From the NCBI RefSeq assembly GCF_003208215.1, contig NZ_QKLW01000006.1, positions 62,001-126,000 of the forward strand: 64,000 nt of DNA, given 5' to 3'. The stretch is from Marinomonas alcarazii. GTDB lineage: Bacteria; Pseudomonadota; Gammaproteobacteria; Pseudomonadales; Marinomonadaceae. Below, piece after piece: positions 1 to 64,000 of the stretch; position 1 is the first letter of the stretch, and each line of letters opens with the position of its first letter. Made by a program: the position numbers and the translations under genes. Below the pieces are notes generated by a model. That model saw only the letters and a program-made list of their open reading frames with translations, searched no databases and had not been told where the DNA came from.

Positions 1-924
1 GATGCCGACGTCGATGGATCGCACATTCGTACCCTGCTGTTGACTTTCTTTTTCCGTCAAATGCCAGAAATCATCGAACGTGGTCATATCTTTATTGCCC
101 AGCCACCGCTGTTCAAAATCAAACGTGGTAAGCAAGAGCAGTACATCAAAGACGAAGCGGCACTGGATCAGCACTTGATCGAAGTGGCTTTAGATGGGGC
201 TCATATGCACGTCAACGAAGACGCGCCAGGTATTCAAGGCGAGCACTTGGCGAAACTGATGCGTGACTACATTCACATTGAAGCCGATGTAGAGCGTTTG
301 TCTCGTGTGTACCCAAGAGATGTAATGGGTAAACTTCTGTACTGTAAAGCACTAACACAAGAAGATTTAACCAACGAAACAACGGTTATGGAATGGGTCG
401 AAGCCATCCGTAGCCAAATGCCACAAGACGCTCGTACCGGTTTCCGTTTTGATTTCTCTGTAGAGAAAGACGATGAACGTAATATCTACCTACCCGTGGT
501 GGATATCATGTCTCATGGTGTATCAAACCGTTACCGCTTTGAAGGTACTTTCTTCAGCTCGCCGGAATACAAGCGTATCGTGGCTATGTCTGAAACCGTT
601 GCAGAATTGTTCGGCGAAGAGTCTTACATCCAACGTGGCGAACGCCGTGAAACAGTAAAAACCATCAGCGACATGAAAGCTTGGTTGATGAAAGAAGCGT
701 CTCGCGGCATGACGGTACAGCGCTATAAAGGTCTGGGTGAGATGAACCCAGAGCAACTATGGGAAACCACTATGGACCCTGATGCTCGTCGCATGCTTCG
801 CGTTACCATTGACGACGCCGTTGCTGCAGACCAAATGTTTACCACCTTGATGGGTGACGAAGTAGAGCCGCGTCGTAACTTCATTCAAGACAACGCCTTG
901 AATGTAGCTAACCTAGACGTTTAA
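1..924 (+). CDS. gyrB: DNA gyrase subunit B, C-terminal part (5' truncated by window edge)
   Basis: Type II topoisomerase subunit that hydrolyses ATP to drive negative supercoiling with GyrA. The reading frame is open from base 1 and begins inside the Toprim domain with [17 protein letters not shown], the Mg-binding DxD signature. About 307 residues are present. They include the long insertion typical of gammaproteobacterial GyrB (roughly residues 60-220 of this fragment) and the conserved tail [21 protein letters not shown] that contacts GyrA. It ends at TAA 922-924 and is followed by a strong terminator. In many gammaproteobacteria gyrB is the fourth gene after oriC (dnaA-dnaN-recF-gyrB), which would place the origin just left of this window; the first three genes are not visible here. 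Confidence 0.98.
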
Positions 925-942
925 GTGTTTGCTCTATAGAAC

Positions 943-978
943 AAAAAGCCCCAGTTTCGAATGAAGCTGGGGCTTTTT
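943..978. terminator. Bidirectional Rho-independent terminator between gyrB and the homocysteine methyltransferase gene
   Basis: Perfect 12-bp stem: AAAAAGCCCCAG at 943-954 pairs with CTGGGGCTTTTT at 967-978. The A/T tracts on both sides can serve the two convergent genes. Confidence 0.9.
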
Positions 979-1020
979 AGTTTCTAGGGGTTAGCGAGGG
1001 TGTCGCTTGCCCTTTGTCTC

Positions 1021-1920
1021 TTAAAGGTGTTCAGACAACGCTTTGATGTGTTCTGGTCCAATACCGCAGCAACCGCCAATCAAGGTAGCACCCTGCTCTT
1101 TCCAACGTTGTGCCCATACCAGATAAGAATCAGGTGATAAGTCTTTGCGCAGTTCGTCTAAGCCATCATTTGCTGTCGCATTTTTAGGCTGAGGAGGAAA
1201 GGCATTGGCGTATGCGCCTAGTTGTATCTGGTCGTTTATTTTGGACAGTACGTCTTTTGAGATTTGGATTGCGTCGGCAATAATTTCAGGCTGGCAGCAG
1301 TTAAATAGAATGCCATTCACACCGGCTTTGGCCATGGCGGTAACGGCTTCTTTCACGGTTTCGCCTGATCGTAAGCGTGGCTGATCCGTTACTTCTGCGT
1401 CTTCAAGGGTGAAAGAGACCCAGTAAGGTTTGTCTTGGCCGTCGATCTCATCGACTAGGGCTTTTATTTGTAGGGTTTCCGCGAGCAAACTTTGTGTTTC
1501 GTTTAGCCATAAATCGACTCGTGGGGCTAATGCTTCGATGATTGGACGAGCAATTTGCTCGGCACGATCGGCTTCATATAAATCCGCGCGGTAGGAACCA
1601 AATAAAGGAGCCAAAGAGCCTGCCACTTTCACGTCTTCGTTCGCTTCTTCTGCGGCTTCACGAGCAACGCGAGCAGATTCAATGACCAACTCCGTTACGC
1701 GTTGCTGAAAAACCTCTTCGCCAATGTGGAAAGGCACTAATGCGTAGCTGTTGGTGGTAATAACGCGAGAACCAGCTGCAATAAAGGCTTTATGCACTTC
1801 TTTAACAGTGTCAGGTGCTTCCATCATGGCCAAAGCAGACCATTCTGGTTGTTTAAAGGGAGCGCCACGACGCTCTAATTCGCGACCCATGCCGCCATCT
1901 AGAATAGTGATTGATTGCAT
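1021..1920 (-). CDS. Homocysteine S-methyltransferase family protein
   Basis: Zn-dependent methyl transfer to homocysteine (MmuM/BhmT-like fold), probably using S-methylmethionine or a similar donor to make methionine in the cytosol. The 299 residues start with LDGGMGRELERRG, the usual N-terminal glycine motif. Zinc-ligand cysteines occur in FNCCQPEII (about 209-210) and in GGCCGIGPEHI near the C-terminus (about 284-285), as expected for the family. The length matches MmuM (about 310). It is monocistronic and convergent with gyrB. The donor cannot be told from sequence, so no gene symbol is assigned. Betaine- or dimethylsulfoniopropionate-linked roles are possible in a marine bacterium. Confidence 0.88.
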   Translation of the reverse strand: MQSITILDGGMGRELERRGAPFKQPEWSALAMMEAPDTVKEVHKAFIAAGSRVITTNSYALVPFHIGEEVFQQRVTELVIESARVAREAAEEANEDVKVAGSLAPLFGSYRADLYEADRAEQIARPIIEALAPRVDLWLNETQSLLAETLQIKALVDEIDGQDKPYWVSFTLEDAEVTDQPRLRSGETVKEAVTAMAKAGVNGILFNCCQPEIIADAIQISKDVLSKINDQIQLGAYANAFPPQPKNATANDGLDELRKDLSPDSYLVWAQRWKEQGATLIGGCCGIGPEHIKALSEHL

Positions 1921-2200
1921 TATTGTCCCCAGTTTTATTAATACTGGGCATTTTAACCATGAGTTCTACAGATAGAAATTAGTTTGATTATAAATTTTGG
2001 GTCAATTTCAGCTTTTTATGTCTATAATAGTCGTAACCATTAGAAAACTCCCTCTATCCATTAAAAAACCTTGGTCTTAGGGGCGGATTCAATGGTTATT
2101 CTTACCATCCCATTTCCGCTATATTGTCCGCCAAATACCCCATAAAAAGTCGAGATTCATGCGTTTTATTGCGTCTTGGATGAACAACGAGAGGAATGAT

Positions 2201-3007
2201 ATGAAAGTAGGTCTTAAAAAAGCTCTGTCCGGTTTGGCATTGGTTGGTGCTTTGTTCTCTGCTCATAGTTACGCTGCCGATTCTGCTATTGATAACATTT
2301 TGACCAGTGGCGAACTGAAAGTGTGTTTTGAGGCGGGTTATATTCCTTTCGAAATGAAGACCAAAGATGGCCGTTTTATTGGCTTTGATATCGATCTTGC
2401 GAAGCATATGGCACGTTCCATGGATGTGAAGTTCGTTCCTGTTAATACGGCTTGGGACGGTATTATTCCTGCGTTACAGACGGGAAAATGCGACATTATT
2501 ATTGGTGGTATGGCGATTACACCGCAGCGTAACTTGAAAGTTATGTTTGCTGATACTTACATCGAAATTGGTCAAACGGTGCTGATTAAGCCTGATTTAC
2601 AAGGCAAAGTAACGTCGTACCGTGATTTGAACGATGAGAAGTACACCTTGTCATCTCAAATTGGCACCACAGGCGCGCAAGCTGCGAAAAAATACTTTCC
2701 GAAAGCCACTTTGAACCTGTTTGAAACGTCTGCCGATGCGGTACTTCAAGTAGCAAATGGTAAAGCGGATGGGTTTGTTTATGACTTACCATATAATGCG
2801 CTTTACGCTTCTCAGCACAAAGGCAAAGTCGTTCACTTGGATCAGTCATTCACTTATGAACCATTAGGTTGGGCGATTCGCCAAAATGATCCGAACTTTC
2901 TTAACTTCTTAAATAACTATCTTGTGCAGATCAAAAAAGACGGTTCTTATGACCGTATTTATGACAAGTGGTTTAAATCGGATGCTTGGGTCGATAGCAT
3001 TCAGTAA
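2201..3007 (+). CDS. Polar amino-acid ABC transporter, periplasmic binding protein
   Basis: Type II periplasmic binding protein (SBP_bac_3) that captures a polar or cationic amino acid for the downstream permease and ATPase. I chose ATG 2201 because GAGG (2191-2194) sits correctly upstream and a signal peptide follows directly (MKVGLKKALSGLALVGALFSAHSYAA, cut after AxA). An in-frame upstream ATG at 2159 would bury that signal. The mature part carries GELKVCFEAGYIPFEM and FIGFDIDLAKHMA, typical of the family, and the acidic/aromatic pocket region SSQIGTTGAQAAKKYF. Length is 268 residues. A hairpin follows the stop, suggesting more binding protein than permease is made. Confidence 0.9.
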   Translation: MKVGLKKALSGLALVGALFSAHSYAADSAIDNILTSGELKVCFEAGYIPFEMKTKDGRFIGFDIDLAKHMARSMDVKFVPVNTAWDGIIPALQTGKCDIIIGGMAITPQRNLKVMFADTYIEIGQTVLIKPDLQGKVTSYRDLNDEKYTLSSQIGTTGAQAAKKYFPKATLNLFETSADAVLQVANGKADGFVYDLPYNALYASQHKGKVVHLDQSFTYEPLGWAIRQNDPNFLNFLNNYLVQIKKDGSYDRIYDKWFKSDAWVDSIQ

Positions 3008-3032
3008 TAATTGACGTTAATTACCGCGTTTC

Positions 3033-3062
3033 AAAGAGTCTATATATTATAGGCTCTTTTTA
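3033..3062 (+). terminator. Intra-operon attenuator hairpin between binding protein and permease genes
   Basis: AAAGAGTCTATA (3033-3044) pairs with TATAGGCTCTTT (3048-3059) with one G-U pair and is followed by T residues. It probably terminates part of the transcripts so the binding-protein mRNA is in excess. Confidence 0.75.
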
Positions 3063-3077
3063 TATTTAAGAGAGCTC

Positions 3078-4025
3078 ATGCAAACACAATCTTCACGTTG
3101 GCTTGGACACGGTTTATACCTAGTGATCATGGCTATATTGGTTTCTGGCGTCTACTTTGCTGGTCAGAAAATCAATTACTCCTGGCATTGGGAACGCTTG
3201 TGGCCCTACATCATAAACACCGAATCCCAAGACATTGTGGCGATCACGGATGGCACTGCTGTGGTAGATAAAGCGGGCCGTTTGTCTGTTCTGCCTGATT
3301 ATGGCGATGACCCTCAGTTAGTTAAAGTTTACGATACCCTAGTGGCTCGAGATGGGGATTTAATATTCCAAGGCGACACCATTGCTCGTATTGAGGGTTG
3401 GCGTTTTGGGCCAATCGCTGAGGGTTTGTGGGTGACCATTAAAATCTCGTTTATCTCGCTGATCTTTGCCGTTTTATTAGGGGTTATGTTTGGCTTGATG
3501 CGCGTGGCTCATGGTCAAGTATGGCGAAATTTGGCGATGACTTATGTGGAAGTGATCCGTGGTACGCCTCTGCTTGTACAGATATTCATCGTGTATTTCT
3601 TTGTTGGTACTGTGTTTGACTTAGATCGTTTCACATCAGGTGTGGCGGCATTGTCTATTTTTACTGGCGCGTATGTTGCCGAGATAGTAAGAGCGGGAAT
3701 TCAGTCGGTTTCGGCAGGACAAATGGAAGCGGCACGCTCTCTTGGAATGAATTATGTGCAAGCCATGGCGTACGTCATCATGCCACAGGCAATTAAGCGC
3801 ACCTTACCACCGCTTGCTGGGCAATTTATTAATTTGATTAAAGATTCTTCATTGGTATCGGTTATTTCTATTACTGATTTAACCAAGGCGGGTCGTGAAG
3901 TGGTCAGTGGCAGCTTTGCGCCATTTGAAGTTTGGTTTACGGTCGCCGTTTTGTATTTGGTGGTCACTGGGGGCTTATCTTTGCTTATTCAGTGTTTAGA
4001 AAAGAGGTTATCAGTCAGTGATTGA
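3078..4025 (+). CDS. Polar amino-acid ABC transporter, permease
   Basis: Inner-membrane permease of the HisM/GlnP type, 315 residues. One membrane segment near residues 12-30 is followed by an about 90-residue, probably periplasmic insertion ([20 protein letters not shown] and onward). The canonical HisM domain then starts near residue 115 ([20 protein letters not shown]). The EAA loop that docks the ATPase is seen as [29 protein letters not shown]. The insertion makes it longer than the usual 220-250-residue family members; such long forms exist but the role of the loop is unclear. The 3' end overlaps the ATPase start by 8 bases, indicating translational coupling. Confidence 0.9.
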
Positions 4026-4779
4026 TCCAGTGAAAGAGCAATCTAGCCAGCCAGCACTTATTCAAGCGCATAAGGTAAACAAGGTTTTCCCTAATGGTTG
4101 TCATGCTCTCAAAGACGTTTCCTTAGATGTTCAACCAGGTGAAGTGGTGGTTATTATTGGGCCTAGCGGTTCGGGAAAGTCGACCTTCTTACGTACCCTG
4201 AATCAATTGGAAAGCATCACATCTGGTCGTATTTTGTTAGATCAAGTGGATCTGACTGATAAGCGCACCAATATCAATAAGGTACGTGAAGAAGTGGGTA
4301 TGGTGTTCCAAGCGTTTAACTTGTTCCCCCATAAAACCGCACTAGGCAATGTTATGTTGGCACCCATGAAAGTGCTGAAACAAACTAAACCTGAAGCACG
4401 AAAAACGGCCACGGATTTGCTTAATCGAGTTGGGCTGGCGGATCGAATGGGCAATTACCCAACCCGATTGTCTGGCGGCCAGCAACAGCGAGTCGCCATT
4501 GCCCGTTCGCTAGCAATGAAACCTAAGGTGCTTTTGTTTGATGAACCGACCAGTGCGCTTGACCCTGAAATGGTTGGAGAAGTCTTGGATGTGATGAAAG
4601 AACTCGCGCGCGAAGGTATGACCATGGTGGTTGTAACGCATGAAATGGGCTTTGCCCGTGAAGTGGCTGATCGCGTTGTATTCATGGAAGAAGGTGAGCT
4701 TGTTTTAGAAGAATCTCCAGAGCGTTTCTTTCATTCTGATCATCCACGCTTGCAACGCTTTTTAGGTCAGGTACTCTAA
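4018..4779 (+). CDS. Polar amino-acid ABC transporter, ATP-binding protein
   Basis: GlnQ/HisP-type ATPase that energises uptake through the preceding permease. Walker [11 protein letters not shown]-loop [10 protein letters not shown], signature LSGGQQQR, Walker [13 protein letters not shown] and the switch histidine in VVTHEMGFA are all intact over 253 residues. Translation probably starts at GTG 4018 inside the end of the permease gene; a second in-frame GTG at 4030 is an alternative. The substrate is not determined. The closest-looking class is transporters for glutamate/glutamine, histidine or arginine. Confidence 0.93.
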
Positions 4780-4816
4780 CGCTTCGTCTTTCTTTGCGCG
4801 ATGGTTAAAGTACCGA

Positions 4817-5704
4817 ATGAACCAAAAGTCACTTCCACCGTTAAATTGGTTAAGAACCTTTGAGGTTTCTGCGCGCAGCCTGAACTTTACTAAGGCCGCA
4901 CAAGAGCTGCACTTAACCCAAGGGGCTGTTAGCCAACAAATACGCTTGCTCGAAGGTCATCTAGGTGTGTCCTTATTTACTCGCTTGCCTCGAGGATTAG
5001 CGCTCACCGATGAAGGGATGTCTTATCTTCCTGTGGTGCAGGATTCCATCTCACGCCTAGCGGCTGCAACCAATGAGTTGTTTAATCAAGACCAGCGAAC
5101 CCCAGTCAAAATACGTGGCAGCTTGTCTTTTTTTGTCCATTGGCTAGCACCAAGATTAACGGAATTCCATCGTCTGTACCCTAATATTGATATTCGATAC
5201 ATCAGTTCCCTTTGGGTGAAAGACACTGAAGCCGATGATGATTTTGAAATTCGCTGGGGGAATGGGCAATGGCCAGGTTATGTTTCTCAGCGCTTAAGTT
5301 GGGACAGTCTATTTCCAGTCTGTTCACCTGAGTTGTTGGAGCGCTTACCGCTGAATGCCACAACAGATCTTGCTGACCATACTTTACTGCATGTATTGGG
5401 TTACGAGGAAGGTTGGGGGTATTGGCTGTCTATGGTTAATGAAGCGGAAGTGGATCCATCCAGAGGAATGCAAGTGGACACCCTATTGGCGTCGTTGCGT
5501 TTAGCTGAGCTTGGTATTGGTGTGGCGTTGGCGAGGTCCTCCATGGTGGAAGATATGTTGGCAGATGGTCGGTTGGTAGAACCTTTTAACCTGCGTATTC
5601 CTGCAAGTGAATCCTTTTATCTGGTACGCAAATCGGGTCCAGAAATTTCGGTTGAAGCTATGCAATTTTTTGAATGGTTAGAGCGTCAAGCGCGTCTTTC
5701 CTAA
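4817..5704 (+). CDS. LysR-family transcriptional regulator, GcvA-like
   Basis: 295 residues. The N-terminal winged helix-turn-helix covers about residues 8-67 (LRTFEVSARSLNFTKAAQELHLTQGAVSQQIRLLE), followed by an effector-binding domain of the LysR type. The start PPLNWLRTFEVSAR and motif NFTKAAQELHLTQGAVSQQI resemble the GcvA group. It lies 37 bases after the ABC ATPase gene on the same strand, so it may be co-transcribed and control that transporter. No operator was identified. Confidence 0.88.
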   Translation: MNQKSLPPLNWLRTFEVSARSLNFTKAAQELHLTQGAVSQQIRLLEGHLGVSLFTRLPRGLALTDEGMSYLPVVQDSISRLAAATNELFNQDQRTPVKIRGSLSFFVHWLAPRLTEFHRLYPNIDIRYISSLWVKDTEADDDFEIRWGNGQWPGYVSQRLSWDSLFPVCSPELLERLPLNATTDLADHTLLHVLGYEEGWGYWLSMVNEAEVDPSRGMQVDTLLASLRLAELGIGVALARSSMVEDMLADGRLVEPFNLRIPASESFYLVRKSGPEISVEAMQFFEWLERQARLS

Positions 5705-5791
5705 CAAAGCCCTACTTTTGCTCATATTTTCATAAAACGTTTATGACAGACTAAGGCGAATAAGTTTGCCTTAGTCTGTCACTGCGTCAAT

Positions 5792-6637
5792 TTACAACGC
5801 GGCTTTAATACTGTCTTCAATGGATGTCGTTGGGCGTCCAATCAAGGTAGATAATGCTTTGCTGTCACTGAACAAACCGCCCTTAGCTGCGCCAGCTTCT
5901 GAATCCGCAAGAACAGCTGCGAACCCTTCAGGTAGGCCTACGCCAACTAGAATCTTGGTGTATTCGGCTTCTGGAACGTTTTGGTAGGAGACTGTTTTGC
6001 CCGTTACTTTGCTAATGGCCTCTGCGTACTCGCTTAGGGTGAAGGCATTGTCGCCAGCAAGCTCATAGACTTTGCCTGCCTGACCGTCTTGAAGCAGCAC
6101 TGTTGCCGCGGCCTCTGCGTAATCGGCACGTGTTGCAGTTGACAGTTTACCGTCACCTGCACAGCCCACCACTCCATGTTCCAATGCCGCTGCCACACTC
6201 ATCGTGTAGTTTTCTGAATACCAGCCATTGCGAAGTAGCACGTAAGGTACGCCTGATTCCGCCAACAGATTTTCGGTCGCCACATGCTCTTGTGCAAGTA
6301 ACAGAGGCGAGGTGTCGGCTTTTAGAATACTGGTGTATGCGATCAGAGAAACATTCGCTTGTTTAGCGGCATTGATAACATTTTGGTGCTGCGCAACACG
6401 CTGGCCTACTTCACTTGAAGAAATAAGCAGTACTTTGTCAACGCCTTGCATGGCACTAGCAAGAGTATCTGGATCGGTATAATCCGCTTGGCGCACGTTT
6501 ACGCCTTTCTCTGCTAACTCTTTTACACTGTCTGGATTACGCACTGCAGCGATAACCTTGCTTGCTGCGGTTTTTTCTAACAAGGAATCAATCACAAGAC
6601 GGCCAAGTTGACCGGATGCGCCAGTAACTAAAATCAT
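5792..6637 (-). CDS. qorB: NAD(P)H:quinone oxidoreductase / NmrA-like SDR (QorB-like)
   Basis: Atypical short-chain dehydrogenase of 281 residues that probably reduces quinones with NAD(P)H. The Rossmann motif GASGQLGRLV is at residues 6-15. The profile ILVTGASGQLGRLVIDSLL, VRNPDSVKELAEKGVNVRQADY and LLRNGWYSENYT matches E. coli QorB (YtfG). AAAGGAG precedes ATG 6637. It diverges from an HxlR-type regulator, the same arrangement as ytfG-ytfH in enterobacteria, so that regulator very likely controls it. Electrophile or quinone stress as inducer is inferred from family knowledge. Confidence 0.85.
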   Translation of the reverse strand: MILVTGASGQLGRLVIDSLLEKTAASKVIAAVRNPDSVKELAEKGVNVRQADYTDPDTLASAMQGVDKVLLISSSEVGQRVAQHQNVINAAKQANVSLIAYTSILKADTSPLLLAQEHVATENLLAESGVPYVLLRNGWYSENYTMSVAAALEHGVVGCAGDGKLSTATRADYAEAAATVLLQDGQAGKVYELAGDNAFTLSEYAEAISKVTGKTVSYQNVPEAEYTKILVGVGLPEGFAAVLADSEAGAAKGGLFSDSKALSTLIGRPTTSIEDSIKAAL

Positions 6638-6680
6638 ACTATTCTCCTTTGAGTTTTTAAGTTGATAGAAGTAGAATATA

Positions 6681-6722
6681 TTACTAACAAACTTTTGGTA
6701 AGTACCTACAAAAAGGTAAGTA
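6681..6722. promoter_or_regulatory. Putative HxlR operator region between qorB and its divergent regulator
   Basis: GTAAGTACCTAC at 6698-6709 is a near-perfect 12-bp palindrome (10 of 12). GGTAAGTA occurs twice as a direct repeat (6697-6704 and 6715-6722), and a related TTACTAAC lies at 6681-6688. Position between the divergent starts fits autoregulation by the HxlR protein. Confidence 0.5.
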
Positions 6723-7135
6723 TGAAAAATAATCTACAAGACTCTCAGAATGGGTTGTCGCACTTATTTGAAAAAGGCGATGTGTTTTCAGACAAATGCC
6801 CTTCTCGCGATATTTTGAAACACGTGACGAGCCGTTGGGGCGTTTTGGTACTGTTTGCTTTAAAAGATGGTCAAACACATCGTTTTAGTGAACTGCGTCG
6901 TAAGATCCTCGGGGTGAGTGAAAAGATGCTTGCGCAAACGCTTCAAGCCTTGGAAACAGATGGCTTTGTACTACGAATTTCTTATCCTGTGGTGCCGCCT
7001 CATGTGGAATATAGTTTGACGGAATTAGGTGTAGAAGTGGCTGCTCGAGTCGCCAGCTTAGCGGATTGGATTGAGGATAATATTACGGATATTTTGTCGG
7101 CTCAGTCTCAAAAAGCAGACGACCTAAGTAATTAA
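6722..7135 (+). CDS. HxlR-family transcriptional regulator (YtfH-like)
   Basis: 137-residue winged-helix regulator. HxlR landmarks are CPSRDILKHVTSRWGVLVLFAL, HRFSELRRKILGVSEKMLAQTLQALETDGFVLR and YSLTELG. A cysteine just before the domain (residue 25 region, DKCPSR) is the position used for redox or electrophile sensing in several HxlR regulators. I set the start at ATG 6722. An upstream in-frame TTG at 6662 would translate the operator palindrome and lacks a ribosome site. Divergent from qorB. Confidence 0.85.
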   Translation: MKNNLQDSQNGLSHLFEKGDVFSDKCPSRDILKHVTSRWGVLVLFALKDGQTHRFSELRRKILGVSEKMLAQTLQALETDGFVLRISYPVVPPHVEYSLTELGVEVAARVASLADWIEDNITDILSAQSQKADDLSN

Positions 7136-7232
7136 ATAATATTATTTATCAACGCTCTAGAGTTAGAGTGAATACTCACTAACATTTTATTACATGAGAT
7201 CACTCTTTTTTACATATTGCTTAGAGCCAATA

Positions 7233-7256
7233 ATAAAAAAGCCGCTTTAAAGCGGC
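7233..7256 (-). terminator. Terminator downstream of the FAD oxidoreductase gene
   Basis: GCCGCTTTAAAGCGGC (7241-7256) is a perfect 16-bp palindrome. On the minus strand it is followed by a T run (forward A tract 7235-7240). Confidence 0.85.
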
Positions 7257-7289
7257 TTAGCGAATGGATTCATAAAAGCCCAATAAAGA

Positions 7290-8573
7290 CTAAATCCCCA
7301 GCTTATCGCGCATGTTGTAGTAAACCGCCCCCACTGCTGTATAAGGTACGCGTAATAAACGACCGCCGGGGAATTGATATTGCGGCATGCTGGCAAAAAC
7401 ATCAAAGCGCTCCATTTCACCGTCGATTGCATCGGATAAGATCTCTCCCATCAAATGCGAATTGGTCACGCCATGTCCTGAATAACCTTGTGCGTAATAG
7501 AGGTTATCGCCAATTTTACCGACTTGTGGCATGCGCATCATGGTAAGAAGAAAGTTACCTGTCCATGCGAAATCGATTTTTGCGTCTTTAAGCATTGGAT
7601 AGGTTTTCAGCATTTTTGGCACTATGATGGACTCAATTTTGCCTGGATCACGGGCGCCATACGTCGTCCCGCCACCATAGATGAGTCGACCATCGCCTGA
7701 TAAACGGTAGTAATCCAATAAATAGTTACAGTCTTCCACACAGTGATCTGTTGGTAACAATTGTTTTTGGATTTCTTCCGGCAACGGCTCCGTTGCGATG
7801 ACCTGAGTTCCGCATGGCATGGCCTTCTTCTCTACTTCTGGCAATAAGCCAAACATATAGGCGTTGCCGGCAACAACAATCTTATCCGCAATGACGCTAC
7901 CTTGTTTGGTCACTACCTTGCCTAGCTTACCTTGCTCTAAGCGAATGACTTCGGAGTCTTCAAAAATTTGTCCACCAAGTGCTTCAAATGCTTTGGCTTG
8001 GCCAAGCACTAGGTTTAATGGCTGAATATGCCCGCCCTTCTTGTCCAGCAAACCGCCTGCGTAACGATCCGAGCCGATGTGGTCTTGGATAGAGGATGCC
8101 GTCAGTAATTCCAGCTCATTGTGGCCATGAGCTTCCCACAATGCTTTTTTGGCTTTCAGTTCTTCGAACTGTTTTTTGTTGCATGCTGCAAAGAGGTTAC
8201 CGTGCTTTAGGTCACACTTTATGTTGTACTTTTCAATGCGGTGACGAATCAACTCAGAACCTGCAAACGCCATTTTCGCCATTTTCTGGCCGATATTGTC
8301 GCCATAATTCTTGAAGATGTAGTCAATATCGCGGTTAAAGCTGTTTACGATCTGACCGCCATTGCGACCAGAAGCACCAAAGCCGATGCGCGACCCTTCA
8401 ACGACAATAACGCGCTTTCCTTTTTCTGCCAGACTCAGAGCGGTCGATATGCCTGTAAACCCAGCACCAACGACACAGACATCACAACGATGCTCACCCG
8501 TTAACTGTGGGCGAATGGCTTTATCATTTGCGGAGGCCGCGTAGTATGAGTTTGCATGAGTAGGTGATGACAT
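7290..8573 (-). CDS. FAD-dependent gamma-glutamylpolyamine oxidoreductase (PuuB/PauB-like), copy 1
   Basis: DAO-fold flavoprotein, 427 residues. It probably oxidises gamma-glutamylputrescine (or a related glutamylated polyamine) to the aminoaldehyde with H2O2 formation. The dinucleotide-binding motif CVVGAGFTGISTALSLAEKGKRVIVVE is at about residues 33-60, followed by GFGASGRNGGQIVNSFN and the C-terminal YAQGYSGHGVTNSHLMGEILSDAI, both typical of PuuB. It is first cousin to the second copy at 13169. Downstream of an aldehyde dehydrogenase and glutamylpolyamine synthetase on the same strand, but separated from the former by a terminator, so it may have its own promoter. The exact polyamine is not known. 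Confidence 0.85.
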   Translation of the reverse strand: MSSPTHANSYYAASANDKAIRPQLTGEHRCDVCVVGAGFTGISTALSLAEKGKRVIVVEGSRIGFGASGRNGGQIVNSFNRDIDYIFKNYGDNIGQKMAKMAFAGSELIRHRIEKYNIKCDLKHGNLFAACNKKQFEELKAKKALWEAHGHNELELLTASSIQDHIGSDRYAGGLLDKKGGHIQPLNLVLGQAKAFEALGGQIFEDSEVIRLEQGKLGKVVTKQGSVIADKIVVAGNAYMFGLLPEVEKKAMPCGTQVIATEPLPEEIQKQLLPTDHCVEDCNYLLDYYRLSGDGRLIYGGGTTYGARDPGKIESIIVPKMLKTYPMLKDAKIDFAWTGNFLLTMMRMPQVGKIGDNLYYAQGYSGHGVTNSHLMGEILSDAIDGEMERFDVFASMPQYQFPGGRLLRVPYTAVGAVYYNMRDKLGI

Positions 8574-8626
8574 AGAGAACCTCTCCTATAGCGTGTAGAC
8601 ATTATGATCCTGCGTCTGCACATAAG

Positions 8627-8653
8627 TAAAAAAGCGGGGCTATTAACGCCCCT
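8627..8653 (-). terminator. Terminator downstream of the puuC-like gene
   Basis: GGGGC (8636-8640) pairs with GCCCC (8648-8652). Read on the minus strand, the stem is followed by GC and a run of T (forward A tract 8627-8633). Confidence 0.7.
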
Positions 8654-8691
8654 CTGTTAATCTAACGGTTATTGCCAGTCCAAGGATGAGT

Positions 8692-10182
8692 TTATTTCAG
8701 GCTGATCCAGGTGTTTTTAAGTTCCGTGTATTTCTCTAGTGCGTGCCAAGATTTATCGCGACCATTGCCAGACGCTTTAACGCCACCAAATGGTACCGTG
8801 GTATCGCCATCACCCCATGTATTTACCCACACCATGCCCGATTCTAATTGACGGCTGACACGGTGAGCACGCCCCAAATCATTGGTCCAAATGGAAGCCC
8901 CTAAGCCGTATTTTGAATCGTTTGCCAATTCAATGGCTTCGGCTTCAGTATCGAACGTCATAACGGCTAATACAGGGCCGAAAATCTCTTCTTTAACGAA
9001 ATTCATCGTGTGGTTAGCATCCGTAAAAATGGTTGGTTTTGCATAGAAACCTTGGCCTTCTTGATAATATGGAAGGCCACCTAACGCCAATTTTGCGCCG
9101 TCAGCAATGGCACTTTCGATAAAGCCAGTCACAGTATCAAGCTGTGCTTTATCGACCATTGGACCCATTTTTGTGGCTGGGTCTAACGGATCTCCTGGCA
9201 CGTAAGTTTTCGCTGCGGCAAGCAGTTCGACCATGAAGGCGTCTTTAATGCTGCTGTGAACATACAAGCGAGAGCAGGCAATGCACACTTCACCTTGGTT
9301 GGTGAAGATGGCTGTTGCAGCACCCTTGGCTGCGGCTTGAATGTCTTTGCAGTCCTCAAAAACGATACAAGGTGATTTACCGCCCGCTTCTAGCCAAACA
9401 CGCTTCATATTCGATTGACCCGCGTATTGCATTAACAGGCCTGCAACGCGGCTAGAGCCTGTAAACGCCAAGGTGCCGATATCATGATGCAGCGCAAGGG
9501 CTTTCCCAGCGGTGTGACCAAAACCTGGGAGGACGTTGAATACGCCATCTGGAACCCCTGCTTGTGTCGCCAATTCGGCAATTCTGAGCGCGCTTAAAGG
9601 CGATTTCTCAGACGGCTTTAGAATGATGCTGTTGCCTGCCGCCAGCGCCGGCGCAATTTTCCACATCACCATCATTAATGGGTAATTCCACGGTGTGATG
9701 ATAGCGACAACACCAAGAGGTTCGCGGCTAATGAGCGCCAGATTATCTGGATTTGTTGGTGCGATTTCACCGTATAATTTATCAATGCACTCCGCTGACC
9801 AACGTAAGCAGTCGATTGAATCTGGTACATCGATACCGACCATTTCTGAAATAGACTTACCCATATCCAAAGTATCGATTAAGGCCAGTTCATCTTGGTG
9901 TTCTTCTAGCAAATCCGCCCATTTTTGTAGAATACGCTTGCGCTTGTTTGGTGCCATGTTTGACCAAACACCGCTTTTAAACGCGGCTTTGGCCGCGGCG
10001 GTCGCCAGATTCACATCGGCTTCATCACAACTCGCTACTTTTGCTAACAAGGACTCGTCCGTTGGATTAATACAATCGAACGTGTCACCGCTTTGTGCTG
10101 GTGTAAAAACACCATTGATGTAGGCGTCGGAATGCAGGCTAATTGTGTTACGAAGTGCTTGCCATTCTTGGTAAGTTTTCAT
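8692..10182 (-). CDS. puuC: Aldehyde dehydrogenase, gamma-glutamyl-gamma-aminobutyraldehyde type (PuuC/PauC-like)
   Basis: NAD(P)-dependent oxidation of gamma-glutamyl-gamma-aminobutyraldehyde to gamma-glutamyl-GABA in the Puu/Pau route. The protein has 496 residues, the length of PuuC. Visible motifs are ITPWNYPLMMVMWKIAPALAAGNSIILKPSE (cofactor site), the catalytic glutamate in WLEAGGKSP and the catalytic cysteine in NQGEVCIACSR. The C-terminal FGGVKASGNGRDKSWHALEKYTELKNTW is very like PuuC. A sequence element shared with the upstream region of the second synthetase gene lies about 90 bases upstream (see 10268-10287). Confidence 0.88.
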   Translation of the reverse strand: MKTYQEWQALRNTISLHSDAYINGVFTPAQSGDTFDCINPTDESLLAKVASCDEADVNLATAAAKAAFKSGVWSNMAPNKRKRILQKWADLLEEHQDELALIDTLDMGKSISEMVGIDVPDSIDCLRWSAECIDKLYGEIAPTNPDNLALISREPLGVVAIITPWNYPLMMVMWKIAPALAAGNSIILKPSEKSPLSALRIAELATQAGVPDGVFNVLPGFGHTAGKALALHHDIGTLAFTGSSRVAGLLMQYAGQSNMKRVWLEAGGKSPCIVFEDCKDIQAAAKGAATAIFTNQGEVCIACSRLYVHSSIKDAFMVELLAAAKTYVPGDPLDPATKMGPMVDKAQLDTVTGFIESAIADGAKLALGGLPYYQEGQGFYAKPTIFTDANHTMNFVKEEIFGPVLAVMTFDTEAEAIELANDSKYGLGASIWTNDLGRAHRVSRQLESGMVWVNTWGDGDTTVPFGGVKASGNGRDKSWHALEKYTELKNTWISLK

Positions 10183-10267
10183 ACGTAATTCCTTTCTCTG
10201 GCGTCTATCAAAAACGCTAAATGAGTTGCTATGAATCTAAACTAACTGAGCAGCGCCCTTTCTGACC

Positions 10268-10287
10268 ATATCCCCGTGGAGGTATAT
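10268..10287 (-). promoter_or_regulatory. Shared element upstream of puuC-like gene
   Basis: On the minus strand this reads ATATACC-N5-GGGGATA with an imperfect dyad. The same layout occurs at 16415-16434, where 16 of 20 positions are identical and the orientation relative to the downstream gene is the same. A binding site for a locus regulator, perhaps the LuxR-type protein at 15230-16048, is inferred. Confidence 0.45.
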
Positions 10288-10314
10288 CGTCATTTTCCTA
10301 TTGTCTTAGAAGTA

Positions 10315-10352
10315 CAAAAAATGCCTAGCGGCGCATTGCTAGGCATTTTTTG
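10315..10352 (-). terminator. Terminator downstream of the first PotF-like gene
   Basis: ATGCCTAGC (10321-10329) pairs with GCTAGGCAT (10338-10346), flanked by an A tract and a T tract. It can act in both directions, and its natural client is the minus-strand gene ending at 10382. Confidence 0.88.
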
Positions 10353-10381
10353 GTGTTTACGTTGGAATGAAAGACGGATGT

Positions 10382-11503
10382 TTAGCGTCCGGTTTTAATG
10401 TCCGTCCATAAACGTACCATCAAACGCTCGATTCTCAAGCCTCTCACCTTTTGCGCAAAGAGTTTCTTTTTCACTTCGTTGCTTGGGTAAATGCCTTCAT
10501 TACTCGAAATATCTGGGTCTTGCAGATCCATCGCGTCTAGATTTGGGTTTGCGTACGCAACGTAGTTTGAAATATCGGCAATGACTTCTGGTTGTAATAA
10601 GAAGTTAATGAACTTGTACGCCGCCTCTTTATTTTCAGCCTCTTTCGGTATGGCAAGCATGTCAAACCAGATTTGCGTACCCTCTTTAGGGATGCTGTAT
10701 TCGATGTTCACCCCGTTATCGGCTTCAATAGCACGATCTTGGGCTTGAATAACATCCCCAGACCAGCCAATGGCAACGCAAATATCACCGTTAGCCAGTG
10801 CACTGATGTACTGGGAAGAATGGAATTGCGTCACATAAGGACGTACATTCTTCAGTAATTTTACGGCGTCACTGTCTAACGCATAGTCTTGCGGATTACG
10901 GCTATTGGGGTTTTTACCCAAATAATTTAATGTTAGTGGGTACAGTTCGTCCGGTGAATCTAAAAACATAACACCACACTGTTGTAGCTTTGCCATGTTG
11001 TCTGGATTAAAGACGAGATCCCAGCTATTTACTGGCGCATCTTCACCTAAGACTTCTTTGACCTTATCGACGTTATAGCCAATGCCCGTGGTTCCCCATA
11101 AGTAAGGCACACCGTATTGGTTGCCGGGGTCAACGGCTTCAAGAAAGGACAATAATTCAGGGTCGAGGTGTTTTAGGTTGGGCAATTTGGCTTTGTCCAG
11201 TTTGCTAAATACGCCTGCTTGTATTTGACGCCCCATGAAAGACGCAGTAGGCACCACCAAATCATAACCAGAATTACCCGCCAGCAGTTTTGCCTCTAGT
11301 ACTTCGTTGCTGTCAAATACGTCTTGAATGACTTGAATACCGGTCTCGGCTTCAAATCGTTCAACGGTGTCTTCGGCCATGTAATCTGACCAGTTGAAGA
11401 ATTTTAACGTGTCGGCATAAACGGACGTTGCCGATGTGCCTAATGCACAGACCATACCCGCAATAGGTAATAATTGACGCATTTTATGGTTTTTTTGTGT
11501 CAT
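10382..11503 (-). CDS. Polyamine ABC transporter substrate-binding protein (PotF/SpuD-like), copy 1
   Basis: Periplasmic binding protein for putrescine or spermidine, 373 residues from ATG 11503. AAGGA lies just upstream and a signal peptide follows (MTQKNHKMRQLLPIAGMVCALGTSATSVYA). A longer frame to 11620 would put 39 residues before the signal and overlap puuA. The mature start LKFFNWSDYMAEDTVERFEAETGIQV, then DSNEVLEAKLLAGNSGYDLVVPT and PYLWGTTGIGYN, are family hallmarks. It lies between the synthetase and the dehydrogenase without permease genes; it may share PotGHI with the second copy at 18049. Confidence 0.9.
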   Translation of the reverse strand: MTQKNHKMRQLLPIAGMVCALGTSATSVYADTLKFFNWSDYMAEDTVERFEAETGIQVIQDVFDSNEVLEAKLLAGNSGYDLVVPTASFMGRQIQAGVFSKLDKAKLPNLKHLDPELLSFLEAVDPGNQYGVPYLWGTTGIGYNVDKVKEVLGEDAPVNSWDLVFNPDNMAKLQQCGVMFLDSPDELYPLTLNYLGKNPNSRNPQDYALDSDAVKLLKNVRPYVTQFHSSQYISALANGDICVAIGWSGDVIQAQDRAIEADNGVNIEYSIPKEGTQIWFDMLAIPKEAENKEAAYKFINFLLQPEVIADISNYVAYANPNLDAMDLQDPDISSNEGIYPSNEVKKKLFAQKVRGLRIERLMVRLWTDIKTGR

Positions 11504-11586
11504 GATTTGGTTCCTTAGTGATATCGATACTGACATTACGCAAAGCTTTTTTATCCTTGTCGCGATGCTTAGCGGATTAAAAATAA

Positions 11587-12930
11587 TTACACATTCAACA
11601 ATAGATGCTCCCGTTCCCAAGAGCTAATAACTCGGTTAAAGGTTTCGAACTCGCTGCGTTTGACACCCATATAAGCTGTGACAAAGTCATTGCCTAAGAT
11701 GTCGCATAATGGTTCACATTCTTCTAATAGACGTAGGCCTTCTTCTAGTGTTCTCGCAATTTCCACTTCGGGATAATCGGATGGCGGCTCATTATTTTTG
11801 ACCGGGTCGGTTGGTTGTAGCTTTTGCTTCATGCCTAAATAACCGCACGCCAAGGTGGCAGCAATGGCAAGATACGGGTTGGAGTCTGCGCCAGGGAAAC
11901 GGTTTTCGATGCGCGTTGCTTGTGGTGGTGCAAATGGAATGCGTAGTCCTGCTGTGCGGTTATCAAACCCCCAGTTCATATTAATGGGCGCGGCCATTTC
12001 TGGTGAAAAACGTCGGTATGAGTTAACGTTTGGCGCGAAGAAAGAAATCGCATTTGGCGTGTATTTCTGCAAACCGCCTAAATAATGGTAGAACAATTCG
12101 CTTGGTTTACCGTTGTCATCAAAGACATTTTGACCTGTTTTCGCATCGACCAAACTCTGGTGAATATGCATCGAACTGCCAGGCTCGTCTTTCATCGGTT
12201 TTGCCATGAAAGTGGCATACACACCATGTTTTAGTGCGGCTTCTCGTAAAGTGCGTTTGAACACAAACACTTGGTCGGCTAAGTCCAGTGGATCTCCATG
12301 AATAAAGTTAATTTCCATTTGCGCGGCGCCGGATTCATGAATCAAGGTGTCTACGTCCAAGCCTTGAGCTTCACAATAGCTGTACAGAGTATCAATGATG
12401 GTGTTGAACTCGTTTACCGCATCAATGCTGTACGAGCGACGTGATGTTTCGCGTTTGCCAGAACGCCCTGCTGCCGGTTTTAGTTCATAATCTGGGTCTG
12501 TATTAGGTTGGATCAGATAAAACTCGACTTCTGGCGCAATGACGGGTTTTAAGCCTTCGGCTTCATAGAGTGACAAAATATGACGCAAGATTGTACGGCT
12601 TGCCAATGGGTGAAGCTTGCCGTCGGTGGTATAACAGTCATTGATGACTTGAGCAGTGGGTTCGTCGGCCCATGGCACCATACGTATGGTGTTTGGATCT
12701 GGCTTCAACACCATGTCGCGGTCGCTGGCGTCGACAATGTCGTAGTGATTGTCGGCCCAATCCCCCGTCACACTTTGCACCAAAACGGTTTCAGGGATGC
12801 GCCCTGTCTTCTCCGCAAGGAACTTGAATGTTGGGTAAAACTTACCTCGCGCATTCCCTGTCATATCAGCTAATGTTGACTCGACTTCAGTAATTGCATG
12901 CTCTTTTAAAAAAGCTTCAAACTCTGTCAT
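11587..12930 (-). CDS. Glutamine synthetase-family gamma-glutamylpolyamine synthetase (PuuA/PauA-like), copy 1
   Basis: ATP-dependent ligation of glutamate to putrescine or another polyamine, the first step of the Puu/Pau pathway. 447 residues of the GS fold. The N-terminal beta-grasp part (VESTLADMTGNARGKFYP) is followed by the catalytic domain with APEVEFYLIQ, ESGAAQMEINF, KPMKDEPGSSMHIHQSL, NWGFDNRTAGLRIPF and NRFPGADSNPYLAIAA. It lacks the adenylylation-tyrosine region of GlnA and is shorter (about 447 versus 468). Divergent from the second FAD oxidase at 13169 over a 238-base promoter region. Substrate choice among polyamines is open. Confidence 0.88.
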   Translation of the reverse strand: MTEFEAFLKEHAITEVESTLADMTGNARGKFYPTFKFLAEKTGRIPETVLVQSVTGDWADNHYDIVDASDRDMVLKPDPNTIRMVPWADEPTAQVINDCYTTDGKLHPLASRTILRHILSLYEAEGLKPVIAPEVEFYLIQPNTDPDYELKPAAGRSGKRETSRRSYSIDAVNEFNTIIDTLYSYCEAQGLDVDTLIHESGAAQMEINFIHGDPLDLADQVFVFKRTLREAALKHGVYATFMAKPMKDEPGSSMHIHQSLVDAKTGQNVFDDNGKPSELFYHYLGGLQKYTPNAISFFAPNVNSYRRFSPEMAAPINMNWGFDNRTAGLRIPFAPPQATRIENRFPGADSNPYLAIAATLACGYLGMKQKLQPTDPVKNNEPPSDYPEVEIARTLEEGLRLLEECEPLCDILGNDFVTAYMGVKRSEFETFNRVISSWEREHLLLNV

Positions 12931-13168
12931 AACTCACCTTAAGTTGGCTGCTTAACGAACGTTTTTAAGCCGTAACGTTTTTTTACTGGCTCTTGCTATT
13001 GGGGTACTCTTTCTCACAACCCGAATAATACTTCGGTTTAAACATTATTTTACTTTGATCATTAAATCAACACCTGGTCAAAAAATAAGTTTATATTACA
13101 ATTGACACTGACTATAAATTCGATCAATCATTCGGTTATTGGGTTTTGAACTATTACAGGAGTTTTCC
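12931..13168. promoter_or_regulatory. Divergent promoter region between puuA-like and puuB-like genes
   Basis: AT-rich. It contains CCGAA-N6-TTCGG (13021-13036), TTGAT-N6-ATCAA (13055-13070), a TTGACA (13102-13107), and TGGGGTA (13000-13006), which resembles one arm of the elements at 10268 and 16415. These are dyads of the size expected for operators; no binding protein is assigned. Confidence 0.35.
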
Positions 13169-14446
13169 TTGAGCAAACATGAGCCGTCTTACTACGAAGC
13201 TACGGCAAAAGCGTACCAAAGCCGTCCTCAGTTAGTCGGGGATCACAGTGCCGATATTTGTATTATAGGTGGTGGGTTTACTGGCACTTCTGCGGCGCTT
13301 CACCTTGCTGAAGCGGGTTTTCAAGTGGTCTTACTGGAAGCCAATGAAATTGGCTGGGGAGCATCTGGGCGTAATGGTGGACAAATTTGCCAAGGCCACA
13401 ACATGGGCCACGCCGAGATGGTCAAAAAGGTCGGTAAAGACACTGCCGATGTGTTGTGGCAAACCTCGGTCGAATCGGTTGATTTGGTAAAGGAGCTGAT
13501 TGCGAAGTATCAAATCGATTGTGACCTGGCTGCTGGAGTATTGCATGTGGCGTCTAAGTCTCGTCATGCGGATGAGATTAAAGAAGCCGTTGAATACAAA
13601 CGCCAGCAACTCAATTACGAAGAAGTTGAGTTTTTGGATGCGAACGCTGTTGCCGATAAATTGGGTACAGATCGTTATCATGGTGGTGAATGGTATAAAG
13701 AAGGTGCGCACATTCACCCTCTGAACTTTGCGCTTGGCTTGGCGAGCGCTGCGGAAGCTCACGGTGCTAAGTTGTATCATCATTCCGCAGTATTGGAATA
13801 CACCGATGGCAAGCAACCTGAGGTTATGACGGCCAAAGGTCGTGTACGTTGTCGTTATTTATTGTTTGCGTGCAATGGCTATCTTGGGCATTTGAATGGT
13901 CCTGCTGCACGAAAAATCATGCCGATAAACAACTTTATTATTGCAACAGAACCGTTACCGGAAAGTGTTGCCAATCGAATTAATCCAGACCGCATTGCTG
14001 TGGCAGATTCAAAATTTGTCGTGAACTATTATCGCTTATCAAAAGACAGAAGAATGTTGTGGGGGGGCGGTGAAAACTACAGTCAGCGTTTTCCAAAAGA
14101 TATTGCAGGGTTTGTTAAAAAACATATGTTGGAAACCTACCCTGAGCTAGGCAAATACCGCATTGATTACGCTTGGGGCGGTACCTTAGCGATTACGCTG
14201 AATCGCATGCCGCATATTGCGCGCCAGCAAGAAAATATTTTTGTAGCTCATGGTTATTCTGGTCACGGAGTGGCGATGGCAACGTATGCGGGGGCGATTT
14301 TTGCCAAAGCCGTGCAGGGATCGTTAGAAACCGTGGATGCATTTGAACGGCTTCCCATGCGTGATTTTCCTGGCGGCACGTTACTTCGTTGGCCTGGTTT
14401 AGTCGCTGGGATGCTGTATTACTCAATGTTAGATCGTTTACCCTAA
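13169..14446 (+). CDS. FAD-dependent gamma-glutamylpolyamine oxidoreductase (PuuB/PauB-like), copy 2
   Basis: Same family and expected reaction as the gene at 7290. 425 residues from TTG 13169, which has CAGGAG at 13157-13162; an upstream TTG at 13139 lacks a ribosome site. FAD motif ICIIGGGFTGTSAALHLAEAGFQVVLLEA, then WGASGRNGGQICQGHNMG, and near the C-terminus FVAHGYSGHGVAMATYAGAIFAKAV followed by MRDFPGGTLLRWPGL. The two copies are clearly divergent paralogues, not a recent duplication, which suggests different substrates or regulation. Confidence 0.87.
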   Translation: MSKHEPSYYEATAKAYQSRPQLVGDHSADICIIGGGFTGTSAALHLAEAGFQVVLLEANEIGWGASGRNGGQICQGHNMGHAEMVKKVGKDTADVLWQTSVESVDLVKELIAKYQIDCDLAAGVLHVASKSRHADEIKEAVEYKRQQLNYEEVEFLDANAVADKLGTDRYHGGEWYKEGAHIHPLNFALGLASAAEAHGAKLYHHSAVLEYTDGKQPEVMTAKGRVRCRYLLFACNGYLGHLNGPAARKIMPINNFIIATEPLPESVANRINPDRIAVADSKFVVNYYRLSKDRRMLWGGGENYSQRFPKDIAGFVKKHMLETYPELGKYRIDYAWGGTLAITLNRMPHIARQQENIFVAHGYSGHGVAMATYAGAIFAKAVQGSLETVDAFERLPMRDFPGGTLLRWPGLVAGMLYYSMLDRLP

Positions 14447-14550
14447 TGTGATGAATGGCGACTGATGGGTATGTTTAGTCTTCATTGCTATGTGTATAAT
14501 TTAATCACTTTAATTGAACTTCTCTGTTTATAAGGAAGCCAATCTTTATT

Positions 14551-15204
14551 ATGGCAAATCCCCCTACGACAATGAAAACCATGCAATCTGTTTCGCCTCG
14601 TAGCGAGCCTGTGCAGTCTCGCTCCATTAAGCGCGCACAACAAATTTTAGACGTGACTAGCGAATTGTTGGAAACCGTTGGTTTGAATGATCTGAATACG
14701 GCCATTATTGCAAAAGAAGTTGGCATTTCTGTGGGATCTTTGTACCACTATTTCCCAAATAAGCACGCTATTCTCTATGCCATGGGTAAGTCTTGGCTGG
14801 ACAGTATTGAAGAAGTGCTAAAAGACATTCAGGAGTGGCGTCTGGAAGAGATGACGCTGCCCGACTTTATCGATCAAGTTGTTAATATCAATTTACGCAC
14901 TTATCGTCAGCAGCGTGCGGTATTACGTTTAGTACAAGCTATGTTTTCGGTGCAAGAGTTACGTGAATTGGATGAACGCCATGATGATATGGTCATTTCG
15001 AAAATGGCCAAGGTGTTCAAACGCTTAGGGTTAAACAAGCACATTCGGGAGCGAGAGCGCATCGCGCGTCTCTATCTAGAAGTAACACACAGTACGTATC
15101 TGGTCGTCGTAAACCAAAACGAACGTCGTGCCGCGCGCACGCTTGATGATTTAAAATTGATGTTAACCAGCGTTTTAGAACGACATCTAAACGATCCTGA
15201 ATAG
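14551..15204 (+). CDS. TetR-family transcriptional regulator
   Basis: 217 residues. The N-terminal HTH (about residues 28-75) reads RAQQILDVTSELLETVGLNDLNTAIIAKEVGISVGSLYHYFPNKHAILYAMG, the standard TetR pattern; the C-terminal ligand domain is not classifiable by eye. It follows the FAD oxidase by 104 bases on the same strand inside the polyamine locus, so local control of polyamine catabolism is a reasonable inference. Confidence 0.88.
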   Translation: MANPPTTMKTMQSVSPRSEPVQSRSIKRAQQILDVTSELLETVGLNDLNTAIIAKEVGISVGSLYHYFPNKHAILYAMGKSWLDSIEEVLKDIQEWRLEEMTLPDFIDQVVNINLRTYRQQRAVLRLVQAMFSVQELRELDERHDDMVISKMAKVFKRLGLNKHIRERERIARLYLEVTHSTYLVVVNQNERRAARTLDDLKLMLTSVLERHLNDPE

Positions 15205-15229
15205 TTGTCTTATTTGCCCGCTTTTCATA

Positions 15230-16048
15230 TTAACTTTTTTCCCTGTCTAGTGAATCTAGGTGGCTGAGGAACAAGGTGAAGATTTCCGACTGCGTTGATG
15301 TGTCTAAGCGTGCGTGGATATTTTTACGGTGTACTTTTACCGTACCGGCACTGATGCCCAGCTCGTTAGCGATGGATTTTGACGAGTGACCTTTGAGCAA
15401 CAAGCCTAAAATTTCTTGCTCGCGGGTGGTTAACACGCCATGAGCAAAGGTTTTGAGCGCGTACTTTAATGGTCCAGACCTAGATTCCCTTTCAACGAAC
15501 TCCCCTGCTTGTGTTAGCCAAAACTGACGAATCAAGGCTTCTAGCATGGGAAAAACGCTTTTCAAGTTATTCAATTCTGTTCGACGAATGGAGCCAACTG
15601 CTTTCTGACGCCCCAACGAAATCACACAGGTTGTGGTTGTGTCTAATTCCACCAAAATATTAATTTCATCGACTAAGTCAAAGTTGCGATAACACGTTTG
15701 GTAGTACTCAGTCTCCTCGAAGGAGTCTGGAGACATGTCGGCCAAACGATATACGCCCGGCGAGATGCCCTGCTGAATGGTGTTAAATAAGGGGTCTAAC
15801 AAATACGCCTTGTTCAAATACATTCGCAGGGTTTGACTTTGCTCACTTGGGTCACTTGGATGAATCAGCAGCGGCTTCAGCGTTTTTTTGTAAGTGACCA
15901 TGATAATGGTATCGAAATAGCAAATGTTGCTAAGAACTCCCTCTAACGCAATGGGAAAGCTGGGTACCCGAATGTGATTAGTGAGAGCGCCTAGGTCTTT
16001 CATTAATTCGGGTAAGGATAATTGTCCTCTTAGAGTACTTTTTTGCAT
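15230..16048 (-). CDS. LuxR-type (GerE HTH) transcriptional regulator
   Basis: 272 residues from ATG 16048, with AAGGA upstream; in-frame starts at 16069 and 16111 are possible. The C-terminal HTH is clear: LTTREQEILGLLLKGHSSKSIANELGISAGTVKVHRKNIHARL. The N-terminal about 180 residues match neither a response-regulator receiver nor an obvious acyl-homoserine-lactone domain, so it is probably a ligand-sensing regulator of unknown ligand. It is divergent from the second glutamylpolyamine synthetase and sits inside the polyamine locus, so a polyamine or aminoaldehyde signal is plausible. Confidence 0.85.
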   Translation of the reverse strand: MQKSTLRGQLSLPELMKDLGALTNHIRVPSFPIALEGVLSNICYFDTIIMVTYKKTLKPLLIHPSDPSEQSQTLRMYLNKAYLLDPLFNTIQQGISPGVYRLADMSPDSFEETEYYQTCYRNFDLVDEINILVELDTTTTCVISLGRQKAVGSIRRTELNNLKSVFPMLEALIRQFWLTQAGEFVERESRSGPLKYALKTFAHGVLTTREQEILGLLLKGHSSKSIANELGISAGTVKVHRKNIHARLDTSTQSEIFTLFLSHLDSLDREKS

Positions 16049-16590
16049 TATGTTGAAGTCCTTCCGCATGCATCGCTTGAGTGAGGTGCGGCATGAAAGT
16101 GATGAATACACAAACCATCGGCTATTTTAAATAGTGTTCTATTTGATCAAGTTTAAGTCGAGTTATTTATCGGTTTTGCTTTTATTCCTAAAATTGCTCT
16201 GCTTCTGCAAAATTTCCATCGACTTTCGCGTAATTTCTGTAGTAAAAATGAATACATAACCTGAATGATTTTTCGGCTTATGGTGTTCGAAAGTCATCTT
16301 CTCAAAACACATTAAGATGATGCTTTATTAATAAATATCAGCAAATTAGCTGAATGTGAAGAAAAGTAGTGATCTTTTTAAGCGTGATTTATATATAAGT
16401 GGTTCTATCTTTGCATATACCCACTCGGGGATAGTTACTCGCATCATTTGCTCAGGTTAAGGTGATTTATATCGGAAGAAATTGACTTAAATCCTGTTTA
16501 AGCAATATGAAAATCGAATTAAAACTCGATTATCATTTTAGAGAGCACAACTTCTTCTGCAGTAAGACTCATTTCATAAGAGAACATTCT
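16049..16590. other. 542-base divergent intergenic region, luxR-type / puuA copy 2
   Basis: AT-rich, with no credible ORF or RNA gene seen. It must hold promoters for both flanking genes. The only specific element I recognise is the GGGGATA-containing motif at 16415-16434. Confidence 0.5.
16415..16434 (+). promoter_or_regulatory. Shared element upstream of the second glutamylpolyamine synthetase
   Basis: ATATACC-N5-GGGGATA, matching the element upstream of the puuC-like gene (10268-10287, minus strand) at 16 of 20 positions. The core TACCCAC-N2-GGGGATA has the 7-2-7 spacing seen for some NarL/LuxR-type sites. It lies 157 bases before the synthetase start. Confidence 0.45.
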
Positions 16591-17925
16591 ATGTCTGATA
16601 TGTACGAAGGGAACAACGAATTTGATCTGTTTATTACAGATTTAAACGGCAATTTGCGTGGCAAGCGTATGCCCTCTAGTGGTTTAAAAAGCGTGATGAC
16701 GCAAGGGGTAAAACTGCCTCACTCAGTCATTGGGTTCGACCACTGGGGTGATGACGTTCTCGATAATGGTATGGTCTTTGAGACGGGTGACAGTGATGGT
16801 GTGTGTTTCGCTGTTCATCCTAAACCTATTTCTGTGCCGTGGGCAGAATCCGCTCGTGATCAAATCTTGGCCATGATGTACAACGCCGATGGCACACCAT
16901 TTTATCCAGACCCTCGTCAAATATTGACGCGCATTGTTAAGCGCTTTAAGGATCTCGGCTACACACCCGTTGTGGCAACAGAGCTAGAGTTTTACTTATT
17001 AGATGGTCAATCAGAAGCCAAACGCCAGCCTTCTCCTCCTATCATCGTAGAAGGCAACGGTGTGCGTTTGAATAAAACGGACTGTTACTCCATCGAAGAA
17101 ATGGATGGCTTGGAAGCGTTCTTTGCGGAAGTTCGCCGAGCGTGTGAGATCCAAGGCATTCCTGCGGACACTATTATTTCTGAATTAGGTCCTGGTCAAT
17201 TCGAAATCAACATGAAGCATAGCAACGACGCTGTTTTAGCGGCAGACCATGCGATTATGTTTAAGCGTTTGGTTAAAGGCGTTGCTCGTCAACATGACTT
17301 TGGTGCGACCTTCATGGCAAAACCCTATGCAGACAAGAGCGGCAATGGCTTCCATGTTCATTTTAGTTTACTTGATGAGCAAGGTAATAACGTATTTAAC
17401 AACGGCACAGACGAAGGCTCAGTTTTATTGCTGCAAGCGGTTGCTGGATTATTGAACCATATGTCCGATTCTATGCTGGTGTTTGCACCACATATGAACT
17501 CTTATCGCCGCTTCCAAAATGGAGCACATGCGCCAACATTTGCGAGCTGGGGCTATGAAAACCGCACTGTTGCAGTGCGTATTCCAGAAAGTGATCATTT
17601 TGCTCGTCGAATTGAGCATCGAGTGGCTGGCGCAGACGCGAATCCTTATTTAGTATTGGCAGCGGTGTTGGGGGCAGCGTTGCATGGCATTGAAACGAAA
17701 ATGTCTCCGCCACAGCCCATTGAAGGCGATGCTTATGCTATGTCGGAACGTTTTGAGCCGCTACCGAATCGTTGGGAACTGGCTTCTGAATCTTTTGCAG
17801 ACAGCGCGTTTTTAACAGAGTATTTGGGGAGCGAATTTGTGCGTGTCTATGGCGCGGCAAAAGAACAAGAACAACAAAAAATATATGGCCGTATTTCCAA
17901 TGTGGAATATGAAGCCTATTTGTAA
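16591..17925 (+). CDS. Glutamine synthetase-family gamma-glutamylpolyamine synthetase (PuuA/PauA-like), copy 2
   Basis: Second glutamate-polyamine ligase, 444 residues from ATG 16591. AAGAGAA lies upstream; an in-frame ATG at 16507 would add 28 unlike residues. Motifs: LFITDLNGNLRGKRMP (beta-grasp), ATELEFYLLDG, ELGPGQFEINMKHS, KPYADKSGNGFHVHFSLLD, WGYENRTVAVRIPESD and HRVAGADANPYLVLAA. It heads an apparent operon with potF, potG, potH, potI and an amidotransferase, so uptake and first activation step are co-expressed. Divergence from copy 1 suggests a different amine substrate, as in the multi-PauA arrangement of Pseudomonas. Confidence 0.88.
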   Translation: MSDMYEGNNEFDLFITDLNGNLRGKRMPSSGLKSVMTQGVKLPHSVIGFDHWGDDVLDNGMVFETGDSDGVCFAVHPKPISVPWAESARDQILAMMYNADGTPFYPDPRQILTRIVKRFKDLGYTPVVATELEFYLLDGQSEAKRQPSPPIIVEGNGVRLNKTDCYSIEEMDGLEAFFAEVRRACEIQGIPADTIISELGPGQFEINMKHSNDAVLAADHAIMFKRLVKGVARQHDFGATFMAKPYADKSGNGFHVHFSLLDEQGNNVFNNGTDEGSVLLLQAVAGLLNHMSDSMLVFAPHMNSYRRFQNGAHAPTFASWGYENRTVAVRIPESDHFARRIEHRVAGADANPYLVLAAVLGAALHGIETKMSPPQPIEGDAYAMSERFEPLPNRWELASESFADSAFLTEYLGSEFVRVYGAAKEQEQQKIYGRISNVEYEAYL

Positions 17926-18048
17926 AAGCGCTGCAAAGCACAGCGACATTAGAATTTAGAGCCCATCAGAGGCTTAGCTTGAATACGAAAACAACATCAC
18001 AACAGGAACCAGCCAATGTCACGTTGGCTGTATATGGGAGAACTCCAC

Positions 18049-19140
18049 ATGAAACGCAATGTATTGAGTATATTGATCGCTGGTGCAGCGTCTAGTTTTG
18101 CTGTTAGTAGCTACGCTGAAGATGTTTTAAACGTTTATAACTGGTCGGATTATATGGCGCCAGGTGCTTTGGAGCAGTTTACTAAGGAAACGGGCATCAA
18201 GGTGAATTACGACGTTTATGACAGCAACGAAGTGTTGGAAGCAAAACTCATGGCTGGTGGTTCTGGCTACGACGTGGTTATGCCATCTAACTCATTCTTC
18301 GAGCGACAGGTTAAAGCAGGCGTGTATCAAGCCATCGACAAAAGTAAGCTGAGTAACTATGGCAACTTGGATCAAACATTGGCAAAGCAAATTGAAAAGC
18401 ACGATGCCGGTAATGTTCATAATATTCCTTATGCTTGGGGCACGATCGGTATTGGCTACAATACTAAAATGATTGAAGAGCGTTTGGGTACGGCGGATAT
18501 TGATTCTTGGGATATTTTATTTAATCCAAGTATTGCGGCTAAGTTGAACGACTGTGGTATTGCCGTGTTGGATTCTCCTGCAGAAGTGATGTCGGTTGTT
18601 AATAATTATCGTGGCGTGGATCCAAACTCCGAAGACAAAGATGCGTTAACGGAATCCGCAAAACTCCTGTCAGAGGCTCAGGATAACATTCGTTATTTCC
18701 ATTCCAGCAAATACATTTCCGATTTAGCTAACGGTGATGTGTGCGTGGCGATTGGTTACAACGGTGATATTTTGCAGTCGCAAAGCCGTGCTGAAGAAGC
18801 GGGTCAAGGCGTTGATATTAAGTTCGTGATCCCAAAAGAAGGCACCTTGGTGTGGTTTGATTTAATGGCAATTCCTGCTGACGCTCCCCATCCTGAAGCT
18901 GCCCACAAATTCATCGACTTTATTTTGAAAAAGGACATTGCCGCAGCGATTTCGAACTACGTTTTCTATGCGGTGCCCAACACGGCGGCGGCGCCATTGC
19001 TAGATGAAGAAGTGGCAACCAATAAAGGTGTGTACCCAACTCAGGAAATCAAAGAGAAACTGTTCGTACAAGTAGCCCACACTGCGCGCTTCGATCGTTT
19101 ATTGACACGTGCTTGGACTAACATCAAAACTGGGCGCTAA
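18049..19140 (+). CDS. potF: Polyamine ABC transporter substrate-binding protein (PotF-like), copy 2
   Basis: Putrescine/spermidine-binding periplasmic protein, 363 residues. ATG 18049 has GGGAG at 18036-18040 and opens a signal peptide (MKRNVLSILIAGAASSFAVSSYAE). The mature start VLNVYNWSDYMAPGALEQFTKETGIKVNYDVYDSNEVLEAKLMAGGSGYDVVMPS is diagnostic, as is the C-terminal RLLTRAWTNIKTGR. The tail is nearly the same as copy 1 (RLMVRLWTDIKTGR). It directly precedes potGHI, separated by a hairpin that should favour binding-protein mRNA. Confidence 0.92.
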   Translation: MKRNVLSILIAGAASSFAVSSYAEDVLNVYNWSDYMAPGALEQFTKETGIKVNYDVYDSNEVLEAKLMAGGSGYDVVMPSNSFFERQVKAGVYQAIDKSKLSNYGNLDQTLAKQIEKHDAGNVHNIPYAWGTIGIGYNTKMIEERLGTADIDSWDILFNPSIAAKLNDCGIAVLDSPAEVMSVVNNYRGVDPNSEDKDALTESAKLLSEAQDNIRYFHSSKYISDLANGDVCVAIGYNGDILQSQSRAEEAGQGVDIKFVIPKEGTLVWFDLMAIPADAPHPEAAHKFIDFILKKDIAAAISNYVFYAVPNTAAAPLLDEEVATNKGVYPTQEIKEKLFVQVAHTARFDRLLTRAWTNIKTGR

Positions 19141-19157
19141 GCAGCCATCTGTGCGTG

Positions 19158-19183
19158 AGTGACGTCGTTTCGGCGTCACTTTT
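19158..19183 (+). terminator. Attenuator hairpin between potF and potG
   Basis: AGTGACG (19158-19164) pairs with CGTCACT (19174-19180) and is followed by TTTTCTT. Partial termination here would set excess binding protein. Confidence 0.7.
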
Positions 19184-19197
19184 CTTGAATACTTACC

Positions 19198-20370
19198 ATG
19201 CTGACTGGTGCGTTTATGTCTGTATCTTCTGTTTCTCCTATTGTGACTTCGCAATCCATGCCAACTTGGCGTCAAAAAGACGCAGAGCCTTTTGTTCGCA
19301 TTGAACAAATTAATAAGGCGTTTGGAGACTTCACTGCTGTGAATAATGTCTCTTTGGATATTTATAAGAACGAACTGTTTTGTCTGCTGGGCGGATCTGG
19401 TTCGGGTAAAAGTACTTTGTTACGAATGTTAGCTGGGTTTGAATCCCCCACCTCGGGTCGAATTATCATCGACGGCGTGGACATGTCTCATGTGCCACCG
19501 TGGGAACGCCCAGTAAATATGATGTTTCAGTCCTATGCTTTGTTCCCTCATTTGACGGTTGAAGCGAACGTGGCGTTTGGTTTAAAGCGTGAGGGCTTGC
19601 CAAGCCGTGAAGTGAAGCAGCGCGTAGAGGATATTCTAGATATGGTGCAATTAGGGCACCTTGCTCGTCGCAAACCGCATATGTTATCTGGTGGCCAGCG
19701 TCAGCGTGTTGCATTGGCGCGTTCTTTGGTCAAGCGCCCTAAACTTCTTTTGCTGGATGAGCCCTTGGGGGCATTAGATAAAAAGTTACGCGAAGAAACA
19801 CAATTCGAATTAATGCGCTTACAAGACGAGCTTGGAATCACTTTTGTGGTGGTCACTCATGACCAAGAAGAGGCGATGACGTTAGCAACGCGCATTGGCG
19901 TTATGAACAACGGTGTCATCGTCCAAACTGCCGAACCCCATGAAGTGTATGAATACCCTAGTAATCGTTTTGTCGCTGAGTTCATCGGTAACGTGAATTT
20001 GTTTAACGGCATTGTGGTGTCGGATGAGCGTGATAGCGCTGCGATTCAATGTGATGATACCAATGGCCTTATTTACTTGGATCATGGCATTAGCTGCGCA
20101 CCTAACCAAGTGGTAAATGTCGCGATTCGCCCTGAAAAAATGCGTATCGCCCGAGAAGCATCTAGTGCTGAAAATAACTCCGCAGAAGGGGTTATTACGG
20201 AAGTGGCGTACATGGGGAGCCAGTCCATCTTCAAAGTGCGTTTGCTGTCAGGGAAAGAAGTGCGTATTACACAACCCAATTCCCATCGAGATACCGGGGA
20301 GCGTCTCACATGGGATGATCATGTTTACCTATCTTGGGATGCCGACAGCAGCGTGGTATTAACATCATGA
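19198..20370 (+). CDS. potG: Polyamine ABC transporter ATP-binding protein
   Basis: 390-residue ATPase of the putrescine/spermidine importer. Walker A LLGGSGSGKST, Q-loop MMFQSYALFPHLTVEANVAFGLK, signature LSGGQRQRVALARSL, Walker B LLLLDEPLGALDKKLR, switch VVTHDQEEAMTLA, then a C-terminal TOBE domain (about residues 290-385). The conserved part begins at FVRIEQINKAFGDF, so the first about 35 residues are unconserved and ATG 19216 is an alternative start. The stop overlaps the potH start (ATGA). Confidence 0.93.
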   Translation: MLTGAFMSVSSVSPIVTSQSMPTWRQKDAEPFVRIEQINKAFGDFTAVNNVSLDIYKNELFCLLGGSGSGKSTLLRMLAGFESPTSGRIIIDGVDMSHVPPWERPVNMMFQSYALFPHLTVEANVAFGLKREGLPSREVKQRVEDILDMVQLGHLARRKPHMLSGGQRQRVALARSLVKRPKLLLLDEPLGALDKKLREETQFELMRLQDELGITFVVVTHDQEEAMTLATRIGVMNNGVIVQTAEPHEVYEYPSNRFVAEFIGNVNLFNGIVVSDERDSAAIQCDDTNGLIYLDHGISCAPNQVVNVAIRPEKMRIAREASSAENNSAEGVITEVAYMGSQSIFKVRLLSGKEVRITQPNSHRDTGERLTWDDHVYLSWDADSSVVLTS

Positions 20371-21299
20371 TAAACGCACCGACCAATACAACACAGCCGA
20401 CGCTGCTGCAGCGTTTGCAAGCCATTCGTTTGGGGCGCTGGTTCGTTATCCTAATTCCAATGTTGTGGTTGGCTGCGTTCTTCTTTATCCCTTTTTTAGT
20501 GGTGTTTAAAATATCGCTTTCAGAGGCAATGATTGCGGTGCCGCCCTATTCGCCTTTATTGGAGTGGGATCCAAGTAGCGCTTACGCAACGTTAAAGATT
20601 ACCTTTGGCAACTATTTGTTTTTGTTCGAATCGCGTTTTTACTTAGACGCTTATTTAAGCTCTTTGCGCATTGCGGCGGTGTCGACTTTTTTCACTTTAA
20701 TTATCGGTTTTCCGATTGCTTATCTGATTGCCCGTAGTGGTCCGACTGCGCGTACGATATTGTTATCATTGGTCATTTTGCCTTTTTGGACATCATTCTT
20801 ATTGCGCGTCTATGCTTGGATGTCGTTGCTGAAAAAGAATGGTTTGGTCAACGATACATTGATGTCTTTAGGCTTGATTGATCAGCCATTACAAATCCTA
20901 CAAACGGATGTGGCGGTGTATATTGGTATTGTTTACACCTATTTGCCGTTTATGATCCTACCGCTTTATACCACGCTAGAAAAAATGGACATGAGCTTGA
21001 TTGAAGCCGCGAAAGACCTAGGCGCCAAGCCATGGAAAGCATTTTGCTTTGTCACTTTACCATTGGCAAAACCTGGCATCATCGCTGGCTGTTTGTTGGT
21101 ATTTATCCCCGCTGTCGGTGAGTTTGTCATACCCTCTTTATTGGGTGGCTCAGACACTTTGATGATTGGTCGAGTTTTATGGGATGAATTCTTCTTGAAT
21201 CGAGATTGGCCTTTAGCGTCTGCTGTGGCGATCATTATGCTGATTGTCTTGGTGGGCCCTATTATGTTTATGCGTAATGGCAACAAGGAGGCTCTGTAA
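20367..21299 (+). CDS. potH: Polyamine ABC transporter permease PotH
   Basis: 310-residue inner-membrane permease with about six membrane segments; ATG 20367 overlaps the potG stop by 4 bases. The family motif EAAKDLGAKPWKAFCFVTLPLAKPGIIAG (EAA loop) is clear, as are FVILIPMLWLAAFFFIPFLVVFKISLSE at the N-terminus and VGEFVIPSLLGGSDTLMIGRVLWDEFF near the C-terminus, all typical of PotH. It pairs with PotI. Confidence 0.93.
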   Translation: MINAPTNTTQPTLLQRLQAIRLGRWFVILIPMLWLAAFFFIPFLVVFKISLSEAMIAVPPYSPLLEWDPSSAYATLKITFGNYLFLFESRFYLDAYLSSLRIAAVSTFFTLIIGFPIAYLIARSGPTARTILLSLVILPFWTSFLLRVYAWMSLLKKNGLVNDTLMSLGLIDQPLQILQTDVAVYIGIVYTYLPFMILPLYTTLEKMDMSLIEAAKDLGAKPWKAFCFVTLPLAKPGIIAGCLLVFIPAVGEFVIPSLLGGSDTLMIGRVLWDEFFLNRDWPLASAVAIIMLIVLVGPIMFMRNGNKEAL

Positions 21300-22108
21300 T
21301 GAAAAATCATTCTTTAGCACTTAAGCTCAGTGCTGGCTTCGGCTTTTTGTTTTTGTACGCCCCCATTGTTGCTTTGATTATTTACAGCTTCAACGAATCT
21401 AAACTGGTGACCGTATGGGGTGGTTGGTCTCTCAAATGGTATGTGGAGCTGTTTCAGAATGAGCAGATTATGAACGCGGCTTGGGTCAGCTTAAAAATCG
21501 CCTTCATCAGTGCAACCCTGGCGTCAGTATTGGGGACTTTAGCGGGCTTTGTGTTGAGTCGAATGGGTAAATTCCGCGGCAAAACCATGATGGCTGGCTG
21601 GGTAACAGCGCCATTAGTGATGCCTGAGGTCATTACTGGCTTGTCGTTGTTACTGTTGTTTGTGGCGATGGAAAGTATGTTTGGTTGGCCCGCAGGTCGA
21701 GGCACGACCACCATTGTCATTGCGCACACGACCTTCTGTTTGGCGTACGTTGCTGTTGTCGTTCAATCGCGTTTGTCGTCGCTGGACGAGACGTTGGAAG
21801 AAGCTGCAATGGATTTAGGGGCTAAGCCCGTGTCGTTGTTTTTCCTGATTACTTTGCCATTGATTTCACCAGCGATATTATCAGGTTGGTTGTTGTCCTT
21901 TACGTTATCATTAGACGATTTGGTTATTGCTAGCTTTGTGTCTGGTCCTGGTAACTCCACTTTGCCTATGGTGATTTTCTCTAAAGTGAGACTGGGCGTT
22001 ACGCCAGAGATAAATGCGCTAGCGACCTTGATGATCTTGGTTGTCTCGATTGCCGTCATCGCTGCCATTTTTATCATGCGCCGCCAAAGTCGTTTTCAAA
22101 ATCCTTAA
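21299..22108 (+). CDS. potI: Polyamine ABC transporter permease PotI
   Basis: 269-residue permease with YAPIVALIIYSFNESKLVTVWGGWSLKWY at the N-terminus and the EAA loop EEAAMDLGAKPVSLFFLITLPLISPAILSG. SLDDLVIASFVSGPGNSTLPMVIFSKVRLGVTPEINALAT is characteristic of PotI/PotC. ATG 21299 overlaps the potH TAA by one base, so the two are translationally coupled. Confidence 0.93.
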   Translation: MKNHSLALKLSAGFGFLFLYAPIVALIIYSFNESKLVTVWGGWSLKWYVELFQNEQIMNAAWVSLKIAFISATLASVLGTLAGFVLSRMGKFRGKTMMAGWVTAPLVMPEVITGLSLLLLFVAMESMFGWPAGRGTTTIVIAHTTFCLAYVAVVVQSRLSSLDETLEEAAMDLGAKPVSLFFLITLPLISPAILSGWLLSFTLSLDDLVIASFVSGPGNSTLPMVIFSKVRLGVTPEINALATLMILVVSIAVIAAIFIMRRQSRFQNP

Positions 22109-22134
22109 CCGCTGTTTTTTGAGGTAAATAATTA

Positions 22135-22839
22135 ATGAAGATAGGAATTCTCGCTGCGGGCATTACACCTGATGAACTGCGCTCTAAGTACCCAACCTAT
22201 GCTGAAATGTTTGCTCAGCAGATTGCTATATTAGAGCCTGAGTTGTCGTTTGAGATATTTGACGTTCGTTTGGATGAGTTTCCAGACAGTACGGACACCT
22301 GTGATGCTTGGTTGATTACTGGCTCTAAAGCGGATGCGTATGCAGATGAGCCATGGATTCTTCGTTTATGTGAGTTTATACGTGAAGTGGATGCCAAGTG
22401 CCAAGTGTTGGTCGGTATTTGCTTTGGTCATCAAGTTATCGCCCGAGCGCTTGGTGGCCGCGTAGCTAAATATGATGGCGGTTGGGGTGTGGGGGTTCAT
22501 CATTACCAAATTGCAGATAATGTAAAAACGCCTTTAACTCAGAAAGACATCGCTTTTTGCGCTTTTCACCAAGACCAAGTATTAGAAAAACCCGAGAAAA
22601 TGACGAGCTTTTTGAGCAGTGATTTTTGTCAGCACGCGGGACTCATTTACGAAGATCGTATTTTGACTTTCCAGGGCCATCCTGAATTTTCCAAGGCTTA
22701 TGAGAACGAATTGATCGACTTATATGATGGTGTGACTCTCGCGCCTGATGTGGCTGCGAAAGCACGTCAGACGGTTGCTAATGAGTCGATAGACAATCAG
22801 CAGCTAATGGCTTGGGTGGGACAGTTTTTAAAAGGCTAA
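22135..22839 (+). CDS. Class I glutamine amidotransferase-like protein, candidate gamma-glutamyl-GABA hydrolase (PauD-like)
   Basis: 234-residue GATase1 domain standing alone. The nucleophile elbow is VGICFGHQVIARALGG (Cys near residue 99) and the histidine/glutamate of the triad is in FQGHPEFSKAY. No synthase domain is attached. It is last in the puuA-potFGHI operon, 26 bases after potI. The pathway needs a hydrolase that frees GABA from gamma-glutamyl-GABA, and no PuuD of the peptidase C26 type is visible elsewhere here. Pseudomonas PauD proteins are annotated as class I amidotransferases, so this role is a good inference. A general amidotransferase of the YfeJ type is the alternative. Confidence 0.72.
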   Translation: MKIGILAAGITPDELRSKYPTYAEMFAQQIAILEPELSFEIFDVRLDEFPDSTDTCDAWLITGSKADAYADEPWILRLCEFIREVDAKCQVLVGICFGHQVIARALGGRVAKYDGGWGVGVHHYQIADNVKTPLTQKDIAFCAFHQDQVLEKPEKMTSFLSSDFCQHAGLIYEDRILTFQGHPEFSKAYENELIDLYDGVTLAPDVAAKARQTVANESIDNQQLMAWVGQFLKG

Positions 22840-22848
22840 CGAACTGAC

Positions 22849-22888
22849 AGCAACTTGTTGGCAATTAATGGCTAATAAGTTGCTTTTT
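22849..22888 (+). terminator. Terminator at the end of the polyamine operon
   Basis: AGCAACTT (22849-22856) pairs with AAGTTGCT (22877-22884), followed by TTTTT. It overlaps the end of the convergent reductase gene. A related hairpin occurs at 24948-24989. Confidence 0.6.
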
Positions 22889-23608
22889 CTTAGTGTTTTT
22901 TGTGCGCAGCCTTGGGCAATTCGCACAAAGTTTTCCGTCGTCGCGGCGAAAGTGCAAACAGCAAGTGTGACGCACAAAAACCGGAGCATCGGTTTCTTGC
23001 AGGTGTAGCCCTGCGAGCGGTTTTAACGGTAAATTCATCGCTTCTGCCCAATCGCGAAAATCCTGCTCAAGATCGAATTTTTGTTCAATGGGGAGCCTGT
23101 TGCCGATGGCTATTAATGCACTCATTAATTGATCTGCCAGCAAGCCTCTATAAAGTGCAGGTTGTCCACCAAAAGCACCTACATGTGCGTTGGCAAACGA
23201 TTGGAAAAGAGCATTGAGTTGCTGACAAACACAGCTGATAAGAAACTCGTGATTGCCTTCATGCCAAATCCCATCAGGTAAACAATACCCCGCGATCATC
23301 TCGCCGCTTTGCTTTTGTTCTAAGTCTTGTAAACGCTGAGGTATGGCTTTGAGTTGATAGACGCAAATCATCGCCAAATAAACTGGTTGCCAACAAACCA
23401 ATCCCCAACTCCTTACCCGCCAATAAGGCGCGCCTGTTTCTGGGTGTGCTTCTTGTAATTTGTTATGCAACACACGTAATGCTTGTTCTGGGTTTTTGGC
23501 GGACAGGTTTGCGGTGTTTGGCTTTTCATCTGAGCCGCCTTCTTCTCCGTCTAATGCAGGAATGTAAGATCTTGCTGTGTTGAAAAGACGATCTATAAGT
23601 CTTTCCAT
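22865..23608 (-). CDS. Siderophore ferric-iron reductase, FhuF-like 2Fe-2S protein
   Basis: 247 residues; probably reduces Fe(III) in imported siderophores in the cytosol to release iron. The C-terminal cluster motif is CCLHFRRDDGKLCANC: Cys 216, 217, 228 and 231, the unusual Cys-Cys-x10-Cys-x2-Cys spacing of FhuF-type [2Fe-2S] proteins. The N-terminal part is divergent from E. coli FhuF, as in the marine siderophore-reductase subfamily. ATG 23608 has GGAGGTAAGGA upstream. A good Fur box lies 55 bases upstream, supporting iron-regulated expression. Neither siderophore synthesis nor receptor genes are adjacent. Confidence 0.8.
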   Translation of the reverse strand: MERLIDRLFNTARSYIPALDGEEGGSDEKPNTANLSAKNPEQALRVLHNKLQEAHPETGAPYWRVRSWGLVCWQPVYLAMICVYQLKAIPQRLQDLEQKQSGEMIAGYCLPDGIWHEGNHEFLISCVCQQLNALFQSFANAHVGAFGGQPALYRGLLADQLMSALIAIGNRLPIEQKFDLEQDFRDWAEAMNLPLKPLAGLHLQETDAPVFVRHTCCLHFRRDDGKLCANCPRLRTKNTKKKQLISH

Positions 23609-23662
23609 ATTTCCTTACCTCCAAGTTGCGTCATGAGAAAGCCAAAAGTCATGGCTATTTTA

Positions 23663-23681
23663 CATAATAATAACCATTATC
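23663..23681 (-). promoter_or_regulatory. Fur box upstream of the siderophore-iron reductase gene
   Basis: On the minus strand GATAATGGTTATTATTATG matches the 19-bp Fur consensus GATAATGATAATCATTATC at 15 of 19 positions. It is 55 bases from the start codon and may also reach the divergent MFS gene. Confidence 0.7.
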
Positions 23682-23808
23682 ATCTAATTATTTTTTAAAC
23701 TACGTGTTGAAGATTGTTACCCGCCTAGACATAAGTGCCTATTAATTAATCAGGTTGCATGATTAAATCCGGATTTACTTTATAAACTAGACAAATGGAT
23801 ACTGCTCG

Positions 23809-24939
23809 ATGAAGGAATTAACTCGAACTGCGCTGTACTGCGCCATGTTTATTGCCGTTGGTGCGGTTGCAGGTATATTGGGTCCCAGTCTAATTTATTT
23901 AGCGGATCTCATTGATGCCTCCGTGGCGGAAATCTCCATCGTGTTTAGCGCCCGAGCAATCGGCAACATTTTTGGTGCTCTATTGGCGGGTAGAATGTTC
24001 GACCGTTGGCAAGGTCATCATTACCTGATTGTGATGTTGCTGTGTATGGTTGCTGGATTGGTGATGGTGCCCTTCTCGACCAGCTTATCGATGCTGGTGG
24101 TGTTATTCTTTTTGCTTGGGGCTACGGAAGTGTCGGCTAACGCAGGCGGCAACATGATGATGTTGTGGCTGCATAAAGAGAAAGTTGGCTCTTACGTTAC
24201 GATTTTGCATTTATGTCACAGTGCTGGTTGCATGCTGGCGCCTCTGATTCTTGTCTTCGCGCAATGGACTGGTCATGGCTACGGTGCCGGCTATTGGCTG
24301 GTGGCCTTGTATGCGGTTCTGTTGCCTATTTTCCTGTGGCGACAACCTAGCCCGACTTTTGAAGTAAAGGCCAGTGAGACGGTTCCAGCGACAAAGCAAA
24401 AAGCCAGTTTTTTAGCGTTTTTGGTGGTTATTTTTTTGTATGTCGGATTTGAAATTAGCATTGCGGGTTGGATCAGTACTTATGCGGTTTTGTCAGGAGA
24501 AGATCAAAACACCGCCGCGATTCTCGTGACTTGGTTCTTTGTGAGTTTATCCCTTGGTCGTTTGATCTCTGTGTTTTTGTTGCGCTGGATTGCCCCAAGA
24601 CAGGGCATTTATGGTTTGCTGACGCTGAGCTGTACGGGGTGTCTGGCGATGGTAGTATCCGATGCGCCGCTGGTGCTGATTGCCTTGTGGTTGGGCTTGG
24701 GTTGCTCAGCCTTTTTCCCTATGTTGTTTTCGTATGCGAATAACATCATGGCACTTAACGGTAAACGCACAGGTTATGTCTTTGTGTGTTGTGGTTTTGG
24801 TGCCTTGTTTGCTCCCTCTTTGGCTGGGGTCATTATTGATGCTTTTAGCGCCAAAGCCTTTCCATATCTGCTATTGATTTTGGCCTTGTTAATATCGTTG
24901 AGCTGGCACAGATTAGCAGGCATGACACGAGACACCTAG
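23809..24939 (+). CDS. MFS transporter
   Basis: 376-residue major facilitator with about 12 hydrophobic segments. The loop 2-3 motif is seen as GALLAGRMFDRWQGH, and SANAGGNMMMLWL and LHLCHSAGCMLAPL resemble the FucP/sugar-type branch. Substrate unknown. It is divergent from the Fur-controlled reductase, sharing a 200-base promoter region, so an iron-linked role (siderophore or citrate transfer) is possible but not shown. The ribosome site before ATG 23809 is weak. Confidence 0.8.
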   Translation: MKELTRTALYCAMFIAVGAVAGILGPSLIYLADLIDASVAEISIVFSARAIGNIFGALLAGRMFDRWQGHHYLIVMLLCMVAGLVMVPFSTSLSMLVVLFFLLGATEVSANAGGNMMMLWLHKEKVGSYVTILHLCHSAGCMLAPLILVFAQWTGHGYGAGYWLVALYAVLLPIFLWRQPSPTFEVKASETVPATKQKASFLAFLVVIFLYVGFEISIAGWISTYAVLSGEDQNTAAILVTWFFVSLSLGRLISVFLLRWIAPRQGIYGLLTLSCTGCLAMVVSDAPLVLIALWLGLGCSAFFPMLFSYANNIMALNGKRTGYVFVCCGFGALFAPSLAGVIIDAFSAKAFPYLLLILALLISLSWHRLAGMTRDT

Positions 24940-24947
24940 TTTTTATC

Positions 24948-24989
24948 TGAAGCAACTTGGTAGTAACCACTCACTAACAAGTTGCTTCA
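24948..24989. repeat. Inverted repeat after the MFS gene, related to the hairpin at 22849
   Basis: TGAAGCAACTTG (24948-24959) and CAAGTTGCTTCA (24978-24989) form a perfect 12-bp stem with an 18-base loop. There is no clear T run on either strand. The AGCAACTT arm recurs at 22849-22884 on the other side of the reductase/MFS pair. Confidence 0.6.
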
Positions 24990-25014
24990 GCTAGACTATG
25001 GTCGCTTGATTCAA

Positions 25015-25572
25015 TTAGCTGTATTTGTGTAGCGTCGCGATGGTGAAGGCCGCAAGGTCTGTATAAACGCTGAAAGGGAAATCTATCGTCTTGTACTGCG
25101 TTTCACGGCCTTTTCCGGTTAAAACCAATACTGGTGAACAGCCGCGTGCATTTCCCGCCTGAAGGTCTCTGAGAGAGTCTCCGACCATAATAGCTGGGTG
25201 CTCCTCGAAGGATAAGCCTAGCTCAGCCTCAATGTTTTCAATCATGCCGCTTTTTGGCTTACGACATTGGCAGTTATCGTCTGGGCCGTGTGGACAATAT
25301 TGAATGCCATCGATTTTACCGCCCTCTGCTGCCACCAATGCTGTCATCTTATTATGCATTGCTTGCAGTGTTGTTTCGTCATAGTAACCGCGCGCAATCC
25401 CTGATTGGTTGGTAACGACAAAGATTTTAAAGCCTGCTTTAGACAATGCTGATATGGATTTTATGCTGCCTGGGATGGGCTGCCATTCATCGACGGATTT
25501 TACATAAGCGTCTGAGTCTTGGTTAATGACGCCGTCTCGGTCTAATAGAATAATAGGTTTAATTTGCGCCAT
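25015..25572 (-). CDS. gmhB: D-glycero-beta-D-manno-heptose-1,7-bisphosphate 7-phosphatase
   Basis: HAD-superfamily phosphatase of ADP-heptose synthesis for LPS inner core, 185 residues (E. coli 191). HAD motif I is LLDRDGVINQD, motif II VVTNQSGIARG, and motif IV VGDSLRDLQAG. The structural zinc ligands are CPHGPDDNCQCRKPKSGM, unique to GmhB. The ribosome site before ATG 25572 is weak. Confidence 0.93.
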   Translation of the reverse strand: MAQIKPIILLDRDGVINQDSDAYVKSVDEWQPIPGSIKSISALSKAGFKIFVVTNQSGIARGYYDETTLQAMHNKMTALVAAEGGKIDGIQYCPHGPDDNCQCRKPKSGMIENIEAELGLSFEEHPAIMVGDSLRDLQAGNARGCSPVLVLTGKGRETQYKTIDFPFSVYTDLAAFTIATLHKYS

Positions 25573-25642
25573 GGAAAGATGCTCTGTTTAGTGAGTGAAG
25601 AAGTTTGATTTGCCCATAGTATTTGGCGTTATGTATCGCTGT

Positions 25643-26116
25643 CTATTTGCTTTCACCAATGGCAGCGAAAGAAGCATTACGACAAGCTAAGCTTAGATCC
25701 TTGGGTGCAAGACCTATGTCTAAGCCTCGTTGTCCGCCGCTCACATAGACTTTTTCGAAGGCTTGGGCGCTTTCATCAATACAGGTGATTAGACTTTTCT
25801 TTTGCCCAATTGGGCTGATGCCGCCAACTAAATAGCCAGTAAGTCGTTCGGCATCTTTGGTGTCGGCCATGCGCAGCTTTTTTACGCCCAAGGCACTGGC
25901 TGCTCGTTTCAAATTCAATGTACCTGTTACTGGCACAATGGTGACGAAGGTGTTTTTTTCGTCGGTGACTAACAATGTTTTAAAGACGCAAGCTGGATCT
26001 AGGTTTAACTTTTGAGCGGCTTCTTCGCCAAAGTTTGAGCAACTACTGTCGTGTTCATATTCATGAATACTAAACGCAACTTTCAGCTTTTTAAGCTGGT
26101 TGATAGCGGGTGTCAA
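25643..26116 (-). CDS. ybaK: Cys-tRNA(Pro)/Cys-tRNA(Cys) deacylase YbaK
   Basis: 157-residue trans-editing enzyme that hydrolyses Cys mischarged on tRNA(Pro). Landmarks: HEYEHDSSCSNFGEEAAQKL, DPACVFKTLLV (catalytic lysine), LNLKRAASALGVKKLRMAD and GYLVGGISPIGQKKSL. The start is TTG 26116, preceded by GAGAGG at a good distance; no ATG is suitably placed. It is 24 bases from the trkH stop on the same strand. Confidence 0.9.
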   Translation of the reverse strand: MTPAINQLKKLKVAFSIHEYEHDSSCSNFGEEAAQKLNLDPACVFKTLLVTDEKNTFVTIVPVTGTLNLKRAASALGVKKLRMADTKDAERLTGYLVGGISPIGQKKSLITCIDESAQAFEKVYVSGGQRGLDIGLAPKDLSLACRNASFAAIGESK

Positions 26117-26140
26117 AGCTTGCCTCTCTTTCTTATGGTT

Positions 26141-27589
26141 TTATTTTTGCCAAAACATAGGCGTGAATAATACCAGCAAAGTAAAGACTTCTAAACGACC
26201 CAATAACATAGAAAAACACAGCATCCATTTTGCAGGATCACTGACGCTGGTAAAGCTGGATGAGACATCGCCCAACCCTGGACCTAGGTTATTCAATGTT
26301 GCTGCAACCGCAGACCAAGCCGTGACTTGATCTAATCCTGTGGCCATAAGTCCTATCATCAATACCACGTAAACCAACAAATAGGCTGAGAAGAATCCCC
26401 ATACTGCAGAGACCACACGCTCATTAATTGCCTTGCCGCCAACCTTAACGGGAATAACGGCATTTGGATGGATCAAGCGTTTGATCTCTCGCATACCTTG
26501 TTTGAGGATCAGGAGTATACGAATGACCTTCATACCGCCACCAGTCGAGCTGGCACAGCCACCCACAAATGAGGTAACGATCAACAAGAAGGGTAAGAAA
26601 TGCGGCCATGAAGAAAAATCTGTTGTGCCAAAACCTGAGGTGGTGGCGATGGAAACACTTTCAAACACTGCATAACGTAACGAAGAGCTCCAATCATAGG
26701 TGGATGTCATTGCCAGTACCAATGTAGACAGTACGCAGGTGCTTAGCAAAATAAACAAAAAGAATCGGGCTTCAGGATCTCTAAAATAATGCCAGACACT
26801 TTTGTGACGCCAAGCGTAGAAATGCAGTGCGAAGTTGAACGCCGATACAATCATAAAAAAGGTACAAATCATTTCGATAGCGACGCTGTTGAAGTAACCA
26901 ATACTCTCATCATGGGTCGAGAAACCGCCAATCGCCACGGTGGAGAAACTGTGACAAATCGCATCGAACAAGCTCATACCTGCGATCCAATAACCTAATG
27001 CGCAGACAGTGGTTAACGTGGCGTAAATGTACCAAAGGGCCTTCGCGGTTTCGGCAATTCGAGGTGTCAGTTTGGTGTCTTTTACCGGTCCTGGTGTCTC
27101 TGCTCGATAGAGCTGCATACCACCGATACCCAACATCGGCATGATGGCAACGGCCAATACGATAATACCCATACCACCTAACCAAGTGAGAAGCTGGCGA
27201 TAAAAAAGAATCGACTGAGGCAAATCATCGATGCCAGTGAGAATCGTCGCCCCTGTCGTTGTGAGACCAGAAATGGATTCAAATAGCGCATCGGTAAAAG
27301 TGAGTTCTGGGTTTTCGGCTAGAAAGAATGGCACAGAACCGAACAAGCCTAGCACTGTCCAGAACAATACAGTAACCAAGAAACCGTCACGAATTTTTAA
27401 CTCGCCACGTTCTCGACGAACTGGAAACCAGAGTAAAAAACCACCGATTAAGTTGATACCTAACGCATAAAGAAACGCATTGAGCGCACCATCAGAGTAA
27501 ATTAAAGAGACAATGATTGGTGGAATCAGTGACACACTGAATACCATAACCAATAATCCGATGACTCGTAAAATAACACTAAAATGCAT
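26141..27589 (-). CDS. trkH: Trk potassium uptake system, membrane subunit TrkH
   Basis: 482-residue K+ channel-like transporter with four pore repeats. Selectivity-filter-like segments are seen in ISGLTTTGATIL, FSTVAIGGFSTHD, SIATTSGFGTTDF and AATLNNLGPGLG. It also has FVGGCASSTGGGMKVIRILL, the TrkH/TrkG signature. It works with TrkA (next gene upstream) as NAD/ATP-binding regulator. AGGAAG precedes ATG 27589. It is transcribed after trkA, with two hairpins in the 156-base gap. Confidence 0.96.
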   Translation of the reverse strand: MHFSVILRVIGLLVMVFSVSLIPPIIVSLIYSDGALNAFLYALGINLIGGFLLWFPVRRERGELKIRDGFLVTVLFWTVLGLFGSVPFFLAENPELTFTDALFESISGLTTTGATILTGIDDLPQSILFYRQLLTWLGGMGIIVLAVAIMPMLGIGGMQLYRAETPGPVKDTKLTPRIAETAKALWYIYATLTTVCALGYWIAGMSLFDAICHSFSTVAIGGFSTHDESIGYFNSVAIEMICTFFMIVSAFNFALHFYAWRHKSVWHYFRDPEARFFLFILLSTCVLSTLVLAMTSTYDWSSSLRYAVFESVSIATTSGFGTTDFSSWPHFLPFLLIVTSFVGGCASSTGGGMKVIRILLILKQGMREIKRLIHPNAVIPVKVGGKAINERVVSAVWGFFSAYLLVYVVLMIGLMATGLDQVTAWSAVAATLNNLGPGLGDVSSSFTSVSDPAKWMLCFSMLLGRLEVFTLLVLFTPMFWQK

Positions 27590-27604
27590 ACTTGCTTCCT
27601 AGAG

Positions 27605-27665
27605 CCTAACGCTCTTGTGTCGTTAGGTCTGCGTTAAATTTCTGATGAAGCCCTTATTGGGCTTC
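27605..27665. repeat. Two hairpins between trkA and trkH
   Basis: CCTAACG/CGTTAGG (27605-27611 with 27621-27627) and GAAGCCC/GGGCTTC (27647-27653 with 27659-27665). Neither is followed by a clear T run on the minus strand, so attenuation or mRNA processing between the two genes is more likely than full termination. Confidence 0.5.
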
Positions 27666-27745
27666 TTACTTGTCTTACCGTATTTCTTCTTAAGCAAGGT
27701 TAACAAACCCTAACGACTGGTCGTGTTAAGGCATGTAGGGAGCGG

Positions 27746-29119
27746 TTAGAAGAAAGTCAGTCCTACTTGGAAGAGTTGCTCCACTGCAGGAATTTGCTTT
27801 TTATTCGTCACGAAGATAATGACGTGATCTTCCGCCTGAATCACTAATTCACTGGTAGCGACAAGCATATCGTCCTCGCGAACGATGGCACCAATGGTTG
27901 CGCCTTCCGGCAAGTTCAAATTCGCTATGCTGCGGCCAACCACTTTGGAGGAGCGATAATCGCCATGCGCTACTGCCTCTAATGCTTCCGCCGCACCTTT
28001 ACGCATGGAGTGTACGTTAACCACGTCACCGCGTCGGATATAACTAAGCAGCGAACTAATGGTGGTTTGTTGAGGCGAAATCGCAATGTCGATCATGCCT
28101 TCTTGAACAATGTCCACATACGCAGGGTTATTAATGATGGTCATAACCGTACGTACGCCGAGCACTTTTGCCAACATGGAAGACATAATGTTGGCTTCAT
28201 CGTTGTTGGTTAAGGCGCAGAATACATCAGTGGATTCGATGTTCTCTTCCAGTAGCAATTCCTGTTTAGAAGCATCACCATTCAAAACAATGGTGTTGTC
28301 GAGGGTTTCAGACAAATAACGGCAACGCTCAGGGTCACGCTCGATAATTTTAACGCGATATTCTTTTTCTAAACTTTGCGCCAAACGTTCACCAATGTTA
28401 CCGCCACCGGCAATAATGATGCGTCGATATGGAACGTCTAATGGGCGCAGTTCACTCATGACATCCAATACATCTCGCTGTGCGGTCAGGAAGAAGACTT
28501 CGTCATTGGCGTGAATGTGCGTATTGCCGTCAGGAGAAATCGACTTGCCATCTCGGTAGATTGCAGCAATACGAGTTTGAATCGATGGCATATGCTCTTT
28601 CAAAAAGCTGATTGGCTGATCGATGAGAGGGCCGCCCTTTTCTGCTTTCACCACAACCAATTGCACTTTGCCTTCGGCGAACTCCATTACCTGCAACGCG
28701 CCTGGATAACGTATTAATCGGCTAAGGTGTTTGGTGACTTCTTTTTCTGGGCTGATACGAACATCCAATGGGATGGCGGCATCAGCAAATAGCTCTGGGT
28801 ATTTTGCGTAAGCGCTAGAACGAACACGACCTATCTTGGTCGGTGTTTTAAATAAAGTATGAGCGACCTGACATGCGATCATATTGGTTTCGTCTTGGTT
28901 GCTTACCGCGATCAACATATCGGCGTCGTTACAACCAGCTTGATCTAATACATCCGGGTGTGACCCGCTACCTTCTACGGTTTGAATATCGAGACGATCT
29001 TGCAGCTCTCTAAGGCGAGTGAGGTCTGTATCAATGACGGTAATATCGTTATCTTCACTTGCTAGGTTTTCTGCAAGCGTCGCGCCGACTTGGCCCGCAC
29101 CTATAATGATGATTTTCAT
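27746..29119 (-). CDS. trkA: Trk potassium uptake system, NAD-binding regulatory subunit TrkA
   Basis: Peripheral membrane protein of 457 residues with two RCK units. N-domain 1 starts IIIGAGQVGATLAENLASEDNDITVID (residues 3-29). N-domain 2 starts IIIAGGGNIGERLAQSLEKEYRVKIIERD (about 235). Each is followed by a TrkA_C domain. Length equals E. coli TrkA (458). It follows rsmB in the def-fmt-rsmB-trkA order common in gammaproteobacteria, but with a terminator in the gap. Confidence 0.97.
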   Translation of the reverse strand: MKIIIIGAGQVGATLAENLASEDNDITVIDTDLTRLRELQDRLDIQTVEGSGSHPDVLDQAGCNDADMLIAVSNQDETNMIACQVAHTLFKTPTKIGRVRSSAYAKYPELFADAAIPLDVRISPEKEVTKHLSRLIRYPGALQVMEFAEGKVQLVVVKAEKGGPLIDQPISFLKEHMPSIQTRIAAIYRDGKSISPDGNTHIHANDEVFFLTAQRDVLDVMSELRPLDVPYRRIIIAGGGNIGERLAQSLEKEYRVKIIERDPERCRYLSETLDNTIVLNGDASKQELLLEENIESTDVFCALTNNDEANIMSSMLAKVLGVRTVMTIINNPAYVDIVQEGMIDIAISPQQTTISSLLSYIRRGDVVNVHSMRKGAAEALEAVAHGDYRSSKVVGRSIANLNLPEGATIGAIVREDDMLVATSELVIQAEDHVIIFVTNKKQIPAVEQLFQVGLTFF

Positions 29120-29380
29120 AGTTTGCCTTATTCACCTTAGAGTGAGCATTGTTTGTTGTGAGCTCGTGATTGTATGTCAGAGTGTATTTTTACTCGAATC
29201 CAGTAATGCAAGTTTACCCACATAAAGATCATTATTTAACTTGAAGTTGCTAAATAGTCGTAATTATTTTTGTTGATTCTACGGCACAGCGGTTGATCGG
29301 TTATTAAGACATGTTTTGGTAACGATCAGAGTAACGAAATGGCGAAAAGACTCTGTCAATGACAACCTGTTTTTTTCCAG

Positions 29381-29430
29381 AAAAAAGCCCAGTAATCTGT
29401 GTTCCATGTGAAACAAATTACTGGGCTTTC
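29381..29430 (-). terminator. Terminator of the def-fmt-rsmB unit
   Basis: GCCCAGTAAT (29387-29396) pairs with ATTACTGGGC (29417-29426). The minus-strand transcript then runs into six T (forward A tract 29381-29386). The 20-base loop contains the parS-like 16-mer at 29400-29415. Confidence 0.85.
29400..29415. promoter_or_regulatory. parS-like site 1 (degenerate)
   Basis: TGTTCCATGTGAAACA differs from the ParB-site consensus TGTTNCACGTGAAACA at one position (T for C at position 8). Confidence 0.55.
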
Positions 29431-29491
29431 TATAAATTTTCTATTACAACAATGACCTGTCTGTGCCTACTTTGGCTTGGCTAGAGTTTGG

Positions 29492-30838
29492 CTAGGATTT
29501 TTTCAGCAGGCAATAATAGAAGCCATCGTGCCCTTCGATGGTCGGAAATAGCTGCCGACCATGACTCACAGGAATCCCCCACTCTAATGCGAATTCGGGA
29601 GCCAAAGTATTCATCGCAACTTCTTTTGCGTCTGTTTGGTGCTCAAGAAAGTGTTGGATCTGACGTTCATTTTCTTCAGGCATTAATGAGCAGGTTGCGT
29701 ATAACAGGTAGCCGCCTGATTTTAGCGTCCCCCAAACCTTACTCAGTATTTCGCGCTGGATAAGCACCAGCTGATCAATATCTGCTGGTTTGCGATTAAT
29801 TTTGATATCCGGATTTCGGCGAATAACGCCTGTGGCAGAGCAAGGTACATCTAGCAGTACTTTGTCGAATTGCTCTCCATCCCACCACGAATCCGTCGCG
29901 CCAGCATCAGCACAAATCAAGTTAGCATTAAAGCCTAGGCGTTCAATGTTGGACTCGATTTTTTCCATTCGCCAAGGTTCTAGCTCAACAGCGGTTAAGT
30001 CGATGCCATTGCCTTTTTCCAATAGGTGTCCTGTTTTTCCACCTGGAGCAGCACACGCGTCTAATATTTTTTCGCCGGGTTTCGGATTTAGAATATGCGC
30101 TGACAATTGAGCCGCTTCATCTTGCACACTGACAAAGCCTTCTTCAAAACTAGGTAACTCGCCAACGCGTACTGCATTTTTAAGGTACAGAGCCGATGTA
30201 GAGAAGTCGCCCGGATAGGATTTTATACCTAATTCGTTAAGTTGCTCTTGGTATGTTTCACGTGAAACTTGGCTTTCATTAATTCGAATACACATGGGTG
30301 GATGAGTATTGCTGGCATCAACAATGGCTTCAAATTGCTCTGGCCAATGCTTAATGTAACGCTTTAGCAGCCACTTTGGTTGGTTGTATTCAACGGATGG
30401 TGTCGATTCAAGGCTTGCAATAATATCGTCAGCTTCGCGTTGAAAGCGTCGCAGAACGGCGTTCATTAATTTGGTTGCCCAGTCTTTTTTAAGCAGTCGG
30501 CACGCTTCTACCGTTTCGTTAACGGCTGCATGATCTGGTGTGTTCATGTAGCTTAATTGGTATAAGCCTAGAAGTAAGGTTGCATATAAATCTGTGTCCT
30601 TTTCTTCAAAAGGATGAGCCAATAAGTGTAAGGCGATGCTGTTTAGTTTTGGGTACTGTCGGCAAACGCCAAAGCATAGTTCTTTTAATAAGGGGATGTG
30701 TTCACTTGCCACATCCGCTTGGTGCCGAGCAAGCTGAGTACTGAGCGAACCTTGTTGAAGCAAAATATTGGTAATGACTTCTATCGCGACTTGTCTTGCA
30801 CTGTGTTGGATGGATGGCGCGCTATCTTTGTGATTCAT
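29492..30838 (-). CDS. rsmB: 16S rRNA (cytosine-967-C5)-methyltransferase RsmB
   Basis: 448 residues. The N-terminal NusB-like RNA-binding domain spans about residues 10-145. The SAM-dependent Rossmann domain carries DACAAPGGKTGHLLE (motif I), LLDVPCSATGVIRRNPDIK (motif IV cysteine) and LLYATCSLMPEENE (motif VI, catalytic cysteine). ATG 30838 overlaps the fmt stop by 4 bases. A parS-like palindrome lies inside the gene at 30254-30269. Confidence 0.96.
   Translation of the reverse strand: MNHKDSAPSIQHSARQVAIEVITNILLQQGSLSTQLARHQADVASEHIPLLKELCFGVCRQYPKLNSIALHLLAHPFEEKDTDLYATLLLGLYQLSYMNTPDHAAVNETVEACRLLKKDWATKLMNAVLRRFQREADDIIASLESTPSVEYNQPKWLLKRYIKHWPEQFEAIVDASNTHPPMCIRINESQVSRETYQEQLNELGIKSYPGDFSTSALYLKNAVRVGELPSFEEGFVSVQDEAAQLSAHILNPKPGEKILDACAAPGGKTGHLLEKGNGIDLTAVELEPWRMEKIESNIERLGFNANLICADAGATDSWWDGEQFDKVLLDVPCSATGVIRRNPDIKINRKPADIDQLVLIQREILSKVWGTLKSGGYLLYATCSLMPEENERQIQHFLEHQTDAKEVAMNTLAPEFALEWGIPVSHGRQLFPTIEGHDGFYYCLLKKS
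30254..30269. promoter_or_regulatory. parS-like site 2 (inside rsmB)
   Basis: TGTTTCACGTGAAACT matches the parS consensus at 15 of 16 positions, with a perfect GTTTCACGTGAAAC core of 14 bases. Confidence 0.75.
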
Positions 30839-31821
30839 GCTGTTTGCTCGTTAAGACCAAAACGTTGGCCAATCTCTAGGGCGGCTTTATGTTTGCCGTT
30901 AAGTGCGTCTTGAACTTTCATGCGCTTGCCACCGGCAAACTGGATTTCAGTAATGAGGATAGAACCTTGTCCTGTTGCAACAATAACGCCCTCTTTACTG
31001 ACAACTAAAATATCGCCGGGTGTGGAAGCTTCGTCGCTGACGCTAGCAATGTGTGCGGCATGGATTTTCATCACGCCAGCAATGCTGTTGGTATAAGCCA
31101 CAGGCCATGGCGATAGGCCACGAATTTGGCGTTCAATCAATTTCGCAGACGATGCCCAATTCACATCACCTTCTTGTTTGGTTAATTTTGCTGCGTAACA
31201 AGAAAGGCTTTCGTCTTGCGGCTCTGGCACTAACGTCCCAGCTTTCAATTTCTCTAACGCCTCAATTAAGGCGTTACCACCAAGCACTGCTAGGCGATCA
31301 TGCAGTGTTGCAGACGTGTCTGTTGGCTTAATATCGCAGTGCGCTTTTAACAACATGTCACCCGTATCTAAACCCACATCCATTTGCATAATGGTGATGC
31401 CTGTTTCGCTGTCACCTGCAATCAAAGAGCGATGAATAGGTGCCGCTCCACGCCAACGAGGCAGCAAGGAAGCGTGAACATTGATGCAACCAAGTTTGGG
31501 TGTATCCAAAACAACTTTCGGAAGAATGATGCCATACGCAGCGACAATCATAATGTCCGCCTCTAAAGCCGCCAGCTGTTCTTTGTCTTCATCTAGCTTG
31601 AAGTTTAGTGGCTGATAAACAGGAATGTTGTTGGCGATAGCAAGTTGCTTAACTGGGCTCTGAACCAATTTTTGGCCTCGGCCTGCTGGGCGGTCTGGCT
31701 GAGTATAAACGCCGACGATCTCATATTGGTTTTCTGTTTTGGAGTCTAAGACTGCTTGTAAGCTAGCCGCTGCGAATTCGGGTGTGCCAGCAAAAACGAT
31801 ACGAAGTGGTGAGGTTGGCAT
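30835..31821 (-). CDS. fmt: Methionyl-tRNA formyltransferase
   Basis: Formylates initiator Met-tRNA with 10-formyl-THF. 328 residues (E. coli 315). The start IVFAGTPEFAAASLQAVL, catalytic segment GCINVHASLLPRWRGAAPIHRSLIAGDSETGITIMQMDVGLDTGDML, and a C-terminal OB-like domain are visible. AAGGA lies 5' of ATG 31821. Operon def-fmt-rsmB, with a hairpin between def and fmt. Confidence 0.97.
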   Translation of the reverse strand: MPTSPLRIVFAGTPEFAAASLQAVLDSKTENQYEIVGVYTQPDRPAGRGQKLVQSPVKQLAIANNIPVYQPLNFKLDEDKEQLAALEADIMIVAAYGIILPKVVLDTPKLGCINVHASLLPRWRGAAPIHRSLIAGDSETGITIMQMDVGLDTGDMLLKAHCDIKPTDTSATLHDRLAVLGGNALIEALEKLKAGTLVPEPQDESLSCYAAKLTKQEGDVNWASSAKLIERQIRGLSPWPVAYTNSIAGVMKIHAAHIASVSDEASTPGDILVVSKEGVIVATGQGSILITEIQFAGGKRMKVQDALNGKHKAALEIGQRFGLNEQTA

Positions 31822-31834
31822 AACGGTTCCTTAA

Positions 31835-31861
31835 CAAAAAATCAGGCCAAAGCCTGATTTT
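31835..31861 (-). terminator. Hairpin between def and fmt
   Basis: AAAATCAGGC (31838-31847) pairs with GCCTGATTTT (31852-31861) around a 4-base loop, followed on the minus strand by T residues. It probably partially terminates def transcripts before fmt. Confidence 0.7.
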
Positions 31862-31906
31862 ATCATTCGAGTATCAATGTTCTTTGGGTCAAAAAGAGCG
31901 TTCTTC

Positions 31907-32422
31907 TTAACCTTGTTTCTGAGCCAGTTTGTGGGCTTTTTCTAGTTTGCTTTTGATGCGGTTGCGTTTTAATGGCGACAAGTAATCAACCATCAATTTG
32001 CCATCAAGGTGATCGACTTCATGTTGCACACAAACCGCCATTAGCTCGTCGACTTCTAAAGAGAAAGCTTTGCCATGACGATCTAATGCGTTGACGCGCA
32101 CTTTAGCCGCACGATAAATGTGCTCATAAAAACCTGGCACAGACAAACAGCCTTCTTGGAACTCGTTTGGTTCTTCGTCTAATACTTCAAATTCAGGGTT
32201 GATAAAAACGATCGGCTCGTTACGTTCTTCAGAAAAATCCATCACAACAAGGCGGTAGTGATAATCCACCTGTGTTGCTGCCAAGCCCAAACCATTTTCG
32301 TCGTACATGGTGTCTAGCATGTCGTCGATTTTAGTTTGCAGCTCATCAGTAAATTCGGTAATAGGCTCCGCAACTTTGCGTAAGCGTTTGTCTGGGTATT
32401 CAAGTACAGTTAAAACAGCCAT
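31907..32422 (-). CDS. def: Peptide deformylase
   Basis: Removes the formyl group from nascent proteins. 171 residues from ATG 32422, which gives the standard N-terminus [18 protein letters not shown]; a longer frame to 32464 is not needed. Motif 1 GLAATQVD, motif 2 EGCLSVPGF (metal cysteine) and motif 3 [11 protein letters not shown] (HExxH metal site) are intact. Divergent from dprA. Confidence 0.97.
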
Positions 32423-32654
32423 GATCTTTTCCAACGATGTGTCTTTGTTCATGAGCGGAGACACTTTCTCCTACTCTTTTCATTGACTCTATTGTAACGC
32501 AAGTCTGGCTATTGAGCAGTCTTCTCGTGGCGGTTTTTTGGTCAATATGATTGAATAGCCCCAATAGGCTGAGACTATTTATTCTCAGCTTGGTGTTTTT
32601 ATTATTTGTTTGGGCAAGGAATGCTCAAAATTCATTTGTAAGGAAGCTATTAAC

Positions 32655-33938
32655 ATGTCGACTTATAACACCACAGGTTTGTCGAAAACCGATTGGTTAT
32701 GCCTCAGTCTCTTATCGGGAATCGGTCCGTCTCGACTCTCTCGTCTTTATACTTACCTTAGTCAGCTTGACCACCCTGAGCCAACAGATGGCGCTGAAAC
32801 CTTATCCTTGTTTGCTACCGAGACTTCAACAGCAACCATTTCTCATGATCTGTTAACCGCTTTAAAGTGGCCAGACATTACTGCACGTCAGGCCATGGAA
32901 TATTTTTCCAACGGTACCCTTAGCAAGGAACAAGAAACCAAACGTGATGAATCGCTAGCATGGCTAGAAGACGCCAACCATCACTTAGTACTGCAAGAAG
33001 ATGAGCACTACCCAAAAGCGTTAAAAGAAATCTCCGTGGCGCCAGCCTTCCTGTATGTGGAAGGCAACCCAGATGGGTTGGCGTTTCCGAAAATCGGCAT
33101 TGTGGGTGCGCGTAAGTGTTCACGCTATGGCCGAGACGCTACCTTTCAATTCGCTGAGCAATTGTCCGCTCGTGGTATTTGCGTGGTCAGTGGCGGTGCG
33201 ATGGGAATTGATACCGCCGCCCATCAAGGGGCCTTATACAGCAAAACAACGCCAACCATTGCCGTCATGGGAACAGGCTTATTTCACCGCTATCCACATC
33301 ATAATCGTGAGATGTTTGAAGAGATTCTAGAACAAGATGGCGCATTAATAAGTGAATACCCACTATCAACCAGTCCTCGCCCTCACCTATTCCCACCGCG
33401 TAATCGAATCATCAGCGGTTTGAGTATGGGTGTATTGGTATCTGAGGCATCGGTAAAAAGTGGCTCTTTGATCAGTGCCAGTTATGCTATCCAACAAAAC
33501 CGAGAAGTATTCGCCTTGCCTGGGCGTTTAACGGATCCCAAATCAGAAGGCTGTCATCAGCTACTGAGACAAGGTGCGACTTTAGTTCGCCATGTGGATG
33601 ATATCTTCACTGAGTGTTCAGCGCTTTCCTCTGTTCCTCTGCTAAAGAGCTCGGCTAGCGCAAGCAAGGATAATACAAGATCGCAATCTACAAATAGACA
33701 TCAGGCGTCGGATAGCTCCCCTATTCTAGTATCGAATCAGCTTCGTGCTTTACCGGAATCTACCTCGGAGAATGCCAAGGCGGTTATTGCTATGATGGAA
33801 CAAGAAGCGCAACCAATGGATTTTGATGCCTTGATTCGGCAAAGCAAAATGGCTGCGGGGCTGATGATGCAGGTGCTAATGGAATTGGAGCTGTATGGTT
33901 GTGTGGAGAATCGAGAAGGTCTTTATTGTCGTTGTTAA
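32655..33938 (+). CDS. dprA: DNA-protecting protein DprA (Smf)
   Basis: Loads RecA on incoming single-stranded DNA during natural transformation. 427 residues from ATG 32655, with AAGGAAG at 32640-32646. The Rossmann domain includes IGIVGARKCSRYGRDATFQFAEQL, VVSGGAMGIDTAAHQGAL, YPHHNREMFEEI and PPRNRIISGLSMGVLVSEASVKSGSLISASYAIQQNREVFALPG. The C-terminal winged helix follows a low-complexity serine-rich linker (about residues 325-365). An 11-bp inverted repeat straddles the stop codon. Confidence 0.95.
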   Translation: MSTYNTTGLSKTDWLCLSLLSGIGPSRLSRLYTYLSQLDHPEPTDGAETLSLFATETSTATISHDLLTALKWPDITARQAMEYFSNGTLSKEQETKRDESLAWLEDANHHLVLQEDEHYPKALKEISVAPAFLYVEGNPDGLAFPKIGIVGARKCSRYGRDATFQFAEQLSARGICVVSGGAMGIDTAAHQGALYSKTTPTIAVMGTGLFHRYPHHNREMFEEILEQDGALISEYPLSTSPRPHLFPPRNRIISGLSMGVLVSEASVKSGSLISASYAIQQNREVFALPGRLTDPKSEGCHQLLRQGATLVRHVDDIFTECSALSSVPLLKSSASASKDNTRSQSTNRHQASDSSPILVSNQLRALPESTSENAKAVIAMMEQEAQPMDFDALIRQSKMAAGLMMQVLMELELYGCVENREGLYCRC

Positions 33939-33959
33939 GTAAACGTTGCAGACCTTCTC
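33911..33959. repeat. Inverted repeat across the dprA 3' end
   Basis: CGAGAAGGTCT (33911-33921) and AGACCTTCTCG (33949-33959) are perfectly complementary and enclose the dprA stop codon. It may act as a terminator or 3' stabiliser; there is no strong T run. Confidence 0.5.
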
Positions 33960-34009
33960 GCTTTCAAAGTGACACTCTTGATAGGCAGTGATTACTAGAT
34001 AGACAGCGA

Positions 34010-34426
34010 TTAAATATCGCTAAAAATATCTTTCTTTAATTGCTTAATATCACGGCGCTCTTTTTTATTCGGCTTGTGGTCGGACATAATCCGGCCGCCA
34101 AACGATTTGTTTTCTAGGGCGCGTTTTTCACGTTTTGCGATCGACTCTGGGGTTTCCTCATAAAGCAATTGTGCTTCTGGTGCGCCACGGCGTTGTTCGC
34201 TAATTGCTTTGATTTCCACGATCTTTTCGTCCCAGCCAAGACGTATACCAATTAAGGCGCCAACTTCCACATTGCGACTGGCTTTACCCTTACTTCCATT
34301 GTAAGTCACCTTGCCGCCATCGATGGCGTCTTTACAAAGTGAGCGAGTTTTAAAAAAACGTGCGGCCCATAGCCACTTATCTAAACGAACGGCTTGTGGT
34401 GCCGACTGCTTTTCTGGTTTACTCAT
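34010..34426 (-). CDS. hslR: Ribosome-associated heat-shock protein Hsp15
   Basis: 138-residue S4-domain RNA-binding protein that acts on stalled 50S subunits carrying peptidyl-tRNA. The S4 part is VRLDKWLWAARFFKTRSLCKDAIDGGKVTYNG (about residues 14-45), and the basic C-terminal tail is KKERRDIKQLKKDIF. Length matches E. coli Hsp15 (133). Divergent from cysQ with 44 bases between the starts. Confidence 0.93.
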   Translation of the reverse strand: MSKPEKQSAPQAVRLDKWLWAARFFKTRSLCKDAIDGGKVTYNGSKGKASRNVEVGALIGIRLGWDEKIVEIKAISEQRRGAPEAQLLYEETPESIAKREKRALENKSFGGRIMSDHKPNKKERRDIKQLKKDIFSDI

Positions 34427-34470
34427 AAAGAATGCGTTGACCCTATTCTGTTGTCATATTTGAGGCTGTT

Positions 34471-35319
34471 ATGCAGGACGTAAATAACCACCCAATTTTC
34501 CAAGCTCTTCAAAAAATAATACACGATGCCGCCGATGTGATCATGGATATTTATCAACGTGCCGATTTGGGTATCGAGCAAAAACGGGACGACAGTCCAG
34601 TGACCGCTGCCGATCTCGCTGCACACAAAGTGATTCTAGCAGGTTTGCAATCACTTACACCTGATATTCCTGTTCTTTCAGAAGAGGGTGTGGTGACGTT
34701 TGAAGAGCGTTCTAAATGGTCAATGTTATGGATCGTTGACCCGCTCGATGGCACCAAAGAATTTATCAAGCGCAATGGTGAATTCAGTATCAACATTGCC
34801 TTGGTTGAAAATGGCGCGCCGATTCTTGGCGTGGTGTATTTACCAACCACAACGGAAGGTTATTTCGGCGTGACCAAAGCGTGGCAAGATTTGCCTGTTG
34901 GTGCGTTCAAATGGCAAGGCGACGAATACGAACGCATCAACGTTCGTGAGCCTCGCGAACCTATTATTGCCATGACCAGTCGTAGCCACGGCCCTGCTCT
35001 TCCAGCCTCGCTAAAAAACAAATTAAAGCAAAGCTACGAGCAAGTACGAGAACTGCCAAAAGGCAGCTCAATTAAAGGCTGTCGAATTGCCGAAGGGATT
35101 GCGGACTTGCATCTGCGTCGTGGCCCAACCAGTGAATGGGACACCGCCGCTCAGCAAGCCATTATCGAAGCCGCGGGCGGCATGCTCGTCACCCCGGATG
35201 GAAAGCCGTTTCGTTACAACCAAAGAGAGACCCTACTTAATGGCCACTTCTTTGTATCGGGTGCTGAACTTGCCCCGTATGTGATGAACTGGTATCTAGA
35301 AAACGAGGAAGAAGAGTAA
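34471..35319 (+). CDS. cysQ: 3'(2'),5'-bisphosphate nucleotidase CysQ
   Basis: Hydrolyses PAP to AMP, protecting sulfate assimilation. 282 residues of the inositol-monophosphatase fold. Mg ligands are visible in SEEG, WIVDPLDGTKEFIKRNGEF and SEWDTAAQQAIIEAAGG. GAGG precedes ATG 34471. A terminator-like hairpin overlaps its stop codon. Confidence 0.94.
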   Translation: MQDVNNHPIFQALQKIIHDAADVIMDIYQRADLGIEQKRDDSPVTAADLAAHKVILAGLQSLTPDIPVLSEEGVVTFEERSKWSMLWIVDPLDGTKEFIKRNGEFSINIALVENGAPILGVVYLPTTTEGYFGVTKAWQDLPVGAFKWQGDEYERINVREPREPIIAMTSRSHGPALPASLKNKLKQSYEQVRELPKGSSIKGCRIAEGIADLHLRRGPTSEWDTAAQQAIIEAAGGMLVTPDGKPFRYNQRETLLNGHFFVSGAELAPYVMNWYLENEEEE

Positions 35320-35338
35320 GCGTTACTCTTCTTCTATA
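35308..35338 (+). terminator. Terminator overlapping the cysQ stop codon
   Basis: GAAGAAGAGTAA (35308-35319, including the stop) pairs perfectly with TTACTCTTCTTC (35323-35334) around a GCG loop, with a T-rich stem end. Confidence 0.6.
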
Positions 35339-35381
35339 TCCCTTCCTTTACCTTTACCTATACCTAAGCGCCTTATCTGAT

Positions 35382-35397
35382 TGTTTCACGTGAAAAA
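35382..35397. promoter_or_regulatory. parS-like site 3 (between cysQ and the effector gene)
   Basis: TGTTTCACGTGAAAAA matches the parS consensus at 15 of 16 positions and contains the perfect TTTCACGTGAAA palindrome. Confidence 0.7.
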
Positions 35398-35509
35398 ACT
35401 CAATATATTCAATCTGTGTCTTAATATTTTCTATTAGAATTGATTCATTTTTCTGCAACCAATAAAATCTACACAATTAACATTCATAAACTGCGACAAG
35501 GATTTGTCC

Positions 35510-38401
35510 ATGACATACCGCTTGATTAAGCTAGATAGCTTAATGGCAATGGATTTTACGTACGTTGAAGGTCTCGACTTAGCGCACATTGATGAACGTG
35601 AGTTGCAGCCTGCTCTCCCAAAAGGCTGGAGCAACGCCACACTGATCGATAAGGTCCAGTCTGGTGAATACGCTCTGCTGACCGACCGTCCCGCCAAACC
35701 GTTACTGATTCAAGAGCGTCAGAAATTTGGTGCTATTGAGTGGCAAATTAACCCAGACACAAAAGACACTCTGCCAGCGGGATTATTAGGCGCGGTAACG
35801 CAACGCCTCAGCATGATGGGGCAAGGGTCAGGATCTTCCGAAGCCAATAACCGAGGCAACCTGCACCCTACTATCGAACCTGATTACACTCCAGAGCCCG
35901 TCATTCGCGCACGGGATCCTTCACACGAGTCCACCGAGCCTGTTGCCGAATACAATCTGGAAATTGCTTTTTCCAAGAACAAGCCCAAACATCCTGTTGA
36001 GCTCAGTATGACGCTCTACGACACTAAGAACAAAATGGCGAAAGGAGATTGGCAAGCCACCCCAACCCAATACGGCACCCGATACGCCATCACCACCACA
36101 AATAAAAAGCCTCATCATTTGCAGATCCAAGCGGTTCATCGGGCTATGGGGATCTCACGCAAAAACGTGACCTTAGTGCCCATTGGCTCAGGTAAAATCG
36201 GTGACGCCTTTATTCCAGTCATGCCGCAAGTCCAATTTGGTGAGCGTTTGGCCTTTGGCACCGCGGGTTATGTGTACCATTTCAAAGGCACCGAACTGGT
36301 TCAAAAATACCAATGGTTGGACGATGGCACTTTAACGCCTTTGCCGGATAACAAGAACACAGACGCCTTTCGTCATGCCAGTCTCTATCTACTCATCCAT
36401 TGGAAAATCGCGGGTCAGGTCGTGACCGATCAGCACCTGTTGTATCGAAGCGAATCCTTAACGCATGACGAATTGAACACTATTTCCACCGAATGGCTAG
36501 ACGATCACGCGGTAAAGCTGGACCCCGAGGCCATTTTGGCCGTTTCCGATGCCTCCGAATTACCACGAGACGCTTACCAAAAAGCCGCCCCTAAAAGTAA
36601 CCTGACTTATCATACCGTGGTAGAAAATCCTGCTACTCAGCAGCGTGAAACTTGGCCTGAAATCGCCAGCCAATACGGTTTGTCCGCCAAAGCACTATTT
36701 GAGCAGAACCCCAGTTACGATGCTAACCCCAGCGCGCTCAAAGTGGGAGACGTACTGAGCATTATCCAAAAAGAAGCCGAAGCACCGGTCGAGTTCGAGC
36801 GTTTTGAAACGCCGCCCGAAGCTCCTAGCACATACAACAGCGCACAAAACAGTCATTACGTCAGTGACAAAAAACGCTTCACCCTTGCCTATGGTGCGCC
36901 GCTTCTGCCCCTAGAGTCCCGTAAAGTCAAAAAAGGCTTGCCCTTGGTCAACGTCAAACCCGAGCGCATTTTGCGCATTGGTGTTTTCTTTGATGGCACA
37001 GGGCAAAACAACAAAAATGATGCCTACAAAGAAGACAAGGGCGATAAATCCCGCAGTAACATCGCGCGATTGTTCGAAGCTTACCCACAAGAACTAGGAA
37101 AGTCAGCGGCTATTTATGTCTCGGGTGTCGGCTCCGTGGATGGGGCATGGCAAACACCCCAGATGATCGATGAGGGCAAAGACGAAAGCAAACTGTCTGG
37201 TGCCACGGGTCTTTATGATGACAATGGTGCCTTTCAGAAATGGCAGACACTATTAAAATCTCTACGCGATATTATTATTGAACAGCTTCAAGAAGGTCTT
37301 TATGACGAAGTGACCCATCTTGCTTTTGATGTCTTCGGGTTTAGCCGTGGCGCAGCGTTAGCACGGCACTTCGTCAATGCCTTGAAAATGGGCTTGCCAG
37401 ACTACACCCAACCCCGTTCAGGTAGAGATACCAGACACCATGCCCCGAATTTATTGGGCACCACGGAAGGCGATCAATACAACCCATTCGAGGGCTACCA
37501 AGCGGACAGCCAACGCAGCGCCAGTGTGCGCTTTTTGGGGTTATTTGATACGGTGGGTTCCTTCTATATGCCGGGCAATGACGATAATGGCGTGTTTAAC
37601 CTGCATGTCAACTCGGCGGATGTGGGTCATGCCTTGCAGATCTGTGCACACCATGAATACCGCACCAACTTCCCGCTTTCCTCCTTAAAAACCCGTGGGC
37701 AACTCGCCCCCAACTTTTATGAAGAAGTTTTCCCCGGGGCGCACACGGATGTGGGCGGTGGTTATCCTTTTGTTCAACAATATGACAAAACCAATTTACC
37801 TGAGCGTTATGGAATCCCTACGAACAATACCTATAATCGTGAATTGGTTAAAGCCTTATCGTTAGAGTATCGTCGCGAACAATACAACTATCGTGGTGGT
37901 ATTAGCGACTTTACCGAGATGTTGCATCGTGAACAAGCGAGCCAGCAACTTGAATGGAATGAGGCATGCCAAGCCCAATACGGACAGAAAGGGCTGGTCG
38001 CCCTCGAGCATAACACCTTGTATTTTTATCGATTGCAACCCATCGATGCCAGCCTTGCCGGATTGGCTCAAGAGCGGATGAAGCAACAGGCAGAACGATT
38101 TGGGGTGGAATGGATAAAATCACGTTATAACACGTCAATAGATTATGAGAATAATCTTGCCCAAAAAGCATTATGGGGTAAATTGGAGGCTCTGCCTTTA
38201 GGGAAAATTTCTCCTCAAGATTGGCAGACAGAAGTCCCCAATAACTGCATTCATCGTTCTCATGATAGTGTGATTAACCCCGGTTGCAGTGAACCACTCG
38301 ATAGTCAAGTAAACGGCATTGCTAACCTAGAGGCCTTTAAACGCTACCAGCCGAATGCCCCATTGAACACACCAACAAGAGAAATCTATGACAATGAATA
38401 A
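35510..38401 (+). CDS. Large Tle1/DUF2235-type lipase, putative type VI secretion effector with LysM-like segment
   Basis: 963 residues, starting at ATG 35510 with ACAAGGA upstream. The C-terminal half is a DUF2235 / T6SS phospholipase Tle1-like alpha/beta hydrolase: ILRIGVFFDGTGQNNKND (about residue 487), nucleophile elbow DVFGFSRGAALARHF (GxSxG, Ser about 612), aspartate in LGLFDTVGSF (about 680) and histidine in PGAHTDVGGGYP (about 745). A LysM-like segment lies at about 363-422 (TWPEIASQYGLSAKALFEQNP and LKVGDVLSIIQ). The N-terminal about 350 residues are not recognised and may be a loading or delivery part. No signal peptide. Two lipoprotein genes overlap its 3' end, as expected for immunity. 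No T6SS structural, VgrG or PAAR gene is in the window, so the secretion route is inferred. Confidence 0.8.
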   Translation: MTYRLIKLDSLMAMDFTYVEGLDLAHIDERELQPALPKGWSNATLIDKVQSGEYALLTDRPAKPLLIQERQKFGAIEWQINPDTKDTLPAGLLGAVTQRLSMMGQGSGSSEANNRGNLHPTIEPDYTPEPVIRARDPSHESTEPVAEYNLEIAFSKNKPKHPVELSMTLYDTKNKMAKGDWQATPTQYGTRYAITTTNKKPHHLQIQAVHRAMGISRKNVTLVPIGSGKIGDAFIPVMPQVQFGERLAFGTAGYVYHFKGTELVQKYQWLDDGTLTPLPDNKNTDAFRHASLYLLIHWKIAGQVVTDQHLLYRSESLTHDELNTISTEWLDDHAVKLDPEAILAVSDASELPRDAYQKAAPKSNLTYHTVVENPATQQRETWPEIASQYGLSAKALFEQNPSYDANPSALKVGDVLSIIQKEAEAPVEFERFETPPEAPSTYNSAQNSHYVSDKKRFTLAYGAPLLPLESRKVKKGLPLVNVKPERILRIGVFFDGTGQNNKNDAYKEDKGDKSRSNIARLFEAYPQELGKSAAIYVSGVGSVDGAWQTPQMIDEGKDESKLSGATGLYDDNGAFQKWQTLLKSLRDIIIEQLQEGLYDEVTHLAFDVFGFSRGAALARHFVNALKMGLPDYTQPRSGRDTRHHAPNLLGTTEGDQYNPFEGYQADSQRSASVRFLGLFDTVGSFYMPGNDDNGVFNLHVNSADVGHALQICAHHEYRTNFPLSSLKTRGQLAPNFYEEVFPGAHTDVGGGYPFVQQYDKTNLPERYGIPTNNTYNRELVKALSLEYRREQYNYRGGISDFTEMLHREQASQQLEWNEACQAQYGQKGLVALEHNTLYFYRLQPIDASLAGLAQERMKQQAERFGVEWIKSRYNTSIDYENNLAQKALWGKLEALPLGKISPQDWQTEVPNNCIHRSHDSVINPGCSEPLDSQVNGIANLEAFKRYQPNAPLNTPTREIYDNE

Positions 38402-38975
38402 GTTATTCACCATCTTAATCACCGTATTCATGCTCACAGGGTGTGAAGAGAAACCTTTTTATGTCGCCAGTATTGGCAATGCAGGCAGTCTGGATGGTCC
38501 TTATTATTTAGTTTCTATTTCTGTAAGCGATGTATTAGGCGGCGGCGGCGGCTTTGGTTATGGCGCGGTGAATGGTTATCCGGGGAAAAGTGCCGACATC
38601 GGTCGTATGGGTGTGCCAAAGCACATAGAAGGCTTTTGGGTAAAGGGCTGGAACAAAGAAGAAGCCTATTACCGTATTTCCGCCGACATCGACAGTGAAT
38701 TGGCGGAGAAAAAGATTCGGACATTGAGGAATTATTACCAAGAGTACAAACGTGATATGGGGGTAATGCAAGTTGAGGTTGAAGAAGAACGAATTCGTAT
38801 TTTTTATACATTAAAGTGCTTCTCCAGAGTTGATAACTGTAGTGTAAAAGAGAATGCTGACCCTAATGGTTGGGTGGTTTATTCACCTAATAATACAACA
38901 CATGTAGTCGTCCTGTTCGACGGTAAGGGCGAAATGTCCCTAACCCGGTTTCCAGATTCGCCGTATGAAAATTAA
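38388..38975 (+). CDS. Putative immunity lipoprotein, copy A
   Basis: 195 residues with a lipoprotein signal peptide (FTILITVFMLTGCEEK, lipid-modified Cys 19). Glu at +2 predicts outer-membrane sorting, so the protein would face the periplasm, where a Tle-type lipase acts. The remainder is glycine-rich (VLGGGGGFGYGAV), then a mixed region ending CFSRVDNCSVKENADPNGWVVYSP. I do not place it firmly in a family; DUF3304-like immunity proteins are a possibility. ATG 38388 overlaps the effector gene by 14 bases, so effector and lipoprotein are co-expressed. Confidence 0.75.
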   Translation: MTMNKLFTILITVFMLTGCEEKPFYVASIGNAGSLDGPYYLVSISVSDVLGGGGGFGYGAVNGYPGKSADIGRMGVPKHIEGFWVKGWNKEEAYYRISADIDSELAEKKIRTLRNYYQEYKRDMGVMQVEVEEERIRIFYTLKCFSRVDNCSVKENADPNGWVVYSPNNTTHVVVLFDGKGEMSLTRFPDSPYEN

Positions 38976-39558
38976 GCTGCTCTTAATCTTCGCCATTTTA
39001 TTTATGCTCACAGGGTGTGAAGAGAAACCTTTTTATGTTGCCAGTATTGGCAATGGCGGTAGTTTAGATGGCCCATATGTTCTAGGACCGATTGGTGTTG
39101 CTGATGTATTAGGTGGTGGTGGCGGCTTTGGTTATGGTGCGGTTGATGGTTATCCTGGAAAAAGTGCCGACATTGGCCGTATGGGAGTGCCTAAACATAT
39201 TGAAGGCTATTGGGCGAAACAAAATCCAAATGCACGTGGCTATGTTGCCTTTTACCGTATTTCCGTCGACATCGACAGCGAATTGGCTGAGAAAAAGATT
39301 CGGACTCTTAGGAATTATTACCAAGAGTATAAGCGTGATATGGGCGTTATGCAGGTCGAAGTCGAGAAAGAACGGATTCGTGTTTTTTATACATTGAAAT
39401 GCTTCTCTAGAGTAAATAACTGTAGTGTAAAAGAAAATGCTGATCCTAATGGTTGGGTTGTTTATTCGCCTAATAAGACGACCCATGTTGTCGTATTGTT
39501 CGACGGCAAAGGCGAGATGTCACTGACCCCGTTTCCAGATTCGCCTTATGAAAATTAA
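38965..39558 (+). CDS. Putative immunity lipoprotein, copy B (tandem duplicate)
   Basis: 197 residues, nearly the same as copy A from the lipobox LTGCEEKPFYVASIGN to the C-terminus DSPYEN. Differences cluster in two patches: after GPY (LGPIGVADV versus LVSISVSDV) and at YWAKQNPNARGYVAFYRIS versus FWVKGWNKEEAYYRIS. ATG 38965 overlaps the end of copy A by 11 bases. The patchy divergence suggests the two neutralise different effector variants. Predicted outer-membrane lipoprotein facing the periplasm. Confidence 0.75.
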   Translation: MKIKLLLIFAILFMLTGCEEKPFYVASIGNGGSLDGPYVLGPIGVADVLGGGGGFGYGAVDGYPGKSADIGRMGVPKHIEGYWAKQNPNARGYVAFYRISVDIDSELAEKKIRTLRNYYQEYKRDMGVMQVEVEKERIRVFYTLKCFSRVNNCSVKENADPNGWVVYSPNKTTHVVVLFDGKGEMSLTPFPDSPYEN

Positions 39559-39569
39559 GCTGTTTTAAT
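39549..39569 (+). pseudogene. Vestigial start of a third lipoprotein copy
   Basis: The join of copies A and B (ATGAAAATTAAGCTG at 38965) recurs at the end of copy B (39549) in the same overlapping position, but here it reads MKIKLF and stops at 39567-39569. It looks like the left boundary of a lost or incomplete third repeat unit. Confidence 0.6.
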
Positions 39570-39574
39570 ATGTC

Positions 39575-40156
39575 CTATTTTAATCCGCTGTTAAGTCGGT
39601 TGACGATGCGTTCTTGGGCGCGTTTCAAAAAGTCGCTTTGTAGTGGTTTGTCAAAGGAGCGTGCAATGGCGACAGTTCCCACTAACGAGACGACTGTCTC
39701 TTCTGCCAGCGCTTCGGCTTCTTGGCTACCACGTTTTTTCAGAATTCCTGCAAGACGGTCAACCAGACTATCAAAACAAGTTTGGTAGGCTTGGCGAACT
39801 TTTTCTTCTTTGTGCGCGGCATCGGTGACTAAAAACTCCAATGGCGATGGATGTTCTTTGTCGCTGCGACTCCAGCTTAGATAACGAGTAACCAATGCTT
39901 TTAAATGCGTTTCATTGTTTTCGGTTTGCTTGTCATGTCGCGCCCAGAAACCATTAGAGGTAGCGAACTGCATGGCCGCTTCGTACAGACTGCTTTTACC
40001 GGAAAAATGCGCATAAAACGCACCGTGCGTCATGTTGGCTTTCTTCATGATTTGAGTAAGCGTGACGCGATCAAAGCCGTTCGAGCAAAATAGTTTTGCC
40101 GCGGCTTGTAATATTCGTTGTCTAGTTTGTTCTTTGTGTCTTGGTGTGTAAGACAT
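39575..40156 (-). CDS. TetR-family transcriptional regulator
   Basis: 193 residues. HTH: RQRILQAAAKLFCSNGFDRVTLTQIMKKANMTHGAFYAHFSGKSSLYEAAM (about 12-62), the AcrR/TetR type with C-terminal domain resembling TetR_C regulators of the YcdC/NemR style. AGGAGG precedes ATG 40156. Divergent from the fabF paralogue by 141 bases, which suggests it controls that gene. Confidence 0.88.
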   Translation of the reverse strand: MSYTPRHKEQTRQRILQAAAKLFCSNGFDRVTLTQIMKKANMTHGAFYAHFSGKSSLYEAAMQFATSNGFWARHDKQTENNETHLKALVTRYLSWSRSDKEHPSPLEFLVTDAAHKEEKVRQAYQTCFDSLVDRLAGILKKRGSQEAEALAEETVVSLVGTVAIARSFDKPLQSDFLKRAQERIVNRLNSGLK

Positions 40157-40297
40157 AGTTAAAACCTCCTAGGTGAGCTCCTGTAGATCCTATTGAGACT
40201 CCCAGTATAAATCGGAATCTAAATATTATCTTGATCATATATAGACTCACTCTAGCATGGTGACTTTCTTTCTGCTGAAACTTAAGAGGGTTATCTC

Positions 40298-41566
40298 ATG
40301 TCGCTTAAAGAACGTATTGTTATTACAGGTATGGGGCTGGTGTCGCCACTTGGTTTAGGCGTGGCTTCTGTCTGGGATCGCTTGGTTCGCGGTGAATCCG
40401 GTATTCGCTTGTTGCCGACAACCTTGTCGGAAGGGCTAAACACTCATATTGCCGGACAAGTGCCAAGTCATACGGAACAGGTGAATGGCTTGAATGAATC
40501 GGACTATCTGTCACCTAAAGATCGTAAACGTGTCGATCTGTTTACATTATTTGCTCTGGTTGCGGCCGAAGAAGCATTAACCCAAGCCAATTGGCGACCA
40601 ACGACGGCTGAAGACCAAGAAGCCACCGCCACCATCATTGCGACGGGGATTGGTGGCTTGCCGACGATCACTCAAGCGCACACAACGTTAATGGAGCAAG
40701 GCGCTCGACGTTTGTCGCCTTTTACGGTTCCTGCTTTTCTTGCCAATCTTGCGGCGGGTAATGTTTCGATTAAATATGGTTTCAAAGGACCGATTGGCAC
40801 GCCAGTGACCGCTTGTGCGGCAGGCGTACAGGCGATTGGCGATGCTATGCGCCTGTTGCGTACTGGTGAAGCCAAAGTGGCTCTGGCGGGCGGTACAGAA
40901 GCCTGCATCGATCCCTTGTCTCTTGCTGGCTTTGGTGCCTTGAAGGCGCTTTCTACTCGCAATGATGATCCAGAAAAAGCTTCGCGACCTTTCGATAAAG
41001 ACCGTGAAGGTTTTGTGATGGGCGAAGGTTCTGGCCTTGTTGTGCTTGAAACCCTTGAACATGCCTTAGCACGAGGCGCGACACCATTGGCAGAGATCGT
41101 TGGCTATGGCACCAGTGGCGATGCTTATCACTTAACGTCTGGCCCAGAAGACGGCAACGGTGCAGCCCGTGCGATGCAAACGGCGCTCAAAATGGCTGGT
41201 ATTTCTGCGGATCAAATTGGCTATGTAAATGCGCATGCTACGTCGACGCCAGTGGGTGACCGTGGAGAGATTAATGCGTTACGTCGCGTGTTTGGCGAAA
41301 AAGTGACAGAGGTTGCGATTTCATCGACCAAATCCGCAACGGGTCATTTGCTCGGTGCTGCCGGTGGCGTGGAAACCATTTTCAGTGCTCAGGCATTAAT
41401 CACTGGCATTTTGCCTCCGACCTTAAACCTTGAAAATCCAGAAGACAGCATGGCGGATTTGGATCTTATCCCATTGGTTTCACGTGAAAAAAATGTCGAT
41501 TATGTTCTGTGTAACGGCTTTGGTTTTGGCGGTGTCAACGCTGCGATTATTTTGAAGCGCTATTAA
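40298..41566 (+). CDS. fabF: Beta-ketoacyl-ACP synthase II (FabF paralogue)
   Basis: 422-residue thiolase-fold condensing enzyme that elongates acyl-ACP with malonyl-ACP. The Cys-His-His triad is present: Cys in TPVTACAAGVQAIG, His in NAHATSTPVGD and His in KSATGHLLGAAGGVE. GFGFGGVNAAIILKRY ends the protein. It lies outside any fab cluster, is controlled probably by the divergent TetR protein, and is followed by a terminator, so it may be a second, conditional KAS II. The gene contains a parS-like palindrome at 41476-41491. Confidence 0.9.
   Translation: MSLKERIVITGMGLVSPLGLGVASVWDRLVRGESGIRLLPTTLSEGLNTHIAGQVPSHTEQVNGLNESDYLSPKDRKRVDLFTLFALVAAEEALTQANWRPTTAEDQEATATIIATGIGGLPTITQAHTTLMEQGARRLSPFTVPAFLANLAAGNVSIKYGFKGPIGTPVTACAAGVQAIGDAMRLLRTGEAKVALAGGTEACIDPLSLAGFGALKALSTRNDDPEKASRPFDKDREGFVMGEGSGLVVLETLEHALARGATPLAEIVGYGTSGDAYHLTSGPEDGNGAARAMQTALKMAGISADQIGYVNAHATSTPVGDRGEINALRRVFGEKVTEVAISSTKSATGHLLGAAGGVETIFSAQALITGILPPTLNLENPEDSMADLDLIPLVSREKNVDYVLCNGFGFGGVNAAIILKRY
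41476..41491. promoter_or_regulatory. parS-like site 4 (inside the fabF paralogue)
   Basis: GGTTTCACGTGAAAAA keeps the palindromic core GTTTCACGTGAAA (41477-41489), 14 of 16 to the parS consensus. Confidence 0.6.
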
Positions 41567-41586
41567 CTAATCGAGCAAACTTAAAC

Positions 41587-41624
41587 AAAAAAGGCGACTC
41601 ACAAATAGTTGAGTCGCCTTTTCA
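41587..41624. terminator. Bidirectional terminator between fabF and the TRAP permease gene
   Basis: AAGGCGACTC (41591-41600) pairs with GAGTCGCCTT (41611-41620), with A and T tracts outside the stem. Confidence 0.9.
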
Positions 41625-41655
41625 ATATCGTTGTTCTTCGTGTGTATTATTGGTT

Positions 41656-42978
41656 TTAGCCATCCATTAGTTGGCTAGGTAACCAAGTCACCAATTCTGG
41701 GAACATCATTACGATGATAAGAACCAGAAGTTTCAGTAATACAAATGGCGTAATGGATTTGTAGATATCCAACATGGTGATGCTTGGCGGTGCGATGCCT
41801 TTTAGGTAGAACAAGGCAAAACCATAAGGTGGCGTTTGTACAGCAATCTCAATGTTTAGAATCATCAAGATACCGAACCAAATAGGATCGTAACCCAGCG
41901 ATACAGCAATCGGTGTGAAGATAGGTGCACACATTAGGACGATGATAAATTCATCGATAATGAAGCCTAGCAACAGCATGATCAATTGGAACAACATGAT
42001 GACGACAATTGGAGGTAAGCCCAAGTCTTGGGTAAAGCCGGCTACCATGTTTTGCACGCCCATCAGTAAGTGGAAGTTACTGAAAACCGACGCGCCAACA
42101 ATAATCCACATTGCCACACTGACCAGCAACGCCGCTTGCATACCGGCTTTTTGCACCATGCGTGGTTTGAAGCGTTTAAAGAAAATCGCTAATACAATCG
42201 CCCCGACAACGCCTATCGCGCCGGACTCGGTCGGTGTCGCGATGCCCATGATGATACTGCCAAGTACCGCAACGATCAGCAGCAGAGATAATATGCCATC
42301 GCGAGCGGTGAGGAACTTCTCTTTTGGTGTAGGTTGAACTTCTGGCACCACATCCATAGGCGCGCGTTTAGGGTTCAACTTACAAGAAATCACTACGTAA
42401 GTGATTAACAAGACGATGGTGATCAGCGCAGGAATCAAGGCACCAATAAACATGCGCCCTACTGAGTTCTGTGTTGATGAAGCAAACATGATCATCGGGA
42501 TGCTGGGTGGAATCAAAATACCCAAGCCACCGCCAGCCATAATCACGCCAAGCGCTAGACGTTTGTCGTAGCCACGTTCCAACATAGGACGAAGTGCGAT
42601 ACTGCCAGACGTCATGATACCTGCGCCGATAATACCGACCATGGCACCGATCATAGAACACACGACAATCACACTGATGGCCAATGAACCACGTACTCGA
42701 CCAATTAACATTTGGCTGGCGTTGAACATGGCATCGCCAATGCCGGAGCGAGTCAGTAATTGCCCCATGTAAATATACAAAGGTATGGCTAGCAGGATGA
42801 AACTAAAATGTGTCGATTCAAGCGTAGTGGGAATAACGTTAAAGAGCGCATCGCCCCAAGTCATGTAACCTATGCCCATGGCGATACCACCAAGCGCTAA
42901 ACCAACAGGCGCACCCAAGGCAAACGACGCTATGATGCAGGCGAATAAAATGCCCGTTAATAATTCAATACTAATCAT
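41656..42978 (-). CDS. TRAP transporter large permease (DctM-like)
   Basis: 440 residues with about 12 or more hydrophobic segments, the Na+-coupled transport subunit of a tripartite ATP-independent transporter. DctM landmarks: PLYIYMGQLLTRSGIGDAMFNA, GAGIMTSGSIALRPMLERGYDKRLALGVIMAGGGLGILIPPSIPMIMFA and FGILMILNIEIAVQTPPYGFALFYLKG. Overlaps the small permease gene by 4 bases. The substrate is unknown; see its binding protein. Confidence 0.93.
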   Translation of the reverse strand: MISIELLTGILFACIIASFALGAPVGLALGGIAMGIGYMTWGDALFNVIPTTLESTHFSFILLAIPLYIYMGQLLTRSGIGDAMFNASQMLIGRVRGSLAISVIVVCSMIGAMVGIIGAGIMTSGSIALRPMLERGYDKRLALGVIMAGGGLGILIPPSIPMIMFASSTQNSVGRMFIGALIPALITIVLLITYVVISCKLNPKRAPMDVVPEVQPTPKEKFLTARDGILSLLLIVAVLGSIIMGIATPTESGAIGVVGAIVLAIFFKRFKPRMVQKAGMQAALLVSVAMWIIVGASVFSNFHLLMGVQNMVAGFTQDLGLPPIVVIMLFQLIMLLLGFIIDEFIIVLMCAPIFTPIAVSLGYDPIWFGILMILNIEIAVQTPPYGFALFYLKGIAPPSITMLDIYKSITPFVLLKLLVLIIVMMFPELVTWLPSQLMDG

Positions 42979-43529
42979 GGTGCCGTTTCCTCTTGCTCTG
43001 TCTGTGCTTTTGGCAATAAGGGTTTGCCAGTAATTGCTTGATGTAAGGAATCAATCCAGTCGCTGGAAAGTTGCAAAATTAGCAGCACGCTAGCGATTGC
43101 CATCATTAACCAGTAATGATGCATTTGAGGAGCCCATTCACTTTGGCGTCGGTAGTTAAACTCGAGCGCTTCTTCAAACTTACCTATGCTCATTTTGCAG
43201 ACGATGATCATGAAGAACATGGCGAGAGCGAATGAAAATAGGTTAAATATGCTTTTGGTTCGAGCAGAGACTTTGTTGTAAAGAATGTCGACATTAATGT
43301 GGGCGCGTTGCTGTTGGGCATAAGCACCGCCTAAAGCCGCAATATACCCAAAAATAAATAACGACGTGTCGTAAGCCCAAATGGTTGGACTGTCTAAGAT
43401 GTAACGAGAGAAAACCTCGAAAGCAACGACAAATGCTAATACTGGCATTAGGTAGGAAACGGAATTCCCAATGAACGCCACCAATGCGTGGACGCCTAGA
43501 CAATAGCGTCTAATCGCAGTCATTATCAT
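42975..43529 (-). CDS. TRAP transporter small permease (DctQ-like)
   Basis: 184 residues with four hydrophobic helices. The DctQ core is FEVFSRYILDSPTIWAYDTSLFIFGYIAALGGAYAQQQRAHINVDI. ATG 43529 is closest to the AGGT ribosome site; a second ATG 6 bases on is possible. It lies between the binding-protein gene and dctM. Confidence 0.9.
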   Translation of the reverse strand: MIMTAIRRYCLGVHALVAFIGNSVSYLMPVLAFVVAFEVFSRYILDSPTIWAYDTSLFIFGYIAALGGAYAQQQRAHINVDILYNKVSARTKSIFNLFSFALAMFFMIIVCKMSIGKFEEALEFNYRRQSEWAPQMHHYWLMMAIASVLLILQLSSDWIDSLHQAITGKPLLPKAQTEQEETAP

Positions 43530-43560
43530 TGTATTGTACCTGTAAGGATGGATCGGAAAA

Positions 43561-43591
43561 CTAAAACGGCCTTCATCAAGAAGGCCGTTTT
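43561..43591 (-). terminator. Attenuator hairpin between TRAP binding protein and small permease genes
   Basis: AAAACGGCCTTC (43563-43574) pairs with GAAGGCCGTTTT (43580-43591), a perfect 12-bp stem with T residues on both strands. It should limit read-through into the permease genes. Confidence 0.85.
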
Positions 43592-43608
43592 GGTCAGTGC
43601 TAGGTTAA

Positions 43609-44634
43609 TTATTTCTGTTCTTTACGTAGAACGTCAATCAACTCTTTGCTGTATTTGTCTGCTGCTGCGTACTCATCCCAAAGTTTCGCACCTGCTGCTT
43701 TCCAAGCTGCTTTGTCTTCTGCACTTGGTTCTGGGCTCCACTGAAGGCCTTTTGCTTCCATATCAGCAACCGCTTGAGATTCCCAAAGTTTAGACTTGGT
43801 CATTTGCTCTTGAGCGTGGACAGTCGTCGCCGCTTTAACAATCGCTTTCAAGTCTGCAGGCAGTTTGTTCCAAGCGCTTTGGTTTACGATGATAGGTAAC
43901 ACTTGTGCACCAGCTAGTGGAAGTGGGTACATGTATTTCGCTACTTCAACGTGGTTACCATCGCGGTGGTCGATCATGTTAGAGCCAATAGACCCATCGA
44001 TTACACCAGTAGATAGCGAGGTGTAAATTTCAGACCAAGCAAGAGAAACCGGAGAAGCACCTAGATTACGTAGGAATTTGCCGTATGCACCTGGCGCACG
44101 GATTTTCAAACCTTTGAAGTCTTCAACAGAGTTGATTGGTTCCTTAGTGATAACGTAAACCGCTGGCTGAATGTAAGGGTCAAGCCAAACTAGACCTTGA
44201 GCACCGTACGCTTCTTTAAGGATAGGAGCCCAGCCTTTTTCTTGGAACAAAGTCGTTAGCTCACCAACGTCGCTTGTACCGCCAGGTAGACCGATTTCAA
44301 CCAAGCCTGCTGGAAGCTCGCCCGCGTTCAAAGATTGGAAAGTCGCGCCCATGGTGATTAGGCCCGTTTTTACGGCACCAAAAATGCCAGAAGAACCTAC
44401 ACCTTCACCGTCGTACAAAACTTGTACCTTGATGCGTCCGTCAGACATAGTCTCAATGTTTTTGGCTAAATCTTCATACACTGCACCAAATGCAGAGCCT
44501 CGGCTGTATAGGTTGGCGAAGCGCCAGTTATAATCCGCAGCGTTAGCAGAAGAAGCGACAGCGCCTAATCCAAGAGCTACCGCTAGAGAGCTTACAACCA
44601 ATCGTTTTTTTACTTTTAGTATCGTCTTAATCAT
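43609..44634 (-). CDS. TRAP transporter substrate-binding protein (DctP-like)
   Basis: 341 residues from ATG 44634 (GAGG 5' at 7-base spacing). Signal peptide ending SSANAAD. GLKIRAPGAYGKFLRNLGASPVSLAWSEIYTSLSTGVIDGSIG holds the conserved arginine that binds a carboxylate and the helix-6 motif. The overall look (GGTSDVGELTTLFQEKGWAPIL, IIVNQSAWNKLP) is of the TakP/alpha-keto-acid-like branch, so a monocarboxylate or keto acid is a guess. The chemoreceptor next door may sense the same compound. Confidence 0.9.
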   Translation of the reverse strand: MIKTILKVKKRLVVSSLAVALGLGAVASSANAADYNWRFANLYSRGSAFGAVYEDLAKNIETMSDGRIKVQVLYDGEGVGSSGIFGAVKTGLITMGATFQSLNAGELPAGLVEIGLPGGTSDVGELTTLFQEKGWAPILKEAYGAQGLVWLDPYIQPAVYVITKEPINSVEDFKGLKIRAPGAYGKFLRNLGASPVSLAWSEIYTSLSTGVIDGSIGSNMIDHRDGNHVEVAKYMYPLPLAGAQVLPIIVNQSAWNKLPADLKAIVKAATTVHAQEQMTKSKLWESQAVADMEAKGLQWSPEPSAEDKAAWKAAGAKLWDEYAAADKYSKELIDVLRKEQK

Positions 44635-45031
44635 TGAGCTACCTCGAGTGCAAAAGTGCATAAAAAAGTCACGTCTTTATTGTTGTGACGCCTTGTATTC
44701 GATACTTTCAAAAAGGCTGTCACCATTAAAGCGCGTAAAATCTATCTAAAGTTTTGTAGCTATCAAACAATTAAAAAAGTGAAAAGCCTTTTAAAATCAG
44801 TTAACTAAAGGAATTTGATGCACAAAAATCGCGCGTAACGCACCATAATAGAGCAAATATTAGGTGAAAGGTGTGCATCATTATAGTGAATAATATTGAT
44901 CTATGGTGTTGAAAACGTGCATGTTTTTTGCTTTTTCTAAATATAGATCTGAATATAACGTTCAATAACAAAAACGCCCCAAAGCGGGGCGTGTTATTTT
45001 TTCAGATCATTCAAGCAGGCTTTAAAAATCG
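44635..45031. other. Intergenic region upstream of the TRAP operon
   Basis: 397 bases. It contains TGATGCAC (44816-44823) and GTGCATCA (44873-44880), complementary octamers 57 bases apart that could be a looping operator, and the chemoreceptor terminator at 44970-44996. No ORF supported. Confidence 0.4.
44970..44996 (-). terminator. Terminator of the chemoreceptor gene
   Basis: ACGCCCC (44974-44980) pairs with GGGGCGT (44986-44992). On the minus strand it is followed by TTTTTG. Confidence 0.85.
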
Positions 45032-46921
45032 TTAATTGATGTCAAAACCTTGTATCTGTTGAGCTAATTCGTTTGTTTGATGATGAACATTTTTATTCGC
45101 CATTTGGATAGATTGGGTTGCGGCGTGATTGTCTTTTATATCCTGAGCAATGATGTCCATATCTTGCGCCATTTGTGCTGTTGTTAATGCCACCTCTTTA
45201 ATCGCTTGAGTAATTTCCTGCGTATGGTTCATTGCTTCTAGTGTATTTTGCTCGACTCGATGGATCGTTGTGACAGCGTTTTCACCTTGCTCTTTACTTC
45301 GGCTAACTTTCTTAAGGCTCAGCGTCATAGCATCAATGACTGTTTGTGTTTCTTTCTGAATATTTTCGACTTTCTCTGTAATACTTCCCGATGCTTTGAC
45401 CGTTTGCTCTGAAAGCGTTTTAACTTCGTCGGCTACAACAGCAAAGCCTCGGCCAGCTTCCCCAGCACGAGCAGCCTCAATGGCGGCGTTAAGAGCCAAT
45501 AGACTTGTTTGCTCTGCGACACCGACGATGAGCTCAATAACCACATCAATCTCTTTAGACAGCGCACCAAGACGATCAACTCGTTCGTTAGTATCTTGAA
45601 TAGTGTCCGCCACATCGCTAATGCTGGTCATGGCGTCACGCATGGCAGTGACACCGCTGGTTGCGGATTCATAAGCAACATTGGCGACGCTCTGCACATT
45701 TTGTGTCATAGACTGCACTGTATCTGCGGTGGCAGATATTTCTTCTGTAGAGGCAGCCAAGGTGTTACTGCGATCTCGTATACGCTCGCTGCCGCTGACG
45801 ATGGTTTGAATACCGCTGTCCAGCTCATCGGCCGTGAGCACCAGCTTTTCATTGCTATTAATTAAGTGACTGATCAATAAGCGCAGGCTATCGGACATTT
45901 GGTTGGAAGCAATAAAAAGCTGTTGGAATTCATCTGGATTGCTGGAATCTTGGTTCTGTTGACGGGAACGAAGCTTGCCTTGCGCCACCTCTTTTAATAC
46001 GGCTAATACGGCTGTTAGGTTGCGACTCAAAGAGCGAATCACAGTCGACAAGATAAAACCGATAACCAGCGCCAATACAATACAGGCGATCACCAAAGAA
46101 CTACGGGCTTGTGTCGCTGTTTCTGTTGAACGTATTTGAGCCTTAGCCAGTAAGGTGTTTTGCAGGTAATAGGCGCTTTCATCCATGGCTTGCGTGTATT
46201 GATTGCTTAATGTTGTGAGTTCGCGTTGTTGTTCCTTTATGGCAATAGAGAGAGCAATAACCGGTGCTAAGGCATCTTCATAGGTTTGAATCATTGGGCC
46301 GAAGACATCGCCAAAGCCGATGTTATTAACATTGTTCTTGAGCGTTTGAATCGCGGTCTGAAGGTCTTCTTGGTGTGTCGCATCGCTGTAAGCCAGAAAG
46401 TCTTTTTCTTTCGCCCTCACCTCTTTGAAACTGGCGGCAAAACTTGCTAATGATTTGAGCTGTTCCGCTAACGCTTGTGCAGATTGATTCAAGTGACCCA
46501 GTGCGCCAGTGTTGCTACTTAACCCAAGTGTCGTTAAGTTTTGCAGGTTGTTTTCAAGCGCGGATAAATAGTTAGGCTGTAGAGCTTGGCTGTTTGCTAA
46601 GAGAGTCTTACCTTGGGTATCGAGTAAATCCGCTCGAATGCTGAACCCGGTAGAAGTGGCATGTTTGATATCCGCTAATGTTGCGCTGATCGCATCAATG
46701 TTATCAGGGGAGAGAGTGGTCATTTCGCGTTCAAATTTTAGCAGGGCAATTTCAACGTCTTTGACTTCGCTGGTGAGTCTGCTTAGTTCGGTGGCATCGT
46801 CTGAGGCACTGGACATTTGCGATAAGTTATAAATGGAATAAGCTCCAAAGCCTGCGTAACCAATACAGACCAACACCACAATAGCAATTAGCTTCTGACG
46901 AACGGATAACGCGATAGACAT
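45032..46921 (-). CDS. Methyl-accepting chemotaxis protein
   Basis: 629 residues from ATG 46921, which has AAAGGAGG. TM1 (about 10-30) is followed by a long helical periplasmic sensor (about 35-275), TM2 ([21 protein letters not shown], about 282-302), HAMP, and the coiled-coil signalling domain with the hairpin tip [44 protein letters not shown]. No CheR/CheB tether pentapeptide at the C-terminus (ends QIQGFDIN). Ligand unknown; location beside a TRAP operon suggests attraction to its substrate. Preceded by a structured leader ending in a terminator. Confidence 0.95.
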
Positions 46922-47278
46922 ATAACCTCCTTTAAACCCCTTTCTAAAAAGAAGGGCAAGCAATCAAAACGACAAAAAAGGCCTGTTTATCAAGTAAGAC
47001 AAACAGGCCAAAATAACGTGCTGGAAGAACGAAATGAAAGGCCTGTATCCAGTTGTTAACTTAAGAGCATTGCCAAATCATTTCAGGGTATAACCATGCG
47101 GATACGAATCATCCTGAATGCACAAAACGCCGTCATGAAGGCATTTTGTCTGCGGTAGCCGACATCTCTTACCTTAAAGAAGCAGAAAGGGGGATGAAAG
47201 TAGCTTAAATCAATGTAAAGTTAGAGAATCAACGAACTTAAATTGCGACGATTAGGTTAGTACAGGTGGGGAGAGGCA
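46922..47278 (-). ncRNA. Structured leader or small RNA candidate upstream of the chemoreceptor gene
   Basis: 357 bases without ORF. The minus strand can fold successive stems: ACAAAATGCC with GGCGTTTTGT (near 47122-47149), TTCAGG with CCTGAA (47082-47118), and a terminator hairpin (46974-47009) 50 bases before the chemoreceptor start. This is the order expected of a riboswitch-type leader or a stand-alone sRNA. I looked for the c-di-GMP-I motif, which often precedes chemoreceptor genes, and did not find its conserved core. Confidence 0.4.
46974..47009 (-). terminator. Intrinsic terminator upstream of the chemoreceptor gene
   Basis: GGCCTGTTT (46980-46988) pairs with AAACAGGCC (47001-47009). 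On the minus strand the stem is followed by a T run (forward A tract 46974-46978); on the plus strand there is none. It therefore ends a minus-strand transcript before the chemoreceptor ORF. Confidence 0.75.
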
Positions 47279-48217
47279 ATGAGCGTTAAAAATTATTCAC
47301 TGGGACAGGTCGGTGATTATGAAATCAAACAGTTAAAAGTCTTTAAAACCGTCGTTGATTGCGGTGGATTTTCGGCTGCAGAAACCTCTCTTAATATTGG
47401 TCGATCGACCATTAGCCTGCATATTTCTAATCTAGAAGCCCGTCTGAATCTTGTTTTGTGTAAGCGTGGCCGTGGTGGTTTTTCTCTTACGGAAGAAGGC
47501 GTCATCATTTATAAAATGACCGAGAACTTACTCGAATCATTAGACGCGTTTCGAACCACTGTTAATAACTTAAACGCCAGCTTGACGGGAAAGCTTCGCC
47601 TCGCGCTTTCTGACAAAGTGAGTTTAGATCCGCGTAGTCACTTCCCTGAATTGATTCAGCGCTTTTCCACTGAAGCGCCAGAAGTATCGATCACTACTAA
47701 CGTGTCCTCCATGTCGAACATTGAACGCATGATTTTGAATGACGAGGCTGATATCGGCTTTATTCCTTATCATCGTAAACTGGACGGACTAAGTTACGTG
47801 CATTTATACAGCGACGATTGTTATCTGTACTGTGGTAAGGATCACCCTTTGGCGCTGATGTCTGCCGAAGAGCAGAACGAACAGGTTAACCAATTTCCAG
47901 CGACTCACGCGGGATTAAAGCCGCACGAAGCGATCAGTGAACAAATTTCAGGAATGAACCTCACGGCGATTTCGTATTTTTATGACAGTCGTCTGGCGCT
48001 GATCTTATCCGGTCGTTATATCGGCTTTTTGCCAGAACGCTATGCTGCGGCTTATATAGAGTCTGGGAAAATTGTAGCTGTCGCGCCTGAACACCGCTCT
48101 TACACCTTAGGTGTTGCGGTGATTTGTAAGAAAACCACTCAGCCTAATAAACCTCGTGAATTATTCCTGAAAGTGTTGCATCAAACCGTTGAAGAACTCA
48201 TTTCGGCACCGTATTAG
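47279..48217 (+). CDS. LysR-family transcriptional regulator
   Basis: 312 residues. HTH: EIKQLKVFKTVVDCGGFSAAETSLNIGRSTISLHISNLEARLNLVLCKRGRGGFSLTEEG (about 15-75). The effector domain includes YLYCGKDHPLAL and YIGFLPERYA. GGGGAGAGG lies just before ATG 47279. Divergent from the chemoreceptor leader, so it may control the chemoreceptor and TRAP genes. Target and ligand unknown. Confidence 0.88.
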   Translation: MSVKNYSLGQVGDYEIKQLKVFKTVVDCGGFSAAETSLNIGRSTISLHISNLEARLNLVLCKRGRGGFSLTEEGVIIYKMTENLLESLDAFRTTVNNLNASLTGKLRLALSDKVSLDPRSHFPELIQRFSTEAPEVSITTNVSSMSNIERMILNDEADIGFIPYHRKLDGLSYVHLYSDDCYLYCGKDHPLALMSAEEQNEQVNQFPATHAGLKPHEAISEQISGMNLTAISYFYDSRLALILSGRYIGFLPERYAAAYIESGKIVAVAPEHRSYTLGVAVICKKTTQPNKPRELFLKVLHQTVEELISAPY

Positions 48218-48263
48218 AGGTTTTGACACAGCTCGAAATATGCAGCAAACCTCAACCGTATAA

Positions 48264-49013
48264 CTAATTATGCGGTTGAGCAAAAAGGTAGCCATCAAAA
48301 TCTGGGGCTTCCGTATCTGACAGCTTAAATAAGGTTTGTTTAACGTTCTCTAAATGCTGCCACATGGCTTGTCTTGCTCCCTCTGCATTTCGTTTGCGCA
48401 GCTGAACGAGTACCTTTCTATGATCGTCTAACCATTGATCGTGATATGACGTGTCTTGTATGCGAGCGTGGAGTTTTTTCCACATAGGATTGCCATCTTT
48501 CATATCCCATAAGCGAGTCGCTGTATCAAGCAAGACGGTATTTTGAGTTGCTTGAGCGATAGAGAGATGAAAGTCTCGATCTGCACTATTGGCTTTTTCA
48601 ACAATTTCTAATTCTGCACTTTCGATATCTAGAATATCCTGCAGTTTTTGTAGGTCATGTTTAGTGATAACTGGTGCTGCGCAGGCGGCAATTGAGCTTT
48701 CAATCTCTTGACGCGCTTGCAATAGCTCAAACGGACCGACATCCGAGACCTGAGCTATGGCCTGTAAAGAAGAGAGACTATTTTTCAAATAACTGCCTGA
48801 GCCTTTTCTAACTTCTATCAGCTCTTCAATTTCCAGCATGATGAAGGCTTCTCTTACCAAGGTTCTGCTGACGCCAAATAATTCTGCGTAAACACGTTCC
48901 GTTGGTAACTTATCACCAATCTTCATTGTGGATTTTGCAATTTCTTGTTTAATGCTCTCGCCAATTTCTCTGTAGAGTCGTTCTGCCATAGGAGGATTCT
49001 TAGTTACTTTCAT
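48264..49013 (-). CDS. GntR/FadR-family regulator of hexuronate/hexonate genes (UxuR/ExuR-like)
   Basis: About 249 residues; ATG 49013 chosen, with MAERLYREIG at 48986 possible. HTH of GntR type (RLYREIGESIKQEIAKSTMKIGDKLPTERVYAELFGVSRTLVREAFIMLEIEELIEVRKGSGSYL) followed by an all-helical FCD ligand domain with metal-site histidines (about 140-235). Strong resemblance to UxuR/ExuR. It is divergent from manD, and the gap holds palindromes of the UxuR/ExuR type, which fits autoregulation and repression of the following operon relieved by a uronate or aldonate. Confidence 0.88.
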   Translation of the reverse strand: MKVTKNPPMAERLYREIGESIKQEIAKSTMKIGDKLPTERVYAELFGVSRTLVREAFIMLEIEELIEVRKGSGSYLKNSLSSLQAIAQVSDVGPFELLQARQEIESSIAACAAPVITKHDLQKLQDILDIESAELEIVEKANSADRDFHLSIAQATQNTVLLDTATRLWDMKDGNPMWKKLHARIQDTSYHDQWLDDHRKVLVQLRKRNAEGARQAMWQHLENVKQTLFKLSDTEAPDFDGYLFAQPHN

Positions 49014-49024
49014 TATCAATAATC

Positions 49025-49034
49025 TGGTATGCCA
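49025..49034. promoter_or_regulatory. UxuR-like operator 1
   Basis: TGGTATGCCA, 12 bases from the regulator start; one mismatch from the palindrome TGGTATACCA. Confidence 0.5.
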
Positions 49035-49094
49035 TTTTTACGCAAGCTGTACTTAAAGTCGATATTTTAATCAATTCAGTGGCAGGGAATTGTG

Positions 49095-49111
49095 ATTTGG
49101 TATACCAATTT
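49095..49111. promoter_or_regulatory. UxuR-like operator 2 (best match)
   Basis: TTGGTATACCAA (49097-49108) is a perfect palindrome extended by A/T, essentially the AAATTGGTATACCAATTT pattern known for E. coli UxuR/ExuR. Confidence 0.75.
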
Positions 49112-49169
49112 TGTCTTTTCTACTTGTTAGGCGTGAATTTTTCAGCTATTTTGTCAAAATAATAGGTAT

Positions 49170-49181
49170 TTGGCATACCAA
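49170..49181. promoter_or_regulatory. UxuR-like operator 3
   Basis: TTGGCATACCAA, 26 bases upstream of the manD start, where a repressor would block transcription or translation initiation. Confidence 0.65.
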
Positions 49182-49206
49182 AAAAAATAATTAGGTATCG
49201 TAGTTT

Positions 49207-50418
49207 ATGAAAATTCGATCTGCAAAAGTAATAGTGACCTGTCCAGGTCGCAACCTAGTCACATTAAAGATAGAAACAGACGAAGGTGTTTATGGCATTG
49301 GTGACGCGACGCTTAACGGTCGTGAAAAGTCGGTTGTTTCTTATCTTGAAGACCATGTTATCCCTACCCTAATTGGCAAAGACCCACAGCGAATAGAAGA
49401 CATTTGGCAGTACTTGTATCGTGGTGCTTATTGGCGTCGAGGCCCTGTTGGCATGACGGCGATTGCCGCTGTTGATGTTGCTTTGTGGGATATTAAAGCC
49501 AAGCTCGCTGGTATGCCTTTGTATCAATTGTTGGGTGGCAAAAGCCGTGAAAAAGTGATGGTTTATGGTCATGCCACTGGGCTAGATATCGATTCTTGTC
49601 TTGAGGAAGTTCGTAAGCACGTTGAACTAGGCTACAAAGCGGTTCGAGTGCAATGTGGCATACCAGGTATACCAACGACCTATGGTGTGTCCAAAGAAGC
49701 GGGCAAACCTTATGAGCCTGCAGACTCTGCGCTACCTTCTGAGAATGTATGGTCGACGGAAAAGTACCTTAATCATGTTCCTGAGCTCTTTGCTGCTGTA
49801 CGCAAAGAGTTCGGTGAAGACTTGCATATACTGCACGATGTTCATCATCGCCTTACTCCTATCCAAGCCGCTCGTTTGGGTAAAGAAGTGGAGAAATTTC
49901 ACTTATTCTGGCTAGAAGATTGTACGCCTGTTGAAAATCAGTCTTCCTATGAATTGATTCGTAAGCATACGACAACGCCGCTCGCGATTGGTGAGATCTT
50001 CAATAGTCTGTCTGATTGCCAAGAGTTGATTCAAAATCAGCTAATCGATTATATCCGCGCCACTATTACCCATGCAGGCGGCATAACCAATGTTCGTCGG
50101 ATTGCCGATTTCGCGTCAATATTTCATGTTAAAACAGGCTTCCACGGCGCGACGGATCTTTCCCCTATTTGTATGGGGGCTGCGCTTCATTTTGATACTT
50201 GGGTGCCGAACTTCGGCATTCAAGAACACATGCCGCATACCAAGGAAACGGATCTTGTTTTCCCTCATGCGTATGAGTTCAAAGATGGCTTCTTTACACC
50301 GGGAGATGTACCTGGCCACGGTGTCGACATTGATGAAGAGCTTGCGGCTAAATACCCTTATAAACCAGCCTATCTTCCGGTGAACCGCCTAGAAGATGGC
50401 ACCTTGTGGAATTGGTAG
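49207..50418 (+). CDS. manD: D-mannonate dehydratase, enolase superfamily (ManD/RspA-like)
   Basis: Dehydrates D-mannonate to 2-keto-3-deoxygluconate. 403 residues (ManD about 402). Recognisable segments: [98 protein letters not shown] (first metal ligand), [23 protein letters not shown] and [20 protein letters not shown]. The family contains high- and low-efficiency mannonate dehydratases as well as gluconate dehydratases. Neighbouring rspB-like and uxuB genes favour the mannonate route. Two UxuR-like palindromes lie inside the gene at 49656-49675. Confidence 0.88.
49656..49675. promoter_or_regulatory. Tandem UxuR-like palindromes inside manD
   Basis: TGGCATACCA (49656-49665) abuts and overlaps AGGTATACCAA (49665-49675). 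They encode part of a Gly-Ile-Pro-Gly-Ile-Pro stretch. Position about 450 bases into the gene would allow DNA looping with the promoter sites. Coincidence with coding constraint is possible. Confidence 0.4.
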
Positions 50419-50424
50419 AAAACT

Positions 50425-51447
50425 ATGAAAGCGTTTCAAGTAGCAAATGTAAATGACTATGCATTGATCGATACCAAACAGCCTGTTGCAGAAGCGGGTG
50501 AGGTATTGATTAAAACCGCCTTTGCCGGAATTTGTGGATCTGATCTTCACATTATTCATGGGCAAAATCCATTCGTTCAATTTCCTCGCATAACAGGGCA
50601 TGAGTTTTCGGGTGTTGTTGCAGCGATTGGCGAAGGCGTTACGCACGTTAAAGTAGGCGATAAAGTCTGCGTCGACCCTGTTATTAGCTGCGGCGAATGT
50701 TATGCCTGCCGCGCTGGTCGTTTTAATGTATGCGCAAAATTGCAAGTGTTTGGCGTACACCGTAATGGCGGCTTTGGCGAATACACCAGTGCACCAGCAA
50801 GCAACGTATTAGTGCTTCCAGATAATGTCACGCTTGAGCAAGCGGCATTAGTTGAGCCGTATTCTATTGCAACGAATGTCTTATCGCGCATGGAACCGAT
50901 TGCTGGTGACACCTTGCTGGTGTACGGCGCTGGCGTGATTGGACTGACGATCGTGCAAGTGGCGAAAGCCATGGGCATCGAACGCATCATTGTTACCGAT
51001 ATTGTTGATGAGCGCTTAGAAACAGCCAAAGCGCTTGGTGCAACGGACGTGATCAATAGTCGAGTAAACAAAGTAGAAGACTGTATCCAAGAATGGACTA
51101 ACGGTGAAGGTGTACCTTTGATTGCCGATGCTGCTTGTATTCCTGCTCTTCTACCTGAAATTTTACGTATCGCCTGCCCTGCTGGACGCATTGGCTTGTT
51201 GGGCTTTACCTCTACGCCAAGCGATCTTGCGCAAATTGAAGTGATTAAGAAAGAGCTGACGATAGTTGGCTCTCGCCTTAATAACCGCCGTTTTCCTCAA
51301 GTGCTTGAAATGATTTCGTCAGGCCGTTTGGATCCTTTGGCTTTAATCAGCCATCGAATCGCGTTAAACGACATTGGCGATGGTATTCAGTTAATGGAAA
51401 ACCACCCAGAACTCACTCGTAAAGTGCTTGTTGAGATGAGTAAGTGA
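50425..51447 (+). CDS. Zinc-dependent sugar-acid/polyol dehydrogenase (RspB-like), candidate L-gulonate 5-dehydrogenase
   Basis: 340-residue medium-chain dehydrogenase. Catalytic zinc: Cys in FAGICGSDLHIIHG and GHE in ITGHEFSGVV. Structural zinc: ISCGECYACRAGRFNVCAKL. NAD-binding: LLVYGAGVIGLTIVQVAKAMG, followed by TD, suggesting NAD preference. It lies 6 bases after manD, as rspA-rspB. Homologues linked to ManD and UxuB oxidise L-gulonate to fructuronate; that role is inferred here from context. Confidence 0.82.
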   Translation: MKAFQVANVNDYALIDTKQPVAEAGEVLIKTAFAGICGSDLHIIHGQNPFVQFPRITGHEFSGVVAAIGEGVTHVKVGDKVCVDPVISCGECYACRAGRFNVCAKLQVFGVHRNGGFGEYTSAPASNVLVLPDNVTLEQAALVEPYSIATNVLSRMEPIAGDTLLVYGAGVIGLTIVQVAKAMGIERIIVTDIVDERLETAKALGATDVINSRVNKVEDCIQEWTNGEGVPLIADAACIPALLPEILRIACPAGRIGLLGFTSTPSDLAQIEVIKKELTIVGSRLNNRRFPQVLEMISSGRLDPLALISHRIALNDIGDGIQLMENHPELTRKVLVEMSK

Positions 51448-51493
51448 TTGATAAACCCATAATATAAATCTAACAATAAAAACGGAGTTCCCC

Positions 51494-52450
51494 ATGATTA
51501 AACCAATGCTAAAAGCCGCTGTTATTTCTTCTATATTGATGGCGGGTCTATCTCACGCTGCCGATGTTACTTTGAAGTTTGGCTACCCTGCCAATGAAGA
51601 AAATATTTGGCATAAAGCCGCGTTGAAATTCAAAGAAGTAGCCGAAACACAATCCAATGGTCGTATCGACGTTAAGCTTTACCCTAATGAGCAATTGGGT
51701 AAAGAAATGGAGGTGATCAATAGCATTCAGCTTGGTACAGCGGATATGACCATAACAGGTGAGTCGCTACAAAACTGGGCTCCAAAAGCGGCTTTGATGG
51801 CGGTTCCTTATGCGTTCACTAGCTCAGAACAGCTGCAAAAAGCGGTTAATGGTGAAGTGGGTAAAGAAATCACGGATCAAATTACTCAGCGTACCGGGCT
51901 ACAACCTATTGCTTGGTTTGAGCGTGGTCCACGTCATCTAACATCTAACCGTAAAATTCAATCTCCAAGCGACTTAGATGGTTTGAAGTTGCGCGTACCT
52001 AACGTTCCTTTGTTTGTGAAAACGTGGCAAGCATTAGGCGCCAAACCCATTCCTATGGCGTTTAGTGAAGTGTTTACTGCGTTACAGCAGAATACGATTG
52101 ATGGACAAGAAAACCCACTAAGCTTGATTAACAGCGCGAGCTTCTACGAAGTTCAGAAATATGTGAATTTGACGGGTCACGTTCGTAGCTGGATTTATGT
52201 GGTAATTGGTCAAGACAAGCTAAACAGCATGCCTGCAGACTTGCGCGCTATTGTTTTAGAAGCTGGTAAGCAAATGCAAAGTTATGAGCATGGTATGTTT
52301 GCCGCAGATGAAGCGAAGTTGCGTTCTACTCTAGAGTCTCGTGGCATGGAGTTTGTGCAACCAGATCTTGAAGCATTTAAAGCTGCGGCTCAAAAAGCAG
52401 TACAAGAATCGCTTACACCTGAGCAACTTGCACTTTATAACAAGATCTAG
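51494..52450 (+). CDS. TRAP transporter substrate-binding protein, hexonate/hexuronate type (DctP-like)
   Basis: 318 residues; GGAG precedes ATG 51494. Signal peptide MIKPMLKAAVISSILMAGLSHAAD. The DctP core is present: FGYPANEENIWHKAALKFKEVAETQSNGRIDVKLYPNEQLGKEMEVINSIQLGTADM, the carboxylate-binding arginine in LDGLKLRVPNVPLFVKTWQALGAKPIPMAFSEVFTALQQNTIDGQENPLSLI. Context within the manD-uxuB operon points to an acidic sugar such as L-gulonate, mannonate or a uronate as ligand. Confidence 0.9.
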   Translation: MIKPMLKAAVISSILMAGLSHAADVTLKFGYPANEENIWHKAALKFKEVAETQSNGRIDVKLYPNEQLGKEMEVINSIQLGTADMTITGESLQNWAPKAALMAVPYAFTSSEQLQKAVNGEVGKEITDQITQRTGLQPIAWFERGPRHLTSNRKIQSPSDLDGLKLRVPNVPLFVKTWQALGAKPIPMAFSEVFTALQQNTIDGQENPLSLINSASFYEVQKYVNLTGHVRSWIYVVIGQDKLNSMPADLRAIVLEAGKQMQSYEHGMFAADEAKLRSTLESRGMEFVQPDLEAFKAAAQKAVQESLTPEQLALYNKI

Positions 52451-52482
52451 TTTTTTATAAAAAATCTAGATGCGTTTCAAAC

Positions 52483-52522
52483 GCCCGTTTTTGTTGTAGA
52501 CCAGCAAGAACGGGCCTTTTTT
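52483..52522 (+). terminator. Attenuator hairpin between TRAP binding protein and small permease genes
   Basis: GCCCGTTTTTGTTG (52483-52496) pairs imperfectly with CAGCAAGAACGGGC (52502-52515) and is followed by six T (52517-52522), just before the ribosome site of the next gene. Confidence 0.75.
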
Positions 52523-52535
52523 GGAGAAAAGTGCG

Positions 52536-53081
52536 ATGAGTACCTCATCTCAAACCAATAACCCAAAAGGCTATATTGGCAAGTTGGAATACGGCATCCA
52601 ATTGTTATTGCGCATAGCTGATTGGGTATTTTCTGTATTAGCCGTATCGGCTTTGCTGGCAATTGCAGCCGTTGTTGTTTTGCAAGTTTTCTCTCGCTTC
52701 TTGTTGCCCAGTTCTCCTATCTGGACTGAAGAACTCTCTCGCTATTTATTTGTATATCTTATCGTCATGGGCTCAGGGTTGGTGATTCGTCATAATCGCC
52801 ATGTGCGGCTGGAACTGTTTCAAGGTGCATTAAATAGGTTCTGGAACAAGGTATATCAAATTTTTTGCCACCTTTTGGCGGGTAGCTTTGCCATTTATAT
52901 TCTGCCGTATGCAATTAAATACGCGCAAGTTGGGCGTTGGCAAACCTCTCCTGCTTTGGAAGTCCCAATGTATTGGGCTTTTTTATCCGTGAGTTTTTTC
53001 TTTGCCTTAACGGCGTTTTATAGCTTTATGAGTGTTGTGCTTGTATTGCTCGATCGAGATGATCAAGAGGTAACCTCATAA
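52536..53081 (+). CDS. TRAP transporter small permease (DctQ-like)
   Basis: 181 residues from ATG 52536 (GGAG upstream), with four hydrophobic helices. The core FSRFLLPSSPIWTEELSRYLFVYLIVMGSGLVIRHNRHVRLELF is a clear DctQ signature. The stop overlaps the start of the large permease gene by one base. Confidence 0.92.
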   Translation: MSTSSQTNNPKGYIGKLEYGIQLLLRIADWVFSVLAVSALLAIAAVVVLQVFSRFLLPSSPIWTEELSRYLFVYLIVMGSGLVIRHNRHVRLELFQGALNRFWNKVYQIFCHLLAGSFAIYILPYAIKYAQVGRWQTSPALEVPMYWAFLSVSFFFALTAFYSFMSVVLVLLDRDDQEVTS

Positions 53082-54355
53082 TGGAAATCATTTTATTGTT
53101 TGCCGTGTTTTTTCTATTACTACTTGTGGGTGTGCCAATTGTTTTCTGTTTGGGGATTGCCTCACTAACCTATTTAACGATGGCGGGAATCCCTTTAACA
53201 ATAGTGCCTCAACGTTTATATGCCGGTATGGATTCATTCGTATTGCTCTGTATTCCAGGGTTTATACTGGCTGGTAATTTAATGAACGTGGGTAATATCA
53301 CCGATTATATTATTCGCTTCAGTAATGCGTTATTAGGTCATATTCGTGGTGGTCTTGGTCTAGCGAATGTTGGTGGCTCAATGATCTTTGGCGGTATTTC
53401 CGGTACGGCCGTTGCCGATACGGCAAGTATTGGTGCTGTGATGATTCCTGGTATGGCGAAAAGTGGTTATGACAAACCTTTTGCCGCCGCCGTTACAGCG
53501 GCGTCTTCGACGATTGGACCGATTATTCCACCTAGCGTCCCGATGATTATTGTGGGTTCATTAAGCGGTATTTCCGTTGGCAAAATGTTTTTAGCGGGTG
53601 TCGTCCCCGGTATCATGCTGGGTTTAGCTATGATGGTGACGGCGTATATTATTGCCGTGAAGCGTCAATACCCTCGTGAAAAGCGCGCAACCTTAAAGGA
53701 AATCTTTACGGTAGGTAAAGGGGCTTTCTGGGCACTTTTGATGACCTTTATCATCCTTTACGGGATCATAGGTGGGCTCTTTACGCCAACTGAAGCTTCG
53801 ATTATGGCTAGCCTTTATGCTTTTGTTGTCGGCATGTTTGTCTACAAAGGCCTGACTTGGAAAAATCTTCCTAAATTATTAGTTGATACTGTTTTAAGTT
53901 CTACCAGCTTGCTGTTATTGGTTGGGATGGCGAATTTATTCGGTTGGATTCTAACCAGTGAGCAAATTCCACAAATGCTGGCGAGTGCTATTTTTAGCAT
54001 CAGCGAGAACCCATTGGTCGTCATCCTAATTATCAACATCGTATTATTGATTGTTGGTGGTTTTATGGAAACCATCGCGGCACTGATTATCCTATTCCCT
54101 ACGTTATTAAAAGTGGCGGAAGGCATAGGCATGGATCCCATTCACTTTGGTGTGATGGCTGTGCTTAACTTGATTATCGGCTTAACAACGCCGCCTGTTG
54201 GGGTGTGTTTGTTTGTGGCCGCAGGTATCAGTGAATTGCCTATGACGGCAATTGTAAAAGCGATTTGGCCTTTCTTGTTATGTAACCTTGTTGTGCTTTT
54301 ACTGGTTTCTTATGTCCCAGCTATTTCATTATGGCTGCCTTCGCTGTTGGGTTAA
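53081..54355 (+). CDS. TRAP transporter large permease (DctM-like)
   Basis: 424 residues, largely hydrophobic. Landmarks: PGFILAGNLMNVGNITDYIIRFSNALLGHIRGGLGLANVGGSMIFGGISGTAVADTASIG, ASSTIGPIIPPSVPMIIVGS and LNLIIGLTTPPVGVCLFVAAG. It completes a full tripartite transporter with the two preceding genes, separate in sequence from the TRAP system at 41656-44634. Confidence 0.94.
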   Translation: MEIILLFAVFFLLLLVGVPIVFCLGIASLTYLTMAGIPLTIVPQRLYAGMDSFVLLCIPGFILAGNLMNVGNITDYIIRFSNALLGHIRGGLGLANVGGSMIFGGISGTAVADTASIGAVMIPGMAKSGYDKPFAAAVTAASSTIGPIIPPSVPMIIVGSLSGISVGKMFLAGVVPGIMLGLAMMVTAYIIAVKRQYPREKRATLKEIFTVGKGAFWALLMTFIILYGIIGGLFTPTEASIMASLYAFVVGMFVYKGLTWKNLPKLLVDTVLSSTSLLLLVGMANLFGWILTSEQIPQMLASAIFSISENPLVVILIINIVLLIVGGFMETIAALIILFPTLLKVAEGIGMDPIHFGVMAVLNLIIGLTTPPVGVCLFVAAGISELPMTAIVKAIWPFLLCNLVVLLLVSYVPAISLWLPSLLG

Positions 54356-54372
54356 TTAGGATTATATAAATA

Positions 54373-55830
54373 ATGAAAGTACAAGATATAAAGAGCCAGA
54401 TCGACGTTAGTAAGCATGATATCGGCATCGTCCACATTGGTTTAGGGGCTTTTCATCGCGCTCATCAAGCCGTCTATGTAGAGCAAACGCTTGCTGTGCA
54501 TGGCGGTGATTGGATGATTGCCAGTGCCAACATTCGCTCCAATTATAGTCTGGTTGAGCAAATGCATGCGGCGCAGCATTGTTATCATGTGGTGGAATAT
54601 GCTGATACGAGCCATGCAACTCTAAGAGAAATTAAGGCAATTAAAAACACGTTTTTCTGTGGCTCAGATGAAGGTAGAGAAGCACTGCTTGCGCAAATGA
54701 ATGCACCTGCGACCAAGATTGTGACGCTAACGATTACAGAAAAAGGCTATTATTTATCGCCTTCTACTGGCGAGTTGTTGCTAGATGCGCCTGAGATTCA
54801 ACACGACATGGCGTCGCCATCACAACCTAAAACGGCTTTGGGGTTGATCCTAGAATCATTAAAACAACGTCGTGCTAAAGGCCTTGCTGCCTTTACTGTG
54901 TTGTCTTGTGACAATATGCCACATAACGGTGCTCGTGCTAAAGGCGCCGTAGTGGCGTTAGCCAAGACGCAGGATGATGAATTCGCCCAATGGATTGAAG
55001 GCAACGTTGCATTTCCAAATTCCATGGTAGATCGCATTGTTCCTGCGGTATCAGAGCAAGATCTTGCGATGATAAAAGCAGACACAGGCATCACTGAGCC
55101 TACGGTGGTGAAGTGTGAACAATTTAGTCAGTGGGTAATAGAGGATAACTTCCCTGCTGGTCGTCCGCAGTGGGAATCTGCAGGTGTGCAGATGGTGGCT
55201 GATGTGTCCAGTTACGAAATGATGAAGTTGCGGATGCTCAACGGTAGCCATTCATTATTAGCTTATTTGGGCTCTATTGCTGGCTTAAAAACGGTCGCTG
55301 ATGCGATGCAAGACAAGAAAATTCGTGCCTTTCTTGAACATTATATGATGCAAGAAGTCGCGCCGACTTTACCTAGCTTCGATCTAGCGGAATTATCGAC
55401 GTATTGCCAGCTGCTGTTAGCACGGTTTGAAAACGACAGTTTGCAGCACCAACTCAAGCAAATTGCGATGGACGGCAGCCAAAAACTACCACAACGCTGG
55501 TTGAGTGGCTTAACGGAATTGCAGGCAAAAACACTGGCGGCACCAGGGATTGAGCTTGGTATTGCTGGTTGGATGGCCTTTCTTTGTAATGCGGAGCAGA
55601 ATCAGCAGAGTATTAATGATCCGCTTGAAGGTGTTTTGTTTGAGTTGGTGAAGCGTTATCGAGGTGATTCGGTCAGCTTAGTTGCCTCTCTATTGCAGCG
55701 TAACGATATTTTCCCTGCGGCTCTGGCTACAAACGAGGCAGTATTGTCACGTCTTGTGCACTTATTAGATGACCTGTTAGCGGGCGTTAAGGTTCAGAGC
55801 TTGATGGAGAAAATATACCAACAAGCTTGA
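54373..55830 (+). CDS. uxuB: Fructuronate reductase / mannonate oxidoreductase (mannitol dehydrogenase family)
   Basis: 485 residues (E. coli UxuB 486); interconverts D-fructuronate and D-mannonate with NADH. N-terminal Rossmann part IVHIGLGAFHRAHQAVYVE, KIVTLTITEKGYY, VLSCDNMPHNGARAKGAVVALAK and FPNSMVDRIVPAV, then KLRMLNGSHSLLAYLG with the catalytic lysine region of long-chain dehydrogenases. Last gene of the manD operon, followed by a terminator. uxaC, kdgK and eda are not in the window. Confidence 0.92.
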   Translation: MKVQDIKSQIDVSKHDIGIVHIGLGAFHRAHQAVYVEQTLAVHGGDWMIASANIRSNYSLVEQMHAAQHCYHVVEYADTSHATLREIKAIKNTFFCGSDEGREALLAQMNAPATKIVTLTITEKGYYLSPSTGELLLDAPEIQHDMASPSQPKTALGLILESLKQRRAKGLAAFTVLSCDNMPHNGARAKGAVVALAKTQDDEFAQWIEGNVAFPNSMVDRIVPAVSEQDLAMIKADTGITEPTVVKCEQFSQWVIEDNFPAGRPQWESAGVQMVADVSSYEMMKLRMLNGSHSLLAYLGSIAGLKTVADAMQDKKIRAFLEHYMMQEVAPTLPSFDLAELSTYCQLLLARFENDSLQHQLKQIAMDGSQKLPQRWLSGLTELQAKTLAAPGIELGIAGWMAFLCNAEQNQQSINDPLEGVLFELVKRYRGDSVSLVASLLQRNDIFPAALATNEAVLSRLVHLLDDLLAGVKVQSLMEKIYQQA

Positions 55831-55857
55831 TAGGTGAATGGCAAAGCATGATTACTA

Positions 55858-55889
55858 GGCGCTCTTATTTTAATAAGAGCGCCTTTTTT
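55858..55889 (+). terminator. Terminator of the manD-uxuB operon
   Basis: GGCGCTCTTATT pairs with AATAAGAGCGCC (55858-55883), followed by six T. Confidence 0.92.
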
Positions 55890-56046
55890 ATCGGTTGAAC
55901 TTATGCAGTGGCAGGATACAATTTTTAACCAAAAGCTGACATTTCGAAAAGTTTTTCTGAGATGAAGGGTGTATTGTTAATTACATATTGGTAAAAGCAA
56001 TTTTTACTTTTTTGTTATTTTTAGGACAGACATTTAGGGCAGCGAT

Positions 56047-57030
56047 ATGAAAAAAATCATGATACTGACCTCCACTTTGTTAATGGCGTTTACCGCTCAT
56101 GCTGCTTCTGTGAGTATCGCTTTAGATGCCGCTCCTAATCGAGAAGGTTCTGGCACATATCGATACGTCGACAACTTATTGCTCTCTTTGAATGAAGCGG
56201 GTTGGGAGACTGAGTCGTTCCCTCGTAACAGTATAGGAGGGGAAAACGAACGCCTTTCTATGGTGCGTACAGGGACCTTAGACATATCTATGTCCCAATA
56301 TTCTTCAGCGGCGCAGTTTGTTCCTGAAATGCGGGTCTTGCAGCTTCCTTATATATTCAAAGACACAGATCATCAATATAACTTTTTTGTAAACAGCCAT
56401 TATCTTGATAGTGTGAATAGACGCTTATCAGGTGAAGGGCTGCGGATATTAGCGGTTGTACCAACGGGTGGCTTTTTAGGCATTTTTAATGATGAGAAAA
56501 CCATTAGAACGGTCAAAGATATGTCCGGCTTGCGTATGAGGGCGTTAGATGAGAATCAGCTTACTATTTTTCAAAAGATGGGTGCGAATGGCGTATTAAT
56601 TCCCTTTTCAGAGGTGCCTAATGCGTTGCGTGTCGGCATTGCGGATGGGTATTTAAACGCATCGTCTGTGCCGATTATTTTCAACCATACAGGCCTGTTA
56701 AAATATTTTACTGATGCCAAGGTGATTATGTCTGCCCGTTTGGTGTTGGCTTCCCAATATTGGTGGGATAATTTAACCCAAGCCGAAAAAGAACAGTTCA
56801 CGACCCTGTCGCTTGCCGCACAGAAAGAGGTGTTTGAATGGGTGAAAGTATCAGAAGACAATTATCACAAAGCACTGGTTGATGCTGGTATAACGGTCTA
56901 TAAACCAACAGAAGAGGAGCTATTAACGTTTAAGGCGTCAGTAGCGACAATGAATCAGCAAGTAAATGGTGTGCCTTTTGAGCGTGTGGTACAGCTGCAG
57001 AAGATGATTAGTGACTATAGAACGGAGTGA
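56047..57030 (+). CDS. Orphan TRAP-type substrate-binding protein
   Basis: 327 residues with a signal peptide (MKKIMILTSTLLMAFTAHAA). The DctP fold is suggested by MVRTGTLDISMSQYSSAAQFVPEMRVLQLPYIFKDTDHQYNFF, DMSGLRMRALDENQLTIFQKMGANGVLIPFSEVPNALRVGIADGYLNA. No permease genes flank it; both neighbours read into terminators. It may serve one of the two complete TRAP systems here, a distant one, or a sensory role. Ligand unknown. Confidence 0.83.
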   Translation: MKKIMILTSTLLMAFTAHAASVSIALDAAPNREGSGTYRYVDNLLLSLNEAGWETESFPRNSIGGENERLSMVRTGTLDISMSQYSSAAQFVPEMRVLQLPYIFKDTDHQYNFFVNSHYLDSVNRRLSGEGLRILAVVPTGGFLGIFNDEKTIRTVKDMSGLRMRALDENQLTIFQKMGANGVLIPFSEVPNALRVGIADGYLNASSVPIIFNHTGLLKYFTDAKVIMSARLVLASQYWWDNLTQAEKEQFTTLSLAAQKEVFEWVKVSEDNYHKALVDAGITVYKPTEEELLTFKASVATMNQQVNGVPFERVVQLQKMISDYRTE

Positions 57031-57057
57031 CTGTTATTGGGCACGTTTGATTGGTAT

Positions 57058-57095
57058 AAAAAATGCGGTTCTGATGATTCAGAACCGCATTTTTG
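57058..57095. terminator. Bidirectional terminator between the orphan binding protein gene and gabT
   Basis: ATGCGGTTCTGA (57063-57074) pairs with TCAGAACCGCAT (57079-57090), with A tract before and T tract after. Confidence 0.92.
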
Positions 57096-57110
57096 TTGTC
57101 ACGCTAAAAC

Positions 57111-58388
57111 TTAAACAAGTTCTTTAAAGCAGCGTTTGAAGATTTCCATACCTTCATCAATGATGTCCATTTCGATGGTCAAAGCAGGTAGGAAACGAAT
57201 TACGTTACCGCGAATACCACAAGAAAGTAGAACTAGACCATTTTCTGCCGCTTTTGCAGACAGCTTCTTAGCAAGTTCTGGGTAAGGTTTGTTTACATCG
57301 CCGTCGTGTACAAACTCCACCGCGATCATCGCGCCTGCATTACGTACTTCACCAATAATCTGTGGGTACTCAGCTTGCATAGCATTTAGGTGTTTAACGA
57401 AGTGAGCACCTACTTTCACTGCGCGGTCACACAGTTGTTCCTCTTCGATCACATCGAATACTGCAAGACCTGCTGCACAACCTACTGGAGAACCACCGTA
57501 AGTGCCGCCTAAGCCGCCAGGAATCGGTGCGTCCATAATGTCTGCTTTACCCACCACCGCTGCGATTGGGAAGCCGCCAGCAATGCCTTTTGCCGCTGTC
57601 ATAAGATCCGCTTCAATGCCTGCTTGTTCGTGGCAGAACATAGTACCAGTACGCGCGAAACCTGCTTGGATCTCATCAAGAATTAATAGAATACCGTGAT
57701 CGTCACATAGCTTACGAAGTTTCTGTAGGAAGCTTGCAGATGCGATATAGAAACCACCCTCGCCTTGTACTGGCTCGATGATGATTGCAGCCACGCGAGA
57801 AGGCTCGATGTCGCAAGTGAAGCGCATTTGAAGGTCAGCAAGTGCTTGCTCTTCAGTAATGCCTAAATAGTCATTTGGGTAAGGGATATGGAAAATATCG
57901 CTTGGGAAAGGACCAAAACCAATTTTGTAAGGGTTCACTTTACCCGTTAGACCCATGGTCATGTTGGTACGGCCATGGAAGCCACCGTTGAAGGCAATAA
58001 TGCCTGGGCGGCCTGTGTAGGCACGAGCGATTTTGACACAGTTTTCTACCGCCTCGGCACCCGTTGTGACGAAGATAGATTTTTTCGGCGTGTTACCTGG
58101 TGCCGCTGCGTTTAGCTTCTCTGCCAATGCGACCGCGGATTCGTATGGGCTAACCATCACACAAGTGTGAGTGAAGCGCTCAAGTTGTGCTTGAACCGCA
58201 GCTTTTACTTTTGGATGGTTATGACCTGTGTTAACCACTGCGATGCCCGCACCAAAATCGATGTGACGCTTGCCTTCCACGTCCCAGATTTCTGCATTCA
58301 GAGCACGGTCAACATACACTGGAGCCATGTTGCCTTGCCCACGAGCAATGGCGCTTTCTTTGCGTTTTTGTAGATCTGCGTTGTTCAT
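57111..58388 (-). CDS. gabT: 4-aminobutyrate aminotransferase
   Basis: PLP enzyme converting GABA and 2-oxoglutarate to succinate semialdehyde and glutamate. 425 residues from ATG 58388 (E. coli GabT 426); a GTG at 58400 is an alternative. Class III features: FVTTGAEAVENCVKIARAYTGRPGIIAFNGGFHGRTNMTMGLTGK, IIEPVQGEGGFY, LILDEIQAGFARTG and the PLP lysine in MTAAKGIAGGFPIAAVVGK. It follows gabD on the same strand, consistent with a gabDT operon and with the polyamine genes at 7-23 kb as GABA source. Confidence 0.94.
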   Translation of the reverse strand: MNNADLQKRKESAIARGQGNMAPVYVDRALNAEIWDVEGKRHIDFGAGIAVVNTGHNHPKVKAAVQAQLERFTHTCVMVSPYESAVALAEKLNAAAPGNTPKKSIFVTTGAEAVENCVKIARAYTGRPGIIAFNGGFHGRTNMTMGLTGKVNPYKIGFGPFPSDIFHIPYPNDYLGITEEQALADLQMRFTCDIEPSRVAAIIIEPVQGEGGFYIASASFLQKLRKLCDDHGILLILDEIQAGFARTGTMFCHEQAGIEADLMTAAKGIAGGFPIAAVVGKADIMDAPIPGGLGGTYGGSPVGCAAGLAVFDVIEEEQLCDRAVKVGAHFVKHLNAMQAEYPQIIGEVRNAGAMIAVEFVHDGDVNKPYPELAKKLSAKAAENGLVLLSCGIRGNVIRFLPALTIEMDIIDEGMEIFKRCFKELV

Positions 58389-58479
58389 ATCGTCTTTCAC
58401 CTTTAGAGCAAGCTCTGTACATGGAGCGGTTTCAATACCGCTCAGTTAATCGGGATAGAGTGATTTGGTAAGAATGCCC

Positions 58480-59946
58480 TTACGCCAAACCGCCCATGCA
58501 CAAGTATTTGATTTCAACGTATTCATCGATGCCGTACTGGGAACCTTCACGGCCACTGCCAGACTCTTTAACACCACCGAAAGGCGCGACTTCACTGGAA
58601 ATAATGCCTTCGTTGATGCCCACCATGCCGTATTCCAATGCTTCAGATACACGCCAGATACGGGCGATATTTTGGGAATAGAAGTAAGATGCCAAACCAA
58701 ATGGGGTATTGTTTGCCATGGCAACGGCTTCGTCTTCGGTTTTAAATTTGAACAATGGCGCGACTGGACCAAAGATTTCGTTAGAGAAAATGTCCATCTC
58801 TTCCGTCACACCGGTCAAAATAGTTGGCTCGAAGAACTGCGTGCCAGCGGTTGTGGCTTTTGCACCACCGATGAGCGCTTTCGCACCTTTTGCCATGGCG
58901 TCGCCAACAAGCTGTTCCACTTTACTGATCGCCGCTGGGTTGATCAGTGGACCAATGTTGACGCCTTCGGCAAAGCCATCGCCTGTTTTGAAGGTTGCAA
59001 CACGCTTGGCGAGTTTCTCTGCAAAAGCATCGTATACACCCTCTTGTACCAAGATGCGGTTTGCGCAAACACAAGTTTGGCCAGCGTTACGGTATTTAGA
59101 TGCAATGGCGCCTTCGACCGCCGCGTCTAGGTCGGCATCGTCAAATACGATGAACGGTGCGTTGCCGCCCAATTCCATGGACGTACGTTTTACGGTTTGT
59201 GCGCACTGAGAAAGCAACAATTTGCCCACTGGCGTTGAGCCTGTGAAAGACAATTTGCGTACCGTTGGATGGCCCGTTAATACGCCACCAATCGCTTTCG
59301 CGTCTTTACCGACAACCACGTTCAATACACCAGCTGGAATGCCTGCTTGATGCGCCAATTCTGCTAATGCCAAGGCACACAAAGGGGTTTCGTCAGAGGG
59401 TTTGATGACAATCGCACAACCTGCGGCCAATGCAGGGCCTGCTTTACGCGTGATCATGGCAATTGGGAAGTTCCAAGGCGTAATAGCTGCCACCACACCA
59501 ATTGGCTGTTTAATAGTTAATACGCGCTTGTCTTTGGCAAAAGTAGGAATCACATCACCATTCAGACGACGTGCTTCGTCGGCAAACCAATCAATAAAAG
59601 ACGCGCCATAAGCCACTTCGCCTTTCGCTTCGGCAAATGGTTTGCCTTGCTCCAAGGTCATCAATGTCGCTAGGTCGTCTTGGTTGTCCAGAATAAGCTG
59701 GTTCCAACGGCGCAATAAGGTCGCGCGCTCTTTCGCTGTGCGGTTTTGCCATTCTTTCTGTGCTTTTTCAGCCGCTTCAACAGCTTGTGTTGTATCGTCT
59801 GCGCCTAAATCCGCAACATCGATAATGTGTTCACCATTCGCCGGATTAGTAATGGCGAAGGTCTTGCCAGATTTGGCTTCTACCCATTCGCCACCAATGT
59901 ATGAGTGACTTTTAAGTAAAGAAGGCTGAGATAGTATTGCTGTCAT
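58480..59946 (-). CDS. gabD: Succinate-semialdehyde dehydrogenase (NAD(P)+)
   Basis: 488 residues from ATG 59946 with GGAG upstream (E. coli GabD 482). Oxidises succinate semialdehyde to succinate. ITPWNFPIAMITRKAGPALAAGCAIVIKPSDETPL, catalytic glutamate in MELGGNAPFIVFDDADLD and catalytic cysteine in NAGQTCVCANR. The C-terminus APFGGVKESGSGREGSQYGIDEYVEIKYLCMGGL is GabD-like. gabD precedes gabT by 91 bases. Confidence 0.94.
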   Translation of the reverse strand: MTAILSQPSLLKSHSYIGGEWVEAKSGKTFAITNPANGEHIIDVADLGADDTTQAVEAAEKAQKEWQNRTAKERATLLRRWNQLILDNQDDLATLMTLEQGKPFAEAKGEVAYGASFIDWFADEARRLNGDVIPTFAKDKRVLTIKQPIGVVAAITPWNFPIAMITRKAGPALAAGCAIVIKPSDETPLCALALAELAHQAGIPAGVLNVVVGKDAKAIGGVLTGHPTVRKLSFTGSTPVGKLLLSQCAQTVKRTSMELGGNAPFIVFDDADLDAAVEGAIASKYRNAGQTCVCANRILVQEGVYDAFAEKLAKRVATFKTGDGFAEGVNIGPLINPAAISKVEQLVGDAMAKGAKALIGGAKATTAGTQFFEPTILTGVTEEMDIFSNEIFGPVAPLFKFKTEDEAVAMANNTPFGLASYFYSQNIARIWRVSEALEYGMVGINEGIISSEVAPFGGVKESGSGREGSQYGIDEYVEIKYLCMGGLA

Positions 59947-60062
59947 AAAACACTCCAGACTATATTGCGGAGGATGGTGAGTGGACATCACAATGCCGCA
60001 CTTTTAATGTCTATCGATAGTAGGCAATGGTCAGAGTTTGAAAAATGAGAAGCTATCAATTC

Positions 60063-60086
60063 AATGTTTGATGCCCTTCAAACATT
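60063..60086. promoter_or_regulatory. Inverted repeat upstream of gabD
   Basis: AATGTTTGA (60063-60071) and TCAAACATT (60078-60086) form a perfect 9-bp dyad with a 6-base spacer, about 120 bases upstream of gabD. Candidate operator; regulator unknown. Confidence 0.45.
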
Positions 60087-60149
60087 AGAGGCTAGGTAAT
60101 AGAGAGTTCATCACGCAAGGGGAAATAAAGCTTTGTAGGGCGATAAAAA

Positions 60150-60604
60150 ATAACCAACTGGAAAGAGCAGATGAGTCTTTACCTGACTTGAGCTTAGGTT
60201 TGGCTTATACCTACCTCGATGCGACTTATGAAGAAGGCGATGATAAAGGCAATACTCTGGTTGATGCGTCTAAACATCAGATCTCTTGGGATGCGAGTTA
60301 CAACCTAGCTGGTTACCAATCAACGATCTCGGGTTACTACTACAGCGACGCTTTCTCGGATTCGGCTAATACCAAAGAGGAAAACGCGAGCGGCTCGTTA
60401 GGGAAAATACCTTCTTATACGGTGTGGAATCTTAATGTTAGTAAAGATCTTTATGAACAAGGTAACACTAAGTTGAGTATTGATGTGGCGGTAAATAACC
60501 TCTTTGACAAGGAATACTACTTCCGCGGTGTTGATACCAGCCCTGTGGGTCGTTATCCAGCCTTGGGTCGTACCTACAGCGTGACAGGTAATCTTACGTT
60601 CTAA
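60150..60604 (+). pseudogene. 3' remnant of a TonB-dependent receptor gene
   Basis: The frame encodes only the last about 145 residues of an outer-membrane siderophore-receptor barrel: LPDLSLGLAYTYLDATYEEGDDKGN, SWDASYNLAGYQSTISGYYYSD, IPSYTVWNLNVSKDLYEQGNTKLSIDVAVNNLFDKEYYFRGVDTSPVGRYPALGRTYSVTGNLTF. The final phenylalanine is the outer-membrane insertion signal. Upstream, the frame becomes unlike a receptor before about 60150 and hits a stop at 60086-60088; plug, TonB box and signal peptide are absent. A deletion joined the barrel end to the gabD upstream region. It keeps its own terminator. Confidence 0.85.
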
Positions 60605-60641
60605 CGGTTTTGACTGCTTAAAACGATAAAATTAATGCACT

Positions 60642-60679
60642 AAAAAAAGCGCCGCTAATCTCACGTTAGCGGCGCTTTT
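60642..60679 (+). terminator. Terminator after the receptor remnant
   Basis: GCGCCGCTAA (60649-60658) pairs with TTAGCGGCGC (60666-60675), followed by TTTT and preceded by an A tract. Confidence 0.9.
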
Positions 60680-60744
60680 GCGTATAATAGGCCAATATTC
60701 GACACTTTTGATTCTGAAGTTTCAGCTCGCGAAGGAGTAGTAGA

Positions 60745-61416
60745 TTGGCGCAAAAAAGAGCGGTTGTTCGTCAGAGCTTACCCGATGTGATTACCGAAGA
60801 CTTACGTCAGCGTATTTTGTCTGGCGACCTTGCTGAAGGCGAGTTGATTCGTCAGGAATTATTAGCAGAAGAATACGATGTGTCTCGAATGCCTATTCGT
60901 GAAGCCTTGAAGCGTCTTGATGCCGAAGGTTTAGTGGTGTTCCAGAATAATCGCGGCGCGACGGTGACTCAGCATTCACTGGAAGAAATCGCCGAAATTT
61001 TTGATGTTCGTATTTTACTGGAAGTCGATTTGTTTCAGCGTGCGATCCCAAATATAACTGCGCAGCAGGTGGCTGAGTGCGAAGTGTTATTAGACGCGAT
61101 GGATGCTTCCTATCAAGCCGGTAACGTCGCCGAATGGGGGCCGCTTAATGGACAGTATCACGCGAAATTGTATGAAGCAGCTGGCCGTCATTTAACAGAA
61201 GCGCTATTAGTAAGAGTGACTTTGCAGGCTAACCGCTATGTCAGCATGCATATCGATAAGCAAAATAAGCGTGAAAGCGCCAGCCATGATCACCATGAAT
61301 TACTGGAACTGGCGCGCCAAGGTGATGTGCTTGGGGCGACAGAGCAACTTCGCCGTCATCTGGTAAACACTAAAAACCAAGTAATAGAATTTGTTAAACA
61401 CACTAGGGCCCAGTAA
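60745..61416 (+). CDS. GntR/FadR-family transcriptional regulator
   Basis: 223 residues, TTG start at 60745 with GAAGGAG at 60731-60737. HTH: VITEDLRQRILSGDLAEGELIRQELLAEEYDVSRMPIREALKRLDAEGLVVFQNNRGATV, followed by a helical FCD domain with metal/ligand histidines (NGQYHAKLYEAAG, HDHHELLELARQGD). A TATAAT box is seen at 60683-60688. Convergent with the imino-acid reductase gene; likely regulator of the hydroxyproline-type cluster. Confidence 0.88.
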   Translation: MAQKRAVVRQSLPDVITEDLRQRILSGDLAEGELIRQELLAEEYDVSRMPIREALKRLDAEGLVVFQNNRGATVTQHSLEEIAEIFDVRILLEVDLFQRAIPNITAQQVAECEVLLDAMDASYQAGNVAEWGPLNGQYHAKLYEAAGRHLTEALLVRVTLQANRYVSMHIDKQNKRESASHDHHELLELARQGDVLGATEQLRRHLVNTKNQVIEFVKHTRAQ

Positions 61417-61437
61417 ACGCACTGTGCCCTATTCTTA

Positions 61438-62457
61438 TTATCCTTTCTTTAGCTTTAATAAATCCTCGTAAAGCGCGCGTGGAATTTCTAATTCATTACG
61501 TTCAAGATTAAACACTTGAGCCGCTTGGCGTCGTTGTGATGGCAAGCGCGCGCCTTGCTCGATGACATCGGCAAACAGACGTTCTGCGCGGTCGTTGTTC
61601 TCGGCGACACGACCACCGCTGAGCATATTAGGATCGAACGCCAGAATGATTTCACCATGATATGGCGCTTCTGGCTTGCCGCCAGCTGCAGCCATACTTT
61701 CTTTGCTGGTCAGGTCGTCTATCAATGGCCCTGCCATTAATTCAATCATCAAGGATAAAGCCGAGCCTTTGTGTCCTCCAAACGTCAGCATTGCGCCATT
61801 CATGGCGGCTTTGGCATCCGTCGTCGGATTGCCTTCACTGTCAATTGCGACCCCTTCTGGTAGTGGGTTGCCTGCGCGTCGGTACAGCTCAATTTCACCG
61901 CGAGCGAATTGGCTGGTGGCAAAATCAAAAGTAAATGGCGCTTTGCCATGACGTGGCCAACTGAAAGCAAAAGGATTGGTTCCTAGTAAGCCGCGTTTAC
62001 CGCCAGCTGGTGCTACCCATGCATGACTTGGTAGCATGGCCATACCTGCAAGACCTGCCGCTGACAACATTTCCACTTCTGGCCACAGTGCTGAAAAATG
62101 AAAACAGCGATTTATTGCTAATGCTGCAACACCGTTCTGCTTCGCCTTTTCGATTAATAGCGGCATCGCTGCCTTCATTGCCAAGAGTGAAATGCCATCG
62201 TTTGCATCGGCGCGAACAACCGCTGGGCCCGCATCGCTAATGGTTGGTGTTGCCGTGCCGCTGGCGCGACCAGAGCGAATGCTTTCAACGCACATAAACA
62301 AGCGATACAAACCATGGGAGTGGCAATCTCCTAGCTGGTTCGTGTAAATAATGTCGCTAATAGCGCTGGCGTGCTCAGCATTAAAGCCATTGCTGAAGAG
62401 AACAGATTCACTGAGTTCACGTACTTGGCTTAAGCTAAGAGTAATATTGTCGCTCAT
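61438..62457 (-). CDS. Ldh/DpkA-family NAD(P)H-dependent cyclic imino-acid reductase
   Basis: 339 residues of the malate/L-lactate dehydrogenase (type 2) superfamily. DCHSHGLYRLFMCVESIRSG carries the conserved catalytic histidine, and GTNPFAFSWPRHGKAPFTFDFATSQFARGEIELYRRAGNPLPEGVAIDSEGNPTTD and LTFGGHKGSALSLMIELMAGPL are typical of delta1-piperideine-2-carboxylate / delta1-pyrroline-2-carboxylate reductases (DpkA, LhpI). GGAG is upstream of ATG 62457. Next to a D-amino-acid dehydrogenase and an epimerase, it most likely acts on an imino acid from proline, hydroxyproline or D-lysine. Confidence 0.83.
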   Translation of the reverse strand: MSDNITLSLSQVRELSESVLFSNGFNAEHASAISDIIYTNQLGDCHSHGLYRLFMCVESIRSGRASGTATPTISDAGPAVVRADANDGISLLAMKAAMPLLIEKAKQNGVAALAINRCFHFSALWPEVEMLSAAGLAGMAMLPSHAWVAPAGGKRGLLGTNPFAFSWPRHGKAPFTFDFATSQFARGEIELYRRAGNPLPEGVAIDSEGNPTTDAKAAMNGAMLTFGGHKGSALSLMIELMAGPLIDDLTSKESMAAAGGKPEAPYHGEIILAFDPNMLSGGRVAENNDRAERLFADVIEQGARLPSQRRQAAQVFNLERNELEIPRALYEDLLKLKKG

Positions 62458-62496
62458 GGTGTGGCGTCTCCAAGATTCGATAAAAGGCGTTTTAAA

Positions 62497-63744
62497 TCAC
62501 TTAAAACGCAGAGCAGAATAGGCATCAAGCGGAATACTTGAAGGCTGATGATGTATCAGCTCTGCGACCAATTCCGCGGTGCCTGCCGATTGAGTTAAGC
62601 CTAAATGACCATGCCCAAATGCATATATCACCCGCTTAGATTGGCTGGAATAGCCGATGACCGGCAGGCTGTCAGGCATAGAAGGCCGAAAGCCCATCCA
62701 TTGCTTGCCATTTTCAACATTCAGATTCGGTAAAAACTGAGCGGCTTTATTGAGTAAAATTTCGGAACGCTTGAAGTTTGGCGCTAATGATAAGCCACCT
62801 AACTCGACAGCCCCTCCAACTCGTACGCCACCGCCCGCCTTGGTGACCACAAAACCATGATTACTAAAAGTGAGGTGGGTTTTTAAATCAAAGGCACCAG
62901 CGGGCAAGGTTGTGTTGTACCCTCGCTCAGTATCCAATGGCAAACTGTCTCCAATGGAGTGCGCTAAAGCTTTTGACCAAGCCCCTGCTGCCAGTACTAT
63001 TTGATTGGCTTCATAGTCCGCTGAATCGCATTTTAAGCTCACCGAATCCTCTTTTAAATCAATGGCATGAACGTCTGCAATAGCGACTTTACCGCCGAGT
63101 TTTTCAAACTCATTGGCCAAATGCTCAGTCCATATTTTTGGATCGACGACATTTTTCCATTCTGGGGTAAAAGCGGCATGAGTAAACCTAGGGTGAATAC
63201 CAGGCTGGACTTTGGCGATCGCCTCTGGCGTTAGTAGGAACTCGTACACCACGCCGTGTTCTTGGCGAGTTTGCCAACCAGCAAGGCTGGCATTAAATTC
63301 TGCTTGGCCTTCATAAAGCTGTAGCTGCCCTTCTCGACGAATCATGGCTTCGCCATTAACGGCCTTTATCTGGCGTTCTAACGCGGCTTTTGAAAAGTCC
63401 ATTAAGCTGGCTTGCGCTGCCAAAGCGGCTTGGTATTTGTCTTTCCAACTCGCGCGCCAGAAACGCAGCATCCAAGGGAGAATTTTGAGTACGTAGGCGG
63501 GACGCAAAGACAAAGGGCCGAGCGGATCGATCAACCATTTTGGTGCTTTGCGCATAATGCCTGGTGTTGCCAGTGGAATCACATCGGCAAACGCGAATGC
63601 ACCTGCATTGCCAGAGGAGGTTTCTGCTGCGACCCCTTTGCTGTCTAACACAAGCACTTGCTTGCCTTGTTGCTGTAGTTTTAGAGCCGTACTTATGCCA
63701 ATGATGCCTGCTCCAATGACGATGACATCATGTTGGGCGTTCAT
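62497..63744 (-). CDS. FAD-dependent D-amino-acid dehydrogenase (DadA-like), candidate D-hydroxyproline dehydrogenase
   Basis: 415 residues. N-terminal FAD site VIVIGAGIIGISTALKLQQQGKQVLVLDSKGVAAETSSGNAGAFAFADVIPLATPG, then WLIDPLGPLSLRPAYVLKILPWMLRFW, and near the C-terminus WMGFRPSMPDSLPVIGYSSQSKRVIYAFGHGHLGLTQSAGTAELVAELI. Its ATG overlaps the stop of the upstream epimerase gene by 4 bases (ATGA), so the two are coupled. Single-polypeptide D-hydroxyproline dehydrogenases of this family act after the 2-epimerase. Confidence 0.85.
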   Translation of the reverse strand: MNAQHDVIVIGAGIIGISTALKLQQQGKQVLVLDSKGVAAETSSGNAGAFAFADVIPLATPGIMRKAPKWLIDPLGPLSLRPAYVLKILPWMLRFWRASWKDKYQAALAAQASLMDFSKAALERQIKAVNGEAMIRREGQLQLYEGQAEFNASLAGWQTRQEHGVVYEFLLTPEAIAKVQPGIHPRFTHAAFTPEWKNVVDPKIWTEHLANEFEKLGGKVAIADVHAIDLKEDSVSLKCDSADYEANQIVLAAGAWSKALAHSIGDSLPLDTERGYNTTLPAGAFDLKTHLTFSNHGFVVTKAGGGVRVGGAVELGGLSLAPNFKRSEILLNKAAQFLPNLNVENGKQWMGFRPSMPDSLPVIGYSSQSKRVIYAFGHGHLGLTQSAGTAELVAELIHHQPSSIPLDAYSALRFK

Positions 63745-64000
63745 AGAGACACTCCGTGACGCAGTGGATCCGTAGCGTTTGTCATTATCTTAGCCTCTCT
63801 GGTCACAAAGGCTTGCCCTGTGATGGACGGCACGATAGCGCCAGCAGGCGCTTGCGCGGACGTGGATCGCTGGTAACTCAGCGTATAACCGCTGCCGATG
63901 GTGCTCTCCTGATAGATTGATTCCCCAGGAGCAAGACGCTGATCCGCCGCCAAACAGGATAAGCGGGCTGAGCTACCAGTGCCACAAGGCGAGCGGTCAT
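63741..64000 (-). CDS. Proline racemase / 4-hydroxyproline 2-epimerase family, C-terminal part (5' truncated by window edge)
   Basis: The minus-strand frame is open to the right edge. It encodes DRSPCGTGSSARLSCLAADQRLAPGE, the second active-site cysteine motif of the proline-racemase family, then YQESTIGSGYTLSYQ and AIVPSITGQAFVTREAKIMTNATDPLRHGVSL. About 86 residues are visible; the first catalytic cysteine lies outside. Coupling to the DadA-like gene favours 4-hydroxyproline 2-epimerase over proline racemase or 3-hydroxyproline dehydratase. Confidence 0.88.
   Translation of the reverse strand, partial: DRSPCGTGSSARLSCLAADQRLAPGESIYQESTIGSGYTLSYQRSTSAQAPAGAIVPSITGQAFVTREAKIMTNATDPLRHGVSL

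Follow-up and report, generated by a model that had tools for sequence, protein, structure and literature searches.

The window analysed here, a stretch of 64,000 nucleotides of Marinomonas alcarazii DNA, carries on its plus strand a gene for a LysR-family regulator (47279-48217; Pfam HTH_1 and LysR_substrate, above cut-off). Divergently from it, on the minus strand, lie a putative small RNA of about 190 nt (46974-47165, its 5′ end placed from the -10 hexamer and its 3′ end from the terminator), a chemoreceptor (MCP) gene (45032-46921; Pfam MCPsignal above cut-off) and the genes of a TRAP transporter, dctP for the binding protein (43609-44661; Pfam DctP) followed by dctQ (42975-43529; Pfam DctQ) and dctM (41656-42978; NCBIfam dctM above cut-off). 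Beyond the LysR gene, the segment 48264-50418 holds a gene for a UxuR/ExuR-like GntR regulator (best family matches, below cut-offs) adjoining a gene for D-mannonate dehydratase (ManD), which is above its curated cut-off. The original prediction had assigned the span 46922-47278 to a structured leader of the chemoreceptor gene. This span does hold the RNA (approximately 47165 to 46974), but a LysR-type box (47211-47237) and the remaining DNA as far as the LysR gene fall within it as well.

Read along the minus strand, the RNA gene begins with this conserved box, GTTCG-N10-AACTTTACATTG, a putative LysR operator, and a -10 hexamer TAAGGT (47171-47176) lying 46 nt beyond the first base of AACTTTA in the box. 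The RNA itself opens with a lineage-specific 5′ domain, the hairpin ACAAAAUGCC/GGCGUUUUGU (47122-47149), recognised as an inverted repeat and in the MFE fold. An ACCCU motif (47085-47089) stands directly 5′ of the second conserved stem, P3 (47031-47084), in which GAAAUGA (47084-47078) pairs with UCAUUUC (47037-47031), and a CUUCCAG motif (47021-47027), our candidate seed, separates P3 from the intrinsic terminator (46974-47009). The latter consists of a 12-pair stem (47009-46980) and six T at 46979-46974, and has the most pairs among the 10 terminator-like sites found in a 4-kb scan (shuffle mean 3.8 sites). It ends 53 nt before the chemoreceptor ATG at 46921, which is itself preceded by AGGAGG, and no second box lies in between; an intrinsic terminator just before the chemoreceptor ribosome site had been correctly anticipated. 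So had at least two stems upstream of it: the minus-strand segment 46970-47200 folds with a z-score of -3.19 (1 of 200 shuffles equally good) and the trimmed RNA, 46974-47164, with one of -3.76 (0 of 200), and the stems are conserved in relatives. The succession of a structured 5′ part, a C/U-rich stretch, a U-rich run and a terminator resembles that of Hfq-dependent sRNAs, and the genome encodes Hfq (99.4 bits).

Known RNA families gave no match. Searching with the Rfam 15 covariance models, as had been advised for this leader, yielded nothing at the gathering threshold in the whole window or at 12 loci of relatives, and only five matches in the leader (46900-47300), with E values of 1.1-6.2 and all far below gathering scores. 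Among known leaders of chemoreceptor genes are the c-di-GMP riboswitches (GEMM), whose core the original prediction had failed to see; neither GEMM-I nor GEMM-II matched the leader up to an E value of 10, or the window or the 12 relatives' loci at gathering threshold. Unlike these riboswitches, the RNA is also present at loci where no gene follows on its strand. Its setting is closer to that of two sRNAs: OxyS (Rfam RF00035), which lies opposite the LysR-type activator OxyR, and GcvB (Rfam RF00022), which is about 200 nt long. As described in PMC1557403, GcvB and the LysR-family gene for its activator, GcvA, are divergently transcribed, and GcvB has intrinsic terminators. The window's RNA likewise diverges from a LysR-family gene, has an intrinsic terminator and is of similar size, but it matches neither GcvB nor OxyS (window and 12 relatives' loci at gathering threshold; 46900-47300 up to an E value of 10). 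The regulators differ as well, that of the window being paired with a TRAP transporter, unlike OxyR with its oxidative-stress genes, and falling below the curated cut-offs of its best 25 NCBIfam families listed, GcvA not being one of them. Judged by its sequence, the locus belongs to a known kind of conserved sRNA gene, without an Rfam match. We did not find this RNA described in the open-access literature searched; passages of PMC11109978 mention a rare nqrA motif in Marinomonas, not this RNA.

The RNA is shared by many relatives. A DNA search of 56 genomes, M. alcarazii included, matched 16 of them, all of one genus, and the divergent LysR gene was present at 20/20 of its loci; the same kind of search matched 20 of 48 genus genomes. 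A covariance model reached at least 62 bits in 18 of these 48, each time adjoining the LysR gene, and at best 39.7 bits outside the genus among 293 genomes of the order. We took these weak outside matches (30.6-39.7 bits) for generic terminators; in the best 10 alignments of 14 loci, with L072 and L073 (outside the genus) unaligned, none of the eight weak matches, four of them from outside the genus, contained CUUCCAG. A 42.7-bit match in G024 (L075) was also rejected, not being at a LysR/chemoreceptor gene of this kind. Six weak matches in G029:C1:4090495-4117745 (L076, L077), several of them about 1.9 kb apart, may represent an array of terminators or hairpins.

Since diverged members would escape a model trained on a single clade, the loci were also read one by one. 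The LysR gene is present in 44 of the 48 genus genomes (the Marinomonas group, that is, Marinomonas and one Maribrevibacterium), and the combination of box, -10 hexamer and terminator occurs at 32/44 of their loci and at 6/6 Oceanospirillum loci, the latter being the six closest LysR orthologues from named genomes. A LysR-divergent RNA gene with its own promoter and terminator can thus be read from the sequence at 38 loci. The 420 nt upstream of 33 further LysR genes (L205-L237, including three second Oceanospirillum copies), inspected by eye, showed no box with a terminated RNA. The 12 of 44 Marinomonas-group loci without the RNA are those of G005, G006, G007, G012, G018, G020, G025, G028, G032, G056, G061 and G068; three of these (loci L006, L007 and L011 of G006, G018 and G028), where it has been lost or, in L011, truncated, were left out of the RNA alignments. 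In G005, G012, G056 and G068, dctP keeps its box in the absence of the RNA, so that the RNA must be dispensable, which counts against reading it as a functional sRNA. In G007 (L178), the LysR gene adjoins fabF, as identified by family search, and the RNA core, the chemoreceptor and the TRAP genes are missing; by eye, G025, G028, G032 and G061 have the same arrangement. In the window, fabF is found at 40298-41566, and in the genomes with LysR and fabF side by side a single deletion may have removed the whole RNA-chemoreceptor-TRAP module.

In the promoter, a TA...T hexamer stands exactly at +46 from AACTTTA at 37 of the 38, the exception being G013 with TACAGT at +45, and near-consensus forms appear in G034 (TAAAAT), G022 (TATGAT) and three Oceanospirillum (TATTAT). 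The box of O. multiglobuliferum has the sequence AATCTTTA. A UAAGGU/ACCUUA stem that could have closed an aptamer was discarded, its UAAGGU being the -10 hexamer at its fixed spacing. The pattern GTTYGNT-N8-AACTTTANRTNG has two matches in the M. alcarazii genome, both inside the window, one before the RNA and one before dctP (44742-44768, minus strand). It matches 33/48 genomes, by position at the LysR/RNA/dctP locus except for G024:C106 and G063:C4, and the reversed pattern, used as a control, has a single match in the 48; the 15 genomes with no match reflect a pattern too strict for some clades. The off-locus boxes are identical to each other (G024:C106:156261-156287 and G063:C4:117838-117864) and possibly belong to a paralogous system. 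At dctP, the box is followed at the same spacing by a hexamer AAGTAT (44707-44702), and the window and eight relatives have this promoter, with AAGTAT, AAACAT or AAGGAT.

Since the box occurs in its own genome only at the RNA and at dctP, it is, on this evidence, the mark of a specific regulon comprising some two promoters. We infer that the LysR protein binds it, and its sharing with dctP and confinement to the locus in this genome suggest that the divergent LysR protein activates the RNA. A scan for the sigma-70 consensus found no match at the RNA promoter, the -35 element of which is weak, and this speaks against an sRNA gene. Because the scan misses this promoter too, its failure to detect one before the chemoreceptor gene is weak evidence. 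To judge by the sequence, the one promoter that is conserved precedes the RNA, so that transcription would start there and not downstream of 46974, where it would have undone the original prediction.

Comparison of 15 aligned intergenic regions, in two of which (L006 and L007) the RNA has been lost, revealed conservation of an upstream block and of the 3′ part, with variable sequence between them. We built a structure model on 14 sequences, excluding L001, L003 and L022 (G000, G024 and G063), which have in common a 21-nt tandem duplication within the RNA, around GGUUAUACCCUGAAAUGA, that shifts one arm of P3. In the 14-row alignment, 94.5% of cells are paired versus 40-57% with the partner slid by one or two columns (51-57% for one), covariation is 0.286 versus 0.212 on average in shuffles (0/500 as high) and five pairs have changed on both sides (a value reached by 11/500). 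With all 17 rows, 93.8% of cells are paired, covariation is 0.262 versus 0.205 (0/500) and six pairs have changed on both sides (11/500); the rows are related, so that none of these shuffle counts is a probability. Both-side changes in other lineages affect four of the nine P3 pairs, and 98.2% of the terminator cells are paired across the 14 sequences. The P3 arms of Oceanospirillum differ and yet pair (CCGGUC/GACCGG, CUGGUC/GACCAG, CCAGUC/GACUGG, CCGAUC/GAUCGG). RNAalifold alone, run on MAFFT alignments, predicts the terminator only and no P3, so the support for P3 comes from the named structure and from individual folds. An alignment of two clade-B RNAs gave no informative outcome. The stems proposed from the window alone have been kept in relatives through changes on both sides, and the covariation analysis suggested for them comes out in their favour.

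Outside the stems, the single-stranded CUUCCAG is invariant in 17/17 rows of the closer clade and present in 18/38 RNAs overall, and ACACCCUGC is invariant in 6/6 Oceanospirillum RNAs. The candidate seed is thus not the same between clades, which weakens the case for an sRNA. ACC[C/U]U is more widespread, occurring in 33/38 RNAs, whose rows are related, against a mononucleotide-shuffle mean of 11.1 and a maximum of 19 in 200 rounds. Conservation is lowest in the 5′ domain, whose place is taken by other hairpins in relatives, and RNA length ranges from 112 to 197 nt by terminator parsing with G021 left out; reading of the loci also located terminators in G021, O. sanctuarii and O. beijerinckii. 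Mechanical open reading frames overlap the RNA in O. sediminis (110 aa; L201:2968-3300, minus strand) and O. beijerinckii (93 aa; L203:2874-3155, minus strand), an observation that would count against a non-coding function. The variation of the 5′ domain and of length, together with the absence of the RNA from 12 of 44 loci, would be expected if a promoter-proximal terminator merely damped readthrough and the RNA had no role of its own. We find this hardly credible, as P3 covaries, the clade-specific motifs do not vary and the RNA persists in O. maris, O. sanctuarii and O. beijerinckii without a same-strand gene downstream.

RNA followed by chemoreceptor is the commonest order, the gene being intact at 26/38 loci (25 with frames of at least 632 codons, plus O. 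multiglobuliferum), which in itself argues for a leader and against a separate sRNA. At the other 12, no intact copy follows: the gene is broken in G027, interrupted in G015 by an in-frame stop after residue 331 (open frame 334) and deleted in G065; dctP comes next after the RNA in G010, G021 and G022, with its box about 500 nt after that of the RNA; and a gene for a sugar-type binding protein, as read from its translation, follows in G064. In the five remaining Oceanospirillum, no chemoreceptor follows the RNA within the 3.4 kb compared. In three of them the neighbouring gene is convergent with the RNA, encoding an alcohol dehydrogenase in O. maris and O. sanctuarii and an efflux protein in O. 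beijerinckii (names from translation); in O. sediminis, a same-strand gene follows. The chemoreceptor is a neighbour of the RNA in many species and probably not what the RNA is there for. Small RNAs derived from 5′-UTRs arise by premature termination, and the window's RNA resembles them in that, where the chemoreceptor is present, it fills the leader and ends at the terminator before the gene; it differs from them in being also a free-standing gene in the three Oceanospirillum with convergent neighbours.

These 12 loci bear directly on the idea of a regulated chemoreceptor leader, in which a ligand acting on a riboswitch or attenuator would choose between termination at 46974 and readthrough. 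Such an element should always be linked in cis to the gene that it controls, and this linkage fails at 12/38 loci. Nor did we find the expected alternative pairing: in 0/18 RNAs with CUUCCAG did the best upstream complement of the terminator 5′ arm exceed shuffles at the 5% level, and an ACAGGCC repeat before the terminator, considered as an antiterminator, has its exact partner only in M. alcarazii among the 18 rows. The 5′ part lacks the conservation expected of an aptamer, and no Rfam riboswitch family matches. With the order of the genes and the short, box-free interval after the terminator in its favour, together with G018, which lost the RNA and has a second box before the chemoreceptor, we still regard control of this kind as decidedly improbable. 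The original prediction had left the choice between a riboswitch-like leader and an independent sRNA, with a preference for a riboswitch from a different or novel class; of these, the sRNA half is upheld by the loci without an intact chemoreceptor and by the convergent genes of Oceanospirillum, and the riboswitch half goes unsupported.

The same observations leave a part for readthrough. Because G018, lacking the RNA, has a second box in front of its chemoreceptor gene, the chemoreceptor appears to belong to the same regulon and to depend normally on readthrough; in the window, with neither a box nor a consensus promoter between terminator and ATG, it is probably readthrough-dependent. Both G018 and G006 (L007 and L006) carry before the chemoreceptor a second box and an apparent remnant of CUUCCAG and terminator, with unrelated sequence between. 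One may thus imagine that the leader does both things, termination releasing a trans-acting sRNA and controlled readthrough setting the chemoreceptor level. The evidence for an sRNA applies equally to this version, and the interval between terminator and ATG fits it, albeit weakly given that the consensus scan misses the RNA's own promoter too; no conserved alternative fold was found, however, and constitutive partial readthrough would suffice. We deem such dual action unlikely.

The reading that we prefer draws on features present in the sequence itself, namely the promoter architecture, the terminator, the conserved stems, the conservation without a chemoreceptor and the box shared with dctP. 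We consider it likely that the locus encodes a LysR-activated, probably Hfq-dependent, base-pairing sRNA divergent from its LysR gene, readthrough of which may express the chemoreceptor. The LysR regulator would bind an inducer, probably the substrate of the TRAP transporter, and, once loaded, occupy the boxes at 47211-47237 and 44742-44768, activating the sRNA and dctPQM promoters. Most transcripts from the sRNA promoter would end at 46974 as a stable product, about 190 nt long, composed of the variable 5′ hairpin domain, the conserved stem, ACCYU, CUUCCAG, a run rich in U and the terminator. With Hfq, this RNA would pair in trans through its C/U-rich stretches with ribosome sites of target mRNAs, as the ACC[C/U]U and ACACCCUGC motifs could do, and where a chemoreceptor stands behind the terminator, readthrough would be the source of its mRNA. 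Activation by LysR, binding of Hfq, pairing in trans and readthrough are the steps that we infer. Counting seed-complement 10-mers in the M. alcarazii genome revealed no enrichment (15 sites, including the RNA locus, versus 21 with the pattern reversed) and indicated no target; near the start of an open reading frame of at least 80 aa there is just one of these sites, 48 nt before it and inside another frame.

Concerning the inducer, the LysR orthologue of Vibrio nereis (L215) lies between genes for succinate-semialdehyde dehydrogenase and L-2-hydroxyglutarate oxidase, and that of a Marinobacterium (L231) is divergent from an omega-aminotransferase gene. From these neighbours, our guess is a glutarate- or GABA-like compound.

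The system appears to define a family of sRNAs in Marinomonas and Oceanospirillum, unmatched in Rfam 15 at the window and at the 12 relatives' loci. A very small regulon with a highly specific box means that regulator, signal and RNA can be tested together, and the relatives provide a natural comparison in which the same RNA has a gene behind it, a dead gene, or none. More speculatively, and with slim chances in our estimate, one LysR protein and one nutrient signal might drive transporter, chemoreceptor and sRNA from twin promoters, with the terminator as a controlled gate. If so, termination would yield the trans-acting RNA and readthrough the chemoreceptor, and uptake, taxis and post-transcriptional control would be opposed in a single transcript.
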